From Halobacteriovorax sp. JY17 (lineage in GTDB: Bacteria; Bdellovibrionota; Bacteriovoracia; Bacteriovoracales; Bacteriovoracaceae), in assembly GCF_002753895.1 (NCBI RefSeq), contig NZ_NJER01000004.1, positions 124,001 to 188,000 of the forward strand: DNA of 64,000 bases, in the 5' to 3' direction. Shown piece after piece: positions 1-64,000 of the stretch. Within the stretch, counting starts at the first letter, position 1; every line of letters starts with the position of its first letter. The position numbers were made by a program, and so were the translations under genes. The notes below the pieces were generated by a model, which searched no databases, was not told the origin of the DNA, and was given only the letters and a program-made list of their open reading frames with translations.

Positions 1-137
1 TGCTTTTGATAATAAGAAGTGTCCTCGTTAAGAGTGTGAATAGAGCTCAATAGGTTATAACCTTTGATTTCATATTCATGAACACAGACGGCGTTAATAT
101 TCGTACAAATTAGTAATAATAGGATTAGTTTTTTCAT
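1..137 (-). CDS. Secreted protein, N-terminal part only (cut by window edge)
   Basis: An open frame reads from an ATG at 137 off the left edge of the window. The first 16 or so residues (MKKLILLLLICTNINA) form a typical signal peptide with a probable cleavage after the Ala, followed by Cys-Val-His-Glu. Only 45 codons are visible, so no family can be assigned. It is separated from the next gene by a 90-bp spacer that contains a hairpin. The product is probably periplasmic or secreted. Confidence 0.6.
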   Translation of the reverse strand, partial: MKKLILLLLICTNINAVCVHEYEIKGYNLLSSIHTLNEDTSYYQK

Positions 138-197
138 AACCTAATTATGATGAAGAAAGTGAAATTGTACAAAGGATGTAAGAGGATATGAGAATAT

Positions 198-221
198 AGA
201 AGCTCCCTGAAAGGAGCTTCT
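198..221 (-). terminator. Hairpin 3' of the ABC-F gene, possible terminator
   Basis: Arms AGAAGCTCC and GGAGCTTCT (9 bp) with a 6-nt loop lie just past the stop codon of the ABC-F gene. The T-run after the hairpin is poor on either strand, so termination is plausible but not certain. Confidence 0.45.
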
Positions 222-230
222 TGTATGATA

Positions 231-1814
231 TTAGTTTAAGTTAAGGTACTCGTCGTACTTAATATATTTATCTTCAACAATCTTCCCATCAATATCAATA
301 ATTCTATCAGCTACAGTCTGAATGAATTCATGGTCATGAGAAGTAAAGAGTGTCGTTCCTTGGAATTTAATAAGTCCTTCGTTAACCGCTGTGATGCTTT
401 CTAGATCAAGGTGATTTGTAGGGCCATCAAGAATTAGAACATTTGCTCCTGAGAGCATCATTTTAGATAGCATACATCTAACTTTCTCTCCCCCTGATAG
501 AACATTTGTTTTCTTAAGGGCCTCTTCTCCTGAAAAGAGCATCTTTCCAAGAAAACCTCTAATAAAAGATTCATCTTTTTCTTCGGAGTATTGTCTTAGC
601 CAATCTGTAATGGAGTACTTTCCATCCATAAAGTAGCTAGAGTTATCATTTGGAAAATAAGCACGAGATGTTGTTACGCCCCATTCAAATGATCCAGAGT
701 CAGGTTCAACTTCTCCCATGAGAATTTGAAAGAGAGTTGTTTTAGCGACGTCATTTTCTCCAAGGAAAACAATTTTATCGCCTTTGTTAATTGTGAAAGA
801 AATATTATCAAGAAGTTTTACACCCTCGACAGTTTTACTAATTCCATCAACTCTTAGAAGCTCCTTACCCGCTTCTCTCTTTGCTTGAAAGTGCACGTAC
901 GGATACTTTCTTGTAGAGATTGGAAGATCTTCAATCTTTAGTTTTTCAAGTTGCTTTTGTCTTGAAGTTGCTTGCTTAGACTTTGAGGCGTTAGCGGAGA
1001 ATCTTTGAATAAAGTTCTTTAACTCTGAAGCCTTGTCTTCTGATTTTCTTCTTTGGTCACTTCTAAGTTGAAGAGCTAACTCAGATGCTTTTCTCCAAAA
1101 TTCGTAGTTACCTGTGTAAACTGTAATTTTTCCAAAATCGATATCAGCGATATGAGTACAGACTTTATTTAGAAAGTATCTATCGTGGGAAACGACGATT
1201 ACAGTATTATTAAAATCCATTAGGAAGTTTTCAAGCCACTGAATTGCTTTAATATCAAGGTGGTTGGTAGGCTCATCTAGTAGGAGAATATCTGGATCAC
1301 CAATAAGTGCTTGAGCTAAGAGAATCTTAACTTTTTCAGAACCAGTAAGGTCCTTCATTAATTTATCGTGATATTCAGTTCCAATTCCTAGTCCTGAAAG
1401 AAGAGTTGCAGCTTCTGATTCTGCTTCCCATCCATTCATTTCAGCAAATTCGGACTCAAGTTCCGCTGCCTTGATACCATCTGCATCAGAGAAATCTTCT
1501 TTCATATAAATGGCGTCTTTTTCTTCCATTATGGCATAGAGCTTTTGGTTACCCATGAGAACAGTTTTTAAAACAGGGTGCTCATCGTAGGCGAAGTGAT
1601 CCTGCTTTAAAACAGAGAGTCTATCACCTGGTTTCATATCAATGGTTCCTGTTTGGGCCTCGATATCACCTGATAGAATCTTTATAAAAGTTGATTTTCC
1701 TGCCCCATTGGCCCCGATTAATCCGTAGCAATTTCCAGGAATAAATTTAATATTTACTTCATCAAATAACTTTCTACCACCAAAGGCCAAACTAATATTA
1801 TTAGCACTAATCAT
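231..1814 (-). CDS. ABC-F family ATPase, YbiT-like
   Basis: A 527-residue soluble protein with two ABC ATPase domains in tandem and no membrane segment, which is the ABC-F layout of ribosome-associated translation factors. The first domain has Walker A GANGAGKST near residues 35-43, signature LTGSEK and Walker B LLLDEPTNHLD. A linker rich in K, R and Q separates the domains. The second domain has an irregular Walker A (GENDVAKTT), signature LSGGEK, and Walker B LILDGPTNHLD, where the catalytic Glu is Gly. Length and the irregular second P-loop match the YbiT/YkpA subgroup rather than EttA or Uup. Expected role: binding the ribosomal E site and regulating translation. The exact role is unknown. 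It is a single-gene unit. Confidence 0.85.
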   Translation of the reverse strand: MISANNISLAFGGRKLFDEVNIKFIPGNCYGLIGANGAGKSTFIKILSGDIEAQTGTIDMKPGDRLSVLKQDHFAYDEHPVLKTVLMGNQKLYAIMEEKDAIYMKEDFSDADGIKAAELESEFAEMNGWEAESEAATLLSGLGIGTEYHDKLMKDLTGSEKVKILLAQALIGDPDILLLDEPTNHLDIKAIQWLENFLMDFNNTVIVVSHDRYFLNKVCTHIADIDFGKITVYTGNYEFWRKASELALQLRSDQRRKSEDKASELKNFIQRFSANASKSKQATSRQKQLEKLKIEDLPISTRKYPYVHFQAKREAGKELLRVDGISKTVEGVKLLDNISFTINKGDKIVFLGENDVAKTTLFQILMGEVEPDSGSFEWGVTTSRAYFPNDNSSYFMDGKYSITDWLRQYSEEKDESFIRGFLGKMLFSGEEALKKTNVLSGGEKVRCMLSKMMLSGANVLILDGPTNHLDLESITAVNEGLIKFQGTTLFTSHDHEFIQTVADRIIDIDGKIVEDKYIKYDEYLNLN

Positions 1815-1965
1815 CTCTACGTATCCTATTTTAATTTTTACTATTACTTAACATATTGCTTTGCAGTAGTCACATATTATTGTTAATTGGCCTTGGTGCT
1901 ACGCGTGTAACAGTCTAATTCTATTGTTTAATTGTTATCTTCTTTGGAAATAGCTACAATAAATT

Positions 1966-2661
1966 ATGTGTAAAATAAGAACCTTACTTTTGCTTTTATC
2001 ACTTTTTCTTTCAGGGAAGACGCTCTCTAAAGAAAAGGTGAATATTGTATTTTCGGAAACTGTAAGTGATACCGCGAGCTTTTATATTAAGGAGATGGTT
2101 CAAATCTATAAGAGCATAGGAGTTGAGCCAATTGTTTCAGTTTACCCCGAGGCTAGAGCGTCTTATCTCTTTGAAATAGGAAAGGTAGATGCTCTTGGCG
2201 CAAAAATTGGACCTTATGAGAAAGTCAATCCTGATGCGATTAAGGTAGATGTTCCAATTCTAGATTCGATACCTTTTAAAATTTACGTATTAAAAAGTGA
2301 TCGAGAGAAGATTTTAAAACTTAAAGAACCCTTTATTCTTTCTACGGTGAATTGTATTGGTTGTGAAGAGTTTTCGAAGATTTTCAAGAGTCCAATTAGT
2401 GCTTATTCTACAAATATCCAGTCTGGTCTTAAAATGCTAGAGAAGGGAAGGGCGGATTTGATTATTACGTCTACAATCTTTATGGATAAAATACCAGGGA
2501 AAGAAAAGTTTGTCCCACTCAACGAGTGGAGATATATACCTAAGGTCTATCACTTTATTAGTAGTAGAAAGCTACATTTAAAAGAAAAACTTACTGTTGA
2601 AATTTTAAAAGCAAAGAAGAGAGGAGCTTTTGATCTGAAGAAGCTTCAATATAAGAAATAA
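1966..2661 (+). CDS. Periplasmic solute-binding-like protein (SBP_bac_3 fold)
   Basis: A 231-residue protein with an N-terminal signal peptide (about residues 1-21). The body resembles type 3 extracellular solute-binding proteins: an early stretch with EMVQIYKSIG and YPEARASYLFEIGKVDAL, and a later GLKMLEKGRADLIITS, which is the usual lobe-2 motif of the PBPb family. No transporter genes are adjacent, so it may be a stand-alone sensor or binding protein, as is common in this group of bacteria. It is divergent from the ABC-F gene across 150 bp. The ligand cannot be read from the sequence. A pair of cysteines (CIGC) in the middle is an unusual feature. Confidence 0.6.
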   Translation: MCKIRTLLLLLSLFLSGKTLSKEKVNIVFSETVSDTASFYIKEMVQIYKSIGVEPIVSVYPEARASYLFEIGKVDALGAKIGPYEKVNPDAIKVDVPILDSIPFKIYVLKSDREKILKLKEPFILSTVNCIGCEEFSKIFKSPISAYSTNIQSGLKMLEKGRADLIITSTIFMDKIPGKEKFVPLNEWRYIPKVYHFISSRKLHLKEKLTVEILKAKKRGAFDLKKLQYKK

Positions 2662-2706
2662 TCATATTTAACTTTCTCTCTTGCTTACCTTTCTTCTGCG
2701 CTTAAA

Positions 2707-3477
2707 TTACTTTAGCTCTATTGAAATAGGGCAGTGATCGCTGCCAAGAGTTTCAATATGATGTTTGCAGCTCTTTACCTTTTTGGCGATCTTACTTGTT
2801 GACCAAAAATAATCAATTCTCCACCCAATATTTCTTTCACGACAATTTGATCTATAAGTCCACCAAGTGTAATGACCATTTTCTTCTGGGGTGAATTGTC
2901 TAAAAAGATCTATAAAACCAATTTCTTGAAAGTGATCCATCCACTCTCTCTCGACCAGCAGAAACCCTGTAGATTTAGTATTTGTTTTTGGATTTGCTAA
3001 ATCAATTGGATGGTGGGCGGTATTGTAATCGCCTGTTATGATAATCTCTTTCTTTGTTTTCTTATGAAGAGAAAGGGCCTTCTTCTCAATTGCTTCGCAG
3101 TAACTCATTTTATAAGGCACTCTCGCGTGATCTCTCTGCCCATTTGGAAAGTAGCAATTAAAGAGAATAAAATCATCAAACTCTGTTATCAGCGTTCTTC
3201 CTTCAGAATCAAATTCCTCTATTCCAAGACCAATAGTGTGTGAGTGGTTAATACCATTCTTTACCCAAGTCGAAACTCCTGAGTAGCCCTTCTTTACTGC
3301 CGGAGCATAAAGGGCCGTGTGCTTACTTGGATTCACTAGCTGGTCACTTAGCTGTTCAGGTAAGGCCTTTGTCTCTTGAAAGCAGTAAATATCTGCTAAT
3401 TCTTTTGAGTACCATTCATATAGACCTTTTTTTTCACAGGCCCTAATTCCCGCCACGTTCCAAGAGTATATTTTCAT
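2707..3477 (-). CDS. xthA: Exodeoxyribonuclease III
   Basis: A 256-residue member of the endonuclease/exonuclease/phosphatase fold. It starts MKIYSWNVAGIRA, has the metal-binding Glu in CFQETKA, the catalytic GDYNTAH, then WRIDYFW and the C-terminal SDHCPI. These are the full set of ExoIII/AP endonuclease motifs. Expected reaction: cleavage 5' of abasic sites and 3'-5' exonuclease action on duplex DNA in base-excision repair. Length equals the family norm. It is transcribed toward the solute-binding gene, with only 45 bp between the stops and no clear hairpin. Confidence 0.93.
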   Translation of the reverse strand: MKIYSWNVAGIRACEKKGLYEWYSKELADIYCFQETKALPEQLSDQLVNPSKHTALYAPAVKKGYSGVSTWVKNGINHSHTIGLGIEEFDSEGRTLITEFDDFILFNCYFPNGQRDHARVPYKMSYCEAIEKKALSLHKKTKKEIIITGDYNTAHHPIDLANPKTNTKSTGFLLVEREWMDHFQEIGFIDLFRQFTPEENGHYTWWTYRSNCRERNIGWRIDYFWSTSKIAKKVKSCKHHIETLGSDHCPISIELK

Positions 3478-3637
3478 TTAATTCCTTTTTGTTAGGGAGG
3501 TAAGGTATCAAAGAAATGACTACTTTTGGAGCTATATTTATGGAAATTAAGCTTTTAGATAATCCTCTAACGTGTTGTAATTATGTTTGGAGAGTAGAAA
3601 GAAAAGCTAATTTAAAAAGGTGAGGCATAATCTCTTA

Positions 3638-4624
3638 ATGAAAAAAGCCAAGTATCAAATAATTAAATTTAGCCGAAACTATGAGTCTTATAGTTACCGT
3701 TTTACAACTAGAGTCGTAGCAAAAATGTTACACGGTTTTTTTCTTTTTAAAAAAAGAAAGTGCGAAATCTTAGCAGGAGCAACAACTTTCTTTGCGCTTT
3801 TAAGTTTCTGTCCAGCAATGCTCTTATTTATTTCTTTAATAGGTTTTTTTACTGGCGATATTAGTGTTGCTAAAAGTGTTGTTCTAACATCTATTAATGA
3901 TAATATTCCAAGTCTTGCTCCTTGGATTTTAAAAAGTATTTCAGCTATTGTCGACCAACAACTTCACACGACTAAGTCTTCTAATATTTTTAATTTTCTT
4001 TTTCTAGGATACTCTCTGATTGGATTAATTTCTGCTCTTATGTATGGGGTTAGAACAATTGCAGGTGAAAAAGCGAAGGGAGGATACTTAATTGAAGATG
4101 CAAAATCTTTTCTTATCGGAACTGTGATGACATGTTTTCTAGGATTTCTCTTTATTAGTTCAAATGAAGTTCTCTTTAAGTTGATTTTCTTCTCTGGTTC
4201 GAAGACTCTTCCTGAATTTGCCCGTACTCTATTTAACTTTCAAGTTCTTCCTATTCTCTCATCGGTACTATTTTTTACTGGGTTCTATAAAATTAGCTCG
4301 GGTAAGAATATTTCTCTTGGCCATTCCTTCTTGGGTGCATGTGCATTTGTTGGATTATTTATTGCTGGTAAATCAGGGCATTGGATTTATGCTCAACTAT
4401 CAGAGAAAGACTTGGCTCAAAATTATGGAAACTTCTCGTCTATTGTTATGGCGGTGGTTTGGATTTACTATCTTGTTTGTTCGTTCTTCTATGGGGCGAG
4501 TCTTTCAAATATAGAAAAAGAGAATGTTTTCACTCTTGTTCCTGTGGGAGAGGCGGCGGAGGATAGTTCTGAATATCCTCCTGAGGTTCCTGTTGGTGAC
4601 GATTACTATAAGTCAGCTTCCTAG
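3638..4624 (+). CDS. YihY/BrkB family inner-membrane protein
   Basis: A 328-residue integral membrane protein with about six hydrophobic helices and the YihY/BrkB hallmarks: an N-terminal KKRKCEILAGATTFFALLSFCPA segment and the later NFSSIVMAVVWIYYLVCSFFYGA. The frame opens at a GTG (3620), but that GTG lies inside an AGGTGAGG Shine-Dalgarno, so I take the ATG at 3638. The family was once called ribonuclease BN, which is wrong. Its function is unknown; some members are transport- or envelope-related. The stop overlaps the end of the convergent phospholipase D gene by 4 bp. Confidence 0.82.
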   Translation: MKKAKYQIIKFSRNYESYSYRFTTRVVAKMLHGFFLFKKRKCEILAGATTFFALLSFCPAMLLFISLIGFFTGDISVAKSVVLTSINDNIPSLAPWILKSISAIVDQQLHTTKSSNIFNFLFLGYSLIGLISALMYGVRTIAGEKAKGGYLIEDAKSFLIGTVMTCFLGFLFISSNEVLFKLIFFSGSKTLPEFARTLFNFQVLPILSSVLFFTGFYKISSGKNISLGHSFLGACAFVGLFIAGKSGHWIYAQLSEKDLAQNYGNFSSIVMAVVWIYYLVCSFFYGASLSNIEKENVFTLVPVGEAAEDSSEYPPEVPVGDDYYKSAS

Positions 4625-6144
4625 AGTAGATCGCGTAAGAGAATTGATGGTATTGCAATGGCATTCATAATAAACTTACTTGTCTTTGTTGGATTTCCAT
4701 AAACATCAGCTGGAAGATTATTACTATCAACCGCCTCATGATTTTCAACAATTTTATATCCCGCATTTGTTCTCTCTGTAATACTTGCAAGAACTTCAGC
4801 TGTGAGTTCTGGGTTTCCTTTACAAAAAAGGGCCATTTCTGAATTATAGTAATTAGATCTATTATCTACATTATAAGTACCAATCATGACTTCATCATTA
4901 TCGTAGATCTGAGTCTTTGAGTGAGTTCCCCACTTAGCAGTCTTTACACCCTCTGTGATTGTCTCGTACTTTGGTAGCCACTTGCCGTTGTGGATATATG
5001 GAATAACTCCTTCTGCTTGCCATTTAAAAACGTCAGTGTAGAAATTTGCCGCAACATAGATTGCATCTGTAGAGCCTAGACTATTTGTATAAATTTTAAT
5101 TTTAATATCTTTATCAAGAAGATCATACATTAGGCCTCTAGTTAGCTTATTGTTGATAAAGTAAGGTGAAGAAATGAGGAGATCTTCTTTTATATTTTCT
5201 ATCTTGTGAGAGAGAACTTTTCGAAGAATTCTATAAGTTTCACCATAGTCAATTCTAAGTCTTTCATAGAAATTTGCTCCAGGTAAGTCTGTTGCATAAG
5301 TAGTTAATGGGCAATTATAGGTCTTCTTTGCATTTAAAATAGGTCTAGAGATTTCTTCAACTCTCTTCTTTGTGAAAATATCTTTATCATTTTCTATTAA
5401 AAACTTCTTTGCATTCTCTTCTGCTTTTTTAAATTGTTTTAAATCAATCTCATAATTTCTAATAACTGCCGCTCTACGACCTCCCTTATGAAGTCTAAGC
5501 ATTGACTTAGAAGGAAGCTTTGGAGGCGTTGGGTATTCAGTAATCTTGTGATCAAAGTATTCATCAAATGATTGGCGCATTGTTTTTACTATACTTCCCT
5601 TTACATAAATATCTCTATCTAAGAAGTTAAAGTGTTCAGAAAGATCAAAGTAATCATCGCCAATATTTCTTCCACCCGTTATGGCCTCTTTATCATCGAC
5701 AAGAAATAATTTTCTATGAGATCTAAATTGTGTAGTTGAAAGTTCTAGTAGAATGGCATCATTATAAAATCTTAAATCAATTCCATACTTTCTTAATTCT
5801 TTGGCAATGTGATTATCAAGAGCAAAAATTGGCATAGATTTATCAACTAGGATTCTAACCTTTACTCCTCTCTTTGCAGCTTCAATCAAGGCGTGCGTGA
5901 GTATTCTTCCAGCTTGATCTTGATTATAAATAAAGTATTCGACCTCTATAGATTTCTTTGCCCTCTTAATCATATCAAGTCTAAACTGAAGAGAGGCAAT
6001 GCCGCTATTTAAGACAATCATCTCATTTTTCACTGACTTATCTCTAGAGTCTTCAACTTTAAAAAACGGGGCCTCTAGGGGAGTGTCCGCGTAGGTTGGA
6101 GCTGAGAATAGAGTGAGTGATAATGCTAGTAGAGCAGTCTTCAT
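4621..6144 (-). CDS. Secreted phospholipase D-like protein with two HKD motifs
   Basis: A 507-residue protein with a signal peptide (about residues 1-19, ending APTYAD). It has two PLD catalytic motifs: HRKLFLVD with a trailing GGRN (His143) and HSKTQIYD with a trailing GTYN (His408). Two intact HKD motifs mean it can form a complete active site alone. Members of this group act as cardiolipin synthases or phosphodiesterases on lipids or nucleic acids. The YmdC/ClsC subgroup is nearest in layout, but here the protein is exported, which suits a lipase acting in the periplasm or on another cell. Substrate unknown. It is a single gene, convergent with the BrkB-like gene. Confidence 0.85.
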   Translation of the reverse strand: MKTALLALSLTLFSAPTYADTPLEAPFFKVEDSRDKSVKNEMIVLNSGIASLQFRLDMIKRAKKSIEVEYFIYNQDQAGRILTHALIEAAKRGVKVRILVDKSMPIFALDNHIAKELRKYGIDLRFYNDAILLELSTTQFRSHRKLFLVDDKEAITGGRNIGDDYFDLSEHFNFLDRDIYVKGSIVKTMRQSFDEYFDHKITEYPTPPKLPSKSMLRLHKGGRRAAVIRNYEIDLKQFKKAEENAKKFLIENDKDIFTKKRVEEISRPILNAKKTYNCPLTTYATDLPGANFYERLRIDYGETYRILRKVLSHKIENIKEDLLISSPYFINNKLTRGLMYDLLDKDIKIKIYTNSLGSTDAIYVAANFYTDVFKWQAEGVIPYIHNGKWLPKYETITEGVKTAKWGTHSKTQIYDNDEVMIGTYNVDNRSNYYNSEMALFCKGNPELTAEVLASITERTNAGYKIVENHEAVDSNNLPADVYGNPTKTSKFIMNAIAIPSILLRDLL

Positions 6145-6270
6145 AGTTTAGTTCCTTCATTTACTGATAAATGTATTTTACTGGATATTACTTTGAAGAT
6201 GGAAATCAGTGAAAAATATTTAAGGGCCGTATATTATCTATACATGACCCTATTAAAACAGCCGCTTAGA

Positions 6271-7479
6271 TCAGTTTTTTAGGACATTCAGTCCTGTTTT
6301 CTTTATAGACGAGATGATTTCTTTAATATGCTTATGCCCCTTGGTTTCAAGAGTAATATGGACAGCGGTTTGACCTAGGTGGGTATTTGAAAATGTTCGG
6401 TTGTGATGAATGTCTACAATATTAGCACCATGGTCTGAGACAATTTTTGAAATTTCTGAAATAATTCCAGGGGTGTCGGGAACCATAATTTTCAAAGTCG
6501 TTAGTCTTCCATCTTCCGAGAGTCCTCTTTCAATAACTCTAGATAGAAAATTTACATCAATATTTCCACCAGAAATAATAACTCCAACTTTCTTTCCATC
6601 AATATTAGAAATCTTTCCATGGGAAAGTGCTGCAAAAGCTGCGGAGCCAGCGCCTTCGACTAAGATTTTTTCAACCTCTAGAAGCATCATTATAGATTGC
6701 GCCATCTCTGGTTCAGTTACTGTTACTATTTCGTCTACGTACTTTGAGACGATTTCAAAAGTATTTTCTTTTACTGTTGTCACGGCAATTCCATCAGCGA
6801 TAGTTTTCGCTTTAGGAACTTCTACAATTTTCTTTGCTTCAACTGAAGCTTTCATCGCGGCCATTTGTTCTGCTTCAACACCTACAATACGTATTTTGGG
6901 ATTGAGGGTTTTTAGAGCAATTGAAATTCCGGAGATTAAACCACCTCCGCCAATTGGGACTACAACGATATCTAGATCAGGAAGAGCGTCAAAGACTTCA
7001 AGGCCAATCGTTCCTTGTCCTGCAATGATGTCATCATCATTAAAAGGATGGATGAAGATATAACCTTTCTTCGCCTGAATTTCTTGAGCTTTCTGGTAAG
7101 CCTCATCATAGAAGTTTCCATGGAGAATAACATTTGCTCCAAATTTCTTTGTTCCTTGAATTTTTGATAGTGGTGTTGTCTCTGGCATGACAATAGTTGC
7201 TTTTATACCTAGCTTCTTTGCGGCGAGGGCAACACCTTGCGCATGATTACCTGCGGAGGAAGCGATCACTCCCTTTGCTTTCTCATCTTCAGTTAGGTTC
7301 ATAAGACGATTAAGAGCACCCCTTACTTTATAAGCTCCGGTGAATTGAAGATTTTCTAATTTGAGAAAAACATTGCAATTAGTATGTTCACTAAGTGTCG
7401 TAGAATAGGTACATGGAGTTTTAATAATCTGGTTTCCAATTAGCTCCTGGGCCTTTTGGATATCTTTAAAAGTAATCAT
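6271..7479 (-). CDS. ilvA: Threonine ammonia-lyase (PLP-dependent, with ACT domain)
   Basis: A 402-residue fold-type II PLP enzyme. The Schiff-base lysine is Lys51 in GAYKVRGA, the phosphate-binding loop is PIGGGGLISG, and residues from about 325 to the end form an ACT-like domain (LKIMVPDTPGIISEI). It converts threonine to 2-oxobutanoate and ammonia, feeding isoleucine synthesis or catabolism. Length matches the short IlvA/TdcB-like form with one ACT domain. The open frame begins at a GTG (7491), but GTGAGG there is the ribosome-binding site of the ATG at 7479, so I use the latter. No other ilv genes are nearby. Confidence 0.9.
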   Translation of the reverse strand: MITFKDIQKAQELIGNQIIKTPCTYSTTLSEHTNCNVFLKLENLQFTGAYKVRGALNRLMNLTEDEKAKGVIASSAGNHAQGVALAAKKLGIKATIVMPETTPLSKIQGTKKFGANVILHGNFYDEAYQKAQEIQAKKGYIFIHPFNDDDIIAGQGTIGLEVFDALPDLDIVVVPIGGGGLISGISIALKTLNPKIRIVGVEAEQMAAMKASVEAKKIVEVPKAKTIADGIAVTTVKENTFEIVSKYVDEIVTVTEPEMAQSIMMLLEVEKILVEGAGSAAFAALSHGKISNIDGKKVGVIISGGNIDVNFLSRVIERGLSEDGRLTTLKIMVPDTPGIISEISKIVSDHGANIVDIHHNRTFSNTHLGQTAVHITLETKGHKHIKEIISSIKKTGLNVLKN

Positions 7480-7570
7480 AATTTTCCTCACTGAATTCTT
7501 ATATTAGTCTATTTTTATAGGAGTGCAAATAGGTTATACTAGTGACTTATAACAAATTAAGGAATGTAAC

Positions 7571-8419
7571 ATGGCAAAATTAAAGCATAAATTTGGTTTA
7601 ACTTACTATGAGAAAAAAGGGAAGAAGGGAGAGACGCCAATTGTTTGTCTACATGGTGGTCCAGGCGGAATGTCTAAGAAAATGACTCCTCTTTTTGAAC
7701 TTGCAACGGACAGACAAGTTTTTCTTTATGATCAAATTGGGGGAGGAAGAAGTAGTGAAATACCTTCAAAGCTTTGGAAGATAGAAACCTTTGTTGAGGA
7801 GTTAGATCTACTTGTAAAACATTGGAAACTAGATGAATTTTACTTGATGGGTGGTTCTTGGGGAACAACACTTGCCCTTGAGTATTACTTACGTAAAGGA
7901 AAGAAGGTCAAAGGTTTGATTTTTCAATCTCCAATGTTTAGCGCTAGAGACTGGCAAGAAGATGCAAATATTCTAATTGGTAAATTACCTGCAAAGTATA
8001 GGAAGATAATTAATTATTGCCATGAGATTGGAGCAACAGATTCTAAAGTCTATAAAGAAGCGATAATTGAATATTACTCACGTCACGTGTTTAGGGATAA
8101 GAAGAAATTATTAGAAAATTCTAAGAAGAAAAATATCAATCTTCATGGAGAGAAAGTCTATGAGTATATGTGGGGGCCAAGTGAATTTATGGCGACAGGA
8201 ACTCTCAAGACATATAATCGAGTTAAAGACCTATCTAAGATAAAAGTTCCTACACTATTCATTTGTGGGCAATACGATGAAGCGACGCCTATTACAGCAA
8301 GTAAGTATGTATCAAAGATTAAAGATGCAAATTTAAAAGTTATCAAAGGAGCTTCTCATTCTATTCTAAGTGAGAAACCTAAAGATATGATCAAAGTAAT
8401 GAAAGAGTTTTTAAAATAG
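7571..8419 (+). CDS. Proline iminopeptidase-like alpha/beta hydrolase (S33)
   Basis: A 282-residue cytoplasmic alpha/beta hydrolase. It has the oxyanion motif HGGPGG near residues 28-33, YDQIGGGRSS, the nucleophile elbow GGSWGT with Ser96, a late Asp in CGQYDEATP and the catalytic His in GASHSI near the C terminus. HGGPG together with GGSWG is the signature of the S33 prolyl aminopeptidase family, which releases N-terminal proline from peptides; esterases and lactonases also occur there. It is monocistronic, divergent from ilvA, and ends in a strong terminator. Confidence 0.82.
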   Translation: MAKLKHKFGLTYYEKKGKKGETPIVCLHGGPGGMSKKMTPLFELATDRQVFLYDQIGGGRSSEIPSKLWKIETFVEELDLLVKHWKLDEFYLMGGSWGTTLALEYYLRKGKKVKGLIFQSPMFSARDWQEDANILIGKLPAKYRKIINYCHEIGATDSKVYKEAIIEYYSRHVFRDKKKLLENSKKKNINLHGEKVYEYMWGPSEFMATGTLKTYNRVKDLSKIKVPTLFICGQYDEATPITASKYVSKIKDANLKVIKGASHSILSEKPKDMIKVMKEFLK

Positions 8420-8420
8420 A

Positions 8421-8450
8421 AAAAAGAGATCCTTTGAGGATCTCTTTTTC
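8421..8450 (+). terminator. Rho-independent terminator of the S33 hydrolase gene
   Basis: A perfect 13-bp stem (AAAAAGAGATCCT / AGGATCTCTTTTT) with a TTG loop and a T-run begins right at the stop codon. The symmetry, with A-run and T-run, lets it act on both strands. Confidence 0.88.
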
Positions 8451-8488
8451 ATTTGGAAGCCATGGGTGTCTTATCTTACTTTCTTTAC

Positions 8489-9334
8489 CTACCTTGCTGG
8501 TCTTGTTGGACGAGTTGGTCTAGTAGGACGTGTTGGTCTTGTTGGTTGCGTTTGAGCCCCCTTCTTGTCCGCTACTGATATTTGTAATTCCCCTCTACTT
8601 CCGAAGAGATTAGTTGATACAGCAGAGACTTGGATGAACTCAACTTGCTTTGCTAATTCTTTATTAAATTTAAATGATGCTGGACCTTTTACTTTTCCTT
8701 CTAATTCCTCAAGGAGGATAACTTGCCCGTCTGAAAATTTAACTTTTACTTTAGTAATACTCACACTACCTTTAGATGTTAATTGGATGGCCTTAAAGTC
8801 ACTTCCTACATGAATTTTCTTGCTATCTCCTACGATTTTATCAACCTTAAAACTATCGACCATTTTAAACGAAAGAGCATCTACATTGGAGTAAGCGTAT
8901 GAGGGCTCTAACTTTGTAATGGCTTTTATTGAGTCAACTTTTACATTTCCTTTAAGGAGTAGTTTCCAAGGGGCATCAACTTGTTGAGCACGAAGGGGAG
9001 CGTTTAAAGTAATATTATGAAACCCGCTAATGCTGCTTTCAAATGATTCAGGACTTCCTGGAACCTTTTCTGGATAAGTTTCTGAAAAGCCAATCGCCAA
9101 GTTTGCGTCGGCATTACCTTGCTTAGATTTTGCCGAAAGAATAACTTTATCTAATTTGAATCCTTCTAATATACCTCGACCAAACTTTCCATTAAGCATT
9201 CTCTTTAGATGATAAACTTGTTCTCCCTTTGAGTGTTCTGCTGATAAATCTATTTTTAAATTCTGAGTAACTGCAAGAGCTTGTGGCGTAGATAGTGTTG
9301 CAGTAGTGGCCAATAGACATAAAATTTTCTTCAT
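8489..9334 (-). CDS. Secreted protein of unknown function with C-terminal (RPT)n tail
   Basis: A 281-residue exported protein. The signal peptide is MKKILCLLATTATLSTPQALA. I take the ATG at 9334 because GAGGGAGAGAGAAGAA lies directly upstream; an in-frame ATG eight codons earlier overlaps that site. The body looks all-beta, with alternating hydrophobic residues and no known catalytic motif. The last residues are six or so Arg-Pro-Thr triplets ending RPAR. Such a basic, proline-rich tail may bind an acidic surface polymer or the cell wall. No family was recognised. Confidence 0.7.
   Translation of the reverse strand: MKKILCLLATTATLSTPQALAVTQNLKIDLSAEHSKGEQVYHLKRMLNGKFGRGILEGFKLDKVILSAKSKQGNADANLAIGFSETYPEKVPGSPESFESSISGFHNITLNAPLRAQQVDAPWKLLLKGNVKVDSIKAITKLEPSYAYSNVDALSFKMVDSFKVDKIVGDSKKIHVGSDFKAIQLTSKGSVSITKVKVKFSDGQVILLEELEGKVKGPASFKFNKELAKQVEFIQVSAVSTNLFGSRGELQISVADKKGAQTQPTRPTRPTRPTRPTRPAR
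8499..8550 (-). repeat. Tandem 9-bp repeat coding for Arg-Pro-Thr
   Basis: Nine-base units of the type GGTCTTGTT / GGACGAGTT are repeated about six times inside the 3' end of the secreted-protein gene. They code for RPT triplets on the minus strand. Units differ at third positions, so the repeat is kept at protein level rather than being a fresh slippage product. Confidence 0.75.
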
Positions 9335-9550
9335 TTCTTCTCTCTCCCTCTTAGGCATGGTCGCAATAATAGAGAACCATTTCTGGTTAACTCATACTAT
9401 TCCTTAGTACTTTTAACGATAAATTCTTTAAAGCAATTGGTGTGCCAATTTTGGTCGAAAGATTAGATTGAAAAATTAACTTTTCGGTGTCGTTTTGGAA
9501 TGAATGTAAGAGGATGTTAAAAGCACTTTGAAACCAGACGCAGAGTGGCC

Positions 9551-10066
9551 CTATTTTTCTTTGAACTCAGCTTCAAAAACTCCAGGCTCTACTTCTTTAT
9601 TGACCGTCTGTGTAAAAGATTCTGGTCCTGGTCTTGTTCCATTAGAGGAGTAGTTGAAACCGCCCCCTGATGTTCCAAAGCTGGCAAACTTTATATTTCC
9701 ACTTTTTATCGCTCTCTCGAAATATTCTTTTAGAAAGACTACTAATAGATGTCTTGTTCCTGGAAATACCATGCTTAGTCCCATTATATCTGTGAGAAAA
9801 CCTGGAGTTAAAAGAAGAAGACCTCCTCCAAAGACGAGTAATCCATGAGTAAGTTGATTTGTTGGGAGAGCACCTTTGTTTAAATCATTTTGAATACTGG
9901 CCAGAATTGCTAAACCTTGGGATTTTGCCAAGCTTGCTCCGACGATACCTGTTAGGATCACTACGGCGAGGGTATTTAAGCCTCCGATTTGAGCTCCAAT
10001 TGAAAATAGTAAATAGATTTCAATTGCAGGAATGACTGTGAATAGTAGAACTAGCACTGGGAACAT
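9551..10066 (-). CDS. fxsA: FxsA family membrane protein
   Basis: A 171-residue protein with the FxsA layout: an N-terminal helix starting MFPVLVLLFTVIPAIEIYLL, the loop GAQIGGLNTLAVVILTGIVGASLAKSQG (two TM segments) and the third segment GLLLLTPGFLTDIMG. FxsA was named for suppressing F-plasmid exclusion of phage T7; its normal role is unknown. The start at 10066 follows AAGGAGAAATT; the frame continues 17 codons further upstream without a ribosome-binding site. The tail is soluble and Gly/Ser-rich. Confidence 0.86.
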   Translation of the reverse strand: MFPVLVLLFTVIPAIEIYLLFSIGAQIGGLNTLAVVILTGIVGASLAKSQGLAILASIQNDLNKGALPTNQLTHGLLVFGGGLLLLTPGFLTDIMGLSMVFPGTRHLLVVFLKEYFERAIKSGNIKFASFGTSGGGFNYSSNGTRPGPESFTQTVNKEVEPGVFEAEFKEK

Positions 10067-10170
10067 AATTTCTCCTTCTCTTAATTTATAGCAAAAAATA
10101 GTGAAGAACCCTATCATTCTATTGTAAAATTACTGTCAATTAACCTAATTTAAACTCTTTGGAGTCTGCA

Positions 10171-10515
10171 ATGAATAATAACGATGATTATGAACTTGTT
10201 TATGTCAGTGATGGGTCTGGGAAGAATCAACTCGATAAAGTAAAGAATAAGAAGAAAGAAAAGTTACCTGAAATTGAGCCAACAACGACAACTCTGAAAA
10301 TGAGAATTGAAAAGAAGGGGAGAGGGGGAAAAGCAGTAACTGTCTTCTATGAATTTCCAAACAATCCACCGTATTTTAAGCGACTGATGAAGGAGCTTAA
10401 AAACCTTTGCGCAACAGGGGGGAGTTATAAAGATGATACTTTTGAAATTCAAGGAGATCAAAGAGAGAAGCTTAGACCTTATCTCGAAGAGAAAGGCTTT
10501 ACTGTAAAAGGCTAA
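10171..10515 (+). CDS. SUI1/YciH-type translation initiation factor
   Basis: A 114-residue protein whose second half matches the eIF1/SUI1 fold: KGRGGKAVTVFYEF, then LMKELKNLCATGGSYKD and the ending REKLRPYLEEKGF. The Gly-rich CATGGS segment is the conserved YciH/SUI1 mark. The N-terminal 50 residues are charged and probably disordered. Start: ATG 10171 with GGAG six bases upstream. Bacterial YciH inhibits initiation at non-canonical codons in E. coli, which suggests a role in start-site fidelity. It is convergent with an RNA helicase gene and shares its terminator. Confidence 0.85.
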   Translation: MNNNDDYELVYVSDGSGKNQLDKVKNKKKEKLPEIEPTTTTLKMRIEKKGRGGKAVTVFYEFPNNPPYFKRLMKELKNLCATGGSYKDDTFEIQGDQREKLRPYLEEKGFTVKG

Positions 10516-10540
10516 AAAAAAGGCCACCTAAAGGTGGCCT
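10514..10540 (-). terminator. Bidirectional terminator between SUI1 gene and helicase
   Basis: Stem GGCCACC / GGTGGCC with a TAAA loop. Read on the minus strand it is followed by eight T residues, making it a strong terminator for the helicase gene. On the plus strand the T-run is weaker. Confidence 0.85.
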
Positions 10541-10549
10541 TAATATATC

Positions 10550-12523
10550 TTAATTTAAGCTCAATTCTACTTTCTTAAATCTTCCTTCACCAATTGAATT
10601 TGATTTAAATTTTGGATCTTCACCAATATATTGATGTACGATTCTTCTCTCAGCTGGATTCATCGACTTTAAAAGAATCGCCTTCTTTGTCTCTAAAACC
10701 TTCTTCTTCATTTCATCAACATGAGTAAGGATCTGCTTTTCGTTATTATGATCTTTTGAGTTGTCTCTATAGTTATCTTCATTGAAACATCTAAGTGTTA
10801 GCTTTACTTCATTTTTCATATGAATTTTTCTAAGTAAGAATTGCTTAACGATTGTTTCAAATGAAACAAGTAGCTCCGCTTTATTTCTAAGTAGAAGACC
10901 TAAGTCATTACCAGTAAAAGTAACTTTTAGATGGTTATCTTTGAAAGACGTTTTTACAAATAGATCGAGTTGAGCTTTTCTTAGTATACCAATTAGAAAT
11001 GGTGTAAGTACTTTCTTGAAAATAGGCTTTAGTGAATGCTTGTAAACAGTCTTTCTTGGACCAAATAGAAAGAACATTTTTCTTCCAAGTTCTTTTACTT
11101 CCGTATTTAGAAGGTGGTCATCTTTAATTCCAAAGTATTTAAGAGCTGCTTTAATTGAGTCTTTCTCTGAATTAGCAGTGTGAATAAAGAATCTTCTGTC
11201 ATTTTTAAATACCTTTCCAATGAAAGGAATTGTACTTGTTCTTGGTTTTGCTTCTTTTGCTGATGATGTTGTTTTCATAGTCTCTTTTTTATTCTTTAAT
11301 GGTTTCTTATTATCCCTGCTAGGTTTCTCAACTACCTGAAGAGTTTTTGCATCTAGGTAAGGTTTTGCACAAATATCTGTTGCGAAGTCAGTATCTTCTA
11401 AGTCCATCTTAGGAATACTATCCCCGATAAATTCTGAAATAGGGTCTAGGTTTTCACAGTCTTCAAAAGAGCAGAAGCTAATTGCTTGCCCATTCTTTCC
11501 TGCTCTTCCTGTACGTCCAATTCTATGGACGTAGCTAGCAGCTTCGTTTGGAAGGTCAAAGTTAATAACTAAGTTCACATCTTTAATATCTAAACCTCTT
11601 GCTGCAACATCTGTACATACAAGAATAGTAGTTTCCTTAGATCTGAAGTCTTCCATTAGGCGAGTTCTTTTGTTTTGTGGCATACGTCCTGAAATAGGTT
11701 TCGCCTTAAAATTCATTTTCTTTAGCCACTCAGCAACTAAGTGAGTTTGAAATTGAGTATTACAGAAGACAATGGCGTAGGCATCTTCATGGGTACGAAG
11801 TTGTTTAACAAGAAGAGGCATTTTTTCGTTCTTATCAATCATTGCAATCTTGTGATCAATATTATCCACCAGCATTGATTCTTCATTTAATTTAATTTCT
11901 AGTGGTTGTGACCCAAATTTGAAAGCGGTATTCAGTACATCCATATTTGTCGTAGCAGAAACCATGATAAGCTGTCTTGATTTTGGAATTCCATTTAAAA
12001 CAAATTCAATATCTTTTTTAAATCCCATATCAAATAATCTATCAGCTTCATCAAAGACAACAGCGAGGCAATTTCCTAGGTCAATTTGCTTTTGCTTTGT
12101 AAGATCGTTTAGTCTTCCTGGCGTCGCAACAAGAACGTGTACACCGTCTTTTAACTCTTCGATTTGCTTTTCAATTCTTTCGCCACCAATTATACAGGCC
12201 GACTTGATTCCTAGTTCTTTTCCAACTAGTTCAAAGAATTTATTTGTTTGTTGAGCAAGCTCTCTTGTTGGACTTAATATAACGATTTGTTGACTTGGAT
12301 TATCTAGGGCCTTCTCTTCGAGAAGTATTTCCATCATAGGAATAGCGAAGGCTCCCGTTTTTCCACTACCAGTTTCAGCTAGTGCAAAGATATCTTTCTT
12401 TTCTAGTATTGGAGTAATGGTAAGGTCTTGGATTTCGCTGGCTTCTTTAAAGCCGTGAGCGTGAAGGGCTGTGATTAATTCTGGTTGAAGATTGTATTCA
12501 GTAAATTCTTTAGTTGTTTTCAT
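10550..12523 (-). CDS. DEAD-box RNA helicase fused to a Jag/KhpB-like RNA-binding module
   Basis: A 657-residue protein. Residues 1-370 are a complete DEAD-box helicase: AETGSGKT, PTRELAQQ, TPGR, DEAD (158-161), SAT, ARGLDI and HRIGRTGRAG. Residues 385-430 are a Lys/Ser-rich linker. The rest reads as the Jag (KhpB) protein: a Jag_N-like segment at 445-494 (SEKDSIKAALKYFGIKDD, then KMFFLFGPRKTVY), a KH-like region near 515-580 with a degenerate GXXG (LGLLLRNKAELL), and an R3H domain at the end with MNPAERRIVH (Arg626, His630) and SIGEGR. KhpB is normally a separate RNA chaperone partner. The fusion suggests a helicase guided to structured RNA. It is a monocistronic gene ending in a strong terminator. 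Confidence 0.88.
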   Translation of the reverse strand: MKTTKEFTEYNLQPELITALHAHGFKEASEIQDLTITPILEKKDIFALAETGSGKTGAFAIPMMEILLEEKALDNPSQQIVILSPTRELAQQTNKFFELVGKELGIKSACIIGGERIEKQIEELKDGVHVLVATPGRLNDLTKQKQIDLGNCLAVVFDEADRLFDMGFKKDIEFVLNGIPKSRQLIMVSATTNMDVLNTAFKFGSQPLEIKLNEESMLVDNIDHKIAMIDKNEKMPLLVKQLRTHEDAYAIVFCNTQFQTHLVAEWLKKMNFKAKPISGRMPQNKRTRLMEDFRSKETTILVCTDVAARGLDIKDVNLVINFDLPNEAASYVHRIGRTGRAGKNGQAISFCSFEDCENLDPISEFIGDSIPKMDLEDTDFATDICAKPYLDAKTLQVVEKPSRDNKKPLKNKKETMKTTSSAKEAKPRTSTIPFIGKVFKNDRRFFIHTANSEKDSIKAALKYFGIKDDHLLNTEVKELGRKMFFLFGPRKTVYKHSLKPIFKKVLTPFLIGILRKAQLDLFVKTSFKDNHLKVTFTGNDLGLLLRNKAELLVSFETIVKQFLLRKIHMKNEVKLTLRCFNEDNYRDNSKDHNNEKQILTHVDEMKKKVLETKKAILLKSMNPAERRIVHQYIGEDPKFKSNSIGEGRFKKVELSLN

Positions 12524-12862
12524 GTATTAGACTTTCCTTGTAATTACCTTAGTGTTCTACTAGAAAAATCACGAACTTACCAATTTTAATCCACTTCTTC
12601 GGTGTTGAGCTCATATGTTAAAGTATTGTAATTATGATCGAAGTAGAAAAAAAGAGGACCTTTTATTAATTTTATACTCAAGTACACACTATAAAGGTAG
12701 GAGGATAGGCAAGATTAAGGAGAATGCTGCAAAGAGACAGAAAAAGCTCTTTCTTTAAGACTTCTACAATATTTCATTAAAAGTTAGGCTGAATTACTCT
12801 TGTCGATTTTAAATAAAATAGAAATTTGTTATGATGGTTTAAATTTATATCTATGAGTTAAA
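12524..12862. other. 339-bp intergenic region without a gene
   Basis: This divergent spacer separates the helicase (minus) and a histidine kinase (plus). No open frame above about a dozen codons has a ribosome-binding site. It is AT-rich and should hold the two promoters, but I cannot pick a convincing -35/-10 pair. A TTATGATGG about 30 bp before the kinase start is a possible -10 region. Confidence 0.5.
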
Positions 12863-14182
12863 ATGAAATACTTATTTAATTTTTGGGGGACTCTTACTTC
12901 CCCTGAGCTTGAAGATTCTTTCCTAAACGACAAGTGGTTAGAGAATAAGAACTACACTTTTCTTACATACTTTCTTTGTTGCTTCTTTTTCTTAGGAGCG
13001 GGCCTGTTTGGAGACTTTCAACGAGTTTTCTATATTGGGAGTGCTAAAGAGCTTCTTCTATTTAGAGTTTTTCTTTTAATGATCTCTCTTGTTTTTATTT
13101 TGCAGAATGGAAAAAAGCAGAGAAGACCCAAATTTCTTGAGATTTGGCTGGACTCAATGAAGTATCTTTCAACTATAGTCATTGTGCTACTTACATACTG
13201 GACGAGAGGAACAAGCTTAACTCTCTTGCCTGGAATAATGATGATGCTGATTGGATTCTATATGATTCTCCCCGGAAGAATCATGTCAACGAATGTGTGT
13301 GCATTGGCCTTATTGATCACTTTTGCTTTCCTGCAAGATCCAGTTTTAACTTATGGAAAAGAAGTTCATCACTATATGACTTTCATGTTAGTTGCTATCG
13401 AAATACTCCTCTGCTTTTTTAAAATAAAACATGAGAAGTGGGCGAGAACTGAGTATATGTCAAAGAAAGAACTGGACTCCCTCAATGAAACAAAAGATAA
13501 ACTCTTGGCAACGATTGGTCACGACATAAGAAGTCCTTTGGCCCTCATTCAGTCCAGAGCAGAGTTAAGTCTCCTCAGCTTGAAAGATGGAGAATTTTCT
13601 GAAGTGACAAAGTCTCAGAATATGATCATAAAATCAGTCTCAAAACTTGATAACTTATTGAGTGATATTGTAAATTGGGCGATCTCTGATTTAAAAGAAG
13701 GTCGAAACTCGAGGGAAGTTCGCTGTATTACCAAGACAATGGGAGATGCGGTAGACTTTATTCTTGAAGTCGCGAATCAAAAAAAAATAAGAATTAAAAG
13801 AGAGCTTTCTCCCTATCCTTACTTTCATGAACCTAGAATGATGACCACTTGTTTTAGAAATATTTTATCTAATGCAATAAAATATAATCCGTTCAACTCT
13901 GAAATTCATATTCGAGGTTCAGCCTGTGATGACTTCTATCATATTGAAGTTATCGATCAAGGTCCTGGTCTTGGCGAGGAATTAGCTGAAAAAATAAAGA
14001 GTGGTTTGAATGACTCATCTGAGGTTGGAACTGAAGGCGAGAGAGGTACTGGGCTTGGACTTAAACTCGTGAAAAATATTGTAGACAATCACGGTGGTAA
14101 AATAAATATTTATGCTAACGTTGAAGGGGGAGCAACTTTTAAAGTCTCTCTGCCTCTTTTAAAGGATGGCGATATTGCATAA
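12863..14182 (+). CDS. Membrane-bound sensor histidine kinase, orphan
   Basis: A 439-residue kinase. Residues 35-190 hold about six hydrophobic helices and no large periplasmic domain. The H-box is IGHDIRSPLALIQSR with phospho-acceptor His220. The ATP-binding domain has N-box NILSNAIKYNP, G1 DQGPGLGE and G2 GTGLGLKLVKNIV. The sensor is therefore probably the membrane region itself, as in kinases that read membrane state or a lipophilic ligand. No response regulator is adjacent. Its 3' end overlaps the next gene by 17 bp, so the parvulin is translated from within its last codons. Confidence 0.87.
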   Translation: MKYLFNFWGTLTSPELEDSFLNDKWLENKNYTFLTYFLCCFFFLGAGLFGDFQRVFYIGSAKELLLFRVFLLMISLVFILQNGKKQRRPKFLEIWLDSMKYLSTIVIVLLTYWTRGTSLTLLPGIMMMLIGFYMILPGRIMSTNVCALALLITFAFLQDPVLTYGKEVHHYMTFMLVAIEILLCFFKIKHEKWARTEYMSKKELDSLNETKDKLLATIGHDIRSPLALIQSRAELSLLSLKDGEFSEVTKSQNMIIKSVSKLDNLLSDIVNWAISDLKEGRNSREVRCITKTMGDAVDFILEVANQKKIRIKRELSPYPYFHEPRMMTTCFRNILSNAIKYNPFNSEIHIRGSACDDFYHIEVIDQGPGLGEELAEKIKSGLNDSSEVGTEGERGTGLGLKLVKNIVDNHGGKINIYANVEGGATFKVSLPLLKDGDIA

Positions 14183-14474
14183 GTCACTTCCACGCTATAG
14201 AGCGAGACATATTCTAGTTGAAGATATGGATGATGCTGAATACGTTCTAGAGAAAATTGAAGCAGGCGAAGATTTCTCTGAATTAGCGAGAGAAATTTCA
14301 GAATGCAATAGTGCTTCTAAAGGTGGAGACCTAGGACTAGTTGTTTCTGGGCAAGTCGTTCCCGAAGTGGAGAGAGCGCTCTATCATCTTGAAATGAACG
14401 AAGTCAGTAGACCTATTGAGTCCGAGTACGGCTTTCATATCATTCAGAGGCTTCCTCTTTCCAAAGTGAAGTAA
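14166..14474 (+). CDS. Small parvulin-type peptidyl-prolyl isomerase
   Basis: A 102-residue single-domain rotamase of the PpiC/Pin1 type: ARHILVEDMDDAEYVLE, FSELAREISECNSASKGGDLG, and the ending YGFHIIQRL. It lacks a signal peptide and so acts in the cytoplasm. The ATG lies 17 bp inside the histidine kinase gene, which implies translational coupling. The active-site Cys (SECNSASKGG) replaces the usual Asp or Ser-Pro positions seen in some members, and E. coli PpiC has a comparable arrangement. A second small parvulin is encoded at 25679-25951. Confidence 0.88.
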   Translation: MAILHKSLPRYRARHILVEDMDDAEYVLEKIEAGEDFSELAREISECNSASKGGDLGLVVSGQVVPEVERALYHLEMNEVSRPIESEYGFHIIQRLPLSKVK

Positions 14475-14493
14475 ATTCAAGTAGAATTAATAC

Positions 14494-16215
14494 ATGTATA
14501 AATTAAGACCCTATCAACAAGATGCTGTAGCATCGACTATCACTCACTTTAAAGAGAGAAGAGATTCTGCTGTTATTGTTCTGCCAACAGGGGCAGGTAA
14601 GAGTCTTGTTATTGCAGAGCTTGCAAGAGTTGCTCGTGGTAGAGTTCTATGCTTAGCCCATGTCAAAGAGTTAGTAGAGCAAAATCATGACAAATTTGAA
14701 AGTTATGAGTTAAATGCAGGAATTTTTTCAGCAGGACTTAATCGTAAAGACAGTGATGATAAAGTTATTTTTGGTTCAATTCAATCTGTTGCTAGGGCCG
14801 ATAAAGAATTCTTTAAAGACTTTTCTCTCTTAGTGATTGATGAGTGTCATAGAGTTTCTCTTGAAGGAGAAACGCAGTATCACCATGTGATAAATCTCTT
14901 AAGAGAAAATAATCCAGAAATTTGTATTCTTGGACTAACTGCCACTCCTTATCGAATGGGACTTGGATGGATTTACAATTATCATTATAAAGGTTCTGTA
15001 AAATCAGAAGAAGATCGCTTCTTTAAGAAATGTATCTTTGAGTTACCTCTAAGCTACATGATTAAAAATAAATATTTAACCCCACCAATCGTGATTGATT
15101 CTCCTGTCGCCTGCTATGACTTCTCTAGTCTAGTGGCAAATAGAGGAGGAGCATTTTCCATAGGGGATATTGAAGATCTTCTTTCTGACCAAAAGAGAGT
15201 TACGCCTGGAATAATTGGCCACATTATTGAACAAGCGAAAGAGAGAAGGGGAGTGATGATCTTCACTTCTTCAGTAAGGCATGCAAGAGAAATCCTTGGG
15301 CATTTACCTCGAGAAGTTTCAGAGCTTGTGACTGGTGAAACGCCTGATATTGAAAGAGATCAAATTATTAATGACTTTAAAAAAGAAAAACTAAAATTTC
15401 TTGTAAATGTCTCTGTTCTCACGACAGGATTCGATGCTCCACATGTTGACCTCATTGCCCTTTTAAGACCGACAGAGTCAGTAAGCCTCTACCAACAAAT
15501 TATTGGAAGAGGACTTAGACTTTTTGAGGGAAAAGATGATTGCCTCATCTTGGACTATACTGGGCAAGGGCATGATATTTTCTCACCTGAGGTAGGTGAT
15601 GAAAAAACTGAATCCAATAGTGAAGCTGTTTGTATTGATTGCCCAGATTGTGGTTATAAGAATACTTTTTGGGGCAAGGTTGATTCTGAAGGGCATGTTA
15701 TCGAGCATTACGGAAGAAAGTGCCAAGGAGCTTTTGAAGATCCCTTGTCATTTGAAGTTGAGCCTTGTGGCTTTCTCTTTAGATTTAAAATTTGTGAAAG
15801 TTGTGGACTTGAAAATGATATTTCAGCTAGAGATTGCTCGGGTTGTAGAGAAGTATTAATTGATCCTGATGTAAAACTTAGAGAGGCCATGCAATTAAAA
15901 GATGCTCACGTTCTAAGATGCGATTCAATGCATTTTGAAGTCGATCAAGATAAGAGGGGAAGAGAAAGACTTTCTGTGAATTACTTTGACTATGATGGAG
16001 AGTCATTGAGTGAGTATTTCTATCTTGCGAGAGAAGATCAAAAGGGAGCATTCTTTCATAACTTTGTTAGACCTCACCTTAGAAATTCAGGAAAGAAGTT
16101 TGATATCATTTCTCCTGAGCAAGTCGTTATGATATCCCCACTTTTTAGAATGCCAAAGTTTGTCATCGCAAGAAAAGTAAAACATTACTGGAAAATTAGG
16201 GAAAAAGTTTTTTAG
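14494..16215 (+). CDS. radD: RadD-like superfamily 2 DNA helicase
   Basis: A 573-residue SF2 enzyme. It starts LRPYQQDAV (Q-tip), then LPTGAGKS (residues 30-37), DECH (116-119), TATPYRMG, VLTTGFDAP and QIIGRGLR. After the helicase core come zinc-ribbon cysteines (CIDCPDCGY, CESCGLE, CSGC). This layout and length match E. coli RadD (YejH), which acts with SSB and RecA in recombination and repair of single-strand gaps. It begins 19 bp after the parvulin and may share its transcript with the kinase. Confidence 0.85.
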   Translation: MYKLRPYQQDAVASTITHFKERRDSAVIVLPTGAGKSLVIAELARVARGRVLCLAHVKELVEQNHDKFESYELNAGIFSAGLNRKDSDDKVIFGSIQSVARADKEFFKDFSLLVIDECHRVSLEGETQYHHVINLLRENNPEICILGLTATPYRMGLGWIYNYHYKGSVKSEEDRFFKKCIFELPLSYMIKNKYLTPPIVIDSPVACYDFSSLVANRGGAFSIGDIEDLLSDQKRVTPGIIGHIIEQAKERRGVMIFTSSVRHAREILGHLPREVSELVTGETPDIERDQIINDFKKEKLKFLVNVSVLTTGFDAPHVDLIALLRPTESVSLYQQIIGRGLRLFEGKDDCLILDYTGQGHDIFSPEVGDEKTESNSEAVCIDCPDCGYKNTFWGKVDSEGHVIEHYGRKCQGAFEDPLSFEVEPCGFLFRFKICESCGLENDISARDCSGCREVLIDPDVKLREAMQLKDAHVLRCDSMHFEVDQDKRGRERLSVNYFDYDGESLSEYFYLAREDQKGAFFHNFVRPHLRNSGKKFDIISPEQVVMISPLFRMPKFVIARKVKHYWKIREKVF

Positions 16216-16598
16216 CGCTTTCTCTCATAAGGGCAAAAGTTTTTTCTAGAGCTAAATTGTTCAGGATATGTCTGGCAGCTAGTAGGCCTCTTGTCGTAGA
16301 CAGTGCACTTTCTTGTTTTACTATCGAGGAAGACGCAGTCTCTATTCGCCATTCGTTGTAGTGTAAAGATAGTGTTTCGAATATTGAAATGCTCAATATA
16401 TCCTTCTTTCTTTAATCTCTTTGCAATATTCTTTGGTTTCTCTTCGTCGGCCTCAAATTGATCAATAAGCTCAAGTCTTACTAGATCATCAAGAGTGACA
16501 TCACAAGACATTTGACAACACTTGGCGGTACAATTGTCACATAGACCTTCTCGGTAGTTAGTCCAAGTTGAAGGGGAGTTTATATCTACATATCTCAC
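16212..16598 (-). CDS. YkgJ family cysteine-cluster protein
   Basis: A 128-residue protein with a CDNCTAKCCQMSC cluster near the N terminus and later CVFL, CTVYDKRPTSCQTYP and CPYE cysteines, the pattern of the YkgJ/UPF0153 family, which is thought to bind zinc or an Fe-S cluster. I choose the GTG at 16598, which shares a base with the TAG stop of the upstream gene and suggests coupled translation. An in-frame ATG at 16637 lies inside that gene. Its stop overlaps the end of radD by 4 bp. The role is unknown. Confidence 0.72.
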   Translation of the reverse strand: MRYVDINSPSTWTNYREGLCDNCTAKCCQMSCDVTLDDLVRLELIDQFEADEEKPKNIAKRLKKEGYIEHFNIRNTIFTLQRMANRDCVFLDSKTRKCTVYDKRPTSCQTYPEQFSSRKNFCPYERKR

Positions 16599-16909
16599 TA
16601 TTCTGCAGCAACAGTATAAGTACCAAGTGCTAGGCATGTGGTTGGATCTAGAATAACGGCTTCTTTAAACCAACCGGAATGAAAACTTCCCTTATTATAG
16701 AAAACTTCTGTATCTATTGAGAACTTATCTAGGTAATGACCTCTTTCGCTATAGAAAGCTGTTCCTGCTGGAAGAAATTCTGGTCCAGAGACATCTAAAG
16801 GTCTATCACTTGGTTGCCCATTTCTTTGAAAGAAGCTCTCTGCGCTAGAAAAGCAGCTCGCGTAAGTATTACAGCTTAATATTAGAGCGACAGAAATGAT
16901 GAGTTTCAT
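16598..16909 (-). CDS. Small secreted protein of unknown function
   Basis: A 103-residue protein with signal peptide MKLIISVALILSCNTYAS. The mature part of about 85 residues holds two cysteines far apart (CFSS near the start, TTCLALG near the end) that could form a disulfide. A GNxxPSDRPLD-like stretch and several aromatic residues suggest a small beta fold. It is the first gene of a two-gene unit with the YkgJ protein. No family was recognised. Confidence 0.6.
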   Translation of the reverse strand: MKLIISVALILSCNTYASCFSSAESFFQRNGQPSDRPLDVSGPEFLPAGTAFYSERGHYLDKFSIDTEVFYNKGSFHSGWFKEAVILDPTTCLALGTYTVAAE

Positions 16910-16996
16910 AGTTATTCCTAGAAGTTAGATGAGTTTTGCCGTAATATAGTACACTGAGTTTTATAGGTCAAAGAATGCGTACCCAAATAAGGAACT

Positions 16997-17353
16997 ATGA
17001 ATAAATTACTACTCTATTTTAGATTACAATACAGATTATTTTTAATTCTCGTTAGTTTAACGACAGTTCCTTTACTTTTAGTATATTTATTCTCTCCCTA
17101 TGAATGGAAGAATCTCTACTGGTTCTTTTTAACGTTTATTTTTGCACTGAAAGTCGTTTTCTACAAAGAGGCACCATATAAGAAGAAAATCTCTTCAGGT
17201 GTTCGGGATATGTTAACTAGAGAAATGAAACGAGTTCCTTCAAAGATGGAAGTTGTAAATCGTGTAGAAGACTTAGTTCAGGCCAGAGATGCAATGTTAG
17301 TTGCAAGTGCAGTTATTGTTGTTTTGATGACCGTTATTTTTGGAAAGATTTAG
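16997..17353 (+). CDS. Small membrane protein of unknown function
   Basis: A 118-residue protein with hydrophobic segments at about 13-32, 37-52 and 98-116, and a charged central loop (KRVPSKMEVVNRVEDLVQARD). It probably has three membrane helices with the loop in the cytoplasm. The following GreA-like gene starts 10 bp after its stop, so the two are likely cotranscribed. No family was recognised. Confidence 0.6.
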   Translation: MNKLLLYFRLQYRLFLILVSLTTVPLLLVYLFSPYEWKNLYWFFLTFIFALKVVFYKEAPYKKKISSGVRDMLTREMKRVPSKMEVVNRVEDLVQARDAMLVASAVIVVLMTVIFGKI

Positions 17354-17363
17354 AGAGTTCATT

Positions 17364-17843
17364 ATGGATAAGAAAGAGATAGTTAAGGATTTACTTGCTC
17401 AGCTAAACACTGAGCTTGAAAAGGCAAAGGCCGCATATAATACTGCAAAGAATACGACTCAAGATGCAGACAATAAGGCCGAAAGTAAGTGGGATACCAG
17501 AAGTATTGAGGCTGGTTATTTAGCAGGGGCCCAGAAAGTCCGCGTTGATGAGTTAGAAATGGACATCAATGTAATTGAAGAACTTTCTGATAGTGCTCTT
17601 AATAAGAAGCCTACAGTTGGAATTGGCTCTCTTGTTGAAATTAAACATAACGATACAGTGAGAAAATACTTCATTGCTCCAGCTGCAGGCGGATTTATGG
17701 TTAATATTGGAGGAGAAGTTGCCTTGGTAATTTCTGTCTTCTCTCCAATTGGTAACGAGGTACTAGACCTCGTCGATGGAGACTCTTTTGAAGTTGAAAC
17801 TGGTGATAATACTCGTGAATACGAAGTTATTTCTTATACTTAA
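17364..17843 (+). CDS. GreA/GreB-family transcription factor paralogue
   Basis: A 159-residue protein, the length of GreA. The N-terminal half is a predicted coiled-coil hairpin (KEIVKDLLAQLNTELEKAK, then AESKWDTRSIEAGYLAGAQ). The C-terminal half is the Gre FKBP-like domain: VGIGSLVEI, VISVFSPIGNEVLDL and GDSFEVE ending EYEVISY. True GreA rescues backtracked RNA polymerase through acidic residues at the coiled-coil tip. Here the tip region reads TTQDADNKAESKW, so activity is uncertain. ATG 17364 was chosen; an upstream TTG lies inside the previous gene. Confidence 0.75.
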   Translation: MDKKEIVKDLLAQLNTELEKAKAAYNTAKNTTQDADNKAESKWDTRSIEAGYLAGAQKVRVDELEMDINVIEELSDSALNKKPTVGIGSLVEIKHNDTVRKYFIAPAAGGFMVNIGGEVALVISVFSPIGNEVLDLVDGDSFEVETGDNTREYEVISYT

Positions 17844-18571
17844 TAATATAAATTTATATTAAATCCAAATATTGTTTTTGAATCTGTCGATAGGTATGTA
17901 GGTACATTTCTTGAAATAGCAGTCTGTGAATTCGTCCACTTTGTTCTTGTTATTTTTACAAAGAATCCTGGTTTTATATTCTTCTTCCAGTGATAGAGAG
18001 CACCTGTATAAATTCCGCTCTTATAGACCGTCTCTTCATGAAAGTTAATTGGAAAGTAGACTTCATATTGTAGAAAAAAATTTATAAAAGGAGATCCTTT
18101 TCTTAGAAAAATATGAGTGATACCGGGGCGAAGCTTTAAAGTACTTTGACTACTTTCAAAGTTTCTTTCAAGAGTTGTTCTGAATTCTAGAATATTGACA
18201 TCAAATAACTCTCTAAGGCTGACTCCAACCCCCAGAATATTTTCGCCGCGATCACTTGAGTCCTTCCAATGCCAATTAGAATTCTCTACAGTCCAGTCAT
18301 CCAAATGTCTTTGGCCATAAGCTCTTTTAAAATAAGAGGATAGTTTTATATTGTTATGAATCCTAGCTCTAATGCCAAACTGAAATTCCTTCTTTGTTGT
18401 AAGCTCATTTTCTTTTTCAATATTTACTTCTGTCAAAGACTTGAAGATAGAAGAGAATGTATGAAAGTGTCTAAGAGTAAGAGCTGTTCCTGTAGTACTC
18501 TCGTTAGAGGGAATATTTGAAGCTGAAATACTCGAACTTAGAAAAATGAGTAGAAGGAACTTCTTAATCAT
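17840..18571 (-). CDS. Predicted outer-membrane beta-barrel protein
   Basis: A 243-residue protein with signal peptide MIKKFLLLIFLSSSISAS. The rest shows alternating polar/hydrophobic strands with many Arg, Tyr and Phe, including FRTTLERNF, LKLRPGITHIF and YEVYFPINF, and ends in aromatic residues (INLYY), as barrels recognised by BamA often do. It is loosely like DUF2490. ATG 18571 overlaps the FecR stop by 8 bp, so translation is coupled. It is the last gene of the RHH-FecR-barrel operon. Confidence 0.65.
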   Translation of the reverse strand: MIKKFLLLIFLSSSISASNIPSNESTTGTALTLRHFHTFSSIFKSLTEVNIEKENELTTKKEFQFGIRARIHNNIKLSSYFKRAYGQRHLDDWTVENSNWHWKDSSDRGENILGVGVSLRELFDVNILEFRTTLERNFESSQSTLKLRPGITHIFLRKGSPFINFFLQYEVYFPINFHEETVYKSGIYTGALYHWKKNIKPGFFVKITRTKWTNSQTAISRNVPTYLSTDSKTIFGFNINLYY

Positions 18572-19220
18572 ATTCTTGGTCCAGTAAGTCCGTGTAAGCA
18601 TCTCTTATATCAACCTTGTTTTCTAGGTCTCCATTCTTTGAATCAAGCTTCCAGTTAAGGTTCTTTGTCCAAGGAAGAGGCTTTGGCGATGTTACATTCT
18701 TTGTATCTCTTATCTGAACTCCTTCTCCGGCGTTTACTTTTACTGAACTCTTACTTTCTTTTGGAGTGACTATGACTTGTCCTTCATTGACGCACATCCA
18801 AGCATCAAGAGAATCTTTTTTTCCATAACTAACAAAGAACTCTGTTCCACGAACACCGAGGGAAGCATTCTTAGTATTTACAATGAATTTATCATTTTCC
18901 ATGACTTTACTTTTTAGTACATTAAAAAAAGAGCTTCCTTTAAAGATTCCAACCTGAGTCGGTTTCTTATTTCTTACTGAGATAATAATTTTACTTGATT
19001 CATTTAACTTAATTTTTGATCCATCAGTTAAGGAAATAACCGCAAGGGCACTAGGCCCAGTTTCAATTAAGCTTTTATTGATGAAGCGTTGTCCTTTTGT
19101 CGCTTGAACTTGTTTCTTATCTTGTTTAATTTTAACAACACCTTTTACGAAAAGGATTTCTCCAACCTCTTTTGCGCTAATTGATAATGAAAGTAGTAGG
19201 CATAAGATTATTTTAAACAT
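18564..19220 (-). CDS. Periplasmic FecR-domain protein
   Basis: A 218-residue protein with a signal peptide (about residues 1-16) and a FecR domain: VKGVVKIKQDKKQVQATKGQRF, SLTDGSKIKLNESSKI, then NASLGVRGTEFFVSY. The NASLGVRGTEF motif is diagnostic for stand-alone exported FecR proteins. Unlike true FecR it has no N-terminal cytoplasmic part or sigma-factor partner, so it is probably a periplasmic binding or scaffolding protein. It lies 9 bp after the RHH gene and overlaps the barrel gene by 8 bp, a tight three-gene operon. Confidence 0.85.
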   Translation of the reverse strand: MFKIILCLLLSLSISAKEVGEILFVKGVVKIKQDKKQVQATKGQRFINKSLIETGPSALAVISLTDGSKIKLNESSKIIISVRNKKPTQVGIFKGSSFFNVLKSKVMENDKFIVNTKNASLGVRGTEFFVSYGKKDSLDAWMCVNEGQVIVTPKESKSSVKVNAGEGVQIRDTKNVTSPKPLPWTKNLNWKLDSKNGDLENKVDIRDAYTDLLDQEYD

Positions 19221-19229
19221 GGAGAACTC

Positions 19230-19535
19230 CTATTTCTCTAACTCTTCTTTAATACTTTGAAGAGTGTCACTTCTCTTTGAAATAATATCGGTTACAAATT
19301 TCTGCAAGGCTTCTCTTAAGTATGGTTCAAAGTCTTTATCGTTACAATCTGTAGCACTAAATAATTCCATATAAGTTTTATGAGTCTTCTTTGATACAGA
19401 TAATGTAATGGTGTTGGGATTGAGTTGATCCTCGAGAGCTTCACGGATGACTCCGCTAAGTTTTAGGCCTTGCTCCATAATACTTTCATAGTATTCTGTA
19501 GGGATGTGGACATTAACTCTTTTCATTTCACTCAT
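19230..19535 (-). CDS. Ribbon-helix-helix regulator, probably with two RHH repeats
   Basis: A 101-residue protein. Residues 4-38 match RHH_1: a strand KRVNVHIP, helix EYYESIMEQG and LSGVIREALEDQL. Residues 41-85 look like a second copy: strand NTITLSVSKKTHKTYMEL and the helix PYLREALQKFVTDI. A two-repeat RHH protein could act as a single-chain pseudo-dimer. It heads the FecR operon. Its start region and upstream spacer carry repeated TACTCA hexamers, the expected place for an autoregulatory operator. Confidence 0.68.
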   Translation of the reverse strand: MSEMKRVNVHIPTEYYESIMEQGLKLSGVIREALEDQLNPNTITLSVSKKTHKTYMELFSATDCNDKDFEPYLREALQKFVTDIISKRSDTLQSIKEELEK

Positions 19536-19571
19536 ATATTCTCCTGAGTATTTTAGTGATAGTTTTACTCA
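19529..19571. promoter_or_regulatory. Possible RHH operator cluster at the RHH gene start
   Basis: CACTCA (19529-19534), TGAGTA (19545-19550) and TACTCA (19566-19571) lie 16-21 bp apart, overlapping the start codon of the RHH gene. They share the hexamer of the larger array just upstream. Binding here would block translation start or promoter clearance of the FecR operon. Confidence 0.45.
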
Positions 19572-19661
19572 GCTGATATTATAACATACTGAAATTTATA
19601 TATGTGACTTAAAAAGTAGGCAAAAAATTGTAAATTTAAATCTGTAGAAAAATGTAAAAAT

Positions 19662-19726
19662 GACTCATAAGTACTCATTTATACTCAATATGAGTAGAAA
19701 CTATATTTTTTACTCAGTCTTGCTCA
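19662..19726. promoter_or_regulatory. Array of TACTCA hexamers about every 10 bp, candidate RHH operator
   Basis: GACTCA 19662, TACTCA 19672, TACTCA 19682, inverted TGAGTA 19691, TACTCA 19711 and TGCTCA 19721. The hexamers fall on one face of the helix at about one-turn spacing. TACTCA-ATA-TGAGTA (19682-19696) is a perfect palindrome. Phased short repeats are what RHH proteins such as MetJ, Arc and omega bind. The array lies between the RHH operon and a divergent gene and may control both. Confidence 0.62.
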
Positions 19727-19775
19727 CGAATGTGTCATTATGTGTTTAACGAAAGACTAACAAGAGGTGTTGTAA

Positions 19776-20081
19776 ATGAGTCATTTAATCGAAGACATTA
19801 TTCTAACAGAAAATTGCTTAAGGAAGGCGCGTGAATGTGGAATAAGTATCAGGAGGATTTTCGAAGCGATAACTTATGGAACGCCTTGGGTTACTGATCT
19901 AGGAGGTTTAAGTTTCTACTATGGTTCGATAGAAGTCCTAACGTGTTCTAAATTCGAATATGCTATTACCGTCATTGATCACGGGCAAGAGACTACCCAC
20001 CAAATTGCCCTTGAGGATAATGATTTATTTGTCCCCCTAAAGAAGAAGCACTTAAGTTCTGTAGCATGTATGTTGAGTTAA
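19776..20081 (+). CDS. Small protein, possibly DUF4258-like
   Basis: A 101-residue protein. The pattern LTENCLRKARECGISIRRI, a middle GGLSFYYGSIEVL and the strand YAITVID resembles DUF4258, a RelE/BrnT-like fold that usually opens with T-x-H-A-x-x-R and R-G-I-S. Here the opening histidine is Cys and several basic residues are absent, so nuclease activity cannot be assumed. GAGGTG lies six bases before the ATG. It is divergent from the RHH gene across the TACTCA array and ends at a terminator. Confidence 0.6.
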   Translation: MSHLIEDIILTENCLRKARECGISIRRIFEAITYGTPWVTDLGGLSFYYGSIEVLTCSKFEYAITVIDHGQETTHQIALEDNDLFVPLKKKHLSSVACMLS

Positions 20082-20093
20082 AAGTGTAAAGAG

Positions 20094-20131
20094 CCCGCTA
20101 GGAATAAGGATTGTTCTTAGCGGGAATTTTT
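20094..20131 (+). terminator. Terminator between the small DUF4258-like gene and urocanate hydratase
   Basis: Stem CCCGCTAGGAA / TTCTTAGCGGG (11 bp with one G-U pair), 9-nt loop, followed by AATTTTTATTT. It serves the plus-strand gene and may also stop minus-strand transcripts. Confidence 0.82.
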
Positions 20132-20133
20132 AT

Positions 20134-22131
20134 TTAAAAAAGGTTTTCATCAACTAGATTTGGCAATGTTACTTTTAGAAGAGGTTCTTTTTCCATGGCC
20201 CTCTTTATTGCAAAAGTTGCACCTTCATTTCTGGCCCAACTTCTTCTATTAATTCCATTATTCACATCCCAGAAAAGCATAGATCTAATTCTTTGATCAC
20301 ATTCAACTGAACCGTCTATTACCATTCCAAAACCTCCATTAACAACTTCTCCCCATCCAACACCGCCGCCATTATGTAGAGAAACCCAAGTGGCACCTCT
20401 GAATGAATCGCCAACGAAGTTCTGTACTGCCATATCTGCAGTAAAGCTTGAGCCATCATAAATATTAGAAGTTTCTCTATAAGGAGAGTCAGTTCCCGAA
20501 ACATCGTGATGATCGCGACCTAGAACAATAGGTGCTTTTATAATTCCCTCTCTAATTGCTTTATTAAAGGCCAAAGCAATTTCTATTCTTCCATCACTAT
20601 CGGCGTAGAGGATTCTTGCCTTTGATCCGACAACAAGTTTATTTTCTCTTGCACCTTCTATCCACGTTATATTATCTTGCATCTGCTGCTGAATTTCCTT
20701 GGGAGATTCTTGCATTAATTTCTTTAGAACTTCACAAGCAATTTGATCTGTCTTATCTAGATCTTCTTGAAGGGAACTCGTACATACCCATCTGAATGGT
20801 CCAAATCCGTAATCAAAACACATTGGTCCCATAATGTCTTGAACGTAGCTTGGATACTTGAAATCTCCCTTCTCATTTAAAATATCTGCGCCGGCCCTGC
20901 TGGCTTCAAGAAGAAAAGCATTTCCATAATCAAAGAAGTACATTCCTTTTGCGACTAGTTTATTGATGACATTGACGTGTCTTCTAAGAGTTTCTTGAAC
21001 TAGTTCTTTAAATTTTTCTGGCTGATTGGCCATTAAATCATTTGATTCTTCAAAGCTGATATCGGCAGGATAGTAACCACCGGCCCAAGGATTGTGAAGA
21101 GAAGTCTGATCAGAACCTAGTTCAACATGAATATTTTCTTCTTCTAATTTCTCCCATAGGTTTACGATATTTCCTTGGTAGGCAATAGAGACAACTTCTT
21201 TTTTCTCTTTAGCTTCTTTCACTCTTTGGGCAAGTTTATCAAGGTCAGTAAAAACTTCGTCGACCCATCCTTGTTCAAAGCGCGTTTGAACTGCTTTCGC
21301 GTTTACTTCAGCAACTAGTCCAATACATCCAGCAATAACTGCAGCTTTTGGCTGAGCACCACTCATACCGCCAAGCCCTGCAGTAACGAATAATTTTCCA
21401 GCAAGATTTGTTTCACCGTTACTTATTTTTCTTCCTGCATTTAAAACTGTGATTGTAGTTCCGTGAACGATTCCTTGCGGGCCAATATACATAAATGATC
21501 CAGCAGTCATCTGTCCGTATTGAGTGACTCCGAGAGCATTAAATTTTTCCCAGTCATCAGGTCTAGAGTAATTAGGAATCATCATTCCATTAGTTACGAT
21601 TACTCTGGGGGCTCCACTATGTGAAGGGAAGAGTCCTGCTGGGTGACCGGAATAGAGAGCAAGTGTCTGTTCATCTGTCATAGTGGCAAGGTACTTCATC
21701 GTTAGAAGATATTGCGCCCAGTTTTGAAAGACCGCTCCATTTCCACCATAGGTAATTAATTCGTGTGGATGTTGAGCAACTGCGTAGTCAAGGTTATTGG
21801 AAAGCATAAGCATTATGGCCGCAGCTTGCTTCGACTTATGTGGGTAATCTTCAATTGAGCGTGCAAATATTTTATAATCTGGTCTGAATCTATACATATA
21901 GATTCGCCCGTAAGTATCAAGTTCTTCTTTAAATTCAGAGATAAGTTCGGCGTGAAATTTCTTATCAAAGTATCTAAGAGCATTTTTTAGAGCGAGCTTT
22001 TTCTCGTCAGCATTTAGAATATCTTTTCTCTTAGGAGCGTGATTAATGTCTATTTCATAGGATTTCTTTGGAGGGAGTTCACTAGGAATTCCTTCTAAAA
22101 TTTTGTTTTGAAACTCTTGAGTACTCATCAT
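20134..22131 (-). CDS. hutU: Urocanate hydratase, long form
   Basis: A 665-residue urocanase with the NAD-binding region YGGNGAVFQNWAQYL, the GAPRVIVTNG segment, the GLGGMSGAQ loop and the active-site region GRDHHDVSGTDSPYRET followed by NGGGVGWGEV. It adds water to urocanate to give imidazolonepropionate in histidine breakdown. Typical bacterial HutU is about 555 residues; this one belongs to the longer class also seen in animals and some bacteria. No other hut gene is in the window, so the pathway is dispersed. The start is one of two adjacent ATGs. Confidence 0.93.
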   Translation of the reverse strand: MMSTQEFQNKILEGIPSELPPKKSYEIDINHAPKRKDILNADEKKLALKNALRYFDKKFHAELISEFKEELDTYGRIYMYRFRPDYKIFARSIEDYPHKSKQAAAIMLMLSNNLDYAVAQHPHELITYGGNGAVFQNWAQYLLTMKYLATMTDEQTLALYSGHPAGLFPSHSGAPRVIVTNGMMIPNYSRPDDWEKFNALGVTQYGQMTAGSFMYIGPQGIVHGTTITVLNAGRKISNGETNLAGKLFVTAGLGGMSGAQPKAAVIAGCIGLVAEVNAKAVQTRFEQGWVDEVFTDLDKLAQRVKEAKEKKEVVSIAYQGNIVNLWEKLEEENIHVELGSDQTSLHNPWAGGYYPADISFEESNDLMANQPEKFKELVQETLRRHVNVINKLVAKGMYFFDYGNAFLLEASRAGADILNEKGDFKYPSYVQDIMGPMCFDYGFGPFRWVCTSSLQEDLDKTDQIACEVLKKLMQESPKEIQQQMQDNITWIEGARENKLVVGSKARILYADSDGRIEIALAFNKAIREGIIKAPIVLGRDHHDVSGTDSPYRETSNIYDGSSFTADMAVQNFVGDSFRGATWVSLHNGGGVGWGEVVNGGFGMVIDGSVECDQRIRSMLFWDVNNGINRRSWARNEGATFAIKRAMEKEPLLKVTLPNLVDENLF

Positions 22132-22200
22132 ATTACTTGTCCTTCATTCATCACTAAAATTTGGACAACAATAACGTTAAATAGCTAATTTTTCTAGAGA

Positions 22201-22229
22201 TAACAAAAGGTGCGTGGCACCTTTTGTTA
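22201..22229 (-). terminator. Terminator hairpin after the Dsb operon
   Basis: A perfect 13-bp stem (TAACAAAAGGTGC / GCACCTTTTGTTA) with a 3-nt loop lies 29 bp past the stop of the DsbA-like gene. The T-rich arm on the minus strand makes termination of the Dsb operon likely. Confidence 0.72.
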
Positions 22230-22257
22230 TGAGATATGCGTTAAGAGACTGTTTATT

Positions 22258-22899
22258 CTAGAGGTGTTCTTTGATTTGATCCTCTAATTGCTGGTAACCA
22301 AATTCTCTTAAAGGTTTTCCGTTGATAAAGAATGTTGGTGTGGCCCTTACTCCAAGCTCTCTAGCATCGGCAAAATCTTGTTCAATAATTTTTGCGTAGG
22401 CCGGATCTTGGTAGTCTTTTTTTACTTGATCAACATCAAGTCCAACCATTGGTAGATAATTCCAGATAAGTTCTGGGCTTGGATTATGGTGATTTCCCCA
22501 TGCAGGTTGATTCTTAAAAAGAATTTCTAATGTCTCCCAATACTTTCCTTGTTTTTTAGCTGACTCTAAAATTGCAATTGCAAATTTTGAGTTCCCATGA
22601 AAAGGAACGTAGCGAATCGTGAGTTGAATCTTTCCTTCGTATTTCTTCATAAGATTTTTTACAAACGGAAAGAACATTCTACAACTTTCACACTCTGGGT
22701 CCATGAACTCAACTAATTGTACTGGAGCATCCGAAGGTCCCATCTGAGGAGAGTGAGCTCTAATAAATAGGCTCTCTTTTTCTTTTGCAACCATTTCATC
22801 TTTCGCCGCTTGATTACTATTATATAAGTAAGTGGCAACGATAAATCCAATGATAACGACTACCGAAGTAATAAGAACTGTTACTTTCTGCTTATTCAT
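22258..22899 (-). CDS. Membrane-anchored DsbA-family thiol oxidoreductase
   Basis: A 213-residue protein with an N-terminal membrane anchor (residues 7-26) and a thioredoxin-like domain of the Thioredoxin_4/DsbA type. The redox motif is CESC (Cys70, Cys73) after EFMDPE. The cis-Pro loop is VRATPTFFING. It should oxidise or shuffle disulfides of exported proteins. Its ATG overlaps the stop of the upstream dsbB-like gene by 4 bp (ATGA). Together the two form a complete oxidation pair, as in BdbD/BdbC of Bacillus. Confidence 0.87.
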   Translation of the reverse strand: MNKQKVTVLITSVVVIIGFIVATYLYNSNQAAKDEMVAKEKESLFIRAHSPQMGPSDAPVQLVEFMDPECESCRMFFPFVKNLMKKYEGKIQLTIRYVPFHGNSKFAIAILESAKKQGKYWETLEILFKNQPAWGNHHNPSPELIWNYLPMVGLDVDQVKKDYQDPAYAKIIEQDFADARELGVRATPTFFINGKPLREFGYQQLEDQIKEHL

Positions 22900-23330
22900 T
22901 TAAGGTATCTCCTATAGAAAATTGTAAGAATAATAAGTATTAAACTAAATGCAATGAAAGAGAGCATAGGAATTGTTATAAATCCTAGCCAGTTTATCCA
23001 GATATCAGCGCAGGATACGCCCTCCCTACATGGAGTCGCACTTTCTGGAACAATTCCGTAGTGGAGAAGATTGTGATAGAGGGCCGTAAGCCATCCCAGA
23101 ATTGCAAGGGGAAGAGAGTATTTAAATGCGCTTGCATCCAGATTAATTAGACTGACGACAAAGAAGATTACAAGAGGATACATGAAGATTCTCTGATACC
23201 AACAAAGTTCACAAGGAGGAAATCCCATCACTTGGCTAAAGAATAAGCTTCCTGCTGTTGCGACAAAGGCCACAACCCAGCACATAAATAGTAAGTACCA
23301 AGCACTTTGGTTTTCTTTTAAATTAATCAT
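22896..23330 (-). CDS. dsbB: DsbB-family disulfide bond formation protein (BdbC type)
   Basis: A 144-residue quinone-linked membrane oxidase with four helices. The first periplasmic loop has PPCELCWYQR (Cys40, Cys43) and the second has TPCREGVSCAD, giving the two redox pairs. It reoxidises the DsbA-like protein encoded next to it and passes electrons to quinones. The ATG at 23330 follows GGAGGT; the frame extends four codons upstream. It is the first gene of the pair. Confidence 0.9.
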   Translation of the reverse strand: MINLKENQSAWYLLFMCWVVAFVATAGSLFFSQVMGFPPCELCWYQRIFMYPLVIFFVVSLINLDASAFKYSLPLAILGWLTALYHNLLHYGIVPESATPCREGVSCADIWINWLGFITIPMLSFIAFSLILIILTIFYRRYLK

Positions 23331-23397
23331 AACTACCTCCATAAAAAGATAGCACGCTTAACTATTTGTGTAAAAATATTTGAGTTGTACAAGAGTG

Positions 23398-23421
23398 CTC
23401 GGAGCACAGATGCGCTCCGAG
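23398..23421 (-). terminator. Hairpin 3' of the carboxypeptidase gene
   Basis: GC-rich arms CTCGGAGC / GCTCCGAG around an 8-nt loop lie 10 bp past the stop codon. The tail is only moderately T-rich (CACTCTTG), so this may be a weak or factor-aided terminator. Confidence 0.5.
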
Positions 23422-23430
23422 AGTAGTTTA

Positions 23431-24822
23431 TTAAAATGTAAGTGGAAGACGGGCCGAGCCTAGCTCCATACTCTTAGTTGAAATGGAGTTTCTTCCTTTG
23501 AGTAAAGTAAATGTGTACTTACCTTCATTTAGAACAATATGATACGAGCCATCCGGGTTAACTTTATAGCTTTGGAAAATTTTCCCATTACTATCTTTAA
23601 CTTCAATTTGATAGTTTGCCGGATTAGGGTAAGTCTCATCTAAGCGCCCCTTAACTCCAGTTGCTGTCATTTTATCTAAAAGAGTCATCCATGCCGCTTT
23701 ATTTCTTTCAACAGTCTTATCTCTCCACTTTGAATAACTAGGTTGAAAACCTTCTGATCTACTATTGACTTCAATGACGTAAGGAATAACTTGGTAAGCA
23801 TTGTACATCCAGTCGATATCAGATCCATCAACAGAGTAGAGTAGTTCCCAGGCTGTTCCCGCTTCATAATCGATACTCTTACCAATTTCTTTTCCAATTC
23901 TTTCAACAACTTCTTTAGTTTGAGTTCTTGAACCGTTACATCCCATTGGGTAGATAATAATTTCACTATATGCGTGGTAGCTAATATTAAAAACAGGTCT
24001 GATATCTTTGACTAGATTCATAAGCGCTTGTGCTTCAGGTTCAGATCCTGCGCTTGGTCCTCTATATGTACTAGACCATGTCCAACCGCTTGAACCGTTA
24101 CAAGTTCCCCATAGGTGAGGGTAGTTTCTGTTGATATCTACACCGTGACCATAGTTTGTATTCTTTCTCCACATACTTGATCCACTCCAAACTTTAGCGT
24201 TTCCATCAACGTTTAGCATTGGGACAATCCAGATCTCATTTGAGTCGACATAGCTTTTAATTTTTAAATCACTCTCATACTTTGTGATAAGTGTTTCAAT
24301 AATATCTAAACCAACTTCAGGAGACATAACTTCTCTTGCATGGTGCATACTGTTGAAGAGGACTGCTGATTCTGATGTTTCTCTTGTCGAAACATTATCT
24401 GAAATTTTAAGTGCGTAAATATTTCTTCCCTCAGATGACTGTCCAATTACAAATACCTTTGCGATATCAGAGTGAGATCTCTCCCATTCTTTTAAAATGG
24501 ATTCAATTTCGCTTGGGGATTTGTACTCTTCATCGACCGCTTTCATCGCTTTATTTGATTTATTTAGAATGATATTGAAGTCCATCTCTTGCAAGACTTT
24601 GAATTGTTCTGTTGTAACAAATACATCGGCAATACTATTTCTCTTATCAATACCTGTTACATCTAGATCTAATGATTGAAGCTTCTTCATCCCTTTAGTG
24701 TAGTTATCTAATTTTATAGATAGATAAATACTTCTGTCTGTTTCTTGAAATTTATGAGAATGGGCAAAGCTTGTTTGTGCAAATGATACGAGTAGTACCA
24801 ATGCTAGAAAATTCTTTAACAT
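23431..24822 (-). CDS. Secreted zinc carboxypeptidase (M14)
   Basis: A 463-residue exported metallopeptidase. Signal peptide about residues 1-20. A pro-region of about 100 residues is followed by the M14 catalytic domain: zinc ligands His161 and Glu164 in HARE, the third ligand in SYHAYSE, substrate-binding DINRNYPHLWG and the catalytic Glu in YVIEVNSRSEG. A C-terminal beta domain of about 75 residues follows. Expected role: trimming C-terminal residues from peptides outside the cytoplasm, useful to a predator or protein scavenger. It is a single gene. Confidence 0.9.
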   Translation of the reverse strand: MLKNFLALVLLVSFAQTSFAHSHKFQETDRSIYLSIKLDNYTKGMKKLQSLDLDVTGIDKRNSIADVFVTTEQFKVLQEMDFNIILNKSNKAMKAVDEEYKSPSEIESILKEWERSHSDIAKVFVIGQSSEGRNIYALKISDNVSTRETSESAVLFNSMHHAREVMSPEVGLDIIETLITKYESDLKIKSYVDSNEIWIVPMLNVDGNAKVWSGSSMWRKNTNYGHGVDINRNYPHLWGTCNGSSGWTWSSTYRGPSAGSEPEAQALMNLVKDIRPVFNISYHAYSEIIIYPMGCNGSRTQTKEVVERIGKEIGKSIDYEAGTAWELLYSVDGSDIDWMYNAYQVIPYVIEVNSRSEGFQPSYSKWRDKTVERNKAAWMTLLDKMTATGVKGRLDETYPNPANYQIEVKDSNGKIFQSYKVNPDGSYHIVLNEGKYTFTLLKGRNSISTKSMELGSARLPLTF

Positions 24823-24978
24823 ATATGTTCCTCCTGAACTTAAAAATTATCTTATTATGTTCTTTTTAAAATGATTGAACAATTAATGTCATTTTATATT
24901 AGATAAACCGACCGTTTTAGTTTGCGCAGTTAGTTTTAGTTAGTTGCTAAGTCCGAAGGATTGGTATTTCATTAAAGA

Positions 24979-25653
24979 ATGAAAAAACTACTAATATTTA
25001 TGATATTCCTATCTTTCAACAGCTACGCTTATAACTGTGAATCGAAAATAGACTTCCTAGAGTCTATTCAAGTTCAACAGGGGCATTGGCAACAGACAGA
25101 TACTTGCTTTATAAGTATTTCCTCTAGAAAGCACTACAATATGGAGTATCGAAACTTCTTGATAACTTCGAGAGGGAAAATTCAGATATTTAATTCCTTT
25201 GGAGAAGGACCATCTAGTACACATACTGGAGCTAGGGAGTTTCACCTCTTTCCAAGAAATGGAAGAGTTGGATACGAGATTTTAGAGGATAGAGTGAATA
25301 TTACACTGGCAAGTGGTGATATTTTTAGTTTTGATATTGAAACTGCGGAGCCTTTAGAGCTTGGTGGAGGAGAATTTTCCCTAGACCCATTAGTTAATAG
25401 GGAGAATCAAGGTGGGTTTGAGGTTACAAAGTTCTCTGGTCTACTTCTTGATTCAGGATTTAAGATGGGAATGTCTCCTACGTGGTATTTAGATAGAAGT
25501 TCAACTTTTAAAGACGCTTTTGGTCATACATGCACTGTGAGAAATAGAGATTTATTCGATAAGAAGAGTGATGAAATATTTTGGATTCATGAAGAGGATA
25601 AGCAGCTGTATAATTATTTACAAAAGAGATGCCCATCGCTAACCTTAAAGTAA
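24979..25653 (+). CDS. Secreted protein of unknown function
   Basis: A 224-residue protein with signal peptide MKKLLIFMIFLSFNSYAY. Four cysteines (near the mature N terminus, NCESK and DTCFIS, and near the C terminus, HTCTV and RCPS) could form two disulfides. A Gly-rich middle (FNSFGEGPSSTHTGAREF) and short strands suggest a beta fold. It is followed 25 bp later by a parvulin gene and then yecM and acs on the same strand. No family was recognised. Confidence 0.62.
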   Translation: MKKLLIFMIFLSFNSYAYNCESKIDFLESIQVQQGHWQQTDTCFISISSRKHYNMEYRNFLITSRGKIQIFNSFGEGPSSTHTGAREFHLFPRNGRVGYEILEDRVNITLASGDIFSFDIETAEPLELGGGEFSLDPLVNRENQGGFEVTKFSGLLLDSGFKMGMSPTWYLDRSSTFKDAFGHTCTVRNRDLFDKKSDEIFWIHEEDKQLYNYLQKRCPSLTLK

Positions 25654-25678
25654 GCAATTTTACTTAAAGGAAAACACT

Positions 25679-25951
25679 ATGTCTCAAATCACTGCGCAAC
25701 ATATTCTTGTTGACCATGAATATGAAATAACTGACTTATTGAAGAAGCTTGAGGAAGGAAAATCTTTCGAAGAGCTTGCCAAGGACTACTCTAATTGTCC
25801 TTCTGGAAAAGATGGAGGAAGTCTTGGCTCTTTTGGGAAGGGGATGATGGTTAAGCCTTTTGAGCAAGCGGCCTTTGCCCTTAAAGTTGGTGAAGTCTCA
25901 GGTGTGGTAAAGACTCAGTTTGGATTTCACCTGATTAAGAGAATCGCTTAG
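25679..25951 (+). CDS. Small cytoplasmic parvulin-type peptidyl-prolyl isomerase
   Basis: A 90-residue single-domain parvulin like E. coli PpiC: AQHILVDHEYEI, FEELAKDYSNCPSGKDGGSLG, FGKGMMVKPFEQAAF and TQFGFHLIKRI. The SNCPSGKDGG loop keeps the usual Cys-Pro-Ser. No signal peptide is present. AAGGAAAAC precedes the ATG. It is about 11 kb from a related but more divergent parvulin and is followed 9 bp later by yecM. Confidence 0.9.
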   Translation: MSQITAQHILVDHEYEITDLLKKLEEGKSFEELAKDYSNCPSGKDGGSLGSFGKGMMVKPFEQAAFALKVGEVSGVVKTQFGFHLIKRIA

Positions 25952-25960
25952 GTTTATCCA

Positions 25961-26449
25961 ATGATAGATTTTACTACGGCAAAGAGCTTCTTAGAAAAAA
26001 TAGAATCTAATTTAAAACTCTTGGGTATTCATTTAGATGATTATTTTATAGATCATATTTGTTACCGAGTAGCGAGTATAGATAGATATGAAGAGCTTAA
26101 AGCTTACTTGGAAAAAGATCATTTACTCTTACATGAGGCCATGATTTCCAATAGACCAATAGCAACTTTTAAATTCAATGAAGCTATAAAGTACAAGCAT
26201 CACCAAATTCCTTTGATTGAATTACCTGCTCCTAAAGGAGAAGTTAGTTATGAAGAGGGATTTGAACATATTGAATGTGTCATTGCTGAGAGTTTTGTCG
26301 ACTTTTCAAATAAGCATAGTGAAATAGAATTTGATTGGAAAGGTGCTCAAAAGAAACATAACCCTGAACTTAGAGTAAAGCTTGGAGAGTTATCGGTTAA
26401 GTTTCATCACGCAAGTCTTGAAGACGTGATAGCGAAAGAGTTAAGTTAA
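25961..26449 (+). CDS. yecM: YecM-like protein (glyoxalase/VOC fold)
   Basis: A 162-residue protein that fits the YecM family: DYFIDHICYRVASIDRYEEL, NRPIATFKF, IPLIELPAPK and the ending KFHHASLEDVI. The histidine in DHICYRV and the late His-His are probable metal ligands of the VOC-like fold. The E. coli protein is known only from its structure, and the function is unknown. It is the third gene of a run ending in acs, with 9 bp and 31 bp spacers. Confidence 0.75.
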   Translation: MIDFTTAKSFLEKIESNLKLLGIHLDDYFIDHICYRVASIDRYEELKAYLEKDHLLLHEAMISNRPIATFKFNEAIKYKHHQIPLIELPAPKGEVSYEEGFEHIECVIAESFVDFSNKHSEIEFDWKGAQKKHNPELRVKLGELSVKFHHASLEDVIAKELS

Positions 26450-26480
26450 TAGTATTGATAAAATTTAAATAGGACAGAAT

Positions 26481-28376
26481 ATGGACTGGAAAATTAATAG
26501 CCTTGAAGAATATGCAATTGCCTATCAAGAATCTAAGAAAAATCCTGAAAAATTTTGGGCCAATATCGCAGAAACTTTTTCTTGGACTAAGAAATGGGAT
26601 AAAGTTCAGTCGGGTAGTATTGATGATGCGAATATAAAGTGGTTTGAAGGTGGTAAGTTAAATATAACTGAGAATTGTCTTGATAGACATTTAGTAGAGA
26701 GGGCGAATAAGGTAGCCCTTATTTTTGAACCCAATTCTCCAGACGATGATGTCATTAAGTATACATATAAAGAATTACACGAAGCTGTTTGCAAAACGGC
26801 AAATATGATTAAAGATCTTGGAGTTCAAAAAGGTGATAGGGTTTGCCTTTATATGTCCATGGTTCCTGAACTTTTAATTTCTGTTCTTGCGTGTGCTCGA
26901 GTTGGCGCAATTCACTCTGTTGTCTTCGGAGGATTCTCTGCTCATGCTCTTGCTGGAAGAATTGAAGATTCCGCTTGTAAATTATTAATTACAAATGATG
27001 GTGGTCACCGTGGAAATAAAATAATTCATCTTAAAGATATTGCAGATAAGGCCCTTGCTGATCTTGAAGACTCAAGTGTTGAGCACGTACTTGTTCATAA
27101 GAGAGTTGGAAATGACATTACCATGAAAGAGGGACGAGATATTTGGTGGCATGACCTCTATCCAAAAGCTTCAACTGAGTGTGAAGCCGAAGTCATGGAT
27201 GCTGAGGATCCTTTATTTATTCTCTATACGTCTGGTTCAACAGGAAGGCCAAAAGGGGTTCTTCACACTACTGCGGGCTACATGGTTTGGGCCGCTTATA
27301 CATTTGGTAATGTTTTTCAAATGAATGAAGAGGATAAGTATTGGTGTACTGCAGATATCGGTTGGATTACGGGACATACCTATATTACCTATGGGCCACT
27401 ATTAAATGGTGCGACTACAACAATGTTTGAAGGAGTTCCAACTTTTCCAGACGCGGGAAGATTTTGGAAAGTTGTAGAAAAGCATGAGATTACTCACTTC
27501 TATACAGCACCAACTGCTGTAAGAGCTTTAATGGCCTGTGATATCTCTCTTGTTAATAGTGCAAATCTTAAAAGTCTTAAAGTTCTAGGTTCTGTTGGGG
27601 AGCCAATTAATGCTGAAGCTTGGCATTGGTATAATAAGTCTATCGGTAAAGAAAAATGCCCTATTGTAGATACGTGGTGGCAAACAGAGACGGGAGGAAT
27701 TTTAATTTCCTCTTTAGCAGGAGTCACTGATTCAAAACCTTGCTTTGCAACTCTTCCTCTTCCTGGTGTTTTTCCTGCAATCATGGATACAGATGGAAAT
27801 GCTGAAACTAATATTGAGGCCGAAGGAAATTTATGTATTACGAGAGCATGGCCTGGAATGTTAAGAACAATTTGGGGCGATCACGAACGCTTTAAGCAAA
27901 CTTACTTAAGTGCTTACCCAGGTTCTTACTTTACAGGAGATGGTTGTAAAAGAGATGGAGACGGGCTTTATAGAATAACTGGAAGGGTAGATGATGTTTT
28001 AAATGTCTCTGGTCACAGAATAGGGACTGCCGAAGTTGAAAATGCGATTGGAAAACACCCATGTGTTATTGAATCTGCTATCGTTGGTTTTCCTCACGAT
28101 ATAAAAGGGCAGGGGATTTATGCCTATATTATTGCAAGCGAGAATCATTCTGAAAATATGGTAAAAGAAATATTAGATGTGGTTACTGAAGAGATAGGGC
28201 CTATTGCAAAGCCTGATAAAATTCAAATTGTTCCGGGACTTCCAAAAACAAGATCAGGAAAAATTATGAGAAGAATTTTAAGAAAAATTGCAGCAAAGGA
28301 ATTTGACAACTTCGGGGACACATCTACTTTGCTTGATCCTGCAATCGTAGATGTCATTAAAGACGGAGCATTATAG
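26481..28376 (+). CDS. acs: Acetyl-coenzyme A synthetase
   Basis: A 631-residue AMP-forming ligase: N-terminal AcsA-type region, ATP loop YTSGSTGRPKGV, VDTWWQTETGG, YFTGDGCKRDGDGLY and RVDDVLNVSGHR. The C-terminal PKTRSGKIMRR holds the lysine that is acetylated in other Acs proteins to switch the enzyme off. It makes acetyl-CoA from acetate, ATP and CoA, feeding the TCA cycle, whose citrate synthase is encoded at 62 kb. Its stop overlaps the next, convergent gene by 6 bp. Confidence 0.94.
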   Translation: MDWKINSLEEYAIAYQESKKNPEKFWANIAETFSWTKKWDKVQSGSIDDANIKWFEGGKLNITENCLDRHLVERANKVALIFEPNSPDDDVIKYTYKELHEAVCKTANMIKDLGVQKGDRVCLYMSMVPELLISVLACARVGAIHSVVFGGFSAHALAGRIEDSACKLLITNDGGHRGNKIIHLKDIADKALADLEDSSVEHVLVHKRVGNDITMKEGRDIWWHDLYPKASTECEAEVMDAEDPLFILYTSGSTGRPKGVLHTTAGYMVWAAYTFGNVFQMNEEDKYWCTADIGWITGHTYITYGPLLNGATTTMFEGVPTFPDAGRFWKVVEKHEITHFYTAPTAVRALMACDISLVNSANLKSLKVLGSVGEPINAEAWHWYNKSIGKEKCPIVDTWWQTETGGILISSLAGVTDSKPCFATLPLPGVFPAIMDTDGNAETNIEAEGNLCITRAWPGMLRTIWGDHERFKQTYLSAYPGSYFTGDGCKRDGDGLYRITGRVDDVLNVSGHRIGTAEVENAIGKHPCVIESAIVGFPHDIKGQGIYAYIIASENHSENMVKEILDVVTEEIGPIAKPDKIQIVPGLPKTRSGKIMRRILRKIAAKEFDNFGDTSTLLDPAIVDVIKDGAL

Positions 28377-29231
28377 AATATATTGAGCGAGGCGGATCAT
28401 ATGCCTAACGGCAAAAATAGTATCCTCTTCGCTCTTTTCATACTCTGATCCAATGAGTTGTATTGTTCTCTCAGGAATCATTAAAGCGTTGCAAATATTA
28501 CTACCACCTTCAATAATTTGCTCTCTTGGGTGACCAAAGCTTTCGGCTAAATTTCTAAGGAAGTCTATTTCTTCTGAACCATCTCTTGCTCCAAAGTGGA
28601 AGACTCCTTCCCCCTTCTTTTTTAATACTGCGGCCATCATATTAGCTAGGTGGTTAGTGGAGAGTCTATTTTGGAGAACACCTCTATCTATTGTAAGAGA
28701 TTCCCCGCTTAACATAACTTCAAGAAAGAGCTCTGTTCTTGATTGTGAATTTGGTGCCCATCCATGTGTTGCTCCAAATCTAAAAATTGAAAAGTTATCA
28801 CCAGTCTTATTAAGCTCAATCTCACACTTTGCTTTAAATTGACCGTATTCAGTTTGAGCATTTGGAAGTTCATCTTCGTAGTGTTCGCTTTCAGTATTTG
28901 CGTCGAGAGCATTGAAGGATGAGAAGTAATTATAGTGAAATCCAAGAGTTCCTGATTTCTCTATTAAGTACTTATGTAGAGTGAAAGCGTCATCGTCTTC
29001 ACCTCTCGTCATATTGATGACGATATGAGGATTTAAAAGAGTGACTTGCTCATCAATAATCTCTAGCTGATCATTTGCTGCTTGGAATATATCGATACGG
29101 TGATCAGGTTTATTATTTAGAACACTACCTACAATATGACAGTCTCCAAATTCTTTTTTTAAAGAAGGGATAAGGTAATGTGCAATCCAACCTGAGCTAC
29201 CAAGTATTAAAACTTTTTTCATGCCACTCAT
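28371..29231 (-). CDS. NAD(P)-dependent epimerase/reductase of the extended SDR type
   Basis: A 286-residue Rossmann-fold protein. The nucleotide-binding start is VLILGSSGWIAHYLI (Gly-x-x-Gly-x-x-Ala, as in RmlD-like proteins) and the catalytic Tyr/Lys pair is YGQFKAK. The active-site Ser is in YFSSFNAL. Related proteins reduce or epimerise nucleotide sugars, but no sugar pathway surrounds this gene. The ATG has no Shine-Dalgarno; a second ATG three codons in is equally possible. A perfect inverted repeat sits 9 bp upstream of the start. Confidence 0.75.
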   Translation of the reverse strand: MSGMKKVLILGSSGWIAHYLIPSLKKEFGDCHIVGSVLNNKPDHRIDIFQAANDQLEIIDEQVTLLNPHIVINMTRGEDDDAFTLHKYLIEKSGTLGFHYNYFSSFNALDANTESEHYEDELPNAQTEYGQFKAKCEIELNKTGDNFSIFRFGATHGWAPNSQSRTELFLEVMLSGESLTIDRGVLQNRLSTNHLANMMAAVLKKKGEGVFHFGARDGSEEIDFLRNLAESFGHPREQIIEGGSNICNALMIPERTIQLIGSEYEKSEEDTIFAVRHMIRLAQYIL

Positions 29232-29240
29232 TATAGTATT

Positions 29241-29264
29241 TATTATTAGCGAAGGCTAATAATA
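29241..29264. promoter_or_regulatory. Inverted repeat just upstream of the SDR gene start
   Basis: Arms TATTATTAGC / GCTAATAATA (10 bp, perfect) with a 4-nt loop. In the minus-strand mRNA it would end 9 nt before the start codon, where a ribosome-binding site should be. It could be an operator or an RNA hairpin limiting translation. Confidence 0.45.
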
Positions 29265-29396
29265 AGGAGAGGAATGGTTCTGCCGGTAGGGTAAATACTG
29301 CCTAGGGAAATTGATACTTAGAATCATCTTTATCTGTTAAGTCGCAAGAGTATATATGTTATATTAATTTCTTGAGACTAGGATTTAAAAACTTAT

Positions 29397-30221
29397 ATGA
29401 AAACAAGAATTACACCAACACCAAATGGGCATTTACATTTAGGAAATATCTTCAACTTTATTCATATTGCGAGTGAAGCTAGTAGGCTAGGCTTGAAGAT
29501 TGCTTTAAGAATTGATGATCACGATAACGAGCGTTGTAAAGATGAGTATATCGATGAGATCTTTAGAGCACTTCATCTTTTGAAAATTAATATTGATGAG
29601 GGGCCCTCATCAACTGATGATTTTAATCGTAATTATTCTCAGACTTTAAGGAAAGACTTATATAAATCTTATCTAGAGAAGATTGAAGATCAATTTTATT
29701 GTGAGTGCTCTAGAAAAGAGGTCTTTGAAAGAAACTCTTTAGGAGTTTATACTGGTTTTTGTAAGACTAAGAATCTAAGCTTTAAAGCTAATAAGAGCTG
29801 TACAAGATATGATTGCCCCAGGGAAATTATTAAGTTTGAGAGTCGAGAAGTTGATGTGAAAAACTCGATTGGAGATATCGTACTTTGGAGAAAAGAAGAT
29901 ATTCCTTCTTATCAATTAGTTAGTGTTTGTGATGATATTGAAATGAATATCTCTCATATTTTTAGAGGGGAGGATTTAATTTATTCTTCTGCTATACAAT
30001 TACTTATTGCAAAAAGTATGAAACAAGATTTTATAAAGAAAGAGAATATTTATCATCACCAATTAGTAACCCTTGAAGGGGAAAAGCTTTCAAAATCAAG
30101 GAAGAGTGAGGGAGCAATAGAGCTACTAGAGAGTGATCCTAAGAGAGTCTTTCGTGAATATTCTCTTTTCATGAATAAGCATGTATCTGAAAACCTTGAA
30201 GAACTTATTTCAAATCAGTAA
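29397..30221 (+). CDS. Divergent glutamyl-Q-tRNA(Asp)-synthetase-like protein
   Basis: A 274-residue class I synthetase catalytic domain with no anticodon-binding domain, like GluQ-RS (YadB). It has the HIGH-type motif HLHLGN (12-17), KLSKS (230-234) and a Zn site CECS...YTGFC near residues 100-120, where C-x-C then Y-x3-C is the GluQ-RS pattern. The usual APSPTG start is TPTPNG and the RIED motif is RIDD, so it is diverged. GluQ-RS puts glutamate on queuosine of tRNA(Asp); this protein may do that or supply an activated amino acid. A palindromic spacer separates it from the GH3 operon. Confidence 0.75.
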   Translation: MKTRITPTPNGHLHLGNIFNFIHIASEASRLGLKIALRIDDHDNERCKDEYIDEIFRALHLLKINIDEGPSSTDDFNRNYSQTLRKDLYKSYLEKIEDQFYCECSRKEVFERNSLGVYTGFCKTKNLSFKANKSCTRYDCPREIIKFESREVDVKNSIGDIVLWRKEDIPSYQLVSVCDDIEMNISHIFRGEDLIYSSAIQLLIAKSMKQDFIKKENIYHHQLVTLEGEKLSKSRKSEGAIELLESDPKRVFREYSLFMNKHVSENLEELISNQ

Positions 30222-30223
30222 AA

Positions 30224-30258
30224 ACTTTTGACAGAAATGGGCCATTTTTGTCAAAAGT
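30224..30258. promoter_or_regulatory. 35-bp palindrome between the GluQ-like gene and the GH3 operon
   Basis: ACTTTTGACA (30224-30233) and TGTCAAAAGT (30249-30258), with inner AAATGG/CCATTT also pairing, form a nearly perfect palindrome starting 3 bp after the stop codon. It is followed by GGTCTTTTT, so it may be a terminator. Its TTTTGACA half-sites recur just downstream, which also fits a regulator site. Confidence 0.6.
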
Positions 30259-30263
30259 AGGTC

Positions 30264-30276
30264 TTTTTGACAAAAA
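30264..30276. promoter_or_regulatory. Palindrome TTTTTGACAAAAA, possible -35 or operator
   Basis: A 13-bp symmetric site containing TTGACA, the consensus -35 hexamer, 83 bp before the GH3 start. It repeats the half-site of the palindrome just upstream; a weaker copy, CGTCAAGAG, follows near 30288. No clear -10 is found at 16-18 bp. Confidence 0.4.
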
Positions 30277-30358
30277 CTCAGAGAAATCGTCAAGAGTCTA
30301 AAGTGTAAACATAAATTCTCTTTGCTAGTTTCATCCTGCAAACAAACTTGGAGGATTT

Positions 30359-31873
30359 ATGAAACAAATTAAAAAGACTATTTCAAAATTTATTCTTAAC
30401 AACATGTACTTAAAGATCTCTCTTGATCAAGAGAGCATGCAGTTAAAGCAGGAAGAGAATTTTCAAGAGTTAAAAAATAAATTAAGAAATACAGATATTT
30501 CCATTGATCATAATTTAGATAAGATTGCCACTTATACTGACTTTATTCAAAGTGTAGAACCTTCTGAATATGGTAAGTTCTCATCGTATGTAGAAAGTCT
30601 AGTGAATGAAGAAGATAGAGTTCTCTTTAGAAATGGGGTTAAGTACTTCGGACTTACTTCTGGAACAAGTGGACAGGACAGCAAGAGAGTTCCATATAAC
30701 GCTGATATGATTGATATTTTTAAACGTGCTCAAAAATATCAAGCAAGCGTCATTAATCACTCGATAGCAGGGATTGATTTAGTAAACTCTTCGAGATTAA
30801 GCTACGGTTCGACTCCCAAGAATTATACTTCTAATGGAGTTGAGTACGGTTATATTTCAGGTATATTAAGTGCCCAAACACCAAAGATGCTAAAGAAAGT
30901 GACTTTCCCTTCTCAGGAAGTTCTAGAGATAGAAGACTGGGAACTCAAGCTTGAAAAGATCTTAAAGCAGAGTTTAAATGAGGATATAAGAATCGCTTCT
31001 GCAATTCCTACTTATCTAATCGCTATCTTTGAAGAAATATTAAAGAGAACAAATAAGAAATATATCAAAGATATTTGGCCGAATCTTGAAACTATAATCT
31101 ATGGCGCGACTCCAATAGATTCTTACCGTGAGAGATTAAATAACTTAGTTGGAAAGAGGTTAAATTACTTTGGAGTATACGCATCGACGGAAGCCCCTAT
31201 TGGAATCGGAATTAATAACGCAAAAGATGAGAAACAACTTTATGCCTTTAATCCAGATTTAATCTATAGCTTTACTAAAATAGATTTAACCTCATCCCTT
31301 TCAATTGGAGATGTTAAGGAAGGGGAAGAGTATTTACTTAATATTACGACACCAAATGGTTTTTTAAATTATACGATGAAAGATATAGTACGAATCAAAT
31401 CAGTTTCTCCTATCTTAACATTTGAAATTCTTGGAAGACAGGGAAGTGGAATTAATCTTGGAGCTGAAAAGACAAGTGATCAGCAGGTTTTAGATACAGT
31501 CGTAAAGTTTAATCAAGCTCAAGGTGTGACCCTAGATCATTACTTTCTCTCTCCTGGAGTGAGAAATGGAAAGGTTTGCTATAAGTGGACTTTATTTTCA
31601 AATAATCTAAATGATTCCGAAGAAGTATATGCTCAACTATTGGACCGTGCCTTGTCTGAATGTAACCCTGACTATCTTGACTGTAGAGATTTGAATATCA
31701 TTGATTTACCTGTGGTTGAGATTGTGACTTCTGATATTTTGGATGATTACTTTTCAAAATATAGAGAAAAGGGACAATTTAAAATGAAGACTGTTTTTTC
31801 TTGCGCCGATTCATTCAATGGATTCATTAACTCCGTTCTTCCGGAACTGAGTCTTGCAAGGTCAATTGCATGA
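30359..31873 (+). CDS. GH3-family acyl-acid amido synthetase
   Basis: A 504-residue protein matching the GH3 (auxin-responsive) family of acyl-adenylating enzymes: ATP loop TSGTSGQDSKRVPY (TSGTSG at residues 100-105), the middle YFGVYASTEAPIGI (about 268-281), NYTMKDIVRI and the EILGRQGSGINLGAEKTSD motif that shapes the C-terminal cap. GH3 enzymes form acyl-AMP and transfer the acyl group to an amino acid amine. The ATG follows GGAGG. It overlaps the LysE gene by 4 bp, so product export by that gene is a reasonable inference. The acid and amine are unknown. Confidence 0.8.
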   Translation: MKQIKKTISKFILNNMYLKISLDQESMQLKQEENFQELKNKLRNTDISIDHNLDKIATYTDFIQSVEPSEYGKFSSYVESLVNEEDRVLFRNGVKYFGLTSGTSGQDSKRVPYNADMIDIFKRAQKYQASVINHSIAGIDLVNSSRLSYGSTPKNYTSNGVEYGYISGILSAQTPKMLKKVTFPSQEVLEIEDWELKLEKILKQSLNEDIRIASAIPTYLIAIFEEILKRTNKKYIKDIWPNLETIIYGATPIDSYRERLNNLVGKRLNYFGVYASTEAPIGIGINNAKDEKQLYAFNPDLIYSFTKIDLTSSLSIGDVKEGEEYLLNITTPNGFLNYTMKDIVRIKSVSPILTFEILGRQGSGINLGAEKTSDQQVLDTVVKFNQAQGVTLDHYFLSPGVRNGKVCYKWTLFSNNLNDSEEVYAQLLDRALSECNPDYLDCRDLNIIDLPVVEIVTSDILDDYFSKYREKGQFKMKTVFSCADSFNGFINSVLPELSLARSIA

Positions 31874-32469
31874 TTACTTCTATTGTGATTTTAGGCCTTC
31901 TTTGTGGGGTGATTTTTACCCTACCTATTGGGCCTGCGGGAATTAGTATTGTTGACTCTTATTTAAGTAAGGGAAGGGCAGTCGCATTGAAAGGTTTCTT
32001 AGGACTTCTTCTTGTTGAAATTATCTACCTACAGATTTCTTATCTTGTGTATAAAGCTAAGATGGTAGATTCCTTTATCGAAAATAAGTTTCAACTAACA
32101 ATTATCTTTGCCTGTGTCCTAACTTTTATTGGGATAAGTTTCTTACTTTCTAAAGGTCGTAAGGACTTAAACTTGCCATCTGGATTTAAAGGAGTTTTTT
32201 CTTTAACAATAATTAATCCGAGCTTAGTACTTACATATATAGCATTGATTGCTCTATATGAAGACTTCTTTGGTAGAGAAATTTCTGCGAATTACTTCAT
32301 CTTGGGAGCGAGTTCAATGATTACAGGAGTCGGAAGTACTCTAGGGGCCCTCTCTCTCTTAGCAAAGACGAAAGAGAAATTTATCTCGCATCACTTAGTG
32401 AGAATTAAAAAGACCTTTGGAATATTATTTATAACAACAGCAATTTGCTCTCTTGGAGGAGCTTTATGA
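31870..32469 (+). CDS. LysE-type amino acid exporter
   Basis: A 199-residue membrane protein with about six helices. The first carries GVIFTLPIGPAGI, the G-x-x-x-x-x-P-I-G-P motif of LysE/RhtB exporters, and the fourth has a conserved NPSL loop. LysE proteins export amino acids or derivatives by proton exchange. It is coupled by 4-bp ATGA overlaps to the genes on both sides, so it should export the product of the GH3 enzyme or its amino-acid precursor. This substrate link is inference. Confidence 0.8.
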   Translation: MITSIVILGLLCGVIFTLPIGPAGISIVDSYLSKGRAVALKGFLGLLLVEIIYLQISYLVYKAKMVDSFIENKFQLTIIFACVLTFIGISFLLSKGRKDLNLPSGFKGVFSLTIINPSLVLTYIALIALYEDFFGREISANYFILGASSMITGVGSTLGALSLLAKTKEKFISHHLVRIKKTFGILFITTAICSLGGAL

Positions 32470-34418
32470 AATATTTATTAATGCTAATTTTACTTTTATC
32501 AAAAAATATTTATGCCTACGAATGTAGTTTAGAAAAAGAGAGCAAAGGAAATACTCTTAAGACTTGTTCTATAAAAGGTAAGAAGGTTAAGTTCTTAAGT
32601 GTAGATGGCACAATGGAAGATCTCGCTTATTATCATGGACTTTTTATGCCCGAAGACGTGACTAAAGGAGTACTCGCTTCGGTCCAACAAAGAAGAGATG
32701 AGTCGTTAGCTGCACTCTCTAGCAAGGATAGAAGACAGTTTTCAATTATTTATCAATGTATGATGAGCAAGTATAGAAAATCTGTGTCAATAGAATTTTT
32801 AAAGGAATTGAATGCCCTCGCTCGAGGAGTCCGCGATGGAGGCTTTAGTCTAGAAGGGAAAGATGTTGTTGAAGCAACACTTATGATTGAAATGTCTGGC
32901 TTTGTTGATTCCTTAAACCTTGAAATGGAACAAGACAAGAGGGGAGCTAATTGGGAGCTTATAAAAGGCTGCGGATTTCGTCTTGCAAGTGGAGCTATTA
33001 AAAATGTTTTTAGAAGTGTAGGGAAAACGTTTAAGAAAATGAAGAAAGGCTGTACTGGATTTACTGCGCCAAGCTCCATTTCATCAAATGGAAGTCACTT
33101 ACACGGAAGAAACTTTGATACGGGGTTCTTAGGTGTTTTTGAAAAATATCCGGTTATTATTCATCATAAGAATAGTGAAGGTGTAAATTATATGGGAATG
33201 AGCTCTGCTGGACTTCATTATCCTGGTGGAATTTCAGGAATGAATGAATACGGTATTTCTATTTCAACTCACGAGCTTAGAACTAAGAACTATAAAGTGA
33301 AGTATAAAGATAGAGTTGGAGTTGTTGCCCCTTACGCCGCAAATTATATTCTCTCTCGTGCAAAGACTTTGGATGAGGCCATTTCTATAGGGAAATCATT
33401 TGGATACTTTGGAGCTTGGAGTTTTTTAATTTCAGACTCTAAGAGTGGGGAGAGTGTGAGTCTTGAGATATCTGGAGATGTTGTTAGGGTTGCTAAGAGA
33501 GACTCTGCTCATGGAATGGGACAGAGTAATCACTTTCTTCACCCTGATACAAGTCGAGACAATTATGAATATAGTATAAATAAGAGTTTGGAATCTAGAG
33601 CGAGACTTAGTTTAGTAGAATCAGAGTTGGAAAAATCAAGTGGAAGTATTGATATTCAGTGGGGAATCGACCTTCTCTCTGGGCATAATGACTTTCTAAT
33701 GGGAAAGAGAAGTTTTGGAAGAACAATTTCTAAAGTCTATACTTCCATGACTCATATTATGGATACTAAGAATCATATTTTTTGGTTTTCTCTTGGAGAA
33801 AGTTATCCAACAAATTTATCAACCTTTCTTGGTCTGAAGATTGATTACAGTAAAGCAGGCGACTTCTTTCAATTTGCAGGAGAGTCAAGTAACTCAATTC
33901 TAGAAGATTCGTCTTGGAAGAATTCTCTAGAGTTATATACGCAAGCGTATTTAGCCTATGATCATGAAAGAGATAGAAAAAAGAAATTAGTAAATACCTA
34001 CCGCTTACTTACTCGTGCAAATATCTTAAGTCTTGAAGATCATCACTTTGAATTTCCATATGAACTTATGAGAGTAAGGGTGGGATTAAAGTTATTATCA
34101 GAGTTTCCTTCTGAAGTTGATAGTTTTGAAATCTTAGAGGGGTTGAATACACTACTATTAAATATAGAATCACTACATGATTATGAGAAATCTCAAGTGT
34201 ATGAAGATTTGGCAAAGTTCTATGACCTTACTGGGCAGAGAAAGAGGGCCTCTGAAAATTTTAGAAAATCAATTTCTTATTTAGAAGAACTTAGAGAGAG
34301 TTTTTTAGGTCATCATTATTTGAATAAATTATATTGGACCAACTTTTGGTTTATAGAAAATACTTATTCTAAGTACGATAATTTTAGAGAAGAGTTGCAT
34401 TTTGCAACTGTTGAATAA
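32466..34418 (+). CDS. Secreted C45/acyl-CoA:6-APA acyltransferase-like Ntn hydrolase
   Basis: A 650-residue protein with signal peptide MKYLLMLILLLSKNIYAY. Residues 40-190 look like the helical proregion of C45 enzymes. The autocleavage site is KKGCTGF, with Cys196 as the predicted N-terminal nucleophile after processing. It is followed by GSHLHGRNFDT and MSSAGLHYPGGISGMNEYGIS, the hallmarks of isopenicillin N acyltransferase-like Ntn hydrolases. The last 200 residues are helical, TPR-like (SQVYEDLAKFYDLTGQRKRAS). It cleaves or transfers an acyl group at an amide bond, probably in the periplasm. The ATG overlaps the LysE stop by 4 bp. Confidence 0.8.
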   Translation: MKYLLMLILLLSKNIYAYECSLEKESKGNTLKTCSIKGKKVKFLSVDGTMEDLAYYHGLFMPEDVTKGVLASVQQRRDESLAALSSKDRRQFSIIYQCMMSKYRKSVSIEFLKELNALARGVRDGGFSLEGKDVVEATLMIEMSGFVDSLNLEMEQDKRGANWELIKGCGFRLASGAIKNVFRSVGKTFKKMKKGCTGFTAPSSISSNGSHLHGRNFDTGFLGVFEKYPVIIHHKNSEGVNYMGMSSAGLHYPGGISGMNEYGISISTHELRTKNYKVKYKDRVGVVAPYAANYILSRAKTLDEAISIGKSFGYFGAWSFLISDSKSGESVSLEISGDVVRVAKRDSAHGMGQSNHFLHPDTSRDNYEYSINKSLESRARLSLVESELEKSSGSIDIQWGIDLLSGHNDFLMGKRSFGRTISKVYTSMTHIMDTKNHIFWFSLGESYPTNLSTFLGLKIDYSKAGDFFQFAGESSNSILEDSSWKNSLELYTQAYLAYDHERDRKKKLVNTYRLLTRANILSLEDHHFEFPYELMRVRVGLKLLSEFPSEVDSFEILEGLNTLLLNIESLHDYEKSQVYEDLAKFYDLTGQRKRASENFRKSISYLEELRESFLGHHYLNKLYWTNFWFIENTYSKYDNFREELHFATVE

Positions 34419-34432
34419 CCAAGTTTGCGCTG

Positions 34433-34468
34433 AGGGAGTACATATTATGTGTACTCCCTTATTTTCTT
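34433..34468 (+). terminator. Terminator of the GH3-LysE-C45 operon
   Basis: Perfect 10-bp arms AGGGAGTACA / TGTACTCCCT with a 7-nt loop, followed by TATTTTCTT. It lies 15 bp after the last stop of the operon, next to the stop of the convergent reductase. Confidence 0.8.
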
Positions 34469-34982
34469 ATTGAATGGAGCTAATTTTAACGAGTTGAGAA
34501 AGAACTTCTTTCGCTGAGTCTGTATTTAATTCTTTTGCATAGCTCGTTAGAATCTTTCTACCGATGATATTACACCCGATGAAGGCAAATTGCTCTTGCA
34601 TTGCCATCAGAACATGATTCCCACCACCACCGCTGTGAGTTCCAAGTACTACTGGCTTTGTATTAAGAGAGTCTCTCCAGTTATCATTACCCGAGCGACT
34701 AATCCAAGCGATTGTATTATTTAATGAAGGAGGGACAGAACCATTATATTCAGGTGCTAGAATAACAAAGCCTTGCGCATCCATAAATTTCGCTGTGATA
34801 AAAGTAGCATCTTTAGGAGTTCCATTTGACTCTGCTTTTGCAGAATAGAGGGGGAGGTCTAAATCAAGAAGATTAACCACTTCAAAGTTTGCCTCATATT
34901 CTTTAGAAATTTCTAAAATTGTATTCGCTAGTTTTAAATTATTTCCATCACTTGCTGTAACGATTAGAATATTTGGTTTCAT
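34467..34982 (-). CDS. NADPH-dependent FMN reductase family protein
   Basis: A 171-residue flavodoxin-fold protein with the FMN-binding PEYNGSVPPSLNNTIAWIS motif and the later THSGGGGNHVL loop. Family members reduce FMN, quinones, azo dyes or chromate with NADPH. It has no signal peptide, so it acts in the cytoplasm. It is a single gene, convergent with the GH3 operon. The substrate cannot be inferred. Confidence 0.85.
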   Translation of the reverse strand: MKPNILIVTASDGNNLKLANTILEISKEYEANFEVVNLLDLDLPLYSAKAESNGTPKDATFITAKFMDAQGFVILAPEYNGSVPPSLNNTIAWISRSGNDNWRDSLNTKPVVLGTHSGGGGNHVLMAMQEQFAFIGCNIIGRKILTSYAKELNTDSAKEVLSQLVKISSIQ

Positions 34983-35039
34983 CTTACCTCCGATTTATTT
35001 TAAATAAGGGGCTATATTCCCTTATTTTTTATCATTTGA

Positions 35040-35963
35040 CTAGATGAATAATTCCTTGGGGAAATCACTTGGAATAGGGGCGCAAAATTCAATGATTTCC
35101 TTACTAATAGGGTGAGGAAACTTTAATTTATAGGCGTGAAGAAGTGTTCTCCCTTTATTTTCTCTTCCGTAGATAGAGTCTCCTACTATAGGAAAACCAA
35201 GCTCGCTTAAATGAACTCTTATTTGATGTAATCGGCCTGTTTCAGGAGTTGCTTCAATAAGGCTGAAGCCTTCTGCGTGAGAGATTTTCTTAAAACTTGT
35301 CAGCGCATTCTTACCATTCTTCTTCACGCTTCTTACTTTCATCTTATTACTTGGGTCCCTCTCAAGAAGATTGGATATCTTTGTGTCAGAAAAAATATTT
35401 TCTTGATCTATAACCACCGCAAGATAGGTCTTTTTGATTATTCTATTTTCAAATAATTCAGTGAAGAATTTATTTTGAGATTTCTTCTTACAAAAAAGAA
35501 GAAGCCCACTCGTTTCATAGTCAATGCGGTGATGGAGAGCTAGGTACTTCTCTTTATGAGGCCCACTAATATATCTTTTCATTGCGCAAAGGAAGTTATC
35601 TTGGCTTGATTGAATTGTTGCATTTGAAGAGAGGTTTGCGGGCTTATTTCCAATTAGAAATATTGGCTCTTCATGTATAATCATTTCCGGTGATATTTTG
35701 ATAGATTCTTTAATCGGAAGAGACCACTGCTTGAATTGTGACTTTGTTAATGAAACTGAAAAGGATTCACTCTCTTGCAAAATTATTTGTGCTTCTGAAA
35801 TCTCTCGTCCTCTAATTCTAATTCTCTTGTCCTTAACTAGCGCTTTAAAGTCATTTAATTCAAGTGATAGAGAGAAATCTTCTCGGAGAGTATTCTTTAA
35901 ATTGTTAAAGAGACTATCTTCTTTGTAGGCCCTAAGTTTTAGTACTTTAAATATATTTTTCAA
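35040..35963 (-). CDS. RluA-family pseudouridine synthase
   Basis: A 307-residue protein. The catalytic motif is HHRIDYETSGLLLF with the Asp that attacks uridine, and ETGRLHQIRVHLSELGFPIVGD is the second conserved block. The first 100 residues may hold an S4-like domain (KALVKDKRIRIRGREI). It isomerises uridine in rRNA or tRNA. Its 5' end overlaps the following upstream gene, a second RluA paralogue, by 17 bp, so the two are cotranscribed and have presumably different targets. Confidence 0.88.
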   Translation of the reverse strand: MKNIFKVLKLRAYKEDSLFNNLKNTLREDFSLSLELNDFKALVKDKRIRIRGREISEAQIILQESESFSVSLTKSQFKQWSLPIKESIKISPEMIIHEEPIFLIGNKPANLSSNATIQSSQDNFLCAMKRYISGPHKEKYLALHHRIDYETSGLLLFCKKKSQNKFFTELFENRIIKKTYLAVVIDQENIFSDTKISNLLERDPSNKMKVRSVKKNGKNALTSFKKISHAEGFSLIEATPETGRLHQIRVHLSELGFPIVGDSIYGRENKGRTLLHAYKLKFPHPISKEIIEFCAPIPSDFPKELFI

Positions 35964-36621
35964 GGGATTCTCCTATGAGTTCTTTAAAGTAAGTAGGGAT
36001 ATCTGCAATGAAGTTGTGCTGTATCTTCTCTAATTGTATATCTAGTTTATAGGAATGTAGCGCCATTTGAGAAAAGTTGTATTTATTCTTTATAAGGTTT
36101 TGATATTTAGAATCACCATATCTCTTATCACCAAGAATTTCTAACTTGTGAATGGCACAGTGCCTTCTTATTTGATGTGTTCGGCCAGTTTCAATATTAA
36201 AGAGCATGAGAGTAAAATACTTATTCGAGTAAATTCTTTTCCAATTGGTGATACATTCTTTTAAGTCTGACTTCTTTCCTCTAGGGTTCTTACTACCTTC
36301 AGCTTTTTCGCTAAGCTTATCTGTCCAAGTTCCACTTTCTTCTTTAGTTTGTCCTCGACAGATGGCCAAGTAATATTTCTTTGAGTGTTGTAATGCTTGT
36401 TGCAACTCAGCAGTAGCACTTTGGTCTTTTGATAGAAGCAAGAGTCCACTGGTGTCCTTATCTATTCTATGAACTGGAGCAATTTCTAAATTTTGCTCTT
36501 TGAAGAATTCAATTACACTTTCTGAATCGTTGTGGACACTTGTACCACTAGGCTTATTGATAACCAGCCAAGTGTCACTTTCTTTTATAACTTTTATCAT
36601 GCTTAAATATGGCATAAACAT
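35947..36621 (-). CDS. RluA-family pseudouridine synthase, short form
   Basis: A 224-residue protein without the S4 domain of its neighbour. It has VHRIDKDTSGLLLLSKD, the catalytic block, and ETGRTHQIRRHCAIHKLEILGDKRYGD. The short, S4-less layout is like TruC/RluA. No Shine-Dalgarno precedes the ATG at 36621. An internal ATG seven codons later (36600) would begin MIKVIKESDTWL and fits the family start better. It is the first gene of a two-gene unit. Confidence 0.85.
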   Translation of the reverse strand: MFMPYLSMIKVIKESDTWLVINKPSGTSVHNDSESVIEFFKEQNLEIAPVHRIDKDTSGLLLLSKDQSATAELQQALQHSKKYYLAICRGQTKEESGTWTDKLSEKAEGSKNPRGKKSDLKECITNWKRIYSNKYFTLMLFNIETGRTHQIRRHCAIHKLEILGDKRYGDSKYQNLIKNKYNFSQMALHSYKLDIQLEKIQHNFIADIPTYFKELIGESLEKYI

Positions 36622-36697
36622 CAGTGTTGTGCAATCTTGTGCACCGCTTGGATTGGCGCTAAGTATGAGATATTTTTAAGAAAATCTTGACTTTCGT

Positions 36698-36706
36698 TGC
36701 TATCAT
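36698..36706 (+). promoter_or_regulatory. Possible extended -10 promoter of the DUF4186 gene
   Basis: TGCTATCAT matches the extended -10 form TGnTATAAT with one mismatch, 40 bp before the start codon. No good -35 lies 16-18 bp upstream, which extended -10 promoters can tolerate. Confidence 0.35.
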
Positions 36707-36745
36707 CTAGACTCTAATATATCATTTAAGTAAGCAATTAAGAGA

Positions 36746-37180
36746 ATGAGTTCATTGGAAAATCGTATCAGCGAAAATATTTATTTTACAGATATCTTTA
36801 GACGGCTAGGCTGCTCTAAAGTGTGCTCAAAGTTTAAGTTGGAAGACGAGCAGTGGGATTATTTATCTAAGAGGGGATTTGATACAATTCTTCTTGAAGG
36901 TAGAAGTTTGATTGTTAAAATATTTAGTGAAGAGCTTAAGACACACTCTTGTAAACTTGCTCCAGTTCAAACACATCCTATTTTTACTGCACTCCACGCG
37001 ACAGGCACTTGTTGTAGGTCTTCTTTGCAAAAATGGCATAAAATACCTAAGGATAAAGAACTCAAAGAGAAAGATATTTTCTATATTCTCTTAGTTGTTA
37101 AAGAGTGGATTATTCGACAAGAAAAGCCTAATCACCTGATTAAATCAGAAAAGTCTCAGTTAAGTCTCTTTTGCAGTTAA
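36746..37180 (+). CDS. DUF4186 family protein
   Basis: A 144-residue cytoplasmic protein with the conserved DUF4186 block HPIFTALHATGTCCRSSLQKW followed by HKIPKDKELKEKDIFYIL and WIIRQE. The His, Cys-Cys and Trp-His residues suggest a metal site. The first histidine block in relatives reads AQHATATCCR; here it is ALHATGTCCR. The family function is unknown. It lies 56 bp before the zinc exporter operon and could be cotranscribed, but the link is weak. Confidence 0.78.
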   Translation: MSSLENRISENIYFTDIFRRLGCSKVCSKFKLEDEQWDYLSKRGFDTILLEGRSLIVKIFSEELKTHSCKLAPVQTHPIFTALHATGTCCRSSLQKWHKIPKDKELKEKDIFYILLVVKEWIIRQEKPNHLIKSEKSQLSLFCS

Positions 37181-37236
37181 GTGGCAATTGTTTTTTTTTC
37201 TTAGGCAAAGCTTAGAAACACACTTACAATTTTCCT

Positions 37237-38127
37237 ATGTCAAATTGTCACCACCATCATCATAATCATTCAGGTAGTAAGAATATTCTTATTGCTTTCG
37301 CTCTCAACTTTTGTTTTGCAATAATAGAATTTATAGGAGGGTATCTTACAAATTCTATGGCGATTTACTCAGATGCACTCCACGATTTAGGAGATAGTAC
37401 AGCGCTACTTATGTCTTATTTCTTTGAGAAATTTTCAAAGAAAGATCGCGATCAAAAATATACCTATGGATATAGAAGATTTTCTCTTTTAAGTGCTTTA
37501 TTAAATGCTGTCATTTTATTGGCCGGATCGGTCTTTGTTATTAGTGAATCATTTGAGAGATTATTAGACCCTCAACCAGTTATGAGTGAAGGAATGTTTG
37601 CCTTAGCGATTCTTGGAATTGCTGTAAATGGTATTGCTGCGTATAGAATGTCGAAAGACGAAGGTATTAATCAAAGAATGGTTATGCTCCACTTAATGGA
37701 AGATATTCTTGGATGGTGTGCTGTCTTAATTGTAAGTGTCGTTCTCTATTTTAAACCTTGGTATATTTTAGATTCAATTCTTTCGATTCTTATCTCACTT
37801 CTTGTTCTACGTGGGGTTTATCAAGGATTAAAGAAAATTGTGACTATCCTCATGCAGGCCTTCCCAAAAGATTTAAGTATGGAGACTGTTAGAGAGAAAT
37901 TAATTGAGATCGATGGAGTAGAGGATGTTCACTTTATTCAAGGCTGGTCTATGGATGAAGAGTCTCACTCTTTAACTTTTCATGTTTCTGTTTCAGATGA
38001 GTTAAAAGTTAAAGAGCTTGATAGAATTAAGATAGTTATTAAATCGACTTTATTTGATATGAATGTAAAGAACTCGGTCATTGAATTTGAAGGGGTCGGG
38101 CATAATTGCGACCACGTAACAAATTAG
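37237..38127 (+). CDS. czcD: Cation diffusion facilitator (zinc exporter, CzcD/ZitB type)
   Basis: A 296-residue CDF transporter with six helices. A His-rich start (CHHHHHNH) probably binds Zn. TM2 has the metal site SDALHDLGD and TM5 has HLMEDILGW, the paired H/D motifs of zinc CDF proteins. A cytoplasmic C-terminal domain follows (VEDVHFIQGWSMDEESHSLTFHV). It moves Zn, Co or Cd from cytoplasm to periplasm by proton antiport. It heads a metal-resistance run with the RND efflux genes downstream. Confidence 0.93.
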   Translation: MSNCHHHHHNHSGSKNILIAFALNFCFAIIEFIGGYLTNSMAIYSDALHDLGDSTALLMSYFFEKFSKKDRDQKYTYGYRRFSLLSALLNAVILLAGSVFVISESFERLLDPQPVMSEGMFALAILGIAVNGIAAYRMSKDEGINQRMVMLHLMEDILGWCAVLIVSVVLYFKPWYILDSILSILISLLVLRGVYQGLKKIVTILMQAFPKDLSMETVREKLIEIDGVEDVHFIQGWSMDEESHSLTFHVSVSDELKVKELDRIKIVIKSTLFDMNVKNSVIEFEGVGHNCDHVTN

Positions 38128-38172
38128 CCATTAATATTGACTCTCATATAGTGCGCTGTTAAATTTAAAAAG

Positions 38173-38517
38173 ATGATGAACTACATTTTAGCAATATTCA
38201 TGATACTTACTCTCTCTTCTGCTAGCGCACTAGAGACAATTGATTGTCATGATGAAGTTAAATTAGAAAACGTATCTTTGTCAGCAGCTTCTCTCTCTAG
38301 TTCAGTCCATCATTCCCACCAGGAAGAGTCAGACTGTGAAGACAGTTCTGATCATTGTATTCATCATTGTTCAGGTATTCATAATATTTTTCAGTTTAGT
38401 ACAAATGTTGCTCTAGGGAACGGACTTGTTGATTCTTTGAACAAGGTTTGGTTCTACACGCACCACTACTGTGAACCATTTCTTGACTCTGTAGTAAAGC
38501 CACCCCTCTTCTCATAA
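38173..38517 (+). CDS. Small secreted His/Cys-rich protein, possible metal chaperone
   Basis: A 114-residue protein with a signal peptide (about residues 1-20, ending ASA). The mature part has HHSHQEESDCEDSSDHCIHHCSG, a dense run of His, Cys and acidic residues, and a HHYCEPF motif. It sits between the CDF exporter and the outer-membrane efflux gene, 45 bp and 68 bp away. Small His-rich proteins at this place occur in other czc/cus operons. I infer periplasmic binding of zinc or a similar ion. Confidence 0.62.
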   Translation: MMNYILAIFMILTLSSASALETIDCHDEVKLENVSLSAASLSSSVHHSHQEESDCEDSSDHCIHHCSGIHNIFQFSTNVALGNGLVDSLNKVWFYTHHYCEPFLDSVVKPPLFS

Positions 38518-38585
38518 TTTCTTCTTAAATTTAAAAGGTATAACCCTGCGATTAGAAAATCGTAGTAATCTGCATAGGATTTATC

Positions 38586-39812
38586 ATGTATTTATTAAAA
38601 ATAATTTTACTAGCGATTTTCGCTATCTCAAGTTATGGAGCTTTTGCCAATTGTAATATTAAGAACTCTCAGGAGCTATTTAATATTATTAAGGAAGGAC
38701 ATCCTGAAATAAAATATAACGAGAGCTTAGAGAAGGCCTATTCTGAAACTTTGAGTATCTCTAGCCAGTTGCCAAACCCTGAACTTGAAGCATCAAGAGA
38801 AGAAGGGAAGTCTTTAGAGGGAGATACTAGTGTTACTTCTTTAGCGCTTTCTTTTCCAATTGAACTTGGAGGAAAGCGTAGTGCCAGAAAGAATTACGCT
38901 ATTAATTCAACGAATATGAATAAGCAAATTCTTAGGCTCAGTAGTGAAGATGCATATATTAAGGCTATTTTAATTGCCTATAGATTAAGACAAGTTTATG
39001 AACTTCTTCCTATTTACAAAGAAGCTCTAGATTCACTCAATAAAATTTTGAAAATTAAATTAAAGAGAAAATCTCTCTCCCCAGAAGAAGAAGTTGAGAA
39101 GGAAACACTAGGGCTAGCGACTAATGACTACCGCCTTAAAATTTCTAGATTAAAATCAGAAAGAGAGAAGATTTCAAGAGAGCTCTCTCTATCGATGGGA
39201 AGGGATTGTAGAATATCTAGAGGTTCTCTTCCTTTAGATGTAGATCTTACAAAAGACTTTAGTGATAAGAATGATTTTGAAAAATCAGCGCAACTCTTAC
39301 AAGCTAAAGAATCACTAAATGCTGCCAGAGCAAAGCTTGAGCTCGAAAAGTCACAAGCATTCCCTGATATGAAAATAGGTCCAACACTAGAAGTAGAGAG
39401 AGTTAGAGGAAGAGATTATAAAAGCTATGGCATTTCAGTCTCCATTGGACTTCCAGTCTTTAATTTAAATTCAGGAGCAAGGAAGAAGGCCACTCGTGAA
39501 CTTCACTCTTCTGAGTTAAATCATAAGCATGTCAAAAGACATGTCATGATTGAACTAGAATCTGAAATAGAGAAATACAATACTTTTAGAGAGTCTTTGA
39601 AAACAATTGCAAGTAGAGATGAACTTGAAAAGAAGCATATGAGAATTGAAAAACTTTTTAAAAGAGGAGTTATTTCAACTTCAATGATTATCGAGTCACA
39701 TAGACAGCTAATTGAATTTGCAAGTACGCGCTTTGAGTTTGAATTAGGGGCCGTAGAAGCTATCTGGAATATTAATAAGATTAAAGGAGCTGTATTCAGC
39801 TCTAAAATATAG
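38586..39812 (+). CDS. czcC: Outer-membrane efflux protein (CzcC/TolC family)
   Basis: A 408-residue protein with a signal peptide and the long alpha-helical repeats of the TolC fold (NPELEASREEGKSLEG, then SFPIELGGKRSARK and ISIGLPVFNLNSGARKKA). It is the outer-membrane channel of the tripartite Czc-type efflux pump whose RND pump and adaptor follow directly. It starts 68 bp after the His-rich gene and ends 8 bp before the adaptor gene, so all belong to one operon. Confidence 0.88.
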   Translation: MYLLKIILLAIFAISSYGAFANCNIKNSQELFNIIKEGHPEIKYNESLEKAYSETLSISSQLPNPELEASREEGKSLEGDTSVTSLALSFPIELGGKRSARKNYAINSTNMNKQILRLSSEDAYIKAILIAYRLRQVYELLPIYKEALDSLNKILKIKLKRKSLSPEEEVEKETLGLATNDYRLKISRLKSEREKISRELSLSMGRDCRISRGSLPLDVDLTKDFSDKNDFEKSAQLLQAKESLNAARAKLELEKSQAFPDMKIGPTLEVERVRGRDYKSYGISVSIGLPVFNLNSGARKKATRELHSSELNHKHVKRHVMIELESEIEKYNTFRESLKTIASRDELEKKHMRIEKLFKRGVISTSMIIESHRQLIEFASTRFEFELGAVEAIWNINKIKGAVFSSKI

Positions 39813-39820
39813 AGGTTAAA

Positions 39821-40435
39821 ATGAAAATACTGATAATTATACTCTCGCTGATAACATACGCTGGAGCAAGCGAGGACCATGAGCATGGAAAGAAAAATAT
39901 TGAAGAGCGTGAAGTCCCACATATTGAACATGGTAATCATGATGAGCATGGACATAAGAAAGATTCTGAAAAAGGCGAGCATACTCACGAAGAAGGGGAT
40001 GATCACCATGAAGAAAAGCACGATGATCATGAAGAACACGGTGATAGCGATAAGCATGGACATGATCACGGAGGGGGAAAGGCCATTGGAGAAGGTAAGG
40101 CGATCACTGAAGTTGATGAAGAGAGAGGTTTTAAGTTGAGTCAGGAAGCGATCACTTCCCTTGGTATTAAACTAAAGACAATCACTAAATTCAATCACCT
40201 TCTAATTGCAAAGAAGTCCCTTGTTACATCTAAGAGCGAAAAAGGAATTTACAGATTTAGAGAAGGTTTTTTTAAGTTTATATCTGTGAAGATCATAAAA
40301 GAGCAAGGAGATGGATACTTGATTCAAGTGGATAGTCTAAAAGCTAAGGATCAAATCGTTGTTAGCGGAATAGGACTCCTAAGAGTAAGTGATGTGTACT
40401 CAACAGATAAATCTGAATATGGACATGCTCACTAA
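39821..40435 (+). CDS. His-rich truncated periplasmic adaptor (mini CzcB)
   Basis: A 204-residue exported protein. Signal peptide about residues 1-17, then about 70 residues of His, Glu and Asp (HEHGKK, HHEEKHDDHEEH, HGHDHGGG). From residue 105 it resembles the ends of a CzcB-type membrane fusion protein: FKLSQEAITSLGIKLKTI and the membrane-proximal region KDQIVVSGIGLLRVSDV. The barrel-sandwich and helical-hairpin domains of normal adaptors (about 200 residues) are absent, with no frameshift. Position between czcC and czcA supports the assignment. It may bind metal and pass it to the pump. Confidence 0.68.
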   Translation: MKILIIILSLITYAGASEDHEHGKKNIEEREVPHIEHGNHDEHGHKKDSEKGEHTHEEGDDHHEEKHDDHEEHGDSDKHGHDHGGGKAIGEGKAITEVDEERGFKLSQEAITSLGIKLKTITKFNHLLIAKKSLVTSKSEKGIYRFREGFFKFISVKIIKEQGDGYLIQVDSLKAKDQIVVSGIGLLRVSDVYSTDKSEYGHAH

Positions 40436-40455
40436 GAGTATTTAAAGGTGAATTT

Positions 40456-43400
40456 ATGATAAATAAAGTTATAGAATTTTCTGTTCATAATAGAATGTTT
40501 GTCTTCATGGCAACATTGCTATTAATCATTTTTGGTTTTAAATCCTTTCAGGAGCTATCGATTGATGCTGTACCTGATATTACAAATACTCAAGTTCAAA
40601 TAAATACCCAGGTTAAAGGTCTCGTCCCAGAGGAAGTTGAGAGAATGGTCACTTTTCCCATTGAGTACTCAATGAATGGAATCCCCGGGGTGGATAATAT
40701 TAGGTCTATTTCAAGATATGGTATTTCACAAGTCACAGTGGTTTTCAAAGAAGGAACAGATATTTATAGAGCGAGACAGTTGGCCTCTGAGAAGTTGCAA
40801 ACGATTGCCCTACCAAGCAATGTTTCTCCTGAAATGGGACCAATTAGTACGGGGCTTGGTGAAATTTTTCATTATTCCATTGAGGCTAAGAAGGTGGAAG
40901 AAGACCCAACTAAGAGACTTATTCAATTAATGGAGCTTCGCTCAATCCAGGATTGGTTTATTAAGCCAAGGCTTCTAACTGTAAAAGGAGTGACAGAAGT
41001 AAATACAATTGGTGGTTATGAAAAACAATTCTTCATACAACCAAATATTGAAAAAATGACAAAGTTTGGTATTCATTTTGATGATATTGAAAATGTAATT
41101 GAAGAATCAAATTTAAATGTGGGTGGAGGTTATATTCAACAAACGGGAGAGCAGTTGCTTGTCCGAGGAGTTGGTCTTCTTCAAAATATTAAAGATATAG
41201 AGAATGTAGTTGTTAAGAGGCTCTCCTCCTACCAAATTATAAAAATTAAAGATATCGCAGAAGTTAAATTTGATAAAGAAATTAGAACAGGAGCTGCAAC
41301 TGTAAATGGAGAGGAGTCTATTATTGGAACGGCTTTTATGCTTCTAGGTGAAAACTCTAGAGCGGTGGCCGAAAGAGTTTCGACGAAATTAAGTGATGTG
41401 GAAAAAGATCTTCCAGAATGGGTAGAGTTAAAAGTTCTCTATGATAGATCAAATATGGTTAATGCTACTCTTAAAACCGTGGAGCATAATTTAATTATGG
41501 GAGCGGGGCTTGTTATCGTTTTTCTTCTTCTACTTGTGGGAAATTTACGTGCAGCAATTATAACCTCCCTAATGATTCCAATTTCTCTTCTTATGACTTT
41601 TATACTGATGCGTTGGCAAAATGTTTCGGGGAATCTTATGAGCTTAGGGGCCCTTGATTTCGGGATTATAATTGACGGAGCAGTGATTGTTATTGAGAAC
41701 TGTGTCCATCGATTGCAAAAGAGAGGAAAGGAGTTAGGAAGAGAGCTTACAAGAGCTGAAGTAAAACAACTTGTTATTGATTCGGCCATTGAAATTCGTT
41801 CCGCAGCAGGCTTTGGTGAACTCATTGTTATTATAGTTTTCATACCTCTATTCGCTTTGACAGGAGTCGAAGGTAAAATGTTTGGACCAATGGCAATGAC
41901 ATTTATAATGGCCCTTTCGTCAGCTTTACTTCTTTCTTTCACTGTTGTTCCGGCCTTGGCCGCCACATTCTTAAGTGGAAAAACGAAAGATAAAAAACCG
42001 TATTTAATGAAGTTAGCAGAAAGGATATTTAAACCTGCGCTAGAATCAGCACTACAATTTAAGAAAATTATTCTTGGAATTGGAATAGCCTCAATTCTAT
42101 CAGGAGTATTTCTCTTTTCCAGAATGGGGGCAGAATTTATTCCACAACTGGATGAAGGTGATTTTGCTATCCAATTCATTCGTCCGGCCAATATTAGTAC
42201 TGAGAACTCGGTGGAGCTCCAAAGAATTTCAGAGAGAGTGATTAATACTTTTCCGCAAGTAAGAGATGTCTTTGCAAGAACAGGTGCTGCAGAAGTTGCT
42301 ACAGACCCTATGGGAGTAAATATTTCTGACTCTTATGTGATGCTTAAGGGGAGAGATAAATGGCCAGAAGATGAGCATATAAAGAATAAGAAAGACTTAA
42401 TGAATGAGATTAAGGAGAAACTTGAGCTACATATTCCTGGTCAAGTGTTGATGATCTCTCAACCAGTAGAGCTTAGATTTAATGAACTACTAGAGGGAAC
42501 GAGAGCTGCACTTTCTGCAAAAGTTTTTGGAGATGATCTGGATGAACTTATTAAATATTCAAAAGAAGTAGCCGAAGTCATTAGCACAATTGATGGAGCT
42601 GGTGAGGCCGAGTCAGAATCAAAAGGAAAGTCTCCCTTACTTCAATATGTACCTAAAATAGATACACTTGCCGACTTAGGTGTCACTGCTAGACCTGTTT
42701 TAGATGCTATTAGTACAGCTATTGGAGGACGTGAAGTAGGGCATATTTATGATGGTGTGAGACGCTTTCCTATCGTGACGAGGCTTTCTGAAGAGGAGAG
42801 AGCAGATGTGATGACTATCAGAAAACTTCCTGTCGGTATCTCTGAGGGATATACTGTCCCTATCGAACAGGTTGCTGATATCTCTTTTGTTGAAACATTT
42901 TCATCAGTCAATCGAGAAAACTCTTTGAGAAGAGTTGCTGTTCTAGTTAATCCTGAGACAAGGGATATTGAAAGCTTTGTAAAAAAAGCTCAAGCTGAAG
43001 TTGAAAGTAAAGTGAAACTTCCAGAAGGGTACTTCATTGAGTGGGGAGGAACATTTAAGAACTTAAGAAGTGCTAAGGAGCGTCTAAGTATACTAGTTCC
43101 TATGGCATTACTTTTAATTCTTGCAATGCTCTACGCTGCATTTAAAAACTTCGCTCAAGTCATGCTGATCTTTGCTTGTGCTCCGATGGCCTTAATTGGT
43201 GGGGTACTCTCATTAAATATTATGGGAATGCCTTTTAGTATTTCTGCTGGAGTAGGCTTCATTGCTCTGTCTGGAATTAGTATTTTAAATGGCGTCGTCC
43301 TAGTGACTTACTTTAATAGATTAATTAGTGATGGGAAATCTCCTGATGATGTAGTGAGAGAAGGGGCCATGACTAGATTGAGACCAGTTCTTATGACTGC

Positions 43401-43587
43401 GCTTACTGATATTTTTGGCTTTCTACCAATGATATTCTCTACAGGTCTTGGAGCAGAGGTTCAAAAACCGTTGGCGACAGTTGTCGTTGGAGGAATTCTC
43501 TCGGCAACACTACTTACGTTAATTGTTCTGCCTAGTCTTTATCGTCTTTTTATTAAGAATATGAGACCAGAGTTATTTGCCAAATAA
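40456..43587 (+). CDS. czcA: Heavy-metal RND efflux pump (CzcA family)
   Basis: A 1043-residue RND transporter with 12 helices and two large periplasmic loops. TM4 carries DFGIIIDGAVIVIEN, the D...D...E proton-relay signature of HME-RND pumps for divalent cations (Zn, Co, Cd, Ni). The start MINKVIEFSVHNRM and GVDNIRSISRYGISQVTV are typical. It moves metal from the periplasm out of the cell with the CzcC channel and the mini-adaptor encoded just before. A terminator follows, so it ends the operon. Confidence 0.93.
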   Translation: MINKVIEFSVHNRMFVFMATLLLIIFGFKSFQELSIDAVPDITNTQVQINTQVKGLVPEEVERMVTFPIEYSMNGIPGVDNIRSISRYGISQVTVVFKEGTDIYRARQLASEKLQTIALPSNVSPEMGPISTGLGEIFHYSIEAKKVEEDPTKRLIQLMELRSIQDWFIKPRLLTVKGVTEVNTIGGYEKQFFIQPNIEKMTKFGIHFDDIENVIEESNLNVGGGYIQQTGEQLLVRGVGLLQNIKDIENVVVKRLSSYQIIKIKDIAEVKFDKEIRTGAATVNGEESIIGTAFMLLGENSRAVAERVSTKLSDVEKDLPEWVELKVLYDRSNMVNATLKTVEHNLIMGAGLVIVFLLLLVGNLRAAIITSLMIPISLLMTFILMRWQNVSGNLMSLGALDFGIIIDGAVIVIENCVHRLQKRGKELGRELTRAEVKQLVIDSAIEIRSAAGFGELIVIIVFIPLFALTGVEGKMFGPMAMTFIMALSSALLLSFTVVPALAATFLSGKTKDKKPYLMKLAERIFKPALESALQFKKIILGIGIASILSGVFLFSRMGAEFIPQLDEGDFAIQFIRPANISTENSVELQRISERVINTFPQVRDVFARTGAAEVATDPMGVNISDSYVMLKGRDKWPEDEHIKNKKDLMNEIKEKLELHIPGQVLMISQPVELRFNELLEGTRAALSAKVFGDDLDELIKYSKEVAEVISTIDGAGEAESESKGKSPLLQYVPKIDTLADLGVTARPVLDAISTAIGGREVGHIYDGVRRFPIVTRLSEEERADVMTIRKLPVGISEGYTVPIEQVADISFVETFSSVNRENSLRRVAVLVNPETRDIESFVKKAQAEVESKVKLPEGYFIEWGGTFKNLRSAKERLSILVPMALLLILAMLYAAFKNFAQVMLIFACAPMALIGGVLSLNIMGMPFSISAGVGFIALSGISILNGVVLVTYFNRLISDGKSPDDVVREGAMTRLRPVLMTALTDIFGFLPMIFSTGLGAEVQKPLATVVVGGILSATLLTLIVLPSLYRLFIKNMRPELFAK

Positions 43588-43594
43588 GTTTTGG

Positions 43595-43628
43595 GACCAC
43601 TGAAGAAAATTCGGTGGTCTTCTTTTTT
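43595..43628 (+). terminator. Terminator of the metal-efflux operon
   Basis: Arms GACCACTGA / TCGGTGGTC (9 bp, one G-U pair) with a 7-nt loop and TTCTTTTTTC behind. It begins 8 bp after the czcA stop. Confidence 0.88.
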
Positions 43629-43662
43629 CTTTTAGAATAACCTTAAAGAAAAAGAGGTATAT

Positions 43663-44001
43663 ATGTGGTTAGCGATAGGGAAAACTTTCTTGGCAGCAAT
43701 TTTAATTAGTTTTGTTTCTTGGCTATCTGGAAAGAAGACCGGTCTTGCTGGTTTTTTGACGGCACTACCTCTTACGACTTTACTTGCTCTCGCTTTTTCT
43801 CATATGCAGTGGGGTGATTCAAAGCAGTCTGTTGAATATGCAAAAAGTGTTTTTGTGGCAATTCCTGTCTCTCTTCTTTTCTTTGTGCCTTTCTTGTTGG
43901 CCGAGAAATTCAATCTAAATTTCTGGCAGTGCTATAGCTTTGGAGTAGGACTCTTAGGGCTTGGATATTTTGCACATAGTTATATAACAAGGGTTATCTA
44001 G
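43663..44001 (+). CDS. DUF3147-like small membrane protein
   Basis: A 112-residue protein with four hydrophobic helices and GLAGFLTALPLTTLLAL, which resembles the DUF3147 family motif. No catalytic residues are seen. It sits alone between the efflux operon terminator and a short basic gene. The function is unknown. AAGAAAAAGAGG precedes the ATG. Confidence 0.65.
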   Translation: MWLAIGKTFLAAILISFVSWLSGKKTGLAGFLTALPLTTLLALAFSHMQWGDSKQSVEYAKSVFVAIPVSLLFFVPFLLAEKFNLNFWQCYSFGVGLLGLGYFAHSYITRVI

Positions 44002-44168
44002 CTACGCTTCCGTGCGTTACATTTGCGCTGAAGTTTTGCTTCGAAGAAGTATTTCAACCTTTCAGTAGGTTAGCTAATCAAAAAACTGACATCTAAGCTT
44101 GAAAAAGTGCGTAAAAACGATTAATTTCTTTAGGTTAGTTTTGTGAACATTTAAACAGGGGTGTCGTC

Positions 44169-44273
44169 GTGGCCAGTGGTTCTCGTCATAGAAGAAAGCA
44201 CAATAAAGGTAGAAGAAAAAGAGGTTCTAAATATAGAAAGAACTTACGTCTTCGTAGAAAACAAAAAAGCTAA
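44169..44273 (+). CDS. 34-residue Arg/Lys-rich protein, possibly ribosome-associated
   Basis: A GTG-initiated frame of 34 codons preceded by a strong AGGGG Shine-Dalgarno with 7-nt spacing. The product is about half Arg or Lys (SGSRHRRKHNKGRRKRGSK, then RKNLRLRRKQKS). It ends just before a strong terminator, so it is a compact transcription unit of its own. Size and charge recall tiny ribosomal proteins such as bTHX or COX24/AURKAIP1-like proteins, but I cannot claim homology. The start is preferred to a longer frame in another phase, whose product shows no sensible composition. Confidence 0.68.
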   Translation: MASGSRHRRKHNKGRRKRGSKYRKNLRLRRKQKS

Positions 44274-44300
44274 AAGCTTAAGCTTTCAAATTATAAAAGG

Positions 44301-44324
44301 CCCCTTCTTTGGAAGGGGTTTTTT
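44301..44324 (+). terminator. Strong terminator of the 34-residue basic protein gene
   Basis: Stem CCCCTTC / GAAGGGG with a TTTG loop and a six-T tail. A 14-bp palindrome AAAGCTTAAGCTTT (44273-44286) precedes it at the stop codon. Confidence 0.92.
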
Positions 44325-44371
44325 ATTTCTAAATTTGCTCATCCCCGAATAATCCCAGATAATAAAGCCTC

Positions 44372-45712
44372 ATGAAAAATGAATTAAAAAGAATTGGTAA
44401 TTTAAGCTTACCCCTCATCTTTGCACAGATTGGAGTTGTTCTCCTAGGTGTTACAGACATGGTAATGCTAGGTCATTACAGTGATACGTCTCTCAAGGCT
44501 GCAGGATTAGCAAATGTGTGGGTAATTGGTACTCTTATGTTTGGTATCGGATGCTGCTTAGGTATTGATCCCATCGTGTCGAAGTTGCTGGGAAAGGGAG
44601 AGACTGAAAGAGTACGAGTTGCGCTAGTAAGTGGAAAAGTTTTTGCGATTCTCGTTGCAATTATTACAGGAGTTCTTTGGCTCTTTACGGGAAATATTTT
44701 AAAGCTCTTTGGACAAGAGACTCTTTATGCAGACCTTGCTCACGACTATGCTTTAATTCAGATACCTAGCTTGATTCCTTTTTTCATGTATATGATCTTT
44801 CGTCAGTATATGATTGCCTCTGAAAAGACTGGACCAGTGGCGATTGTTCTTGTTCTTACTAATATAATAAATATCTTTCTCAATTGGCTCTTTATATATG
44901 GAGTAGGACCATTTAGTGAAATGGGTCTATTTGGAGCGGGTCTCTCTAGTTGCTTTATGCGAGCGACCCAGTATATTTTACTTTGTTTGATAGTTATAAA
45001 CTTTAAAGAATATAAGGAATATTGGGTTCCTTATAAAACGAAGTTCTTTGAATTAAAAATATTTAAAGCGATATCTCTTATGGGGCTACCTATAGGAATT
45101 CATCTCATGCTAGAAGCATTCGGCCTACAAGTGACGACCTTTATTGCAGGAAGAATTGGAAGTGATGAACTAGGGGCCCATTCTATTATTCTAAACCTTC
45201 AGTATCTATTCTTTATTCTTCCAATGTCCTTTTCTCTTTGTGCTGCTACTCGAGTTGGATTTGAAGTTGGAAAGATGAAGAGAAATATACTTGTGGTCTT
45301 TAAGGCATCACTTCTGGTTTCTACCCTTGCCTTTATTCTCTCTTCAACAATTCTCTTCTTTGGAGGAGAATTCTTAATTCGTACTTATGGAGTATCGGAA
45401 ACAATCATAAGTCTTTCAAGAGATTGCCTAGGCTATAGTGCTATTTTCTTATTCTTTTATGGATTACAGCTTGTGGGAAGTGGTTATCTACGAGGAGCTG
45501 GGCTTACAGTTGCTTCTAGTCTAGCAAATATTTTCTCTCTTTATTTCTGCGCTCTACCAATGTGTTACTACTTGGCAATTACAAAGAATTGGGGACTTCC
45601 AGGACTTTGGGCCGGATTGGCATTTGGTATGATGGTAGCGACTTTCATCGCTACCATATTAAATATTAGATACCTTCTAAGTTATAAAAAGAGGCTACTT
45701 TCGTCCGACTAG
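44372..45712 (+). CDS. MATE family multidrug efflux transporter
   Basis: A 446-residue membrane protein with 12 helices. The start LSLPLIFAQIGVVLLGVTDMVMLGHYSD carries the MATE motif (P, Q, TDM) and the second half repeats the fold (FKAISLMGLPIGIHLMLE). It is of the NorM/DinF class that exports cationic drugs by Na+ or H+ antiport. It ends convergently with the RND/MMPL gene, the two overlapping by 18 bp. Confidence 0.92.
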   Translation: MKNELKRIGNLSLPLIFAQIGVVLLGVTDMVMLGHYSDTSLKAAGLANVWVIGTLMFGIGCCLGIDPIVSKLLGKGETERVRVALVSGKVFAILVAIITGVLWLFTGNILKLFGQETLYADLAHDYALIQIPSLIPFFMYMIFRQYMIASEKTGPVAIVLVLTNIINIFLNWLFIYGVGPFSEMGLFGAGLSSCFMRATQYILLCLIVINFKEYKEYWVPYKTKFFELKIFKAISLMGLPIGIHLMLEAFGLQVTTFIAGRIGSDELGAHSIILNLQYLFFILPMSFSLCAATRVGFEVGKMKRNILVVFKASLLVSTLAFILSSTILFFGGEFLIRTYGVSETIISLSRDCLGYSAIFLFFYGLQLVGSGYLRGAGLTVASSLANIFSLYFCALPMCYYLAITKNWGLPGLWAGLAFGMMVATFIATILNIRYLLSYKKRLLSSD

Positions 45713-47980
45713 AAGTAGCGCAGGTAAGAAGATAAGATCAATTACGAGCGCAACAAGTAGAACAATTGCAGTAAAGAGGCCAAAATTCATATTTGGAGTA
45801 AACTCAGCTATAATCAACGCTCCAAATCCTACTGCAAGAATTAGGGTTGTCCAAATTAGCGCAGGCCCTGTAGAGGCAAGGACTCTTGAGAGAGCTTCTT
45901 TTGTATCAAGTCCACTTTGTTTAAGAGTATTAAAACTATTGAGAAAGTGAATAGTATCATCAACAACAATTCCTAAGCAGACAGAACTCACAAGAGCTGT
46001 TCCTACATCAATAGGAGTGTTGAGTATTTTCATTAGCCCTGCTCCAATGGCAAGGGGGACAACATTTGGAATCATTGAAATTAGTCCAAGCTTTATAGAC
46101 TTAAAAATAAATATGAGCAGTAGTGAGATACCAATAAGAGCTAGAGCAATGGATGAAAAGAATGACTTAACTACAAAAGTTGTCATATTTTGATAAATTG
46201 GAATTTTCCCCGTGACAACAGCATCTAATCCAAAATCAGAAGCTTTTTCTTCAATCATTTTCATTTTTGCAAGAGACTCTTTTGAACCCTGTAAGGTCCA
46301 TAGTATGGCCATTCGAAGTGAATCTTTTTCAATAGTCATTCTATCCTTTAAATCTTTACCTTGAGGAAGACTCATGGAGTAGAGAAAGAGAAGCTCTGCA
46401 ATTGTCTTTCTATTGTCGGGAATTCGGTAGTAGCTCTCTTGATCTGCATGCATAGACTTATTCATGGCCTTTACAACTTCAACAATAGAAGTCACTCTTG
46501 AAATATATTCCTTTTCCTCTAGCCAATTTTGGAATTGATCAACTTTCTTTAGAAAGTCTGGACTTTTAATACCATCTTTCTCACCTGAGTTAATGACAAC
46601 TTGTGGACCGTAAAATCCACCTAAGTTTTTCAAAGTAAAGTCGTTTGAAACTCTTAGGGGTACAGTTTCTGTAAAGTAAGTATAAGGATTTGAGTTTACT
46701 TCATTCTTATATCCTAAGTAGGCTAAGAAAAATGAAGAAACTAAAGTTCCGATAAGAACGAGATACTTATACTTGTCTATAATATTAATTAGCTTTGTTG
46801 CAGTTGCTAGATGAGAACTATTTGAATTTTCTATACTCTTTCTCTTGTAATTGACTTTTAGCTTTGAAAGAATTGGTGTCATAAATAAAACAGTGAAGAG
46901 CCAAGCAAATAAAGTCCCAAATCCAGCGAGGATTCCTAAGTCTCTCAGGGGAATAAGATCAGAAGTTGTGCAGCTAAAGAATCCTATGGCCGTCGAGATA
47001 GAAGTTAAGAGAGTTGGTTTGAAATTTTTTTCGAATGCTTTTCTGGTCGCATCTCTTTCATTTTCGCCACTAGATCTAAATTGAAAATAGCTCACTAGAA
47101 TATGGACACTATCAGCAATGGCAATTGCAATGAGAATTGTTGGAACCATGGCAATGAGATTATTAAATTTTATTCCTAAGTATCCGGCCAGACCAAAGGT
47201 CGCAAGAGTTGTAACAGTAATAATAAAAAGAGGGAGGGCGACTCCAATCAATGTTCTAAAAACATAAATGAGAAATAGAATTATAATGAGAAAGACTATC
47301 GGAAAAATTGTGGCAACATCATGTTCAGAAACTTCTCTGAATGTATTATTAATATCAAGAGAGCCGTTGGTATAAATTTTATGAGTGTCACCTTGTGGGA
47401 GAGTTTCTTTGATTTTCTTAATCATTTCTCTGGTTTGGGCAATGATGAACTTGTCATCAGGAGCTCCATCAAAGTGAGGTTTTATTTTTGCATAGATATT
47501 AGTTACAGTTGCTTCTCTATTAATTAAGTAGTCGGGGAGGGTCTTATCATTAAGAGCGAGCTTCTTTTTCTCTAGTAAAGTTTCGAGAGAGTGATCTTCA
47601 CTTATAAAGTCTTCTATAATAAGTTCATCTTCACTCGCTGAGGTCCATTGATAATTGGTTAAGGAGTCAACAGAGATGACGTCACTAACTTTCCATAATT
47701 CATCAGTTAGTTTTTGAACGAGATCAATTGAGCTCTTGTCGAAAATTCCGTCGGGGGAGTGAACGATTATATTTATTAAATCATCATTACCAAACTTAGC
47801 TTGAAAATTATCATAGCGCTTAATTAATGGTTCGGAATCCCGAAACCAAATCCTATAGCTAAAATCAGACTCAACACGAAGTAGACCAGGTATGAGAGAA
47901 AATAGAATAACTAGACCAAGAAGGAATGAAGTCCAAGGTCTAGTTAAAGTAAAGTGGGTGATCTTCTTTGAATAACTCAA
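45695..47980 (-). CDS. RND superfamily exporter, MMPL-like
   Basis: A 761-residue protein with the two-fold RND layout: a first TM, a periplasmic domain of about 170 residues, five TMs with an IAIADSVHILVSYFQF motif, and the same pattern repeated with LGIVVDDTIHFLNSF. The Asp residues in those helices are the usual proton-relay position. This shorter class (MMPL, SSD-like) exports lipids or hopanoid-type molecules. No adaptor or outer-membrane partner is adjacent. The substrate is unknown. Confidence 0.87.
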   Translation of the reverse strand: MSYSKKITHFTLTRPWTSFLLGLVILFSLIPGLLRVESDFSYRIWFRDSEPLIKRYDNFQAKFGNDDLINIIVHSPDGIFDKSSIDLVQKLTDELWKVSDVISVDSLTNYQWTSASEDELIIEDFISEDHSLETLLEKKKLALNDKTLPDYLINREATVTNIYAKIKPHFDGAPDDKFIIAQTREMIKKIKETLPQGDTHKIYTNGSLDINNTFREVSEHDVATIFPIVFLIIILFLIYVFRTLIGVALPLFIITVTTLATFGLAGYLGIKFNNLIAMVPTILIAIAIADSVHILVSYFQFRSSGENERDATRKAFEKNFKPTLLTSISTAIGFFSCTTSDLIPLRDLGILAGFGTLFAWLFTVLFMTPILSKLKVNYKRKSIENSNSSHLATATKLINIIDKYKYLVLIGTLVSSFFLAYLGYKNEVNSNPYTYFTETVPLRVSNDFTLKNLGGFYGPQVVINSGEKDGIKSPDFLKKVDQFQNWLEEKEYISRVTSIVEVVKAMNKSMHADQESYYRIPDNRKTIAELLFLYSMSLPQGKDLKDRMTIEKDSLRMAILWTLQGSKESLAKMKMIEEKASDFGLDAVVTGKIPIYQNMTTFVVKSFFSSIALALIGISLLLIFIFKSIKLGLISMIPNVVPLAIGAGLMKILNTPIDVGTALVSSVCLGIVVDDTIHFLNSFNTLKQSGLDTKEALSRVLASTGPALIWTTLILAVGFGALIIAEFTPNMNFGLFTAIVLLVALVIDLIFLPALLLVGRK

Positions 47981-48080
47981 GATTATTCTCCTAAAGTGAA
48001 TGTAGATATAAACACTTATCGGAGAAGTTCTCTCTGCTAATAACTTTTTTAGCTTAGAGAATAAGTAGAGATTTTTTTTC

Positions 48081-48341
48081 CTATTCGTCGTCTAATTCAA
48101 TACTATCTAGGTTTAGCATAAGGTCTTCGGCGGGGTTTGGACACCTAGGGCACCATGAGCCAGATGTGCTTTTCTTCCCCATTATTTCAAGGGCGGTGGC
48201 CTTCCATTTATGGCCAGATTTACATTCCCATAAAAGGTAAGTCGTAGAGTTCTTATACTCATTTGAAAGTAGCTTTCCACCCTTTAATTCAGCAAATTCA
48301 GCGAGTGTGTCCAAATCAAATGTTCTTCTTGTTTTGCTCAA
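48081..48341 (-). CDS. Small zinc-ribbon (treble-clef) protein
   Basis: An 86-residue protein with WECKSGHKWKATALEIM and SWCPRCPNP, a treble-clef zinc motif like those beside Vsr-type or homing endonucleases. Here the nuclease part is missing. The first 35 residues are charged. It sits between two unrelated genes. The zinc site suggests binding to DNA or to protein. It could also be a remnant of a longer protein, but the frame is intact with a normal stop. Confidence 0.62.
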   Translation of the reverse strand: MSKTRRTFDLDTLAEFAELKGGKLLSNEYKNSTTYLLWECKSGHKWKATALEIMGKKSTSGSWCPRCPNPAEDLMLNLDSIELDDE

Positions 48342-48618
48342 TTTCTTCCTCTTTTGTTAGGGACTTAGTTAATTGAATAAACTAATGTCACTTTGTGCCA
48401 CGACTCAAAGCCTTCTTTTAGGTCGTATATCCTAGAAAGATACACTGTTACTCAACGACTTCAACTATTTATTTCACAAACCTGACATAAAGTTAACAAT
48501 TCTTGGGACAGCTGCTGATAGATTAACTCTATGTTTAGATCTAATTTCTCTATAACGGTTGAATTAGGTCAGATACTAACGTACTTTTCAGTCATTCGAA
48601 ATATAAAAGGATTTTACT

Positions 48619-49545
48619 ATGTATAACATTCAATTGGCCTCATCACTAAGCGGAATTAATGTTCATAACTTACGAGCTTGGGAAAGAAGATATAGTGCAG
48701 TTTCACCGAGAAGAGATGAAGTTGGACGTAGACTTTACTCTAGAGAAAATATAGAGAAATTATTTCTTTTAAATCAATTAGTAAAAGAAGGGACTGCGAT
48801 TAGGCATATTGCAGAAAAGTCTAATGAGGAGTTAGTCTCTTTAGTAGAAGAGAGAGGTCTCGTTTCTGATCTAGACTTTGAGCAATCTAATTCTGAGAAA
48901 GAAGAAATAGAGCTTACATTTAAGGCCATGGTAATGGCACTTAATTTTAAAAAGTTCGATATTGTTTCACATGAGTTAGGTAAGGCAATTGATCAATATG
49001 ATTTAAATAAAGTTGTCTTTGATATTCTAATTCCCTTTCTTTACGACCTTCGTGAGAAGCTTGAGAAGCATAAAATTACTGCTGAAGAAAAGCATACTCT
49101 AATTACTTTAACGAAGTACTTTCTAAGACGTAAGATTTACCAGAATAATTCGAGTATTACTCGAAATAGTGTTGTTATTGCAACACCAGCTGGTGATAGC
49201 TATGAGCTTCAAGCTTTAATAGCATCGCTCTTATTGAGTAATCATGGAAGACAGGTCGTCTACCTTGGAGCAAATGTAGAAGCGAGAACTATTGTCGATA
49301 CAGTTGAAGCAACTGGAGTTGAAAATATTCTTGTTTGGGGATCATGTCTTTGGGATGAGAAAAGGGGAGGAGAGCTAGGAGCTTATTTTAATTCTCTTCA
49401 CGAACTTGCTCCTAAGGGAACGAATATAGCTGTCGCCTGTAATGGGAAAGCCCCATTTGAGTTTTTTACGACAAATACTGGAGTGAAAGTTCTTCCAACA
49501 TTTGAGAAACTAGCTCAAGACTTAGAAGCAAAGAAAATCTTCTAG
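48619..49545 (+). CDS. MerR-family regulator with a cobalamin-binding-like domain
   Basis: A 308-residue protein. Residues 1-70 are a MerR HTH with NVHNLRAWERRYSAVSPRR and GRRLYSRENIEKL, typical of the CarH/LitR/MlrA group. Residues 90-300 match the B12-binding helical and Rossmann domains (TPAGDSYELQALIASLL, GRQVVYLGANVEARTI). In CarH-type photoreceptors the fold holds adenosylcobalamin through a His; here the equivalent position is Tyr195 (GDSYEL), so cofactor binding is doubtful. The target genes are unknown. A 277-bp upstream region could hold its operator. Confidence 0.78.
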   Translation: MYNIQLASSLSGINVHNLRAWERRYSAVSPRRDEVGRRLYSRENIEKLFLLNQLVKEGTAIRHIAEKSNEELVSLVEERGLVSDLDFEQSNSEKEEIELTFKAMVMALNFKKFDIVSHELGKAIDQYDLNKVVFDILIPFLYDLREKLEKHKITAEEKHTLITLTKYFLRRKIYQNNSSITRNSVVIATPAGDSYELQALIASLLLSNHGRQVVYLGANVEARTIVDTVEATGVENILVWGSCLWDEKRGGELGAYFNSLHELAPKGTNIAVACNGKAPFEFFTTNTGVKVLPTFEKLAQDLEAKKIF

Positions 49546-49562
49546 CCCCTATTCTTAGGGGC
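49545..49562 (+). terminator. Hairpin between convergent MerR and secreted-protein genes
   Basis: Arms GCCCCTA / TAGGGGC with a TTCT loop overlap both stop-codon regions. The following ATATTTC is only weakly T-rich, so the efficiency is uncertain. It can serve both strands. Confidence 0.52.
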
Positions 49563-50454
49563 ATATTTCATCTATGAAGAGATCGAAAGAATTTTCAGAT
49601 GTATATTTCTTGAAATTATAACTAAATGAATTCCAGGATATTTCATTATCTTCTTTGAGTGGGCAACCACTCCTAGAAATCGTTACCAGTTCTTCTTCAC
49701 TTAACTTTAGAGATGAAATTTTCTGAAAGAAAGCAACCACAGAGTAAGGAGTAGACTTCTTTAATTCCTCGGCCAAGTTTGCTATAAGAATTTCTCTTTG
49801 AGACGTATTGGCCCTTCCTATTAATCTAAAATAGAAAGCTTGCTTCTTCGCCCCTTCTAGTTGTGAAGAGTTATCTAGAAACGTTCCTAATTCACTTTCG
49901 GAAGGGTTTGATTTTAAAAAGAGATCTGCTGTACTTTCTAAAATATTCTTATTCTCAAACTTAACAAGTTCGGAGAAGGCTAAATCACTTGGAGCTAAGT
50001 CTCCATCATCTAGCATTGTATTTAAGAGTCGAAGCTCTCTTGAAAGCAGAGTGTGACCAGGGGTTGCAAATTCATCAAAGAAACCATCTGGATCGGCCTT
50101 TGTTCCACAGTAGTCTTTCTTAAGACATTTTACTAGTTGAGCAGATTGTTTAATAACGTAGTTTTTAACGAAAGATTTACTTTGATTCTTTTTTAAATCT
50201 TCTATCTCAATTTTATAATTATTTAAATCTTGAAATAGCTTATCTTCAGTCACCTTGACTTCTAAGTTGGTCGCTAATTTTTGGATTTGTTGATTTAAGA
50301 TATCGTCACCAATAGGAGCTTTTTCACTTTGTGTCTCTGTTGTTGAGGAGGCGTTCCCTCTTTGATCAATTTCAGAATGTGTACTATAGGTTAGATAGAA
50401 AATTGCCAAGCAGGCAATAAGACAAAGGACGAATACAATTATATTTTTTTTCAT
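49555..50454 (-). CDS. Membrane-anchored or secreted protein of unknown function
   Basis: A 299-residue protein with an N-terminal hydrophobic segment (residues 5-22) that is either a signal anchor or a signal peptide. Residues 35-120 are charged and likely coiled-coil, with a Cys pair in KCLKKDYCGTKAD. The rest looks helical (LRLLNTMLDDGDLAPSDLAFS) and may be repeat-like. It lies 58 bp downstream of another secreted protein gene on the same strand, with a hairpin between. No family was recognised. Confidence 0.6.
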   Translation of the reverse strand: MKKNIIVFVLCLIACLAIFYLTYSTHSEIDQRGNASSTTETQSEKAPIGDDILNQQIQKLATNLEVKVTEDKLFQDLNNYKIEIEDLKKNQSKSFVKNYVIKQSAQLVKCLKKDYCGTKADPDGFFDEFATPGHTLLSRELRLLNTMLDDGDLAPSDLAFSELVKFENKNILESTADLFLKSNPSESELGTFLDNSSQLEGAKKQAFYFRLIGRANTSQREILIANLAEELKKSTPYSVVAFFQKISSLKLSEEELVTISRSGCPLKEDNEISWNSFSYNFKKYTSENSFDLFIDEICP

Positions 50455-50476
50455 TCCTTAAGTATAAATGAAAAAC

Positions 50477-50506
50477 TTGCCCATACAAATATTTTTGCAT
50501 GGGCAA
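50477..50506 (-). terminator. Terminator between the two secreted-protein genes
   Basis: Arms TTGCCCAT / ATGGGCAA (8 bp) with a 14-nt loop. Read on the minus strand it is followed by GTTTTTC, so it can end the 50513-51616 transcript. Confidence 0.62.
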
Positions 50507-50512
50507 ATAACA

Positions 50513-51616
50513 TTAATTTAAGATTTCTTCTATTTTATCGCGATTATTTTCTTCATTTTTAAAATTGCTGATGACTTGTTCATAAGCTCCTCTTGAAGCT
50601 TCGTCTAATTCAAATGAAGTAGAATCAAAAACACCGATTTTATCTAAGTTTTCAATATCTAAAACTTTATCTAAATTCTTTAAGAATCCTTCATCATGAC
50701 CTTTGTAAGGGCTACTTGAATCTGCAAAGCGACAAGTCTTGTTCAGATTTCCTGAGTTATACTTCCCCGCCCATGTTCCTCTTACAACACTTTTATAGTC
50801 AATCGTGTAAGTTCTCTTAGAAGCGAAAACATGCCATTTCTCTAGTTTACGTAAACACTTAACTCTCTCTTCCCAAACTTTGGAAGTACTTTTGAAGTTA
50901 TATATTAGAGGCTTAAACCCTTGCATAAGGTAGTTCAGTCCATAAGCAAAAGTCTTACGAAGGGACTTGTGACCGTCTTTTGCAAGATAGTTCTCAGCGT
51001 GCCACCTGATACTCAATTGCATAGCACCTAGATCTGTTCCATCTCCACCACGAATAATTTGTCTGATCACTTGGCTATCTTTGACATCCTTACAGTCTGG
51101 AAAGAATGGATTTTCTCCAGTTTTAAAGTACTGATTAAAATGTTTGTAGTTTGTTGAACTAAGTTTCTTTTCCGCGAGTTCATCAGCTGTGTATTTCTCA
51201 TCTAACTTCTCTTGAGTGTAAGCAAAAATTAAGTTTCCACTATTAGCGTGATCATTACATAGACCTTTTGAATCATTGATCTCTCGAACATGAAGATAGA
51301 GACCTTCTTGTAGAGGAACTGTTAGAGCGAGAGTCATAAAAGCGTTATAGGCCTTTATATTTCCTTCTTCTAATAGAAAGCTTGCTTTCTTGTGAGCTTC
51401 TTGAAGAAGAACTTTTATAAACTTACTTCCATACTTCTTCTTGGCTTCATCGGTATTTTTAAATATTGGAGCATCAATTTCAACATTAGGATTTATTGTT
51501 GTCATCATTCTATCGAGAGCACTTACTCTTGAAATAGTACTATCTGAGGCCAGAACGCTTGCACTCATTGTGTTTAAAAGAGCTAAAGTACAAATGGACT
51601 TCTTTAAAAGACTCAT
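50513..51616 (-). CDS. Secreted protein, possibly lysozyme-like
   Basis: A 367-residue exported protein with signal peptide (about residues 1-23, ending VLAS). The segment LQEGLYLHVREIN followed by GDGTDLGAMQLSIRWHAENYL recalls soluble lytic transglycosylases (catalytic Glu, then G-x-MQ), but the Glu-Ser of that family is Glu-Gly and the spacing differs. It has six or so cysteines. If the resemblance holds, it would cut peptidoglycan in the periplasm or in prey. The assignment is a suggestion only. Confidence 0.55.
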   Translation of the reverse strand: MSLLKKSICTLALLNTMSASVLASDSTISRVSALDRMMTTINPNVEIDAPIFKNTDEAKKKYGSKFIKVLLQEAHKKASFLLEEGNIKAYNAFMTLALTVPLQEGLYLHVREINDSKGLCNDHANSGNLIFAYTQEKLDEKYTADELAEKKLSSTNYKHFNQYFKTGENPFFPDCKDVKDSQVIRQIIRGGDGTDLGAMQLSIRWHAENYLAKDGHKSLRKTFAYGLNYLMQGFKPLIYNFKSTSKVWEERVKCLRKLEKWHVFASKRTYTIDYKSVVRGTWAGKYNSGNLNKTCRFADSSSPYKGHDEGFLKNLDKVLDIENLDKIGVFDSTSFELDEASRGAYEQVISNFKNEENNRDKIEEILN

Positions 51617-51755
51617 ATTTTCTCCTTGAACTTAATAATTAATCAAAGGAGTTCTATCGCATCGCGTCATTTATATCTAGTTAAATACGAAGAGGATGTA
51701 TAATTTTCATTGAGTTGGTTTGTAGTATAGTAATATTAGTGACTTAGGTAGGGTA

Positions 51756-51780
51756 TCTGCTCACAATGAAAGTGAGCAGA
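51756..51780 (-). terminator. Hairpin 3' of the deacetylase gene
   Basis: Perfect 9-bp arms TCTGCTCAC / GTGAGCAGA with a 7-nt loop lie 10 bp past the stop codon. No strong T-run follows, so the terminator role is uncertain. Confidence 0.5.
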
Positions 51781-51789
51781 CAATGTAAA

Positions 51790-52680
51790 TTAGATTAATG
51801 ATTGGCAAGACTTGTTCTTATATGAGAATTCATCCACCTCATCTAGAGGGACAATTTCTATATTCATTTGCTTGGCCTTCTTAATGAAAATCTCTGTCGC
51901 CTGTATACTTCTTTCGTGAATGTCGTGAAGTAGGGCAACTCCTCCACCAATTGGAGAGTTAATTTTATACTTTTTAATTTCGTACTTCGTATTTCCAAAT
52001 ATTGTTCTCTTCACTTTATGCTTATAGGCTGTTCCACCTTTCACATGAGCAATGATATTTTGAGAGATTTGTTCAGGAGTCATCTGTGCTACCCAGTCAT
52101 CTGAATCAATATCCCAAAAGGCAAAATTAATACAATTCTCACCGTAAATCTGGTTACTCACATCCTTCATTACATTGAAGTGGTGGTAGAGCTTACTTTG
52201 CCCATAAGCTCCGTAAGGAAATCTATAAAAGCTTGAGATCTGATTAGAGTTATACTTTCTTTTTAGGGACTCTATCATAGCAACAGTGTTATAGAGCTCT
52301 TCTCTATAAGTCGCTTCGTCTTCGCCATTATTATTGTCGTGATCATGATCATGACTTGCTAAGATATGACCCTCTTTTAAAATTCTCTCGACAATATGAA
52401 TATTTGAAGCATTTACATTCTTTGTAAGAATAAAGAATGTGGCCAAAACATTTTCTCTCTTTAAGAGGTCAAGAAGTTTTGGTGTTCTAGTTCTGTGGGG
52501 ACCATCATCAAAAGTTAGAACTATTTTATTTGAGTTCCTTAAAGATTTAGTTCTATATTGTTCAAATCCAGTATCTACCTTAGGTCTATAGACAAAAGTT
52601 CCCTCTGGGAATTGCTTCTCGTTTGCATATGAATTGATTGAAAGCATGAGACTCATACTTGCTAAAATCGGCTTAATCAT
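51790..52680 (-). CDS. Secreted polysaccharide deacetylase (NodB domain)
   Basis: A 296-residue exported enzyme. The signal peptide begins MIKPILASMSLMLSINSYAN; ATG 52680 follows GGAAAGAGAT. It has the NodB motifs: TFDDGPH (catalytic Asp and metal Asp), the metal histidines in SHDHDHD, RFPYGAYG, DIDSDDW and LLHDIHERS. All five motifs are present, so it should remove acetyl groups from peptidoglycan GlcNAc or a chitin-like polymer. Bdellovibrio uses related enzymes to mark prey peptidoglycan; a similar use here is inference. It is a single gene 82 bp from sfsA. Confidence 0.88.
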   Translation of the reverse strand: MIKPILASMSLMLSINSYANEKQFPEGTFVYRPKVDTGFEQYRTKSLRNSNKIVLTFDDGPHRTRTPKLLDLLKRENVLATFFILTKNVNASNIHIVERILKEGHILASHDHDHDNNNGEDEATYREELYNTVAMIESLKRKYNSNQISSFYRFPYGAYGQSKLYHHFNVMKDVSNQIYGENCINFAFWDIDSDDWVAQMTPEQISQNIIAHVKGGTAYKHKVKRTIFGNTKYEIKKYKINSPIGGGVALLHDIHERSIQATEIFIKKAKQMNIEIVPLDEVDEFSYKNKSCQSLI

Positions 52681-52762
52681 ATCTCTTTCCTTGTTTAGAA
52701 TTGGCGCGACAATATACCTCGAAGAACTGACTGGCAACGCGATGTGTAAAAATGAAAGTCTT

Positions 52763-53494
52763 TTAGAGTTTAAAGTCGAGGGGGTGAGAAATATCTACAC
52801 CTAACTCACTTAATTTACATTGATAAACGAGGATTTCGACACCTTTGGCATGGGCCAATTTAAGAAGCTCACTATATTTTGGATCTATTAATGAGGCCGG
52901 AGAAAAGAGGTTCACATCCTCCCTCTGAACAATGTAGAGCATGCAAGCACGAATGCCTTGCTCTTTTAATTCTATAAGTTCAAGTAAGTGTTTTTGGCCT
53001 CTCTCGCTTACGCTATCTGGAAATAGCGCCAATTGATCATCTCCGAGAAGGGTGACATTCTTTATTTCCACAAAGCATTGGTCTGTAGGAGCAGTCTTCT
53101 CTCCACTATATAAGTAGAGGTCAATTCTACTCTTTCCAATTTTCTCTTCAGGTTTGATAGTTTCATAACCTTGAAGTTCTTTGATGATACCGTTTTCAAT
53201 AGATTCGACGGCAAGCTTATTGGGAAGAGAAGTGTTAACTCCTATCCAAGTTTTTGAATTATGAGTCAGTTCAAGACTGTATTTAAGCTTCCTCTTTGGG
53301 TTGTCATGGTAACTAAGAAGAACGTCCCACCCTTCACCCCAGCAGGTCTTCATACTTCCAGTATTAGCAGTATGGGCCACTATGATATCTCCTTTCTTAT
53401 TAATTGGAGTATCTTGTTCAAGTACTATGTCTGCTAGGAAGCGTTTGTAGCGTTTGAGAATTTTTCCTTTAAATGTAGGAGAGTTATATTTCAT
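52763..53494 (-). CDS. sfsA: SfsA family protein
   Basis: A 243-residue protein with the SfsA features: KGKILKRYKRFLADI, VAHTANTGSM, VLLSYHDNPKRKLKYSLEL, SRIDLYLYSG, VEIKNVTL and FPDSVSERGQKHLLEL. The FPD and EIKN residues resemble a nuclease-like core of the PD-(D/E)XK type. SfsA was first found as a stimulator of maltose use in E. coli and its molecular role is still uncertain. It is a single gene, upstream of the deacetylase on the same strand. Confidence 0.92.
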   Translation of the reverse strand: MKYNSPTFKGKILKRYKRFLADIVLEQDTPINKKGDIIVAHTANTGSMKTCWGEGWDVLLSYHDNPKRKLKYSLELTHNSKTWIGVNTSLPNKLAVESIENGIIKELQGYETIKPEEKIGKSRIDLYLYSGEKTAPTDQCFVEIKNVTLLGDDQLALFPDSVSERGQKHLLELIELKEQGIRACMLYIVQREDVNLFSPASLIDPKYSELLKLAHAKGVEILVYQCKLSELGVDISHPLDFKL

Positions 53495-53644
53495 TTTATT
53501 CTCGAGTTTCTTAGTTGGTGTAGGGGCTTTCTTAAGACATTATGGAGAAGATGGCCCACTATCGTCAAGTTATTGAATTATATAATGAATCTAATTGAAA
53601 ATAATGGTAAAATTTGGAAAACTTTTTAACGATAACTAAACTAT

Positions 53645-55006
53645 ATGAGCCAAGCCTTAATCATTTCAGATAATGAAGTTTTAAACGACCTCTATACAGT
53701 GAACCTAGAAGTTTACACTGGTACAAATGTCACAGTAAAAAGAAACTGTGATGACGCCATTGAACTTCTTGATCTTCATCCAAATATTGATGTGGTGATT
53801 TCTCTTTGTATGTTGGAAGACGTTGATAGTGGAGCAATTATTTATCAACACTTAATTGAAAATGATATGGATATTCCTCTGATTGTCATTGGAAAGAAAA
53901 GTGATGTGCCAAGTGACGTTCCTCAGGTTCAAGGTTGCTATGATTTTAAGCTTCTAGTGAGAACCGTTGCAAAGGTTTTAGAAATTACTGCAAAAGATAT
54001 GGCAGTCCTAAACGTCCCCGAGTATTACCCAATCCCAATTAAGCTTTTCTACAATGTTCAAGAAGTGCCATGCGATGTTTTCTTTAAGATAAAGAAGTCT
54101 ATGGTTGAAAGTGAATACTTAAAAATATTCTTTAGAGGTGATGCTCCTTCTCCCGGAGTAAAGAAGTATATAGATGAAGGTGTGCACTTTCTCTATGTAG
54201 ATTCACTTAAAAGACTAGAGATGATTAATCTCGCAAGTGAATGTATCCTAACAGAGCTTAAGAGGCTTGGTTCAGCAGATATATCTGATGAAAAGAAGAT
54301 AGAAGTTATTGAACAAGGAATTGAGATCGTTGCGAATAGATTATTTGAAACGAGGGAAGTAAACGAAGAAATAATTAAAATTTCTGAAACTTGTATGGAA
54401 GCTATAAAGAGTGTTGTAAGTAATTCTCCAAAGCTTGAAAATATCTTATCTCTTTTAACTGCAAACAGGGCAAGCTACCTCTATTCACACTCTATTATTG
54501 CAACTTATGTCGCCACCCATATCGTTCGAACAATATCGTGGGGTGGAGATAGTCATATTGATAAAATTAATTTCGTTTTCTTCTTTCACGATATGTTTCT
54601 TGCCCCAATCTATACGAAGTATCCTGAGTTAAAATATGAAGAAGAAGCTCTATTTAATAGTAAACTGAGTGATGAGGAGAAGGAAACTATCCTTAGTCAT
54701 GCGAGGTTAGCCGCTGATGCTCTAATGAAGTATCCAAGGCTTCCTTTAGGTGCAGATCAAATCATTCTTCAACATCATGGAATGACTAATGGGCAAGGTT
54801 TTGCCATGAACTATAAAGATGACATTTCACCTTTGGCGAAAGTGATGATTATTGCAGAAGCATTTACTGAAGAAATTTTAAAGTCTTTAGATGACTCTGA
54901 TGAAGGGAAATTATCAAAAGATGATATTGTCGCTCAGTTAAAATCTCGCTACATGAAAAGTACTTATATTAAAATTGTTGAAACTCTTTCTGAAATTAAA
55001 TTTTAA
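53645..55006 (+). CDS. Pseudo-receiver plus degenerate HD-GYP-like protein
   Basis: A 453-residue cytoplasmic protein. Residues 1-110 have a receiver fold (ALIISDNEVLNDLY), but the phospho-acceptor Asp position reads VVISLC, so it cannot be phosphorylated normally. Residues 255-450 resemble an HD-GYP domain: FFHDMF (His315, Asp316) is kept, while HHE-x-DGxGYP is HHGMTNGQGF. Such proteins hydrolyse or sense c-di-GMP. Its catalysis is doubtful. It faces a paralogue at 54996-56360 with an 11-bp overlap of their 3' ends. No Shine-Dalgarno is seen. Confidence 0.7.
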   Translation: MSQALIISDNEVLNDLYTVNLEVYTGTNVTVKRNCDDAIELLDLHPNIDVVISLCMLEDVDSGAIIYQHLIENDMDIPLIVIGKKSDVPSDVPQVQGCYDFKLLVRTVAKVLEITAKDMAVLNVPEYYPIPIKLFYNVQEVPCDVFFKIKKSMVESEYLKIFFRGDAPSPGVKKYIDEGVHFLYVDSLKRLEMINLASECILTELKRLGSADISDEKKIEVIEQGIEIVANRLFETREVNEEIIKISETCMEAIKSVVSNSPKLENILSLLTANRASYLYSHSIIATYVATHIVRTISWGGDSHIDKINFVFFFHDMFLAPIYTKYPELKYEEEALFNSKLSDEEKETILSHARLAADALMKYPRLPLGADQIILQHHGMTNGQGFAMNYKDDISPLAKVMIIAEAFTEEILKSLDDSDEGKLSKDDIVAQLKSRYMKSTYIKIVETLSEIKF

Positions 55007-56360
55007 TCGTTTTCTCTAAGGCCATTAAAGGCTCTTTGAAATTTCCTAAATTATAATCTATTTTTAATTGGTCAATAATTCTATACTTGTCATCTTCTTT
55101 CTTTCCGCTAATTGCAAGTCTTGAAACATATGTGCTGGCCAAGATAAAGGCACAAGAGTGAGCAGTCATTTTATTTGCAGTCACGCCAAATGGGAAACCT
55201 GTTCCATTAGGTTTTTCATGCTGTTGAGCGATGATGAAGTCTGCTTCAGAATAACCTTGAAATTGTCTCGCTATTTCCGCTGCTTGAATAGGGTGAGTAA
55301 GGTACTCATCTTGTTCTTCTCTAGTGAACATTTGAAGGTTTGGGTCTTCCGCACCAGAGATCTTTATCAAGTCTTCATTGCTAAGAGTAGTATCTTGTAA
55401 GAGAGAGGCGAGTCCTAATTTTTTCCTAGATAGATCTGATTTCCATCCAAGGTTATGTAGAATAGCTTCGCAGTAGTAAGACGTGAGAATTGCTTGTTCG
55501 GCAAAGTCTCCATTTTTAAAAGGTATTTGATCTATGACATCAGTAGGTGATTCATACTTTCTAATCGTCTTATCTGTTGTATCGATTATAAGTGAGCATA
55601 GTGCTTGAATATCGTCACTCACGCCAATCGCTCTAATATATTGTTGAATAATTAAAGCACCACGAATTTGATTTCCAAAAATACTCTTAAGAGGAGCACC
55701 CTTTTGAGAGAGTCCAGCGGAAACTTTTTCAATCCCATCTTCTAGCATCTTTATAAAATCATTCTTACCAAGATAGAGATTCTTTATATTCTTTCTTGCG
55801 TAAGTTTGAATTTTTGCATGAGTATAGGGCTGATTTCTTTTAATAATTTTTATAAATTTAGTCTGAGTAAGTTCTAAGTAAACATCATAAGGAACTACTT
55901 TAAACATATAGAAATTTCTAATACGCATCGGTAGGAGTTCATCGCGGTCAATCTCTTCAATGGACTCTTCAAACTCTTCTTGCTTGGCCCAGTCTAGAGT
56001 CGAGCTAATCACTTCTTTAAAGTTCTCAACGTCATACGGTGTATAAATAATACCATTAATAGGATGCCCATTATAAAGATCATCATCAACTCTATCTTTA
56101 ATATGAACTTCTGATCCCATAAAGATAATAGGTCTCTCTCCAACTGTCTCAAGAATTCGTTGACCAAGCTTGGTAGGGCTCTCTTCTTTTATAGAGGCCT
56201 CAATCATGACAATAGCAAATGGGCCCTCGTAGGAGAGGTGGTTTAGAGCATCATTTCCATTTAAACTACAGATGAGTTCAACTTTTGGAAAGTTACCTGC
56301 AAAGAGTCGGTTTAGTGTTGCCCACTCTTCCTTATTATCACAAATATAAAGTGCCTTCAT
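54996..56360 (-). CDS. Paralogous pseudo-receiver plus HD-GYP-like protein
   Basis: A 454-residue paralogue of the convergent neighbour, nearly equal in length. The N-terminal receiver starts ALYICDNKEEWATLN; its acceptor position is Glu (AIVMIEASIKE), mimicking phosphorylation. In the HD-GYP part the HD pair is Gln-Asp (LLQDTT, Gln322), while THPIQAA and QQHEKPNGTGFPFG remain. With the metal His lost it is likely a c-di-GMP binding or scaffold protein rather than an enzyme. ATG 56360 follows AAAGGTAGCG; the frame continues nine codons upstream. Confidence 0.7.
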   Translation of the reverse strand: MKALYICDNKEEWATLNRLFAGNFPKVELICSLNGNDALNHLSYEGPFAIVMIEASIKEESPTKLGQRILETVGERPIIFMGSEVHIKDRVDDDLYNGHPINGIIYTPYDVENFKEVISSTLDWAKQEEFEESIEEIDRDELLPMRIRNFYMFKVVPYDVYLELTQTKFIKIIKRNQPYTHAKIQTYARKNIKNLYLGKNDFIKMLEDGIEKVSAGLSQKGAPLKSIFGNQIRGALIIQQYIRAIGVSDDIQALCSLIIDTTDKTIRKYESPTDVIDQIPFKNGDFAEQAILTSYYCEAILHNLGWKSDLSRKKLGLASLLQDTTLSNEDLIKISGAEDPNLQMFTREEQDEYLTHPIQAAEIARQFQGYSEADFIIAQQHEKPNGTGFPFGVTANKMTAHSCAFILASTYVSRLAISGKKEDDKYRIIDQLKIDYNLGNFKEPLMALEKTIKI

Positions 56361-56488
56361 CGCTACCTTTGAAGATTTAATTTTCAATCTCTACTAGAAT
56401 ACCATAGATATGATAACGTGAAGTTTAGATTGGCAAAAGCCTGAAAATTGGTTTACATAATAAATGACTTTAATTTAACTTATTGAAA

Positions 56489-57409
56489 ATGCAAACCACT
56501 GTAGGCATTATGACTGAATTTCTAGAGAATTTAAAATATAGACTTGAATTGGCAATTAGCGGCGCTGAGGTCAAGAGAGTCCTACATGGGAGAGGTGGAA
56601 CTTTTCCAGATCAGGACTATTTGAATATTGATTACTATCCTCCTGCAATATTTATAACGGTATTTAAAGATGTAGACTACTCTCACATTATTAATGAATT
56701 AATTAAGATTCACGGAGGAGATAGGCCCCTAATTGTTCAAGAAAGGTTTGGAAGAGATATTAAATCTATTTCTCTAGGGCTTGAGTTACCTGAAGTACAT
56801 ATAGTTGAAGAGCATGGCCTAAAGTATCACGTTAGCTTAAAGCAAAATCAAAATACAGGTCTCTTCTTAGATATGAAAGATGAGCGCTCTAAATTAATGA
56901 GTAACTCTGAAGGGAAGAATATTCTAAATCTCTTTAGTTACACATGCTCTCTATCGGTTGCTGCTAAAGCAGGTGGGGCTAAACAAGTTGTTAATATTGA
57001 TCAAAAGAAGACTTTCTTAAATATTGGTCGCGAAAACCACCGTTTAAATAACTGCGATGATGGAGTTGTTTATAAGAGCTGGGATGTCTTAAAATCTATT
57101 AATCAAATTGGAAAATTTGGTCCCTTTGACAAAATTATCTGTGATCCTCCTTCTAACCAAGGAAAGAGTTTCTTTTATAAGAAAGATTACGAAAAGATTA
57201 TTCGTAGAATGGGGAGCTTTCTCAAAGTAGGTGGAGAGTTTGTTGCTTGTTTAAATACTCCATTTGAGGAGACTTCTTTCTTAAGAGATTTGTTTAAGAG
57301 TGAAGGGGGAAAGTGGGAACTCGTCCAAGAGAGTTTTTCTGCAAGTGAATACGAAGAGTTAAATAAGCAAAATGGCCTAAAAATGTGTACCTATAGAAGG
57401 TGTGAGTGA
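56489..57409 (+). CDS. RlmI/RlmK-like class I methyltransferase
   Basis: A 306-residue SAM-dependent methyltransferase. It has KQNQNTGLFLDMKDERS, the block before the SAM site, NILNLFSYTCSLSVAAKAGGA (motif I), VNIDQKK and CDPPSNQG as the catalytic block. These match the RlmI/RlmK family of 23S rRNA cytosine or guanine methyltransferases, but the N-terminal PUA domain of RlmI is missing. The start is uncertain: ATG 56489 or 56510, neither with a good Shine-Dalgarno. Confidence 0.8.
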   Translation: MQTTVGIMTEFLENLKYRLELAISGAEVKRVLHGRGGTFPDQDYLNIDYYPPAIFITVFKDVDYSHIINELIKIHGGDRPLIVQERFGRDIKSISLGLELPEVHIVEEHGLKYHVSLKQNQNTGLFLDMKDERSKLMSNSEGKNILNLFSYTCSLSVAAKAGGAKQVVNIDQKKTFLNIGRENHRLNNCDDGVVYKSWDVLKSINQIGKFGPFDKIICDPPSNQGKSFFYKKDYEKIIRRMGSFLKVGGEFVACLNTPFEETSFLRDLFKSEGGKWELVQESFSASEYEELNKQNGLKMCTYRRCE

Positions 57410-57584
57410 CAATATATTGGGTCACTTTTGAAGAAGAGACTCTATTTTTATTTTTTGAAAAACTAGTTTCAAAAAATATTTAATTATTAAAATCAAGACC
57501 TTAAAGTGATAAATCAAACCTAAGTAAAATATTATCGCTTAGAATGACTCTTAGTTATTAATAGAGAATTAACTGAGAAAGAAG

Positions 57585-58838
57585 ATGAAATTATTAAATG
57601 TTATTAGGGAAATTAATAAGATTCTTTTAAATTCACCAGAGCCAAGTTTGGCCCTTGAAAGAAGCATGCAACTTCTAGCAACGGAGTTAGAAATTGATAG
57701 CCTGTGTATTGATGAGAACGCCTTAAATGAGAACAGTAATAGAATCTATGTTGAAAGCTACTATGAGTGGTACTCAAGTGAAGATACCGTTCGAGTAGAT
57801 AAAGACCTTCTCTCTTCTTTCTCTTATGAAGATATTTATGAATTCTTTACCAATACCCTCGCTATTGGAAAACCTTTATTTGGTAATATAGGAGATCGTC
57901 CTAACCAGAAAAGTCAAATTGGAGACTTCTTTAAAGAAAATAATTTGAAGTCCTACTTCATTGCTCCTATCTTCTTTAACTCAATTCATTGGGGAAATTT
58001 ATCACTTCTAGATTATCGTAGCCCTAGAGAGTGGAGTGAAGTAGAAAATGAGTTGATGCTTATAACGGGACAATTAAGCTTCTTCTTGAAAGATCAAGAG
58101 TTTAAGAAAAATTTTGGGCAGGAATTATGTACGAGTCATTCTGTGAAAATGGCGACTCTTGGAGAAATGGCGTCAGGAATTGCCCATGAAATAAATAATC
58201 CTCTTTTTGTTATAAATGGTTACGCTTCTAAAATTGATTCTTCAATTGAGAGAGGAATTTTAGATGTTCATGAACTAAAAAATATATCATCGATGATTCA
58301 GAGGCATTGCAAGAGAGTTACAAGTATCATTTCTGGTTTAAGGATGATTTCAAGGAAATCAAAGTTAGATGAATTGGAAGTAAAAAACTTTAAAGAAGTA
58401 GTAGAATCTACAATTGATATTTCTAAAGAGAGAATACGTCTCGCCAATATTAATTTTGTGAATAGAATGGAGGAGGGGAGTGATATTCCTATTGAGTGTC
58501 ACCCCGAGCAAATCTCTCAAGTGATAGTTAATCTCTTAAATAACTCTTATGACTCTATTTCTAATCGTGAATGTGAGAAATGGATTGAAGTTGATATGAG
58601 GGAACTAGATGATAGAGTAATTTTTTCTCTCACTGATTCTGGAGAAAGAGTTTCAAATGATGTTGCAAGAAAGATGATGCAGCCCTTTTATACCACTAAG
58701 GATTCAGGAAAAGGAACTGGGTTGGGACTTAGTATTTCAAAAGAAATTATTATGAAGCACGGTGGAAATTTCTACTTAGATAATCACTGTGAGAATATGC
58801 GCTTTATTATTGAACTGCCAAAACTAAGCTACGAATAA
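57585..58838 (+). CDS. Cytoplasmic sensor histidine kinase with GAF-like domain
   Basis: A 417-residue kinase with no membrane segment. Residues 1-165 are a GAF-like sensor (SYFIAPIFFNSIHWGNLSLLDYRSPREW). The H-box is GEMASGIAHEINNPLFVINGYASKI with His201, and the ATP domain has VNLLNNSYDSI, DSGERVSNDV and GTGLGLSISKEII. The H-box is of the NtrB/cytosolic class. No response regulator is adjacent, so it is an orphan kinase. GAGAAAGAAG precedes the ATG. A terminator lies at its end. Confidence 0.88.
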   Translation: MKLLNVIREINKILLNSPEPSLALERSMQLLATELEIDSLCIDENALNENSNRIYVESYYEWYSSEDTVRVDKDLLSSFSYEDIYEFFTNTLAIGKPLFGNIGDRPNQKSQIGDFFKENNLKSYFIAPIFFNSIHWGNLSLLDYRSPREWSEVENELMLITGQLSFFLKDQEFKKNFGQELCTSHSVKMATLGEMASGIAHEINNPLFVINGYASKIDSSIERGILDVHELKNISSMIQRHCKRVTSIISGLRMISRKSKLDELEVKNFKEVVESTIDISKERIRLANINFVNRMEEGSDIPIECHPEQISQVIVNLLNNSYDSISNRECEKWIEVDMRELDDRVIFSLTDSGERVSNDVARKMMQPFYTTKDSGKGTGLGLSISKEIIMKHGGNFYLDNHCENMRFIIELPKLSYE

Positions 58839-58841
58839 AAA

Positions 58842-58863
58842 AGGCCTTAATTTCTTAAGGCCT
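58842..58863 (-). terminator. Bidirectional terminator between histidine kinase and metzincin genes
   Basis: Perfect 9-bp arms AGGCCTTAA / TTAAGGCCT with a TTTC loop. On the minus strand six T residues follow, so it is strongest for the protease gene. Confidence 0.82.
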
Positions 58864-58870
58864 CAACTAT

Positions 58871-61345
58871 TTAAAAATTATAAATTTCTAATTCTTCTCT
58901 CATATAGAAGTCATAGACATCATCAGGTGAGCTTTCTACATTTCCATAGACTAAGGAAATTTCTTCTTTTAATTTAACGATATCCTTAGATAGATCGAAT
59001 TTAAGATTTTTCATACTTCTCTCAAAACTATGAGATCCAGGGAAGAAGCTAAAGTTAACAAATTCTCCTGTAAGCTCTCTTAAGTTCTTGTCTCCATGAG
59101 TGAGGCTAAAAAGAGGAGCTTTAATACCTTCTACTACATCAATGTCATTTGATCTTGTTCTTAAAATAACTTTTGACAGTGCTGATATTGAATCAATAAA
59201 TTTCTCATCTCTATACTCAAACTCTTGAGAGAGATAAGGGATAGCTCTTACAAGAAAAGCAGGCTCCATTTCTTTCGCATACTTTGTCGCGGCAGCTACA
59301 AGCTTCTTTGAAATTTCACTAGTTAAATTCTCTCCAAAGTAATAAGGAGCAATATCTTTAAAAGAAGTAATGAACTTTCTAGAGTTATTTGAAAGAAGAA
59401 CACCGTCTTTCATAGTAGGAGTAATATCTTCAAAAAGTATCTTACTCATTCCACCAATAACTGTGAAATCATCTTTAAGTGCTGTTAGATTTTCAGTAAT
59501 ACTTTTAGAACCTTTCTTTGCTCTGATCACAAGTTCTTTGAATCTATTATCTGCCATATAGATTCCGTCAGAGAATCCATTGATAACTACACTATTAAAT
59601 TTTTCTAACTTCTGATCTTCAGTTAGTGTTGAATCATTAATAAATGCAAAGTTACCAGAGATAAGAATGTGAGCAATATTCTTCAATGATCTTTCAACGT
59701 TATACTTCTTTTCTTCTAAGACGTTTTTAAATGCATCGAAGCGGTAGCAATCGTAGTAGCTTCCGGCGTGATCATCAGTACAGAATTTAAGTTCACTATA
59801 AGGATTTGCTCCTTTATATGAAACATCAATTACATGTTGATCGTATGAAAGAGCATCGCTACCAAGTCTTATCTTGGCCCCTGCTAAACTTGAGAAGAAT
59901 CCCGGTGTGTAGTCCATAACAGAACTTCCAGGACTTATTTCTTCCTCAATGATTCCAGTTGTTAAATACTTTAGAGAGATTGAATCATAGTTACTAGAAT
60001 CAATATCAGTATCTAAGCTTGCTGCAAAATTATGTCTAAAACCAAGAGTGTGACCCACTTCATGAGCAACTACTTGTCTGATATAGTCTGCAACATATCT
60101 TGTGTACATTTCTTCTTTTTGCTCATCAGTAAAAGACTTTCCTTCTACTTCAGTAATGAAGTCCTTAAGTCTTTCTCTGTCAGCACTGGCCCTGTCTGTA
60201 TTATCATTACAGTTTAGGGCCGAAGTAAATCCAAGAAGCCCCATTTTATGAGTTGTAACTGTTTCGTTTCCAAGTCTTGAAAGATAGGTCTTAGCTGTCT
60301 GGTAAGAGCCAATTGCAAACGAGCTTGTCATAAAGACGTGGGCATTTTGAATTTCACCAGTTAAAGGGTCAGAGCTCGAAGCTGCGTAAGCAAAGCCTGC
60401 AGTATCCCAATCAAGCCACTGAACAATATTATAACCTGGTTCAAAGATACTCACTCCCGCTGGAAGTGGTGCTACTTTTATAACTTCTCTTCCAAATGCT
60501 TTATTCCAGTAGAGAACACCATCTTGTACGGCCCTTTCCCACTTCTTAGGAGTGTTAGAAGTTGTATAGAAAGTTATCGGCTTGTTAATATCAAATTTCT
60601 TAATATAAGTAACAGGCGTTTCGATGATGCTTCCGTTTGCATCCGTTGGGTAAACAGGGTGATTTTCAAAGTAACCTACTTTTGTAAAACCTGGGCTTGC
60701 TGTTGGTGTAAAATTTGGGTTCTGCACATAAGTAGAGAAATCATATTTAATATGAATAGGGGAAATAGACGCCGGAGTTTTTCCTTCTGCCGGAGATTCT
60801 ACTCTTAGAAATTGCTCTATAAAGATATGCTTACCAACAAGTTCAACTCTATTTAAAAAACTCTCAAGGATATGGTAAGTGCTCTCTTCTGAAGGGTCAG
60901 AGTCTGGAGAAGCAATATAGTACGATCCTTTTAGGAAGAGTGTTTTCATTCCTTCTTCGAAATTAAATGTAATAAGGTCTTCGGTTTCAGAAATGATCGG
61001 AAACTTGGCCAAAAGAATTTGAGTTGAAACAGAGTTTGTTACAATCTTTCCAGTTGTTGTTTCGAACATTCCTATGAATGGTCCGCTCTTTTTAAAGAAG
61101 ACAACTTTTGAGGCCAATGGATTTCCAGTTGGTGCTGGAGGATTGTCGATCATTGCAGTTTGCATTAAGAAGAAATGCTCTAAAGCACTCTTTTTAAGAG
61201 TAAGGTTGTAATTATCTTCTGTTGATAAACTCTTCTTATGGTTCTTTGCTCCCATTAGGAGTGGAGAGTTTTGAGTGTGAAGCATGCTTGCTTGTGATGT
61301 TGTACTCATAAGTATTAGAGCACTCATCATGATTAACTTAATCAT
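58871..61345 (-). CDS. Secreted metzincin-type zinc metalloprotease
   Basis: An 824-residue exported protein (signal peptide about residues 1-19). The zinc site is HEVGHTLGFRHN (His428, catalytic Glu429, His432, third ligand His438), and the Met-turn is SVMDYTP. A long N-terminal region (residues 40-400) precedes the catalytic core, and a helical C-terminal part of about 350 residues follows. This layout resembles the DUF5117/DUF5118 type of zinc-dependent metalloproteases. It should degrade proteins outside the cytoplasm. A large secreted protease suits predation. It is a single gene, divergent from pyrE. Confidence 0.87.
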   Translation of the reverse strand: MIKLIMMSALILMSTTSQASMLHTQNSPLLMGAKNHKKSLSTEDNYNLTLKKSALEHFFLMQTAMIDNPPAPTGNPLASKVVFFKKSGPFIGMFETTTGKIVTNSVSTQILLAKFPIISETEDLITFNFEEGMKTLFLKGSYYIASPDSDPSEESTYHILESFLNRVELVGKHIFIEQFLRVESPAEGKTPASISPIHIKYDFSTYVQNPNFTPTASPGFTKVGYFENHPVYPTDANGSIIETPVTYIKKFDINKPITFYTTSNTPKKWERAVQDGVLYWNKAFGREVIKVAPLPAGVSIFEPGYNIVQWLDWDTAGFAYAASSSDPLTGEIQNAHVFMTSSFAIGSYQTAKTYLSRLGNETVTTHKMGLLGFTSALNCNDNTDRASADRERLKDFITEVEGKSFTDEQKEEMYTRYVADYIRQVVAHEVGHTLGFRHNFAASLDTDIDSSNYDSISLKYLTTGIIEEEISPGSSVMDYTPGFFSSLAGAKIRLGSDALSYDQHVIDVSYKGANPYSELKFCTDDHAGSYYDCYRFDAFKNVLEEKKYNVERSLKNIAHILISGNFAFINDSTLTEDQKLEKFNSVVINGFSDGIYMADNRFKELVIRAKKGSKSITENLTALKDDFTVIGGMSKILFEDITPTMKDGVLLSNNSRKFITSFKDIAPYYFGENLTSEISKKLVAAATKYAKEMEPAFLVRAIPYLSQEFEYRDEKFIDSISALSKVILRTRSNDIDVVEGIKAPLFSLTHGDKNLRELTGEFVNFSFFPGSHSFERSMKNLKFDLSKDIVKLKEEISLVYGNVESSPDDVYDFYMREELEIYNF

Positions 61346-61458
61346 AAAATTCCTTTACTTGGATTATTTGACCCTTTGGGATGGCGAACTGTATACTTTT
61401 GGGTAAATAGAAGTCAACGTACCGTGTGTCTAACAATTTCTTACAGAATGAGGTTTTA

Positions 61459-62097
61459 ATGACTTGTGATGTCAAAATAGCAAATATTCTTTTAGAGAAT
61501 GGATGTGTCCAACTTTCACCGTCAAAACCTTTTGTTTATGCCTCTGGTCTGAAGGGCCCAATTTACTGTGATAATAGACAGCTTCTGAGTCTGCCAATTG
61601 CTCGCCGAGTTGTTGTAGATTCTTTGGTGAAAAAGTTAAGTGATAGTGGGTGGGGTTTTGATCAGTTGGCCGGACTTGCTACTGCGGGGATTCCTCACTG
61701 CTCTTTTATGGCCCATGAAACTAACGCACCAATGATTTATATTAGAGGGAAAGCGAAGGGGCACGGTAAGCAGAATCAAGTTGAAGGGAAGTTCAGCGCC
61801 GGTGAGTCAATTGTCTTAGTTGAGGATCTAATCAATCAGGGAAAGAGTTTAGAGGATGCCATTGAGGCTTCGCTAGCAGTAGGCTTAAGACCTATAGGCG
61901 TTATTAGTATTGTAACTTACGAGATGAAGAAATCTAAAGAAATTTTAGAGAAATATAACCTTCCTCTAATCAGTCTAACGAATTTTTCAACAATAGCTAA
62001 GTTGGGACTTGAGCAAAATCTCATTTCTTCCGAAGAGCATGCAATGTTAAATTCTTGGCAATCTGATCCAGCTGCTTGGTCTAGCTCTCTCGATTAG
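61459..62097 (+). CDS. pyrE: Orotate phosphoribosyltransferase
   Basis: A 212-residue PRTase. It starts near FVYASGLKGPIYCDNRQLLS, has RGKAKGHGKQNQVEG (the flexible loop) and the PRPP motif VLVEDLINQGKSLEDAI in the form IVLVEDLINQG. It makes OMP from orotate and PRPP in pyrimidine synthesis. ATG 61459 is preferred because GAGG lies just upstream; the frame starts earlier at a GTG (61426). It is divergent from the metalloprotease gene. No other pyr gene is close. Confidence 0.92.
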   Translation: MTCDVKIANILLENGCVQLSPSKPFVYASGLKGPIYCDNRQLLSLPIARRVVVDSLVKKLSDSGWGFDQLAGLATAGIPHCSFMAHETNAPMIYIRGKAKGHGKQNQVEGKFSAGESIVLVEDLINQGKSLEDAIEASLAVGLRPIGVISIVTYEMKKSKEILEKYNLPLISLTNFSTIAKLGLEQNLISSEEHAMLNSWQSDPAAWSSSLD

Positions 62098-62241
62098 ACA
62101 AAACCACTTTGGACGCTTTGCGCTCGACATTATACCTACTTACATGATAGTTAGGAGAAATTAGAGCTCTGGATTTCCAATGAATTTTCATTCAAAATTC
62201 TTTGTTTCTATTTTTATAAGTATTTTTTTTAAGGAGTATAT

Positions 62242-63513
62242 ATGGCAGGTAATGCAAAACTAGATTTAGGTGATAAGACTATTGAACTTCCAGTAATTGA
62301 GGGAAGTGAAGGTGAAAAAGCGATTGATATTTCAAAGCTCAGAGCTGAGACGGGATATATAACTTTAGACAATGGTTTTGTTAACACTGGTTCATGCACT
62401 TCTGCTGTAACTTTCTTAAACGGTGAGAAGGGAATTCTTAGATATAGAGGTTATCCAATAGAGCAACTTGCTGAGAGCTCAAACTTTCTAGAAGTTTCTT
62501 GGTTACTTTACTATGGTGAACTTCCAACAAAGACTCAGATGGCCGACTTTGAAAAGAAAGTGGCAAGTTTCAATAAGCTACCAGAAGGAATTGAAGCCTT
62601 AATTGGAACATTCCCAAAAACAGCTCACCCAATGGGAGTACTTTCAAGTACGACTGTTGCTCTTTCTGCTTACTATCAAGATTACCTTGGACCAAATCCA
62701 ACAGATAAAGATAAAGAGGAAGTTTTCGCACAACTACTTGGGCAAGTGAAAGTGATCGTTGCAAAGTCTTATAGACATTTACAAGGACTTGCTCCAATTG
62801 AATCAGATCCAAGTCTTAGCTACTGTAAAGACTTCTTAAATATGATGTTTGGTGAAGCGGATGACGAAGTGGCCAAAGCGCTTGATGTTCTTCTCATTCT
62901 TCATGCTGATCATGAGCAAAATTGTTCTGCTTCAACTGTAAGAGTCGTTGGATCGTCTCACGCTAATATCTTCTCAACTATTTCAGGCGGAATTGATGCT
63001 CTCTGGGGACAACTACATGGTGGAGCAAACCAAGCTGTTCTTGAAATGTTAGATGAAATTAAAGGTGCTGGTGGAGATGCTGTTAAAGCTCTTGAGAAAG
63101 CAAAAGATAAGGAAGATCCTTTTAAGCTAATGGGATTTGGACATAGAGTTTATAAGAATTTTGATCCTAGAGCTAAGATTATTAAAGTTCAGTGTGATAA
63201 AGTCTTAGAAAAATTAAACGTAAATGATCCGCTTTTAAATATTGCAAAAGGACTTGAGAAACAAGCTTTAGAGGATGAGTACTTTGTTAAGAGAAAGCTC
63301 TATCCTAACGTGGATTTCTATTCAGGAATTATCTATAAAGCTTTAGGGATTCCTACAAATATGTTCACAGCGATGTTCGTTCTTGGGAGACTTCCTGGGT
63401 GGATGTCTCAGTGGAAAGAGCTTAGAGAGGACTCAAGTTCAAAAATTTGTCGTCCAAGACAAATTTATACTGGAGCAACTGATCGTAATTACAAAGGCTT
63501 AGACGAGAGATAG
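62242..63513 (+). CDS. gltA: Citrate synthase
   Basis: A 423-residue type II citrate synthase. GYITLDNGFVNTGSCTSAVTF and GILRYRGYPIEQLAE mark the N-terminal part. The active-site residues are in LHADHEQNCSASTVR, LHGGANQAVLEML, MGFGHRVYKNFDPRA (catalytic His) and VDFYSGIIYKALGIP (catalytic Asp). It condenses acetyl-CoA and oxaloacetate at the entry of the TCA cycle. AAGGAG precedes the ATG. The gene stands alone and ends at a strong terminator 150 bp away. Confidence 0.95.
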   Translation: MAGNAKLDLGDKTIELPVIEGSEGEKAIDISKLRAETGYITLDNGFVNTGSCTSAVTFLNGEKGILRYRGYPIEQLAESSNFLEVSWLLYYGELPTKTQMADFEKKVASFNKLPEGIEALIGTFPKTAHPMGVLSSTTVALSAYYQDYLGPNPTDKDKEEVFAQLLGQVKVIVAKSYRHLQGLAPIESDPSLSYCKDFLNMMFGEADDEVAKALDVLLILHADHEQNCSASTVRVVGSSHANIFSTISGGIDALWGQLHGGANQAVLEMLDEIKGAGGDAVKALEKAKDKEDPFKLMGFGHRVYKNFDPRAKIIKVQCDKVLEKLNVNDPLLNIAKGLEKQALEDEYFVKRKLYPNVDFYSGIIYKALGIPTNMFTAMFVLGRLPGWMSQWKELREDSSSKICRPRQIYTGATDRNYKGLDER

Positions 63514-63669
63514 GACTCTCTAGCTAGAGGGTCTGCTCTTTAGGTAGAATTTAGTTAAAGATTCTCATATGTCGTCGATAAGTTAAGTAAGATTAAGAGA
63601 AATTCTCAAAAATCTTATGGGCTATCGTTAGACTTATTGGGCTTAGTCTAAAATAGTTATCTTAATGCT

Positions 63670-63700
63670 GAGGTCGACATTGTCGGCCTCTTCTTTTTTT
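63670..63700 (+). terminator. Terminator downstream of citrate synthase
   Basis: Arms GAGGTCGAC / GTCGGCCTC (9 bp, one G-U) with an ATT loop, then TTCTTTTTTT. The 155 bp between the gltA stop and this hairpin hold no open frame, but include a shorter palindrome at 63514-63533. Confidence 0.85.
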
Positions 63701-63729
63701 ATAAGCAAAAAATCGGTAAGATAGACCAT

Positions 63730-64000
63730 ATGAAATTTCCATTTAATAAATTAAAGAGCGCCCTCTTAGAGCCTGAGATATCTGAACACAGTATAGTGAA
63801 GAATCTATCCTTAGTTTCAAAAGGCTTTACTAGCGAGAGAAAGAAAATCACAGAGTATGTGATGGATAGAGATATGGTTTCGGCCTACACTCTCTTCTAT
63901 CTCCCATCTAATATGCCAAAGTTAAACTTTGTATTTGATATGTTAAGTGAAGATCTTCTAGAGGATATAAGAAACTCTAGAGTCGTAGATCTAGGCACTG
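63730..64000 (+). CDS. Rsm22-like SAM methyltransferase, N-terminal part only (cut by window edge)
   Basis: A frame of 90 codons reads from the ATG at 63730 through the right edge. It shows DRDMVSAYTLFYLPSNMPKL and then a stretch ending VVDLGT, the beginning of a SAM-binding motif I. AYTLFYLPSNMP matches the start of the Rsm22 family of ribosomal small-subunit methyltransferase-like proteins. The rest, including the catalytic region, is outside the window. GGTAAGATAG upstream gives only a weak ribosome-binding site. Confidence 0.65.
   Translation, partial: MKFPFNKLKSALLEPEISEHSIVKNLSLVSKGFTSERKKITEYVMDRDMVSAYTLFYLPSNMPKLNFVFDMLSEDLLEDIRNSRVVDLGT

Follow-up and report, generated by a model that had tools for sequence, protein, structure and literature searches.

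A conserved, operator-linked GH3–LysE–C45 gene set in Bdellovibrionota: a possible N-acyl-amide pathway across the inner membrane

What could unite an acyl-adenylating GH3 enzyme, an amino-acid-type exporter and a putatively secreted Ntn hydrolase in one tightly packed gene set? The question arises from a locus of Halobacteriovorax sp. JY17, located within a 64,000-nucleotide stretch of DNA that was analysed as a whole (hereafter, the window). The three genes, all on the + strand, encode a 504-aa GH3 acyl-adenylating amide synthetase (30359–31873), a 199-aa LysE-type exporter (31870–32469) and a 650-aa C45 Ntn proenzyme (32466–34418). Both joints consist of 4-bp ATGA overlaps, as an earlier, sequence-only reading of this DNA had claimed. 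Ribosome-binding sites (GGAGG) precede the GH3 and C45 genes, and a weaker AAGG precedes the LysE gene. A terminator-like hairpin of 14 pairs followed by a T-rich tract (34431–34461, + strand) may be common to the trio and the convergent gene; note that the number of terminator-like sites found in the region is close to chance expectation (3 vs 2.8). A role in anti-phage defence was rejected, PADLOC giving no match for the GH3, the LysE-type or the C45 protein.

We first consider whether the three family assignments hold. The GH3 call does: the window protein scores 78.5 bits against the Pfam GH3 profile (curated cut-off 23.6), it also reaches the GH3_M and GH3_C profiles, and its predicted model (pLDDT 81) matches the plant GH3 protein JAR1 (E 1.3e-22). 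Motif I, which binds nucleotide (TSGTSG), is present, as are equivalents of motifs II and III; they are kept as TSGTSGxDSK, YAxTE and NGxxNYxMKD in Bacteriovorax-type members and as SGT(S/T)GKDSK, YAATE and NGxxHYSMKD-type forms in Bdellovibrio. Trio GH3 proteins group in one clade that excludes the 15 other GH3 proteins compared (support 100/99). Membership of the window protein in the OlsH family was rejected, the OlsH model giving 157.6 bits where the equivalog cut-off is 620; the B. bacteriovorus GH3 reaches 182.7 bits on the same model. The phylum's other GH3 genes have MMPL-family transporters as neighbours or form fusions with a fatty acid hydroxylase, a context that speaks for fatty acyl substrates.

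For the exporter, the LysE assignment stands through its orthologs rather than through the window protein, which taken alone scores 13.2 bits with Pfam, below the cut-off of 25.6. A PxGP motif is present. Eight orthologs tested in the same gene order score 28.3–43.2 bits, above that cut-off; the LysE proteins of two further genomes, G160 and G364, were undetected by the Pfam LysE profile.

The C45 assignment was confirmed by two profiles, NCBIfam NF040521 (106.4 bits, cut-off 85) and Pfam AAT (33.9 bits, cut-off 23.2). The protein is laid out as a signal sequence, a prosegment of ~195 residues, a catalytic domain and a helical C-terminal part; its signal sequence and four invariant cysteines would suit a periplasmic protein. 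Self-cleavage is predicted between Gly195 and Cys196, leaving Cys196 (codon at 33051–33053, + strand) as the predicted nucleophile. This prediction of the earlier reading agrees with both sequence and fold: the G195–C196 pair is invariant in 17/17 aligned trio-type C45 proteins, which likewise all keep C196, R215, D218, N260 and N355, and in the predicted model (mean pLDDT 75) C196 aligns with the nucleophile at residue 1 or 2 of many solved mature Ntn hydrolases. In bile salt hydrolases, penicillin V acylase and NAAA, the position aligned with residue 196 is the first catalytic one. Among solved structures, the precursor of acyl-CoA:isopenicillin N acyltransferase lies nearest (2x1c; Z 26.9, rmsd 3.1 over 340 residues); the AHL acylase MacQ, acid ceramidase and NAAA are also structurally close.

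Is the trio more than a local arrangement? Within the class, the complete trio in this order is present in 7 of 129 genomes. Across 369 Bdellovibrionota genomes, a trio-type GH3 occurs in 27 (E 1.3e-79 or better) and a trio-type C45 in exactly the same 27. In 23 of these, GH3 and C45 stand in tandem with a LysE-sized gap, counting one genome in which the LysE and C45 genes are fused; the order recurs in 23 genomes of several families, which sets chance aside. Carriers belong to ten of 182 genera in one phylum, so the 27 co-occurrences are not 27 independent events; perfect coincidence of two ten-genus sets would have a chance probability of ~1e-16, if genera were independent. The genes that flank the trio in the window recur only in its nearest relative, G043, and flanks differ between lineages, the trio order being found in Bacteriovorax-type and in Bdellovibrio genomes. 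The earlier reading had named loss of gene order in relatives, or failure of the GH3 and C45 profiles, as outcomes that would speak against it; the order is conserved and both profiles match.

Scanning genome contigs with conserved GH3 peptides recovered named Bdellovibrio records; in one of them, B. bacteriovorus kdesi, a divergent TetR-family gene stands ahead of GH3-LysE-C45. Matches were confined to Bdellovibrionota, which is no proof of absence elsewhere because a scan by exact peptide patterns overlooks relatives at about 34% identity. No match was found in the viral contigs searched. Plasmid GH3 matches were distant (22–25%), those of Bernardetia and Bacteroides having no LysE or C45 gene beside them, and the C45 search of plasmids gave short partial matches only.

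Some genomes depart from the common layout. In G361, GH3 adjoins C45 in tandem without a gap, and the stretch read contains no LysE; in three genomes (G143, G364 and G360), GH3 and C45 are on separate contigs or divergent. In G336, LysE and C45 form one 811-aa frame (L117:5161–7596, − strand); a profile built from the LysE proteins of the other trios recognises its LysE part (54.5 bits, E 6.8e-14). Its last LysE helix continues into the C45 proenzyme, without a separate signal peptide, and so stands in the place of the C45 signal peptide. This fusion physically ties the carrier to the periplasmic enzyme, in a single genome and with an assembly error possible.

Upstream of the window GH3 gene lie two copies of a 27-bp putative operator, TTGACA-N15-TGTCAA (30228–30254, 12/12) and TTGACA-N15-CGTCAA (30267–30293, 11/12), the first being the only exact match in the 3.47-Mb window genome. 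Just ahead of them, at 29397–30221 (+ strand), is a GluQRS-like tRNA synthetase paralog scoring under the family cut-offs (143/277 bits). The 27-bp motif or a close form of it was found upstream of 20/20 inspected trio GH3 genes, mostly in two copies about 39–42 bp apart; the copy in G360 falls at the start of the initially called GH3 frame. Where C45 is separated from GH3 (G143, G364 and G360), it has an operator of its own (shuffles as good: 0.01, 0.003 and 0, respectively). We considered TTGACA as a −35 element and rejected it, because no −10 element was seen by eye at the usual distance in the window and because the site stays with C45 when that gene is apart from GH3.

A scan of the 369 genomes for the tandem operator matched 27 genomes, and a reversed-pattern control matched 0. 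Of these matches, 18 are at the trio, 5 beside the same TetR-family gene in trio-less genomes, 2 before a penicillin amidase (G037 and G038, 460 bits) and 2 not assigned to any of these groups. Single exact sites (e.g. in G044, G056 and G361 C17) precede unrelated genes and look like chance or are ambiguous. One such site in G361 (L201:5261–5287), flanked by the genes for an alpha/beta hydrolase (−) and a secreted protein (+), may also be chance. The TetR-family gene adjoins the trio in most genomes and has a conserved putative operator upstream of itself; G043 lacks it beside the trio, and no copy was detectable in any contig of the window genome, which keeps both operators. The TetR gene and the operator, usually present twice, complete the trio unit; the earlier reading had missed both. 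In the trio-less genus g14, a penicillin-amidase-family acylase preceded by this tandem operator was noted at L175:6607–8802 (+) and L176:3671–5866 (−).

Taken together, the conserved order, the 27/27 co-occurrence, the fusion, the shared operator, the trio-specific GH3 clade and the catalytic residues give good support to the linkage of the three genes that the sequence-only reading had proposed as a make-export-process pathway; its other element, an N-acyl amino acid product, we infer from GH3/OlsH chemistry and the C45 amidase fold. Our leading interpretation, to which we give a little less than even weight, is a dedicated pathway for an N-acyl amide, spanning the inner membrane and controlled by a repressor. 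By family chemistry, the GH3 enzyme would use ATP in the cytoplasm to activate a carboxylic acid, most likely a fatty acid, and would couple this acid to an amine or an amino acid. The LysE-type carrier would then move the conjugate to the periplasm, a coupling to which the fusion and gene order point. There, the secreted C45 proenzyme, after predicted self-cleavage before Cys196, would strip the acyl group or pass it to another acceptor, as fold and catalytic residues suggest, so that a free or re-acylated product would appear outside the inner membrane. In most relatives, the TetR-family regulator would bind the tandem operators and control both the trio genes and itself. The tandem operator beside the TetR-family gene in five trio-less genomes and ahead of a penicillin amidase in G037 and G038 also speaks for this pathway, as do OlsH as the nearest characterised GH3 enzyme, the C45 fold, the signal sequence with the four invariant cysteines, and the neighbours and fusions of other GH3 genes in the phylum. 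Several observations count against this pathway. Small amino acids are the normal cargo of LysE carriers, for which a conjugate with a long acyl chain would be unusual; GH3-C45 occurs without LysE in G361; and no signal peptide is evident on the G037/G038 amidase, which may therefore reside elsewhere. More tentatively, and with somewhat lower confidence than for the pathway itself, we suggest that these predatory bacteria may have an undescribed N-acyl amino acid system under repressor control. A molecule would carry an acyl mask inside the cell and, once exported to the periplasm, would lose it or be trans-acylated through a C45 enzyme coupled to the transporter; the product, a signal, a lipid or a toxic compound, might be tied to the predatory lifestyle.

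Three known systems resemble parts of this pathway. OlsH of the planctomycete Singulisphaera acidiphila has been demonstrated to make N-acyl ornithine using ATP; beyond planctomycetes, the authors of that work anticipate other amino acids (PMC12493201). The OlsH/OlsI ornithine-lipid pathway is alike in placing a bacterial GH3 in an operon with an acyl-handling partner; it differs in that the partner OlsI is an alpha/beta hydrolase, and no exporter or C45 enzyme is described (PMC12493201). The window operon has no OlsI alpha/beta hydrolase, and LysE and C45 stand there instead. The pyoverdine precursor is acylated before export. The Ntn hydrolase PvdQ deacylates it in the periplasm (PMC5474475), a precedent for the periplasmic Ntn deacylation that the proposed pathway would share. 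Pyoverdine is, however, a peptide siderophore served by another acylating enzyme and another exporter, and PvdQ is of the penicillin-amidase type whereas the trio acylase is C45; a penicillin-amidase-type acylase is not part of the trio unit and occurs only under the same operator in G037/G038. Isopenicillin N acyltransferase (C45), acid ceramidase and NAAA share the precursor fold, cleave themselves before Cys as predicted for the trio C45, and act on N-acyl amides, but they are about 12–16% identical to the trio C45, lack its extra C-terminal helical part and belong to eukaryotic or antibiotic-making contexts. We found no description of the GH3-LysE-C45(-TetR) combination, including in Bdellovibrio, in the open-licence literature searched; each of the families is known by itself. 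If the reading above is right, the model predator Bdellovibrio bacteriovorus has a compact pathway, conserved and under joint regulation, in which a GH3 enzyme of the recently recognised bacterial type works together with an exporter and a periplasmic Ntn enzyme. The operator offers a handle on the conditions that induce the genes, and what GH3 enzymes of bacteria other than planctomycetes produce becomes a directly testable question.

The same genes could serve scavenging or quenching: C45 would cleave external N-acyl amides (AHLs, N-acyl amino acids, prey lipids) in the periplasm, GH3 would re-conjugate or detoxify the acid, LysE would export surplus amino product and TetR would sense an acyl compound. 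The closeness of the C45 fold to amidases and to MacQ, and the operator before a penicillin-amidase-type acylase in two genomes, fit such a role, but a GH3 gene in the same transcript is not needed for it and the LysE-C45 fusion is not readily explained; we regard it as unlikely. Rather improbable, in our judgement, is aminolipid assembly, in which GH3 would make a lyso-aminolipid as OlsH does, LysE would flip it and C45 would act as a periplasmic acyltransferase adding or moving a chain to give a membrane lipid. OlsH is the nearest characterised GH3, C45 includes true acyltransferases, and the MMPL and hydroxylase contexts of other GH3 genes in the phylum agree with lipid chemistry; against it stand the OlsH cut-off, missed by far, the operon without an OlsI-type hydrolase and the want of a known acyl donor for a periplasmic transferase. 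That the three are neighbours of operon convenience with unrelated jobs, as varying flanks and the LysE-free G361 locus might suggest, is very improbable given the 27/27 co-occurrence, the fusion and the operators that stay with separated C45 genes.

Two further GH3 loci were noted in passing. At L053:4853–10651 (−), a fatty acid hydroxylase-GH3 fusion is followed by an enolase-superfamily gene and an MMPL transporter. The window genome has a second GH3 gene (L034:8619–10175, +), grouped with a Rieske oxygenase and a hexapeptide-repeat transferase.
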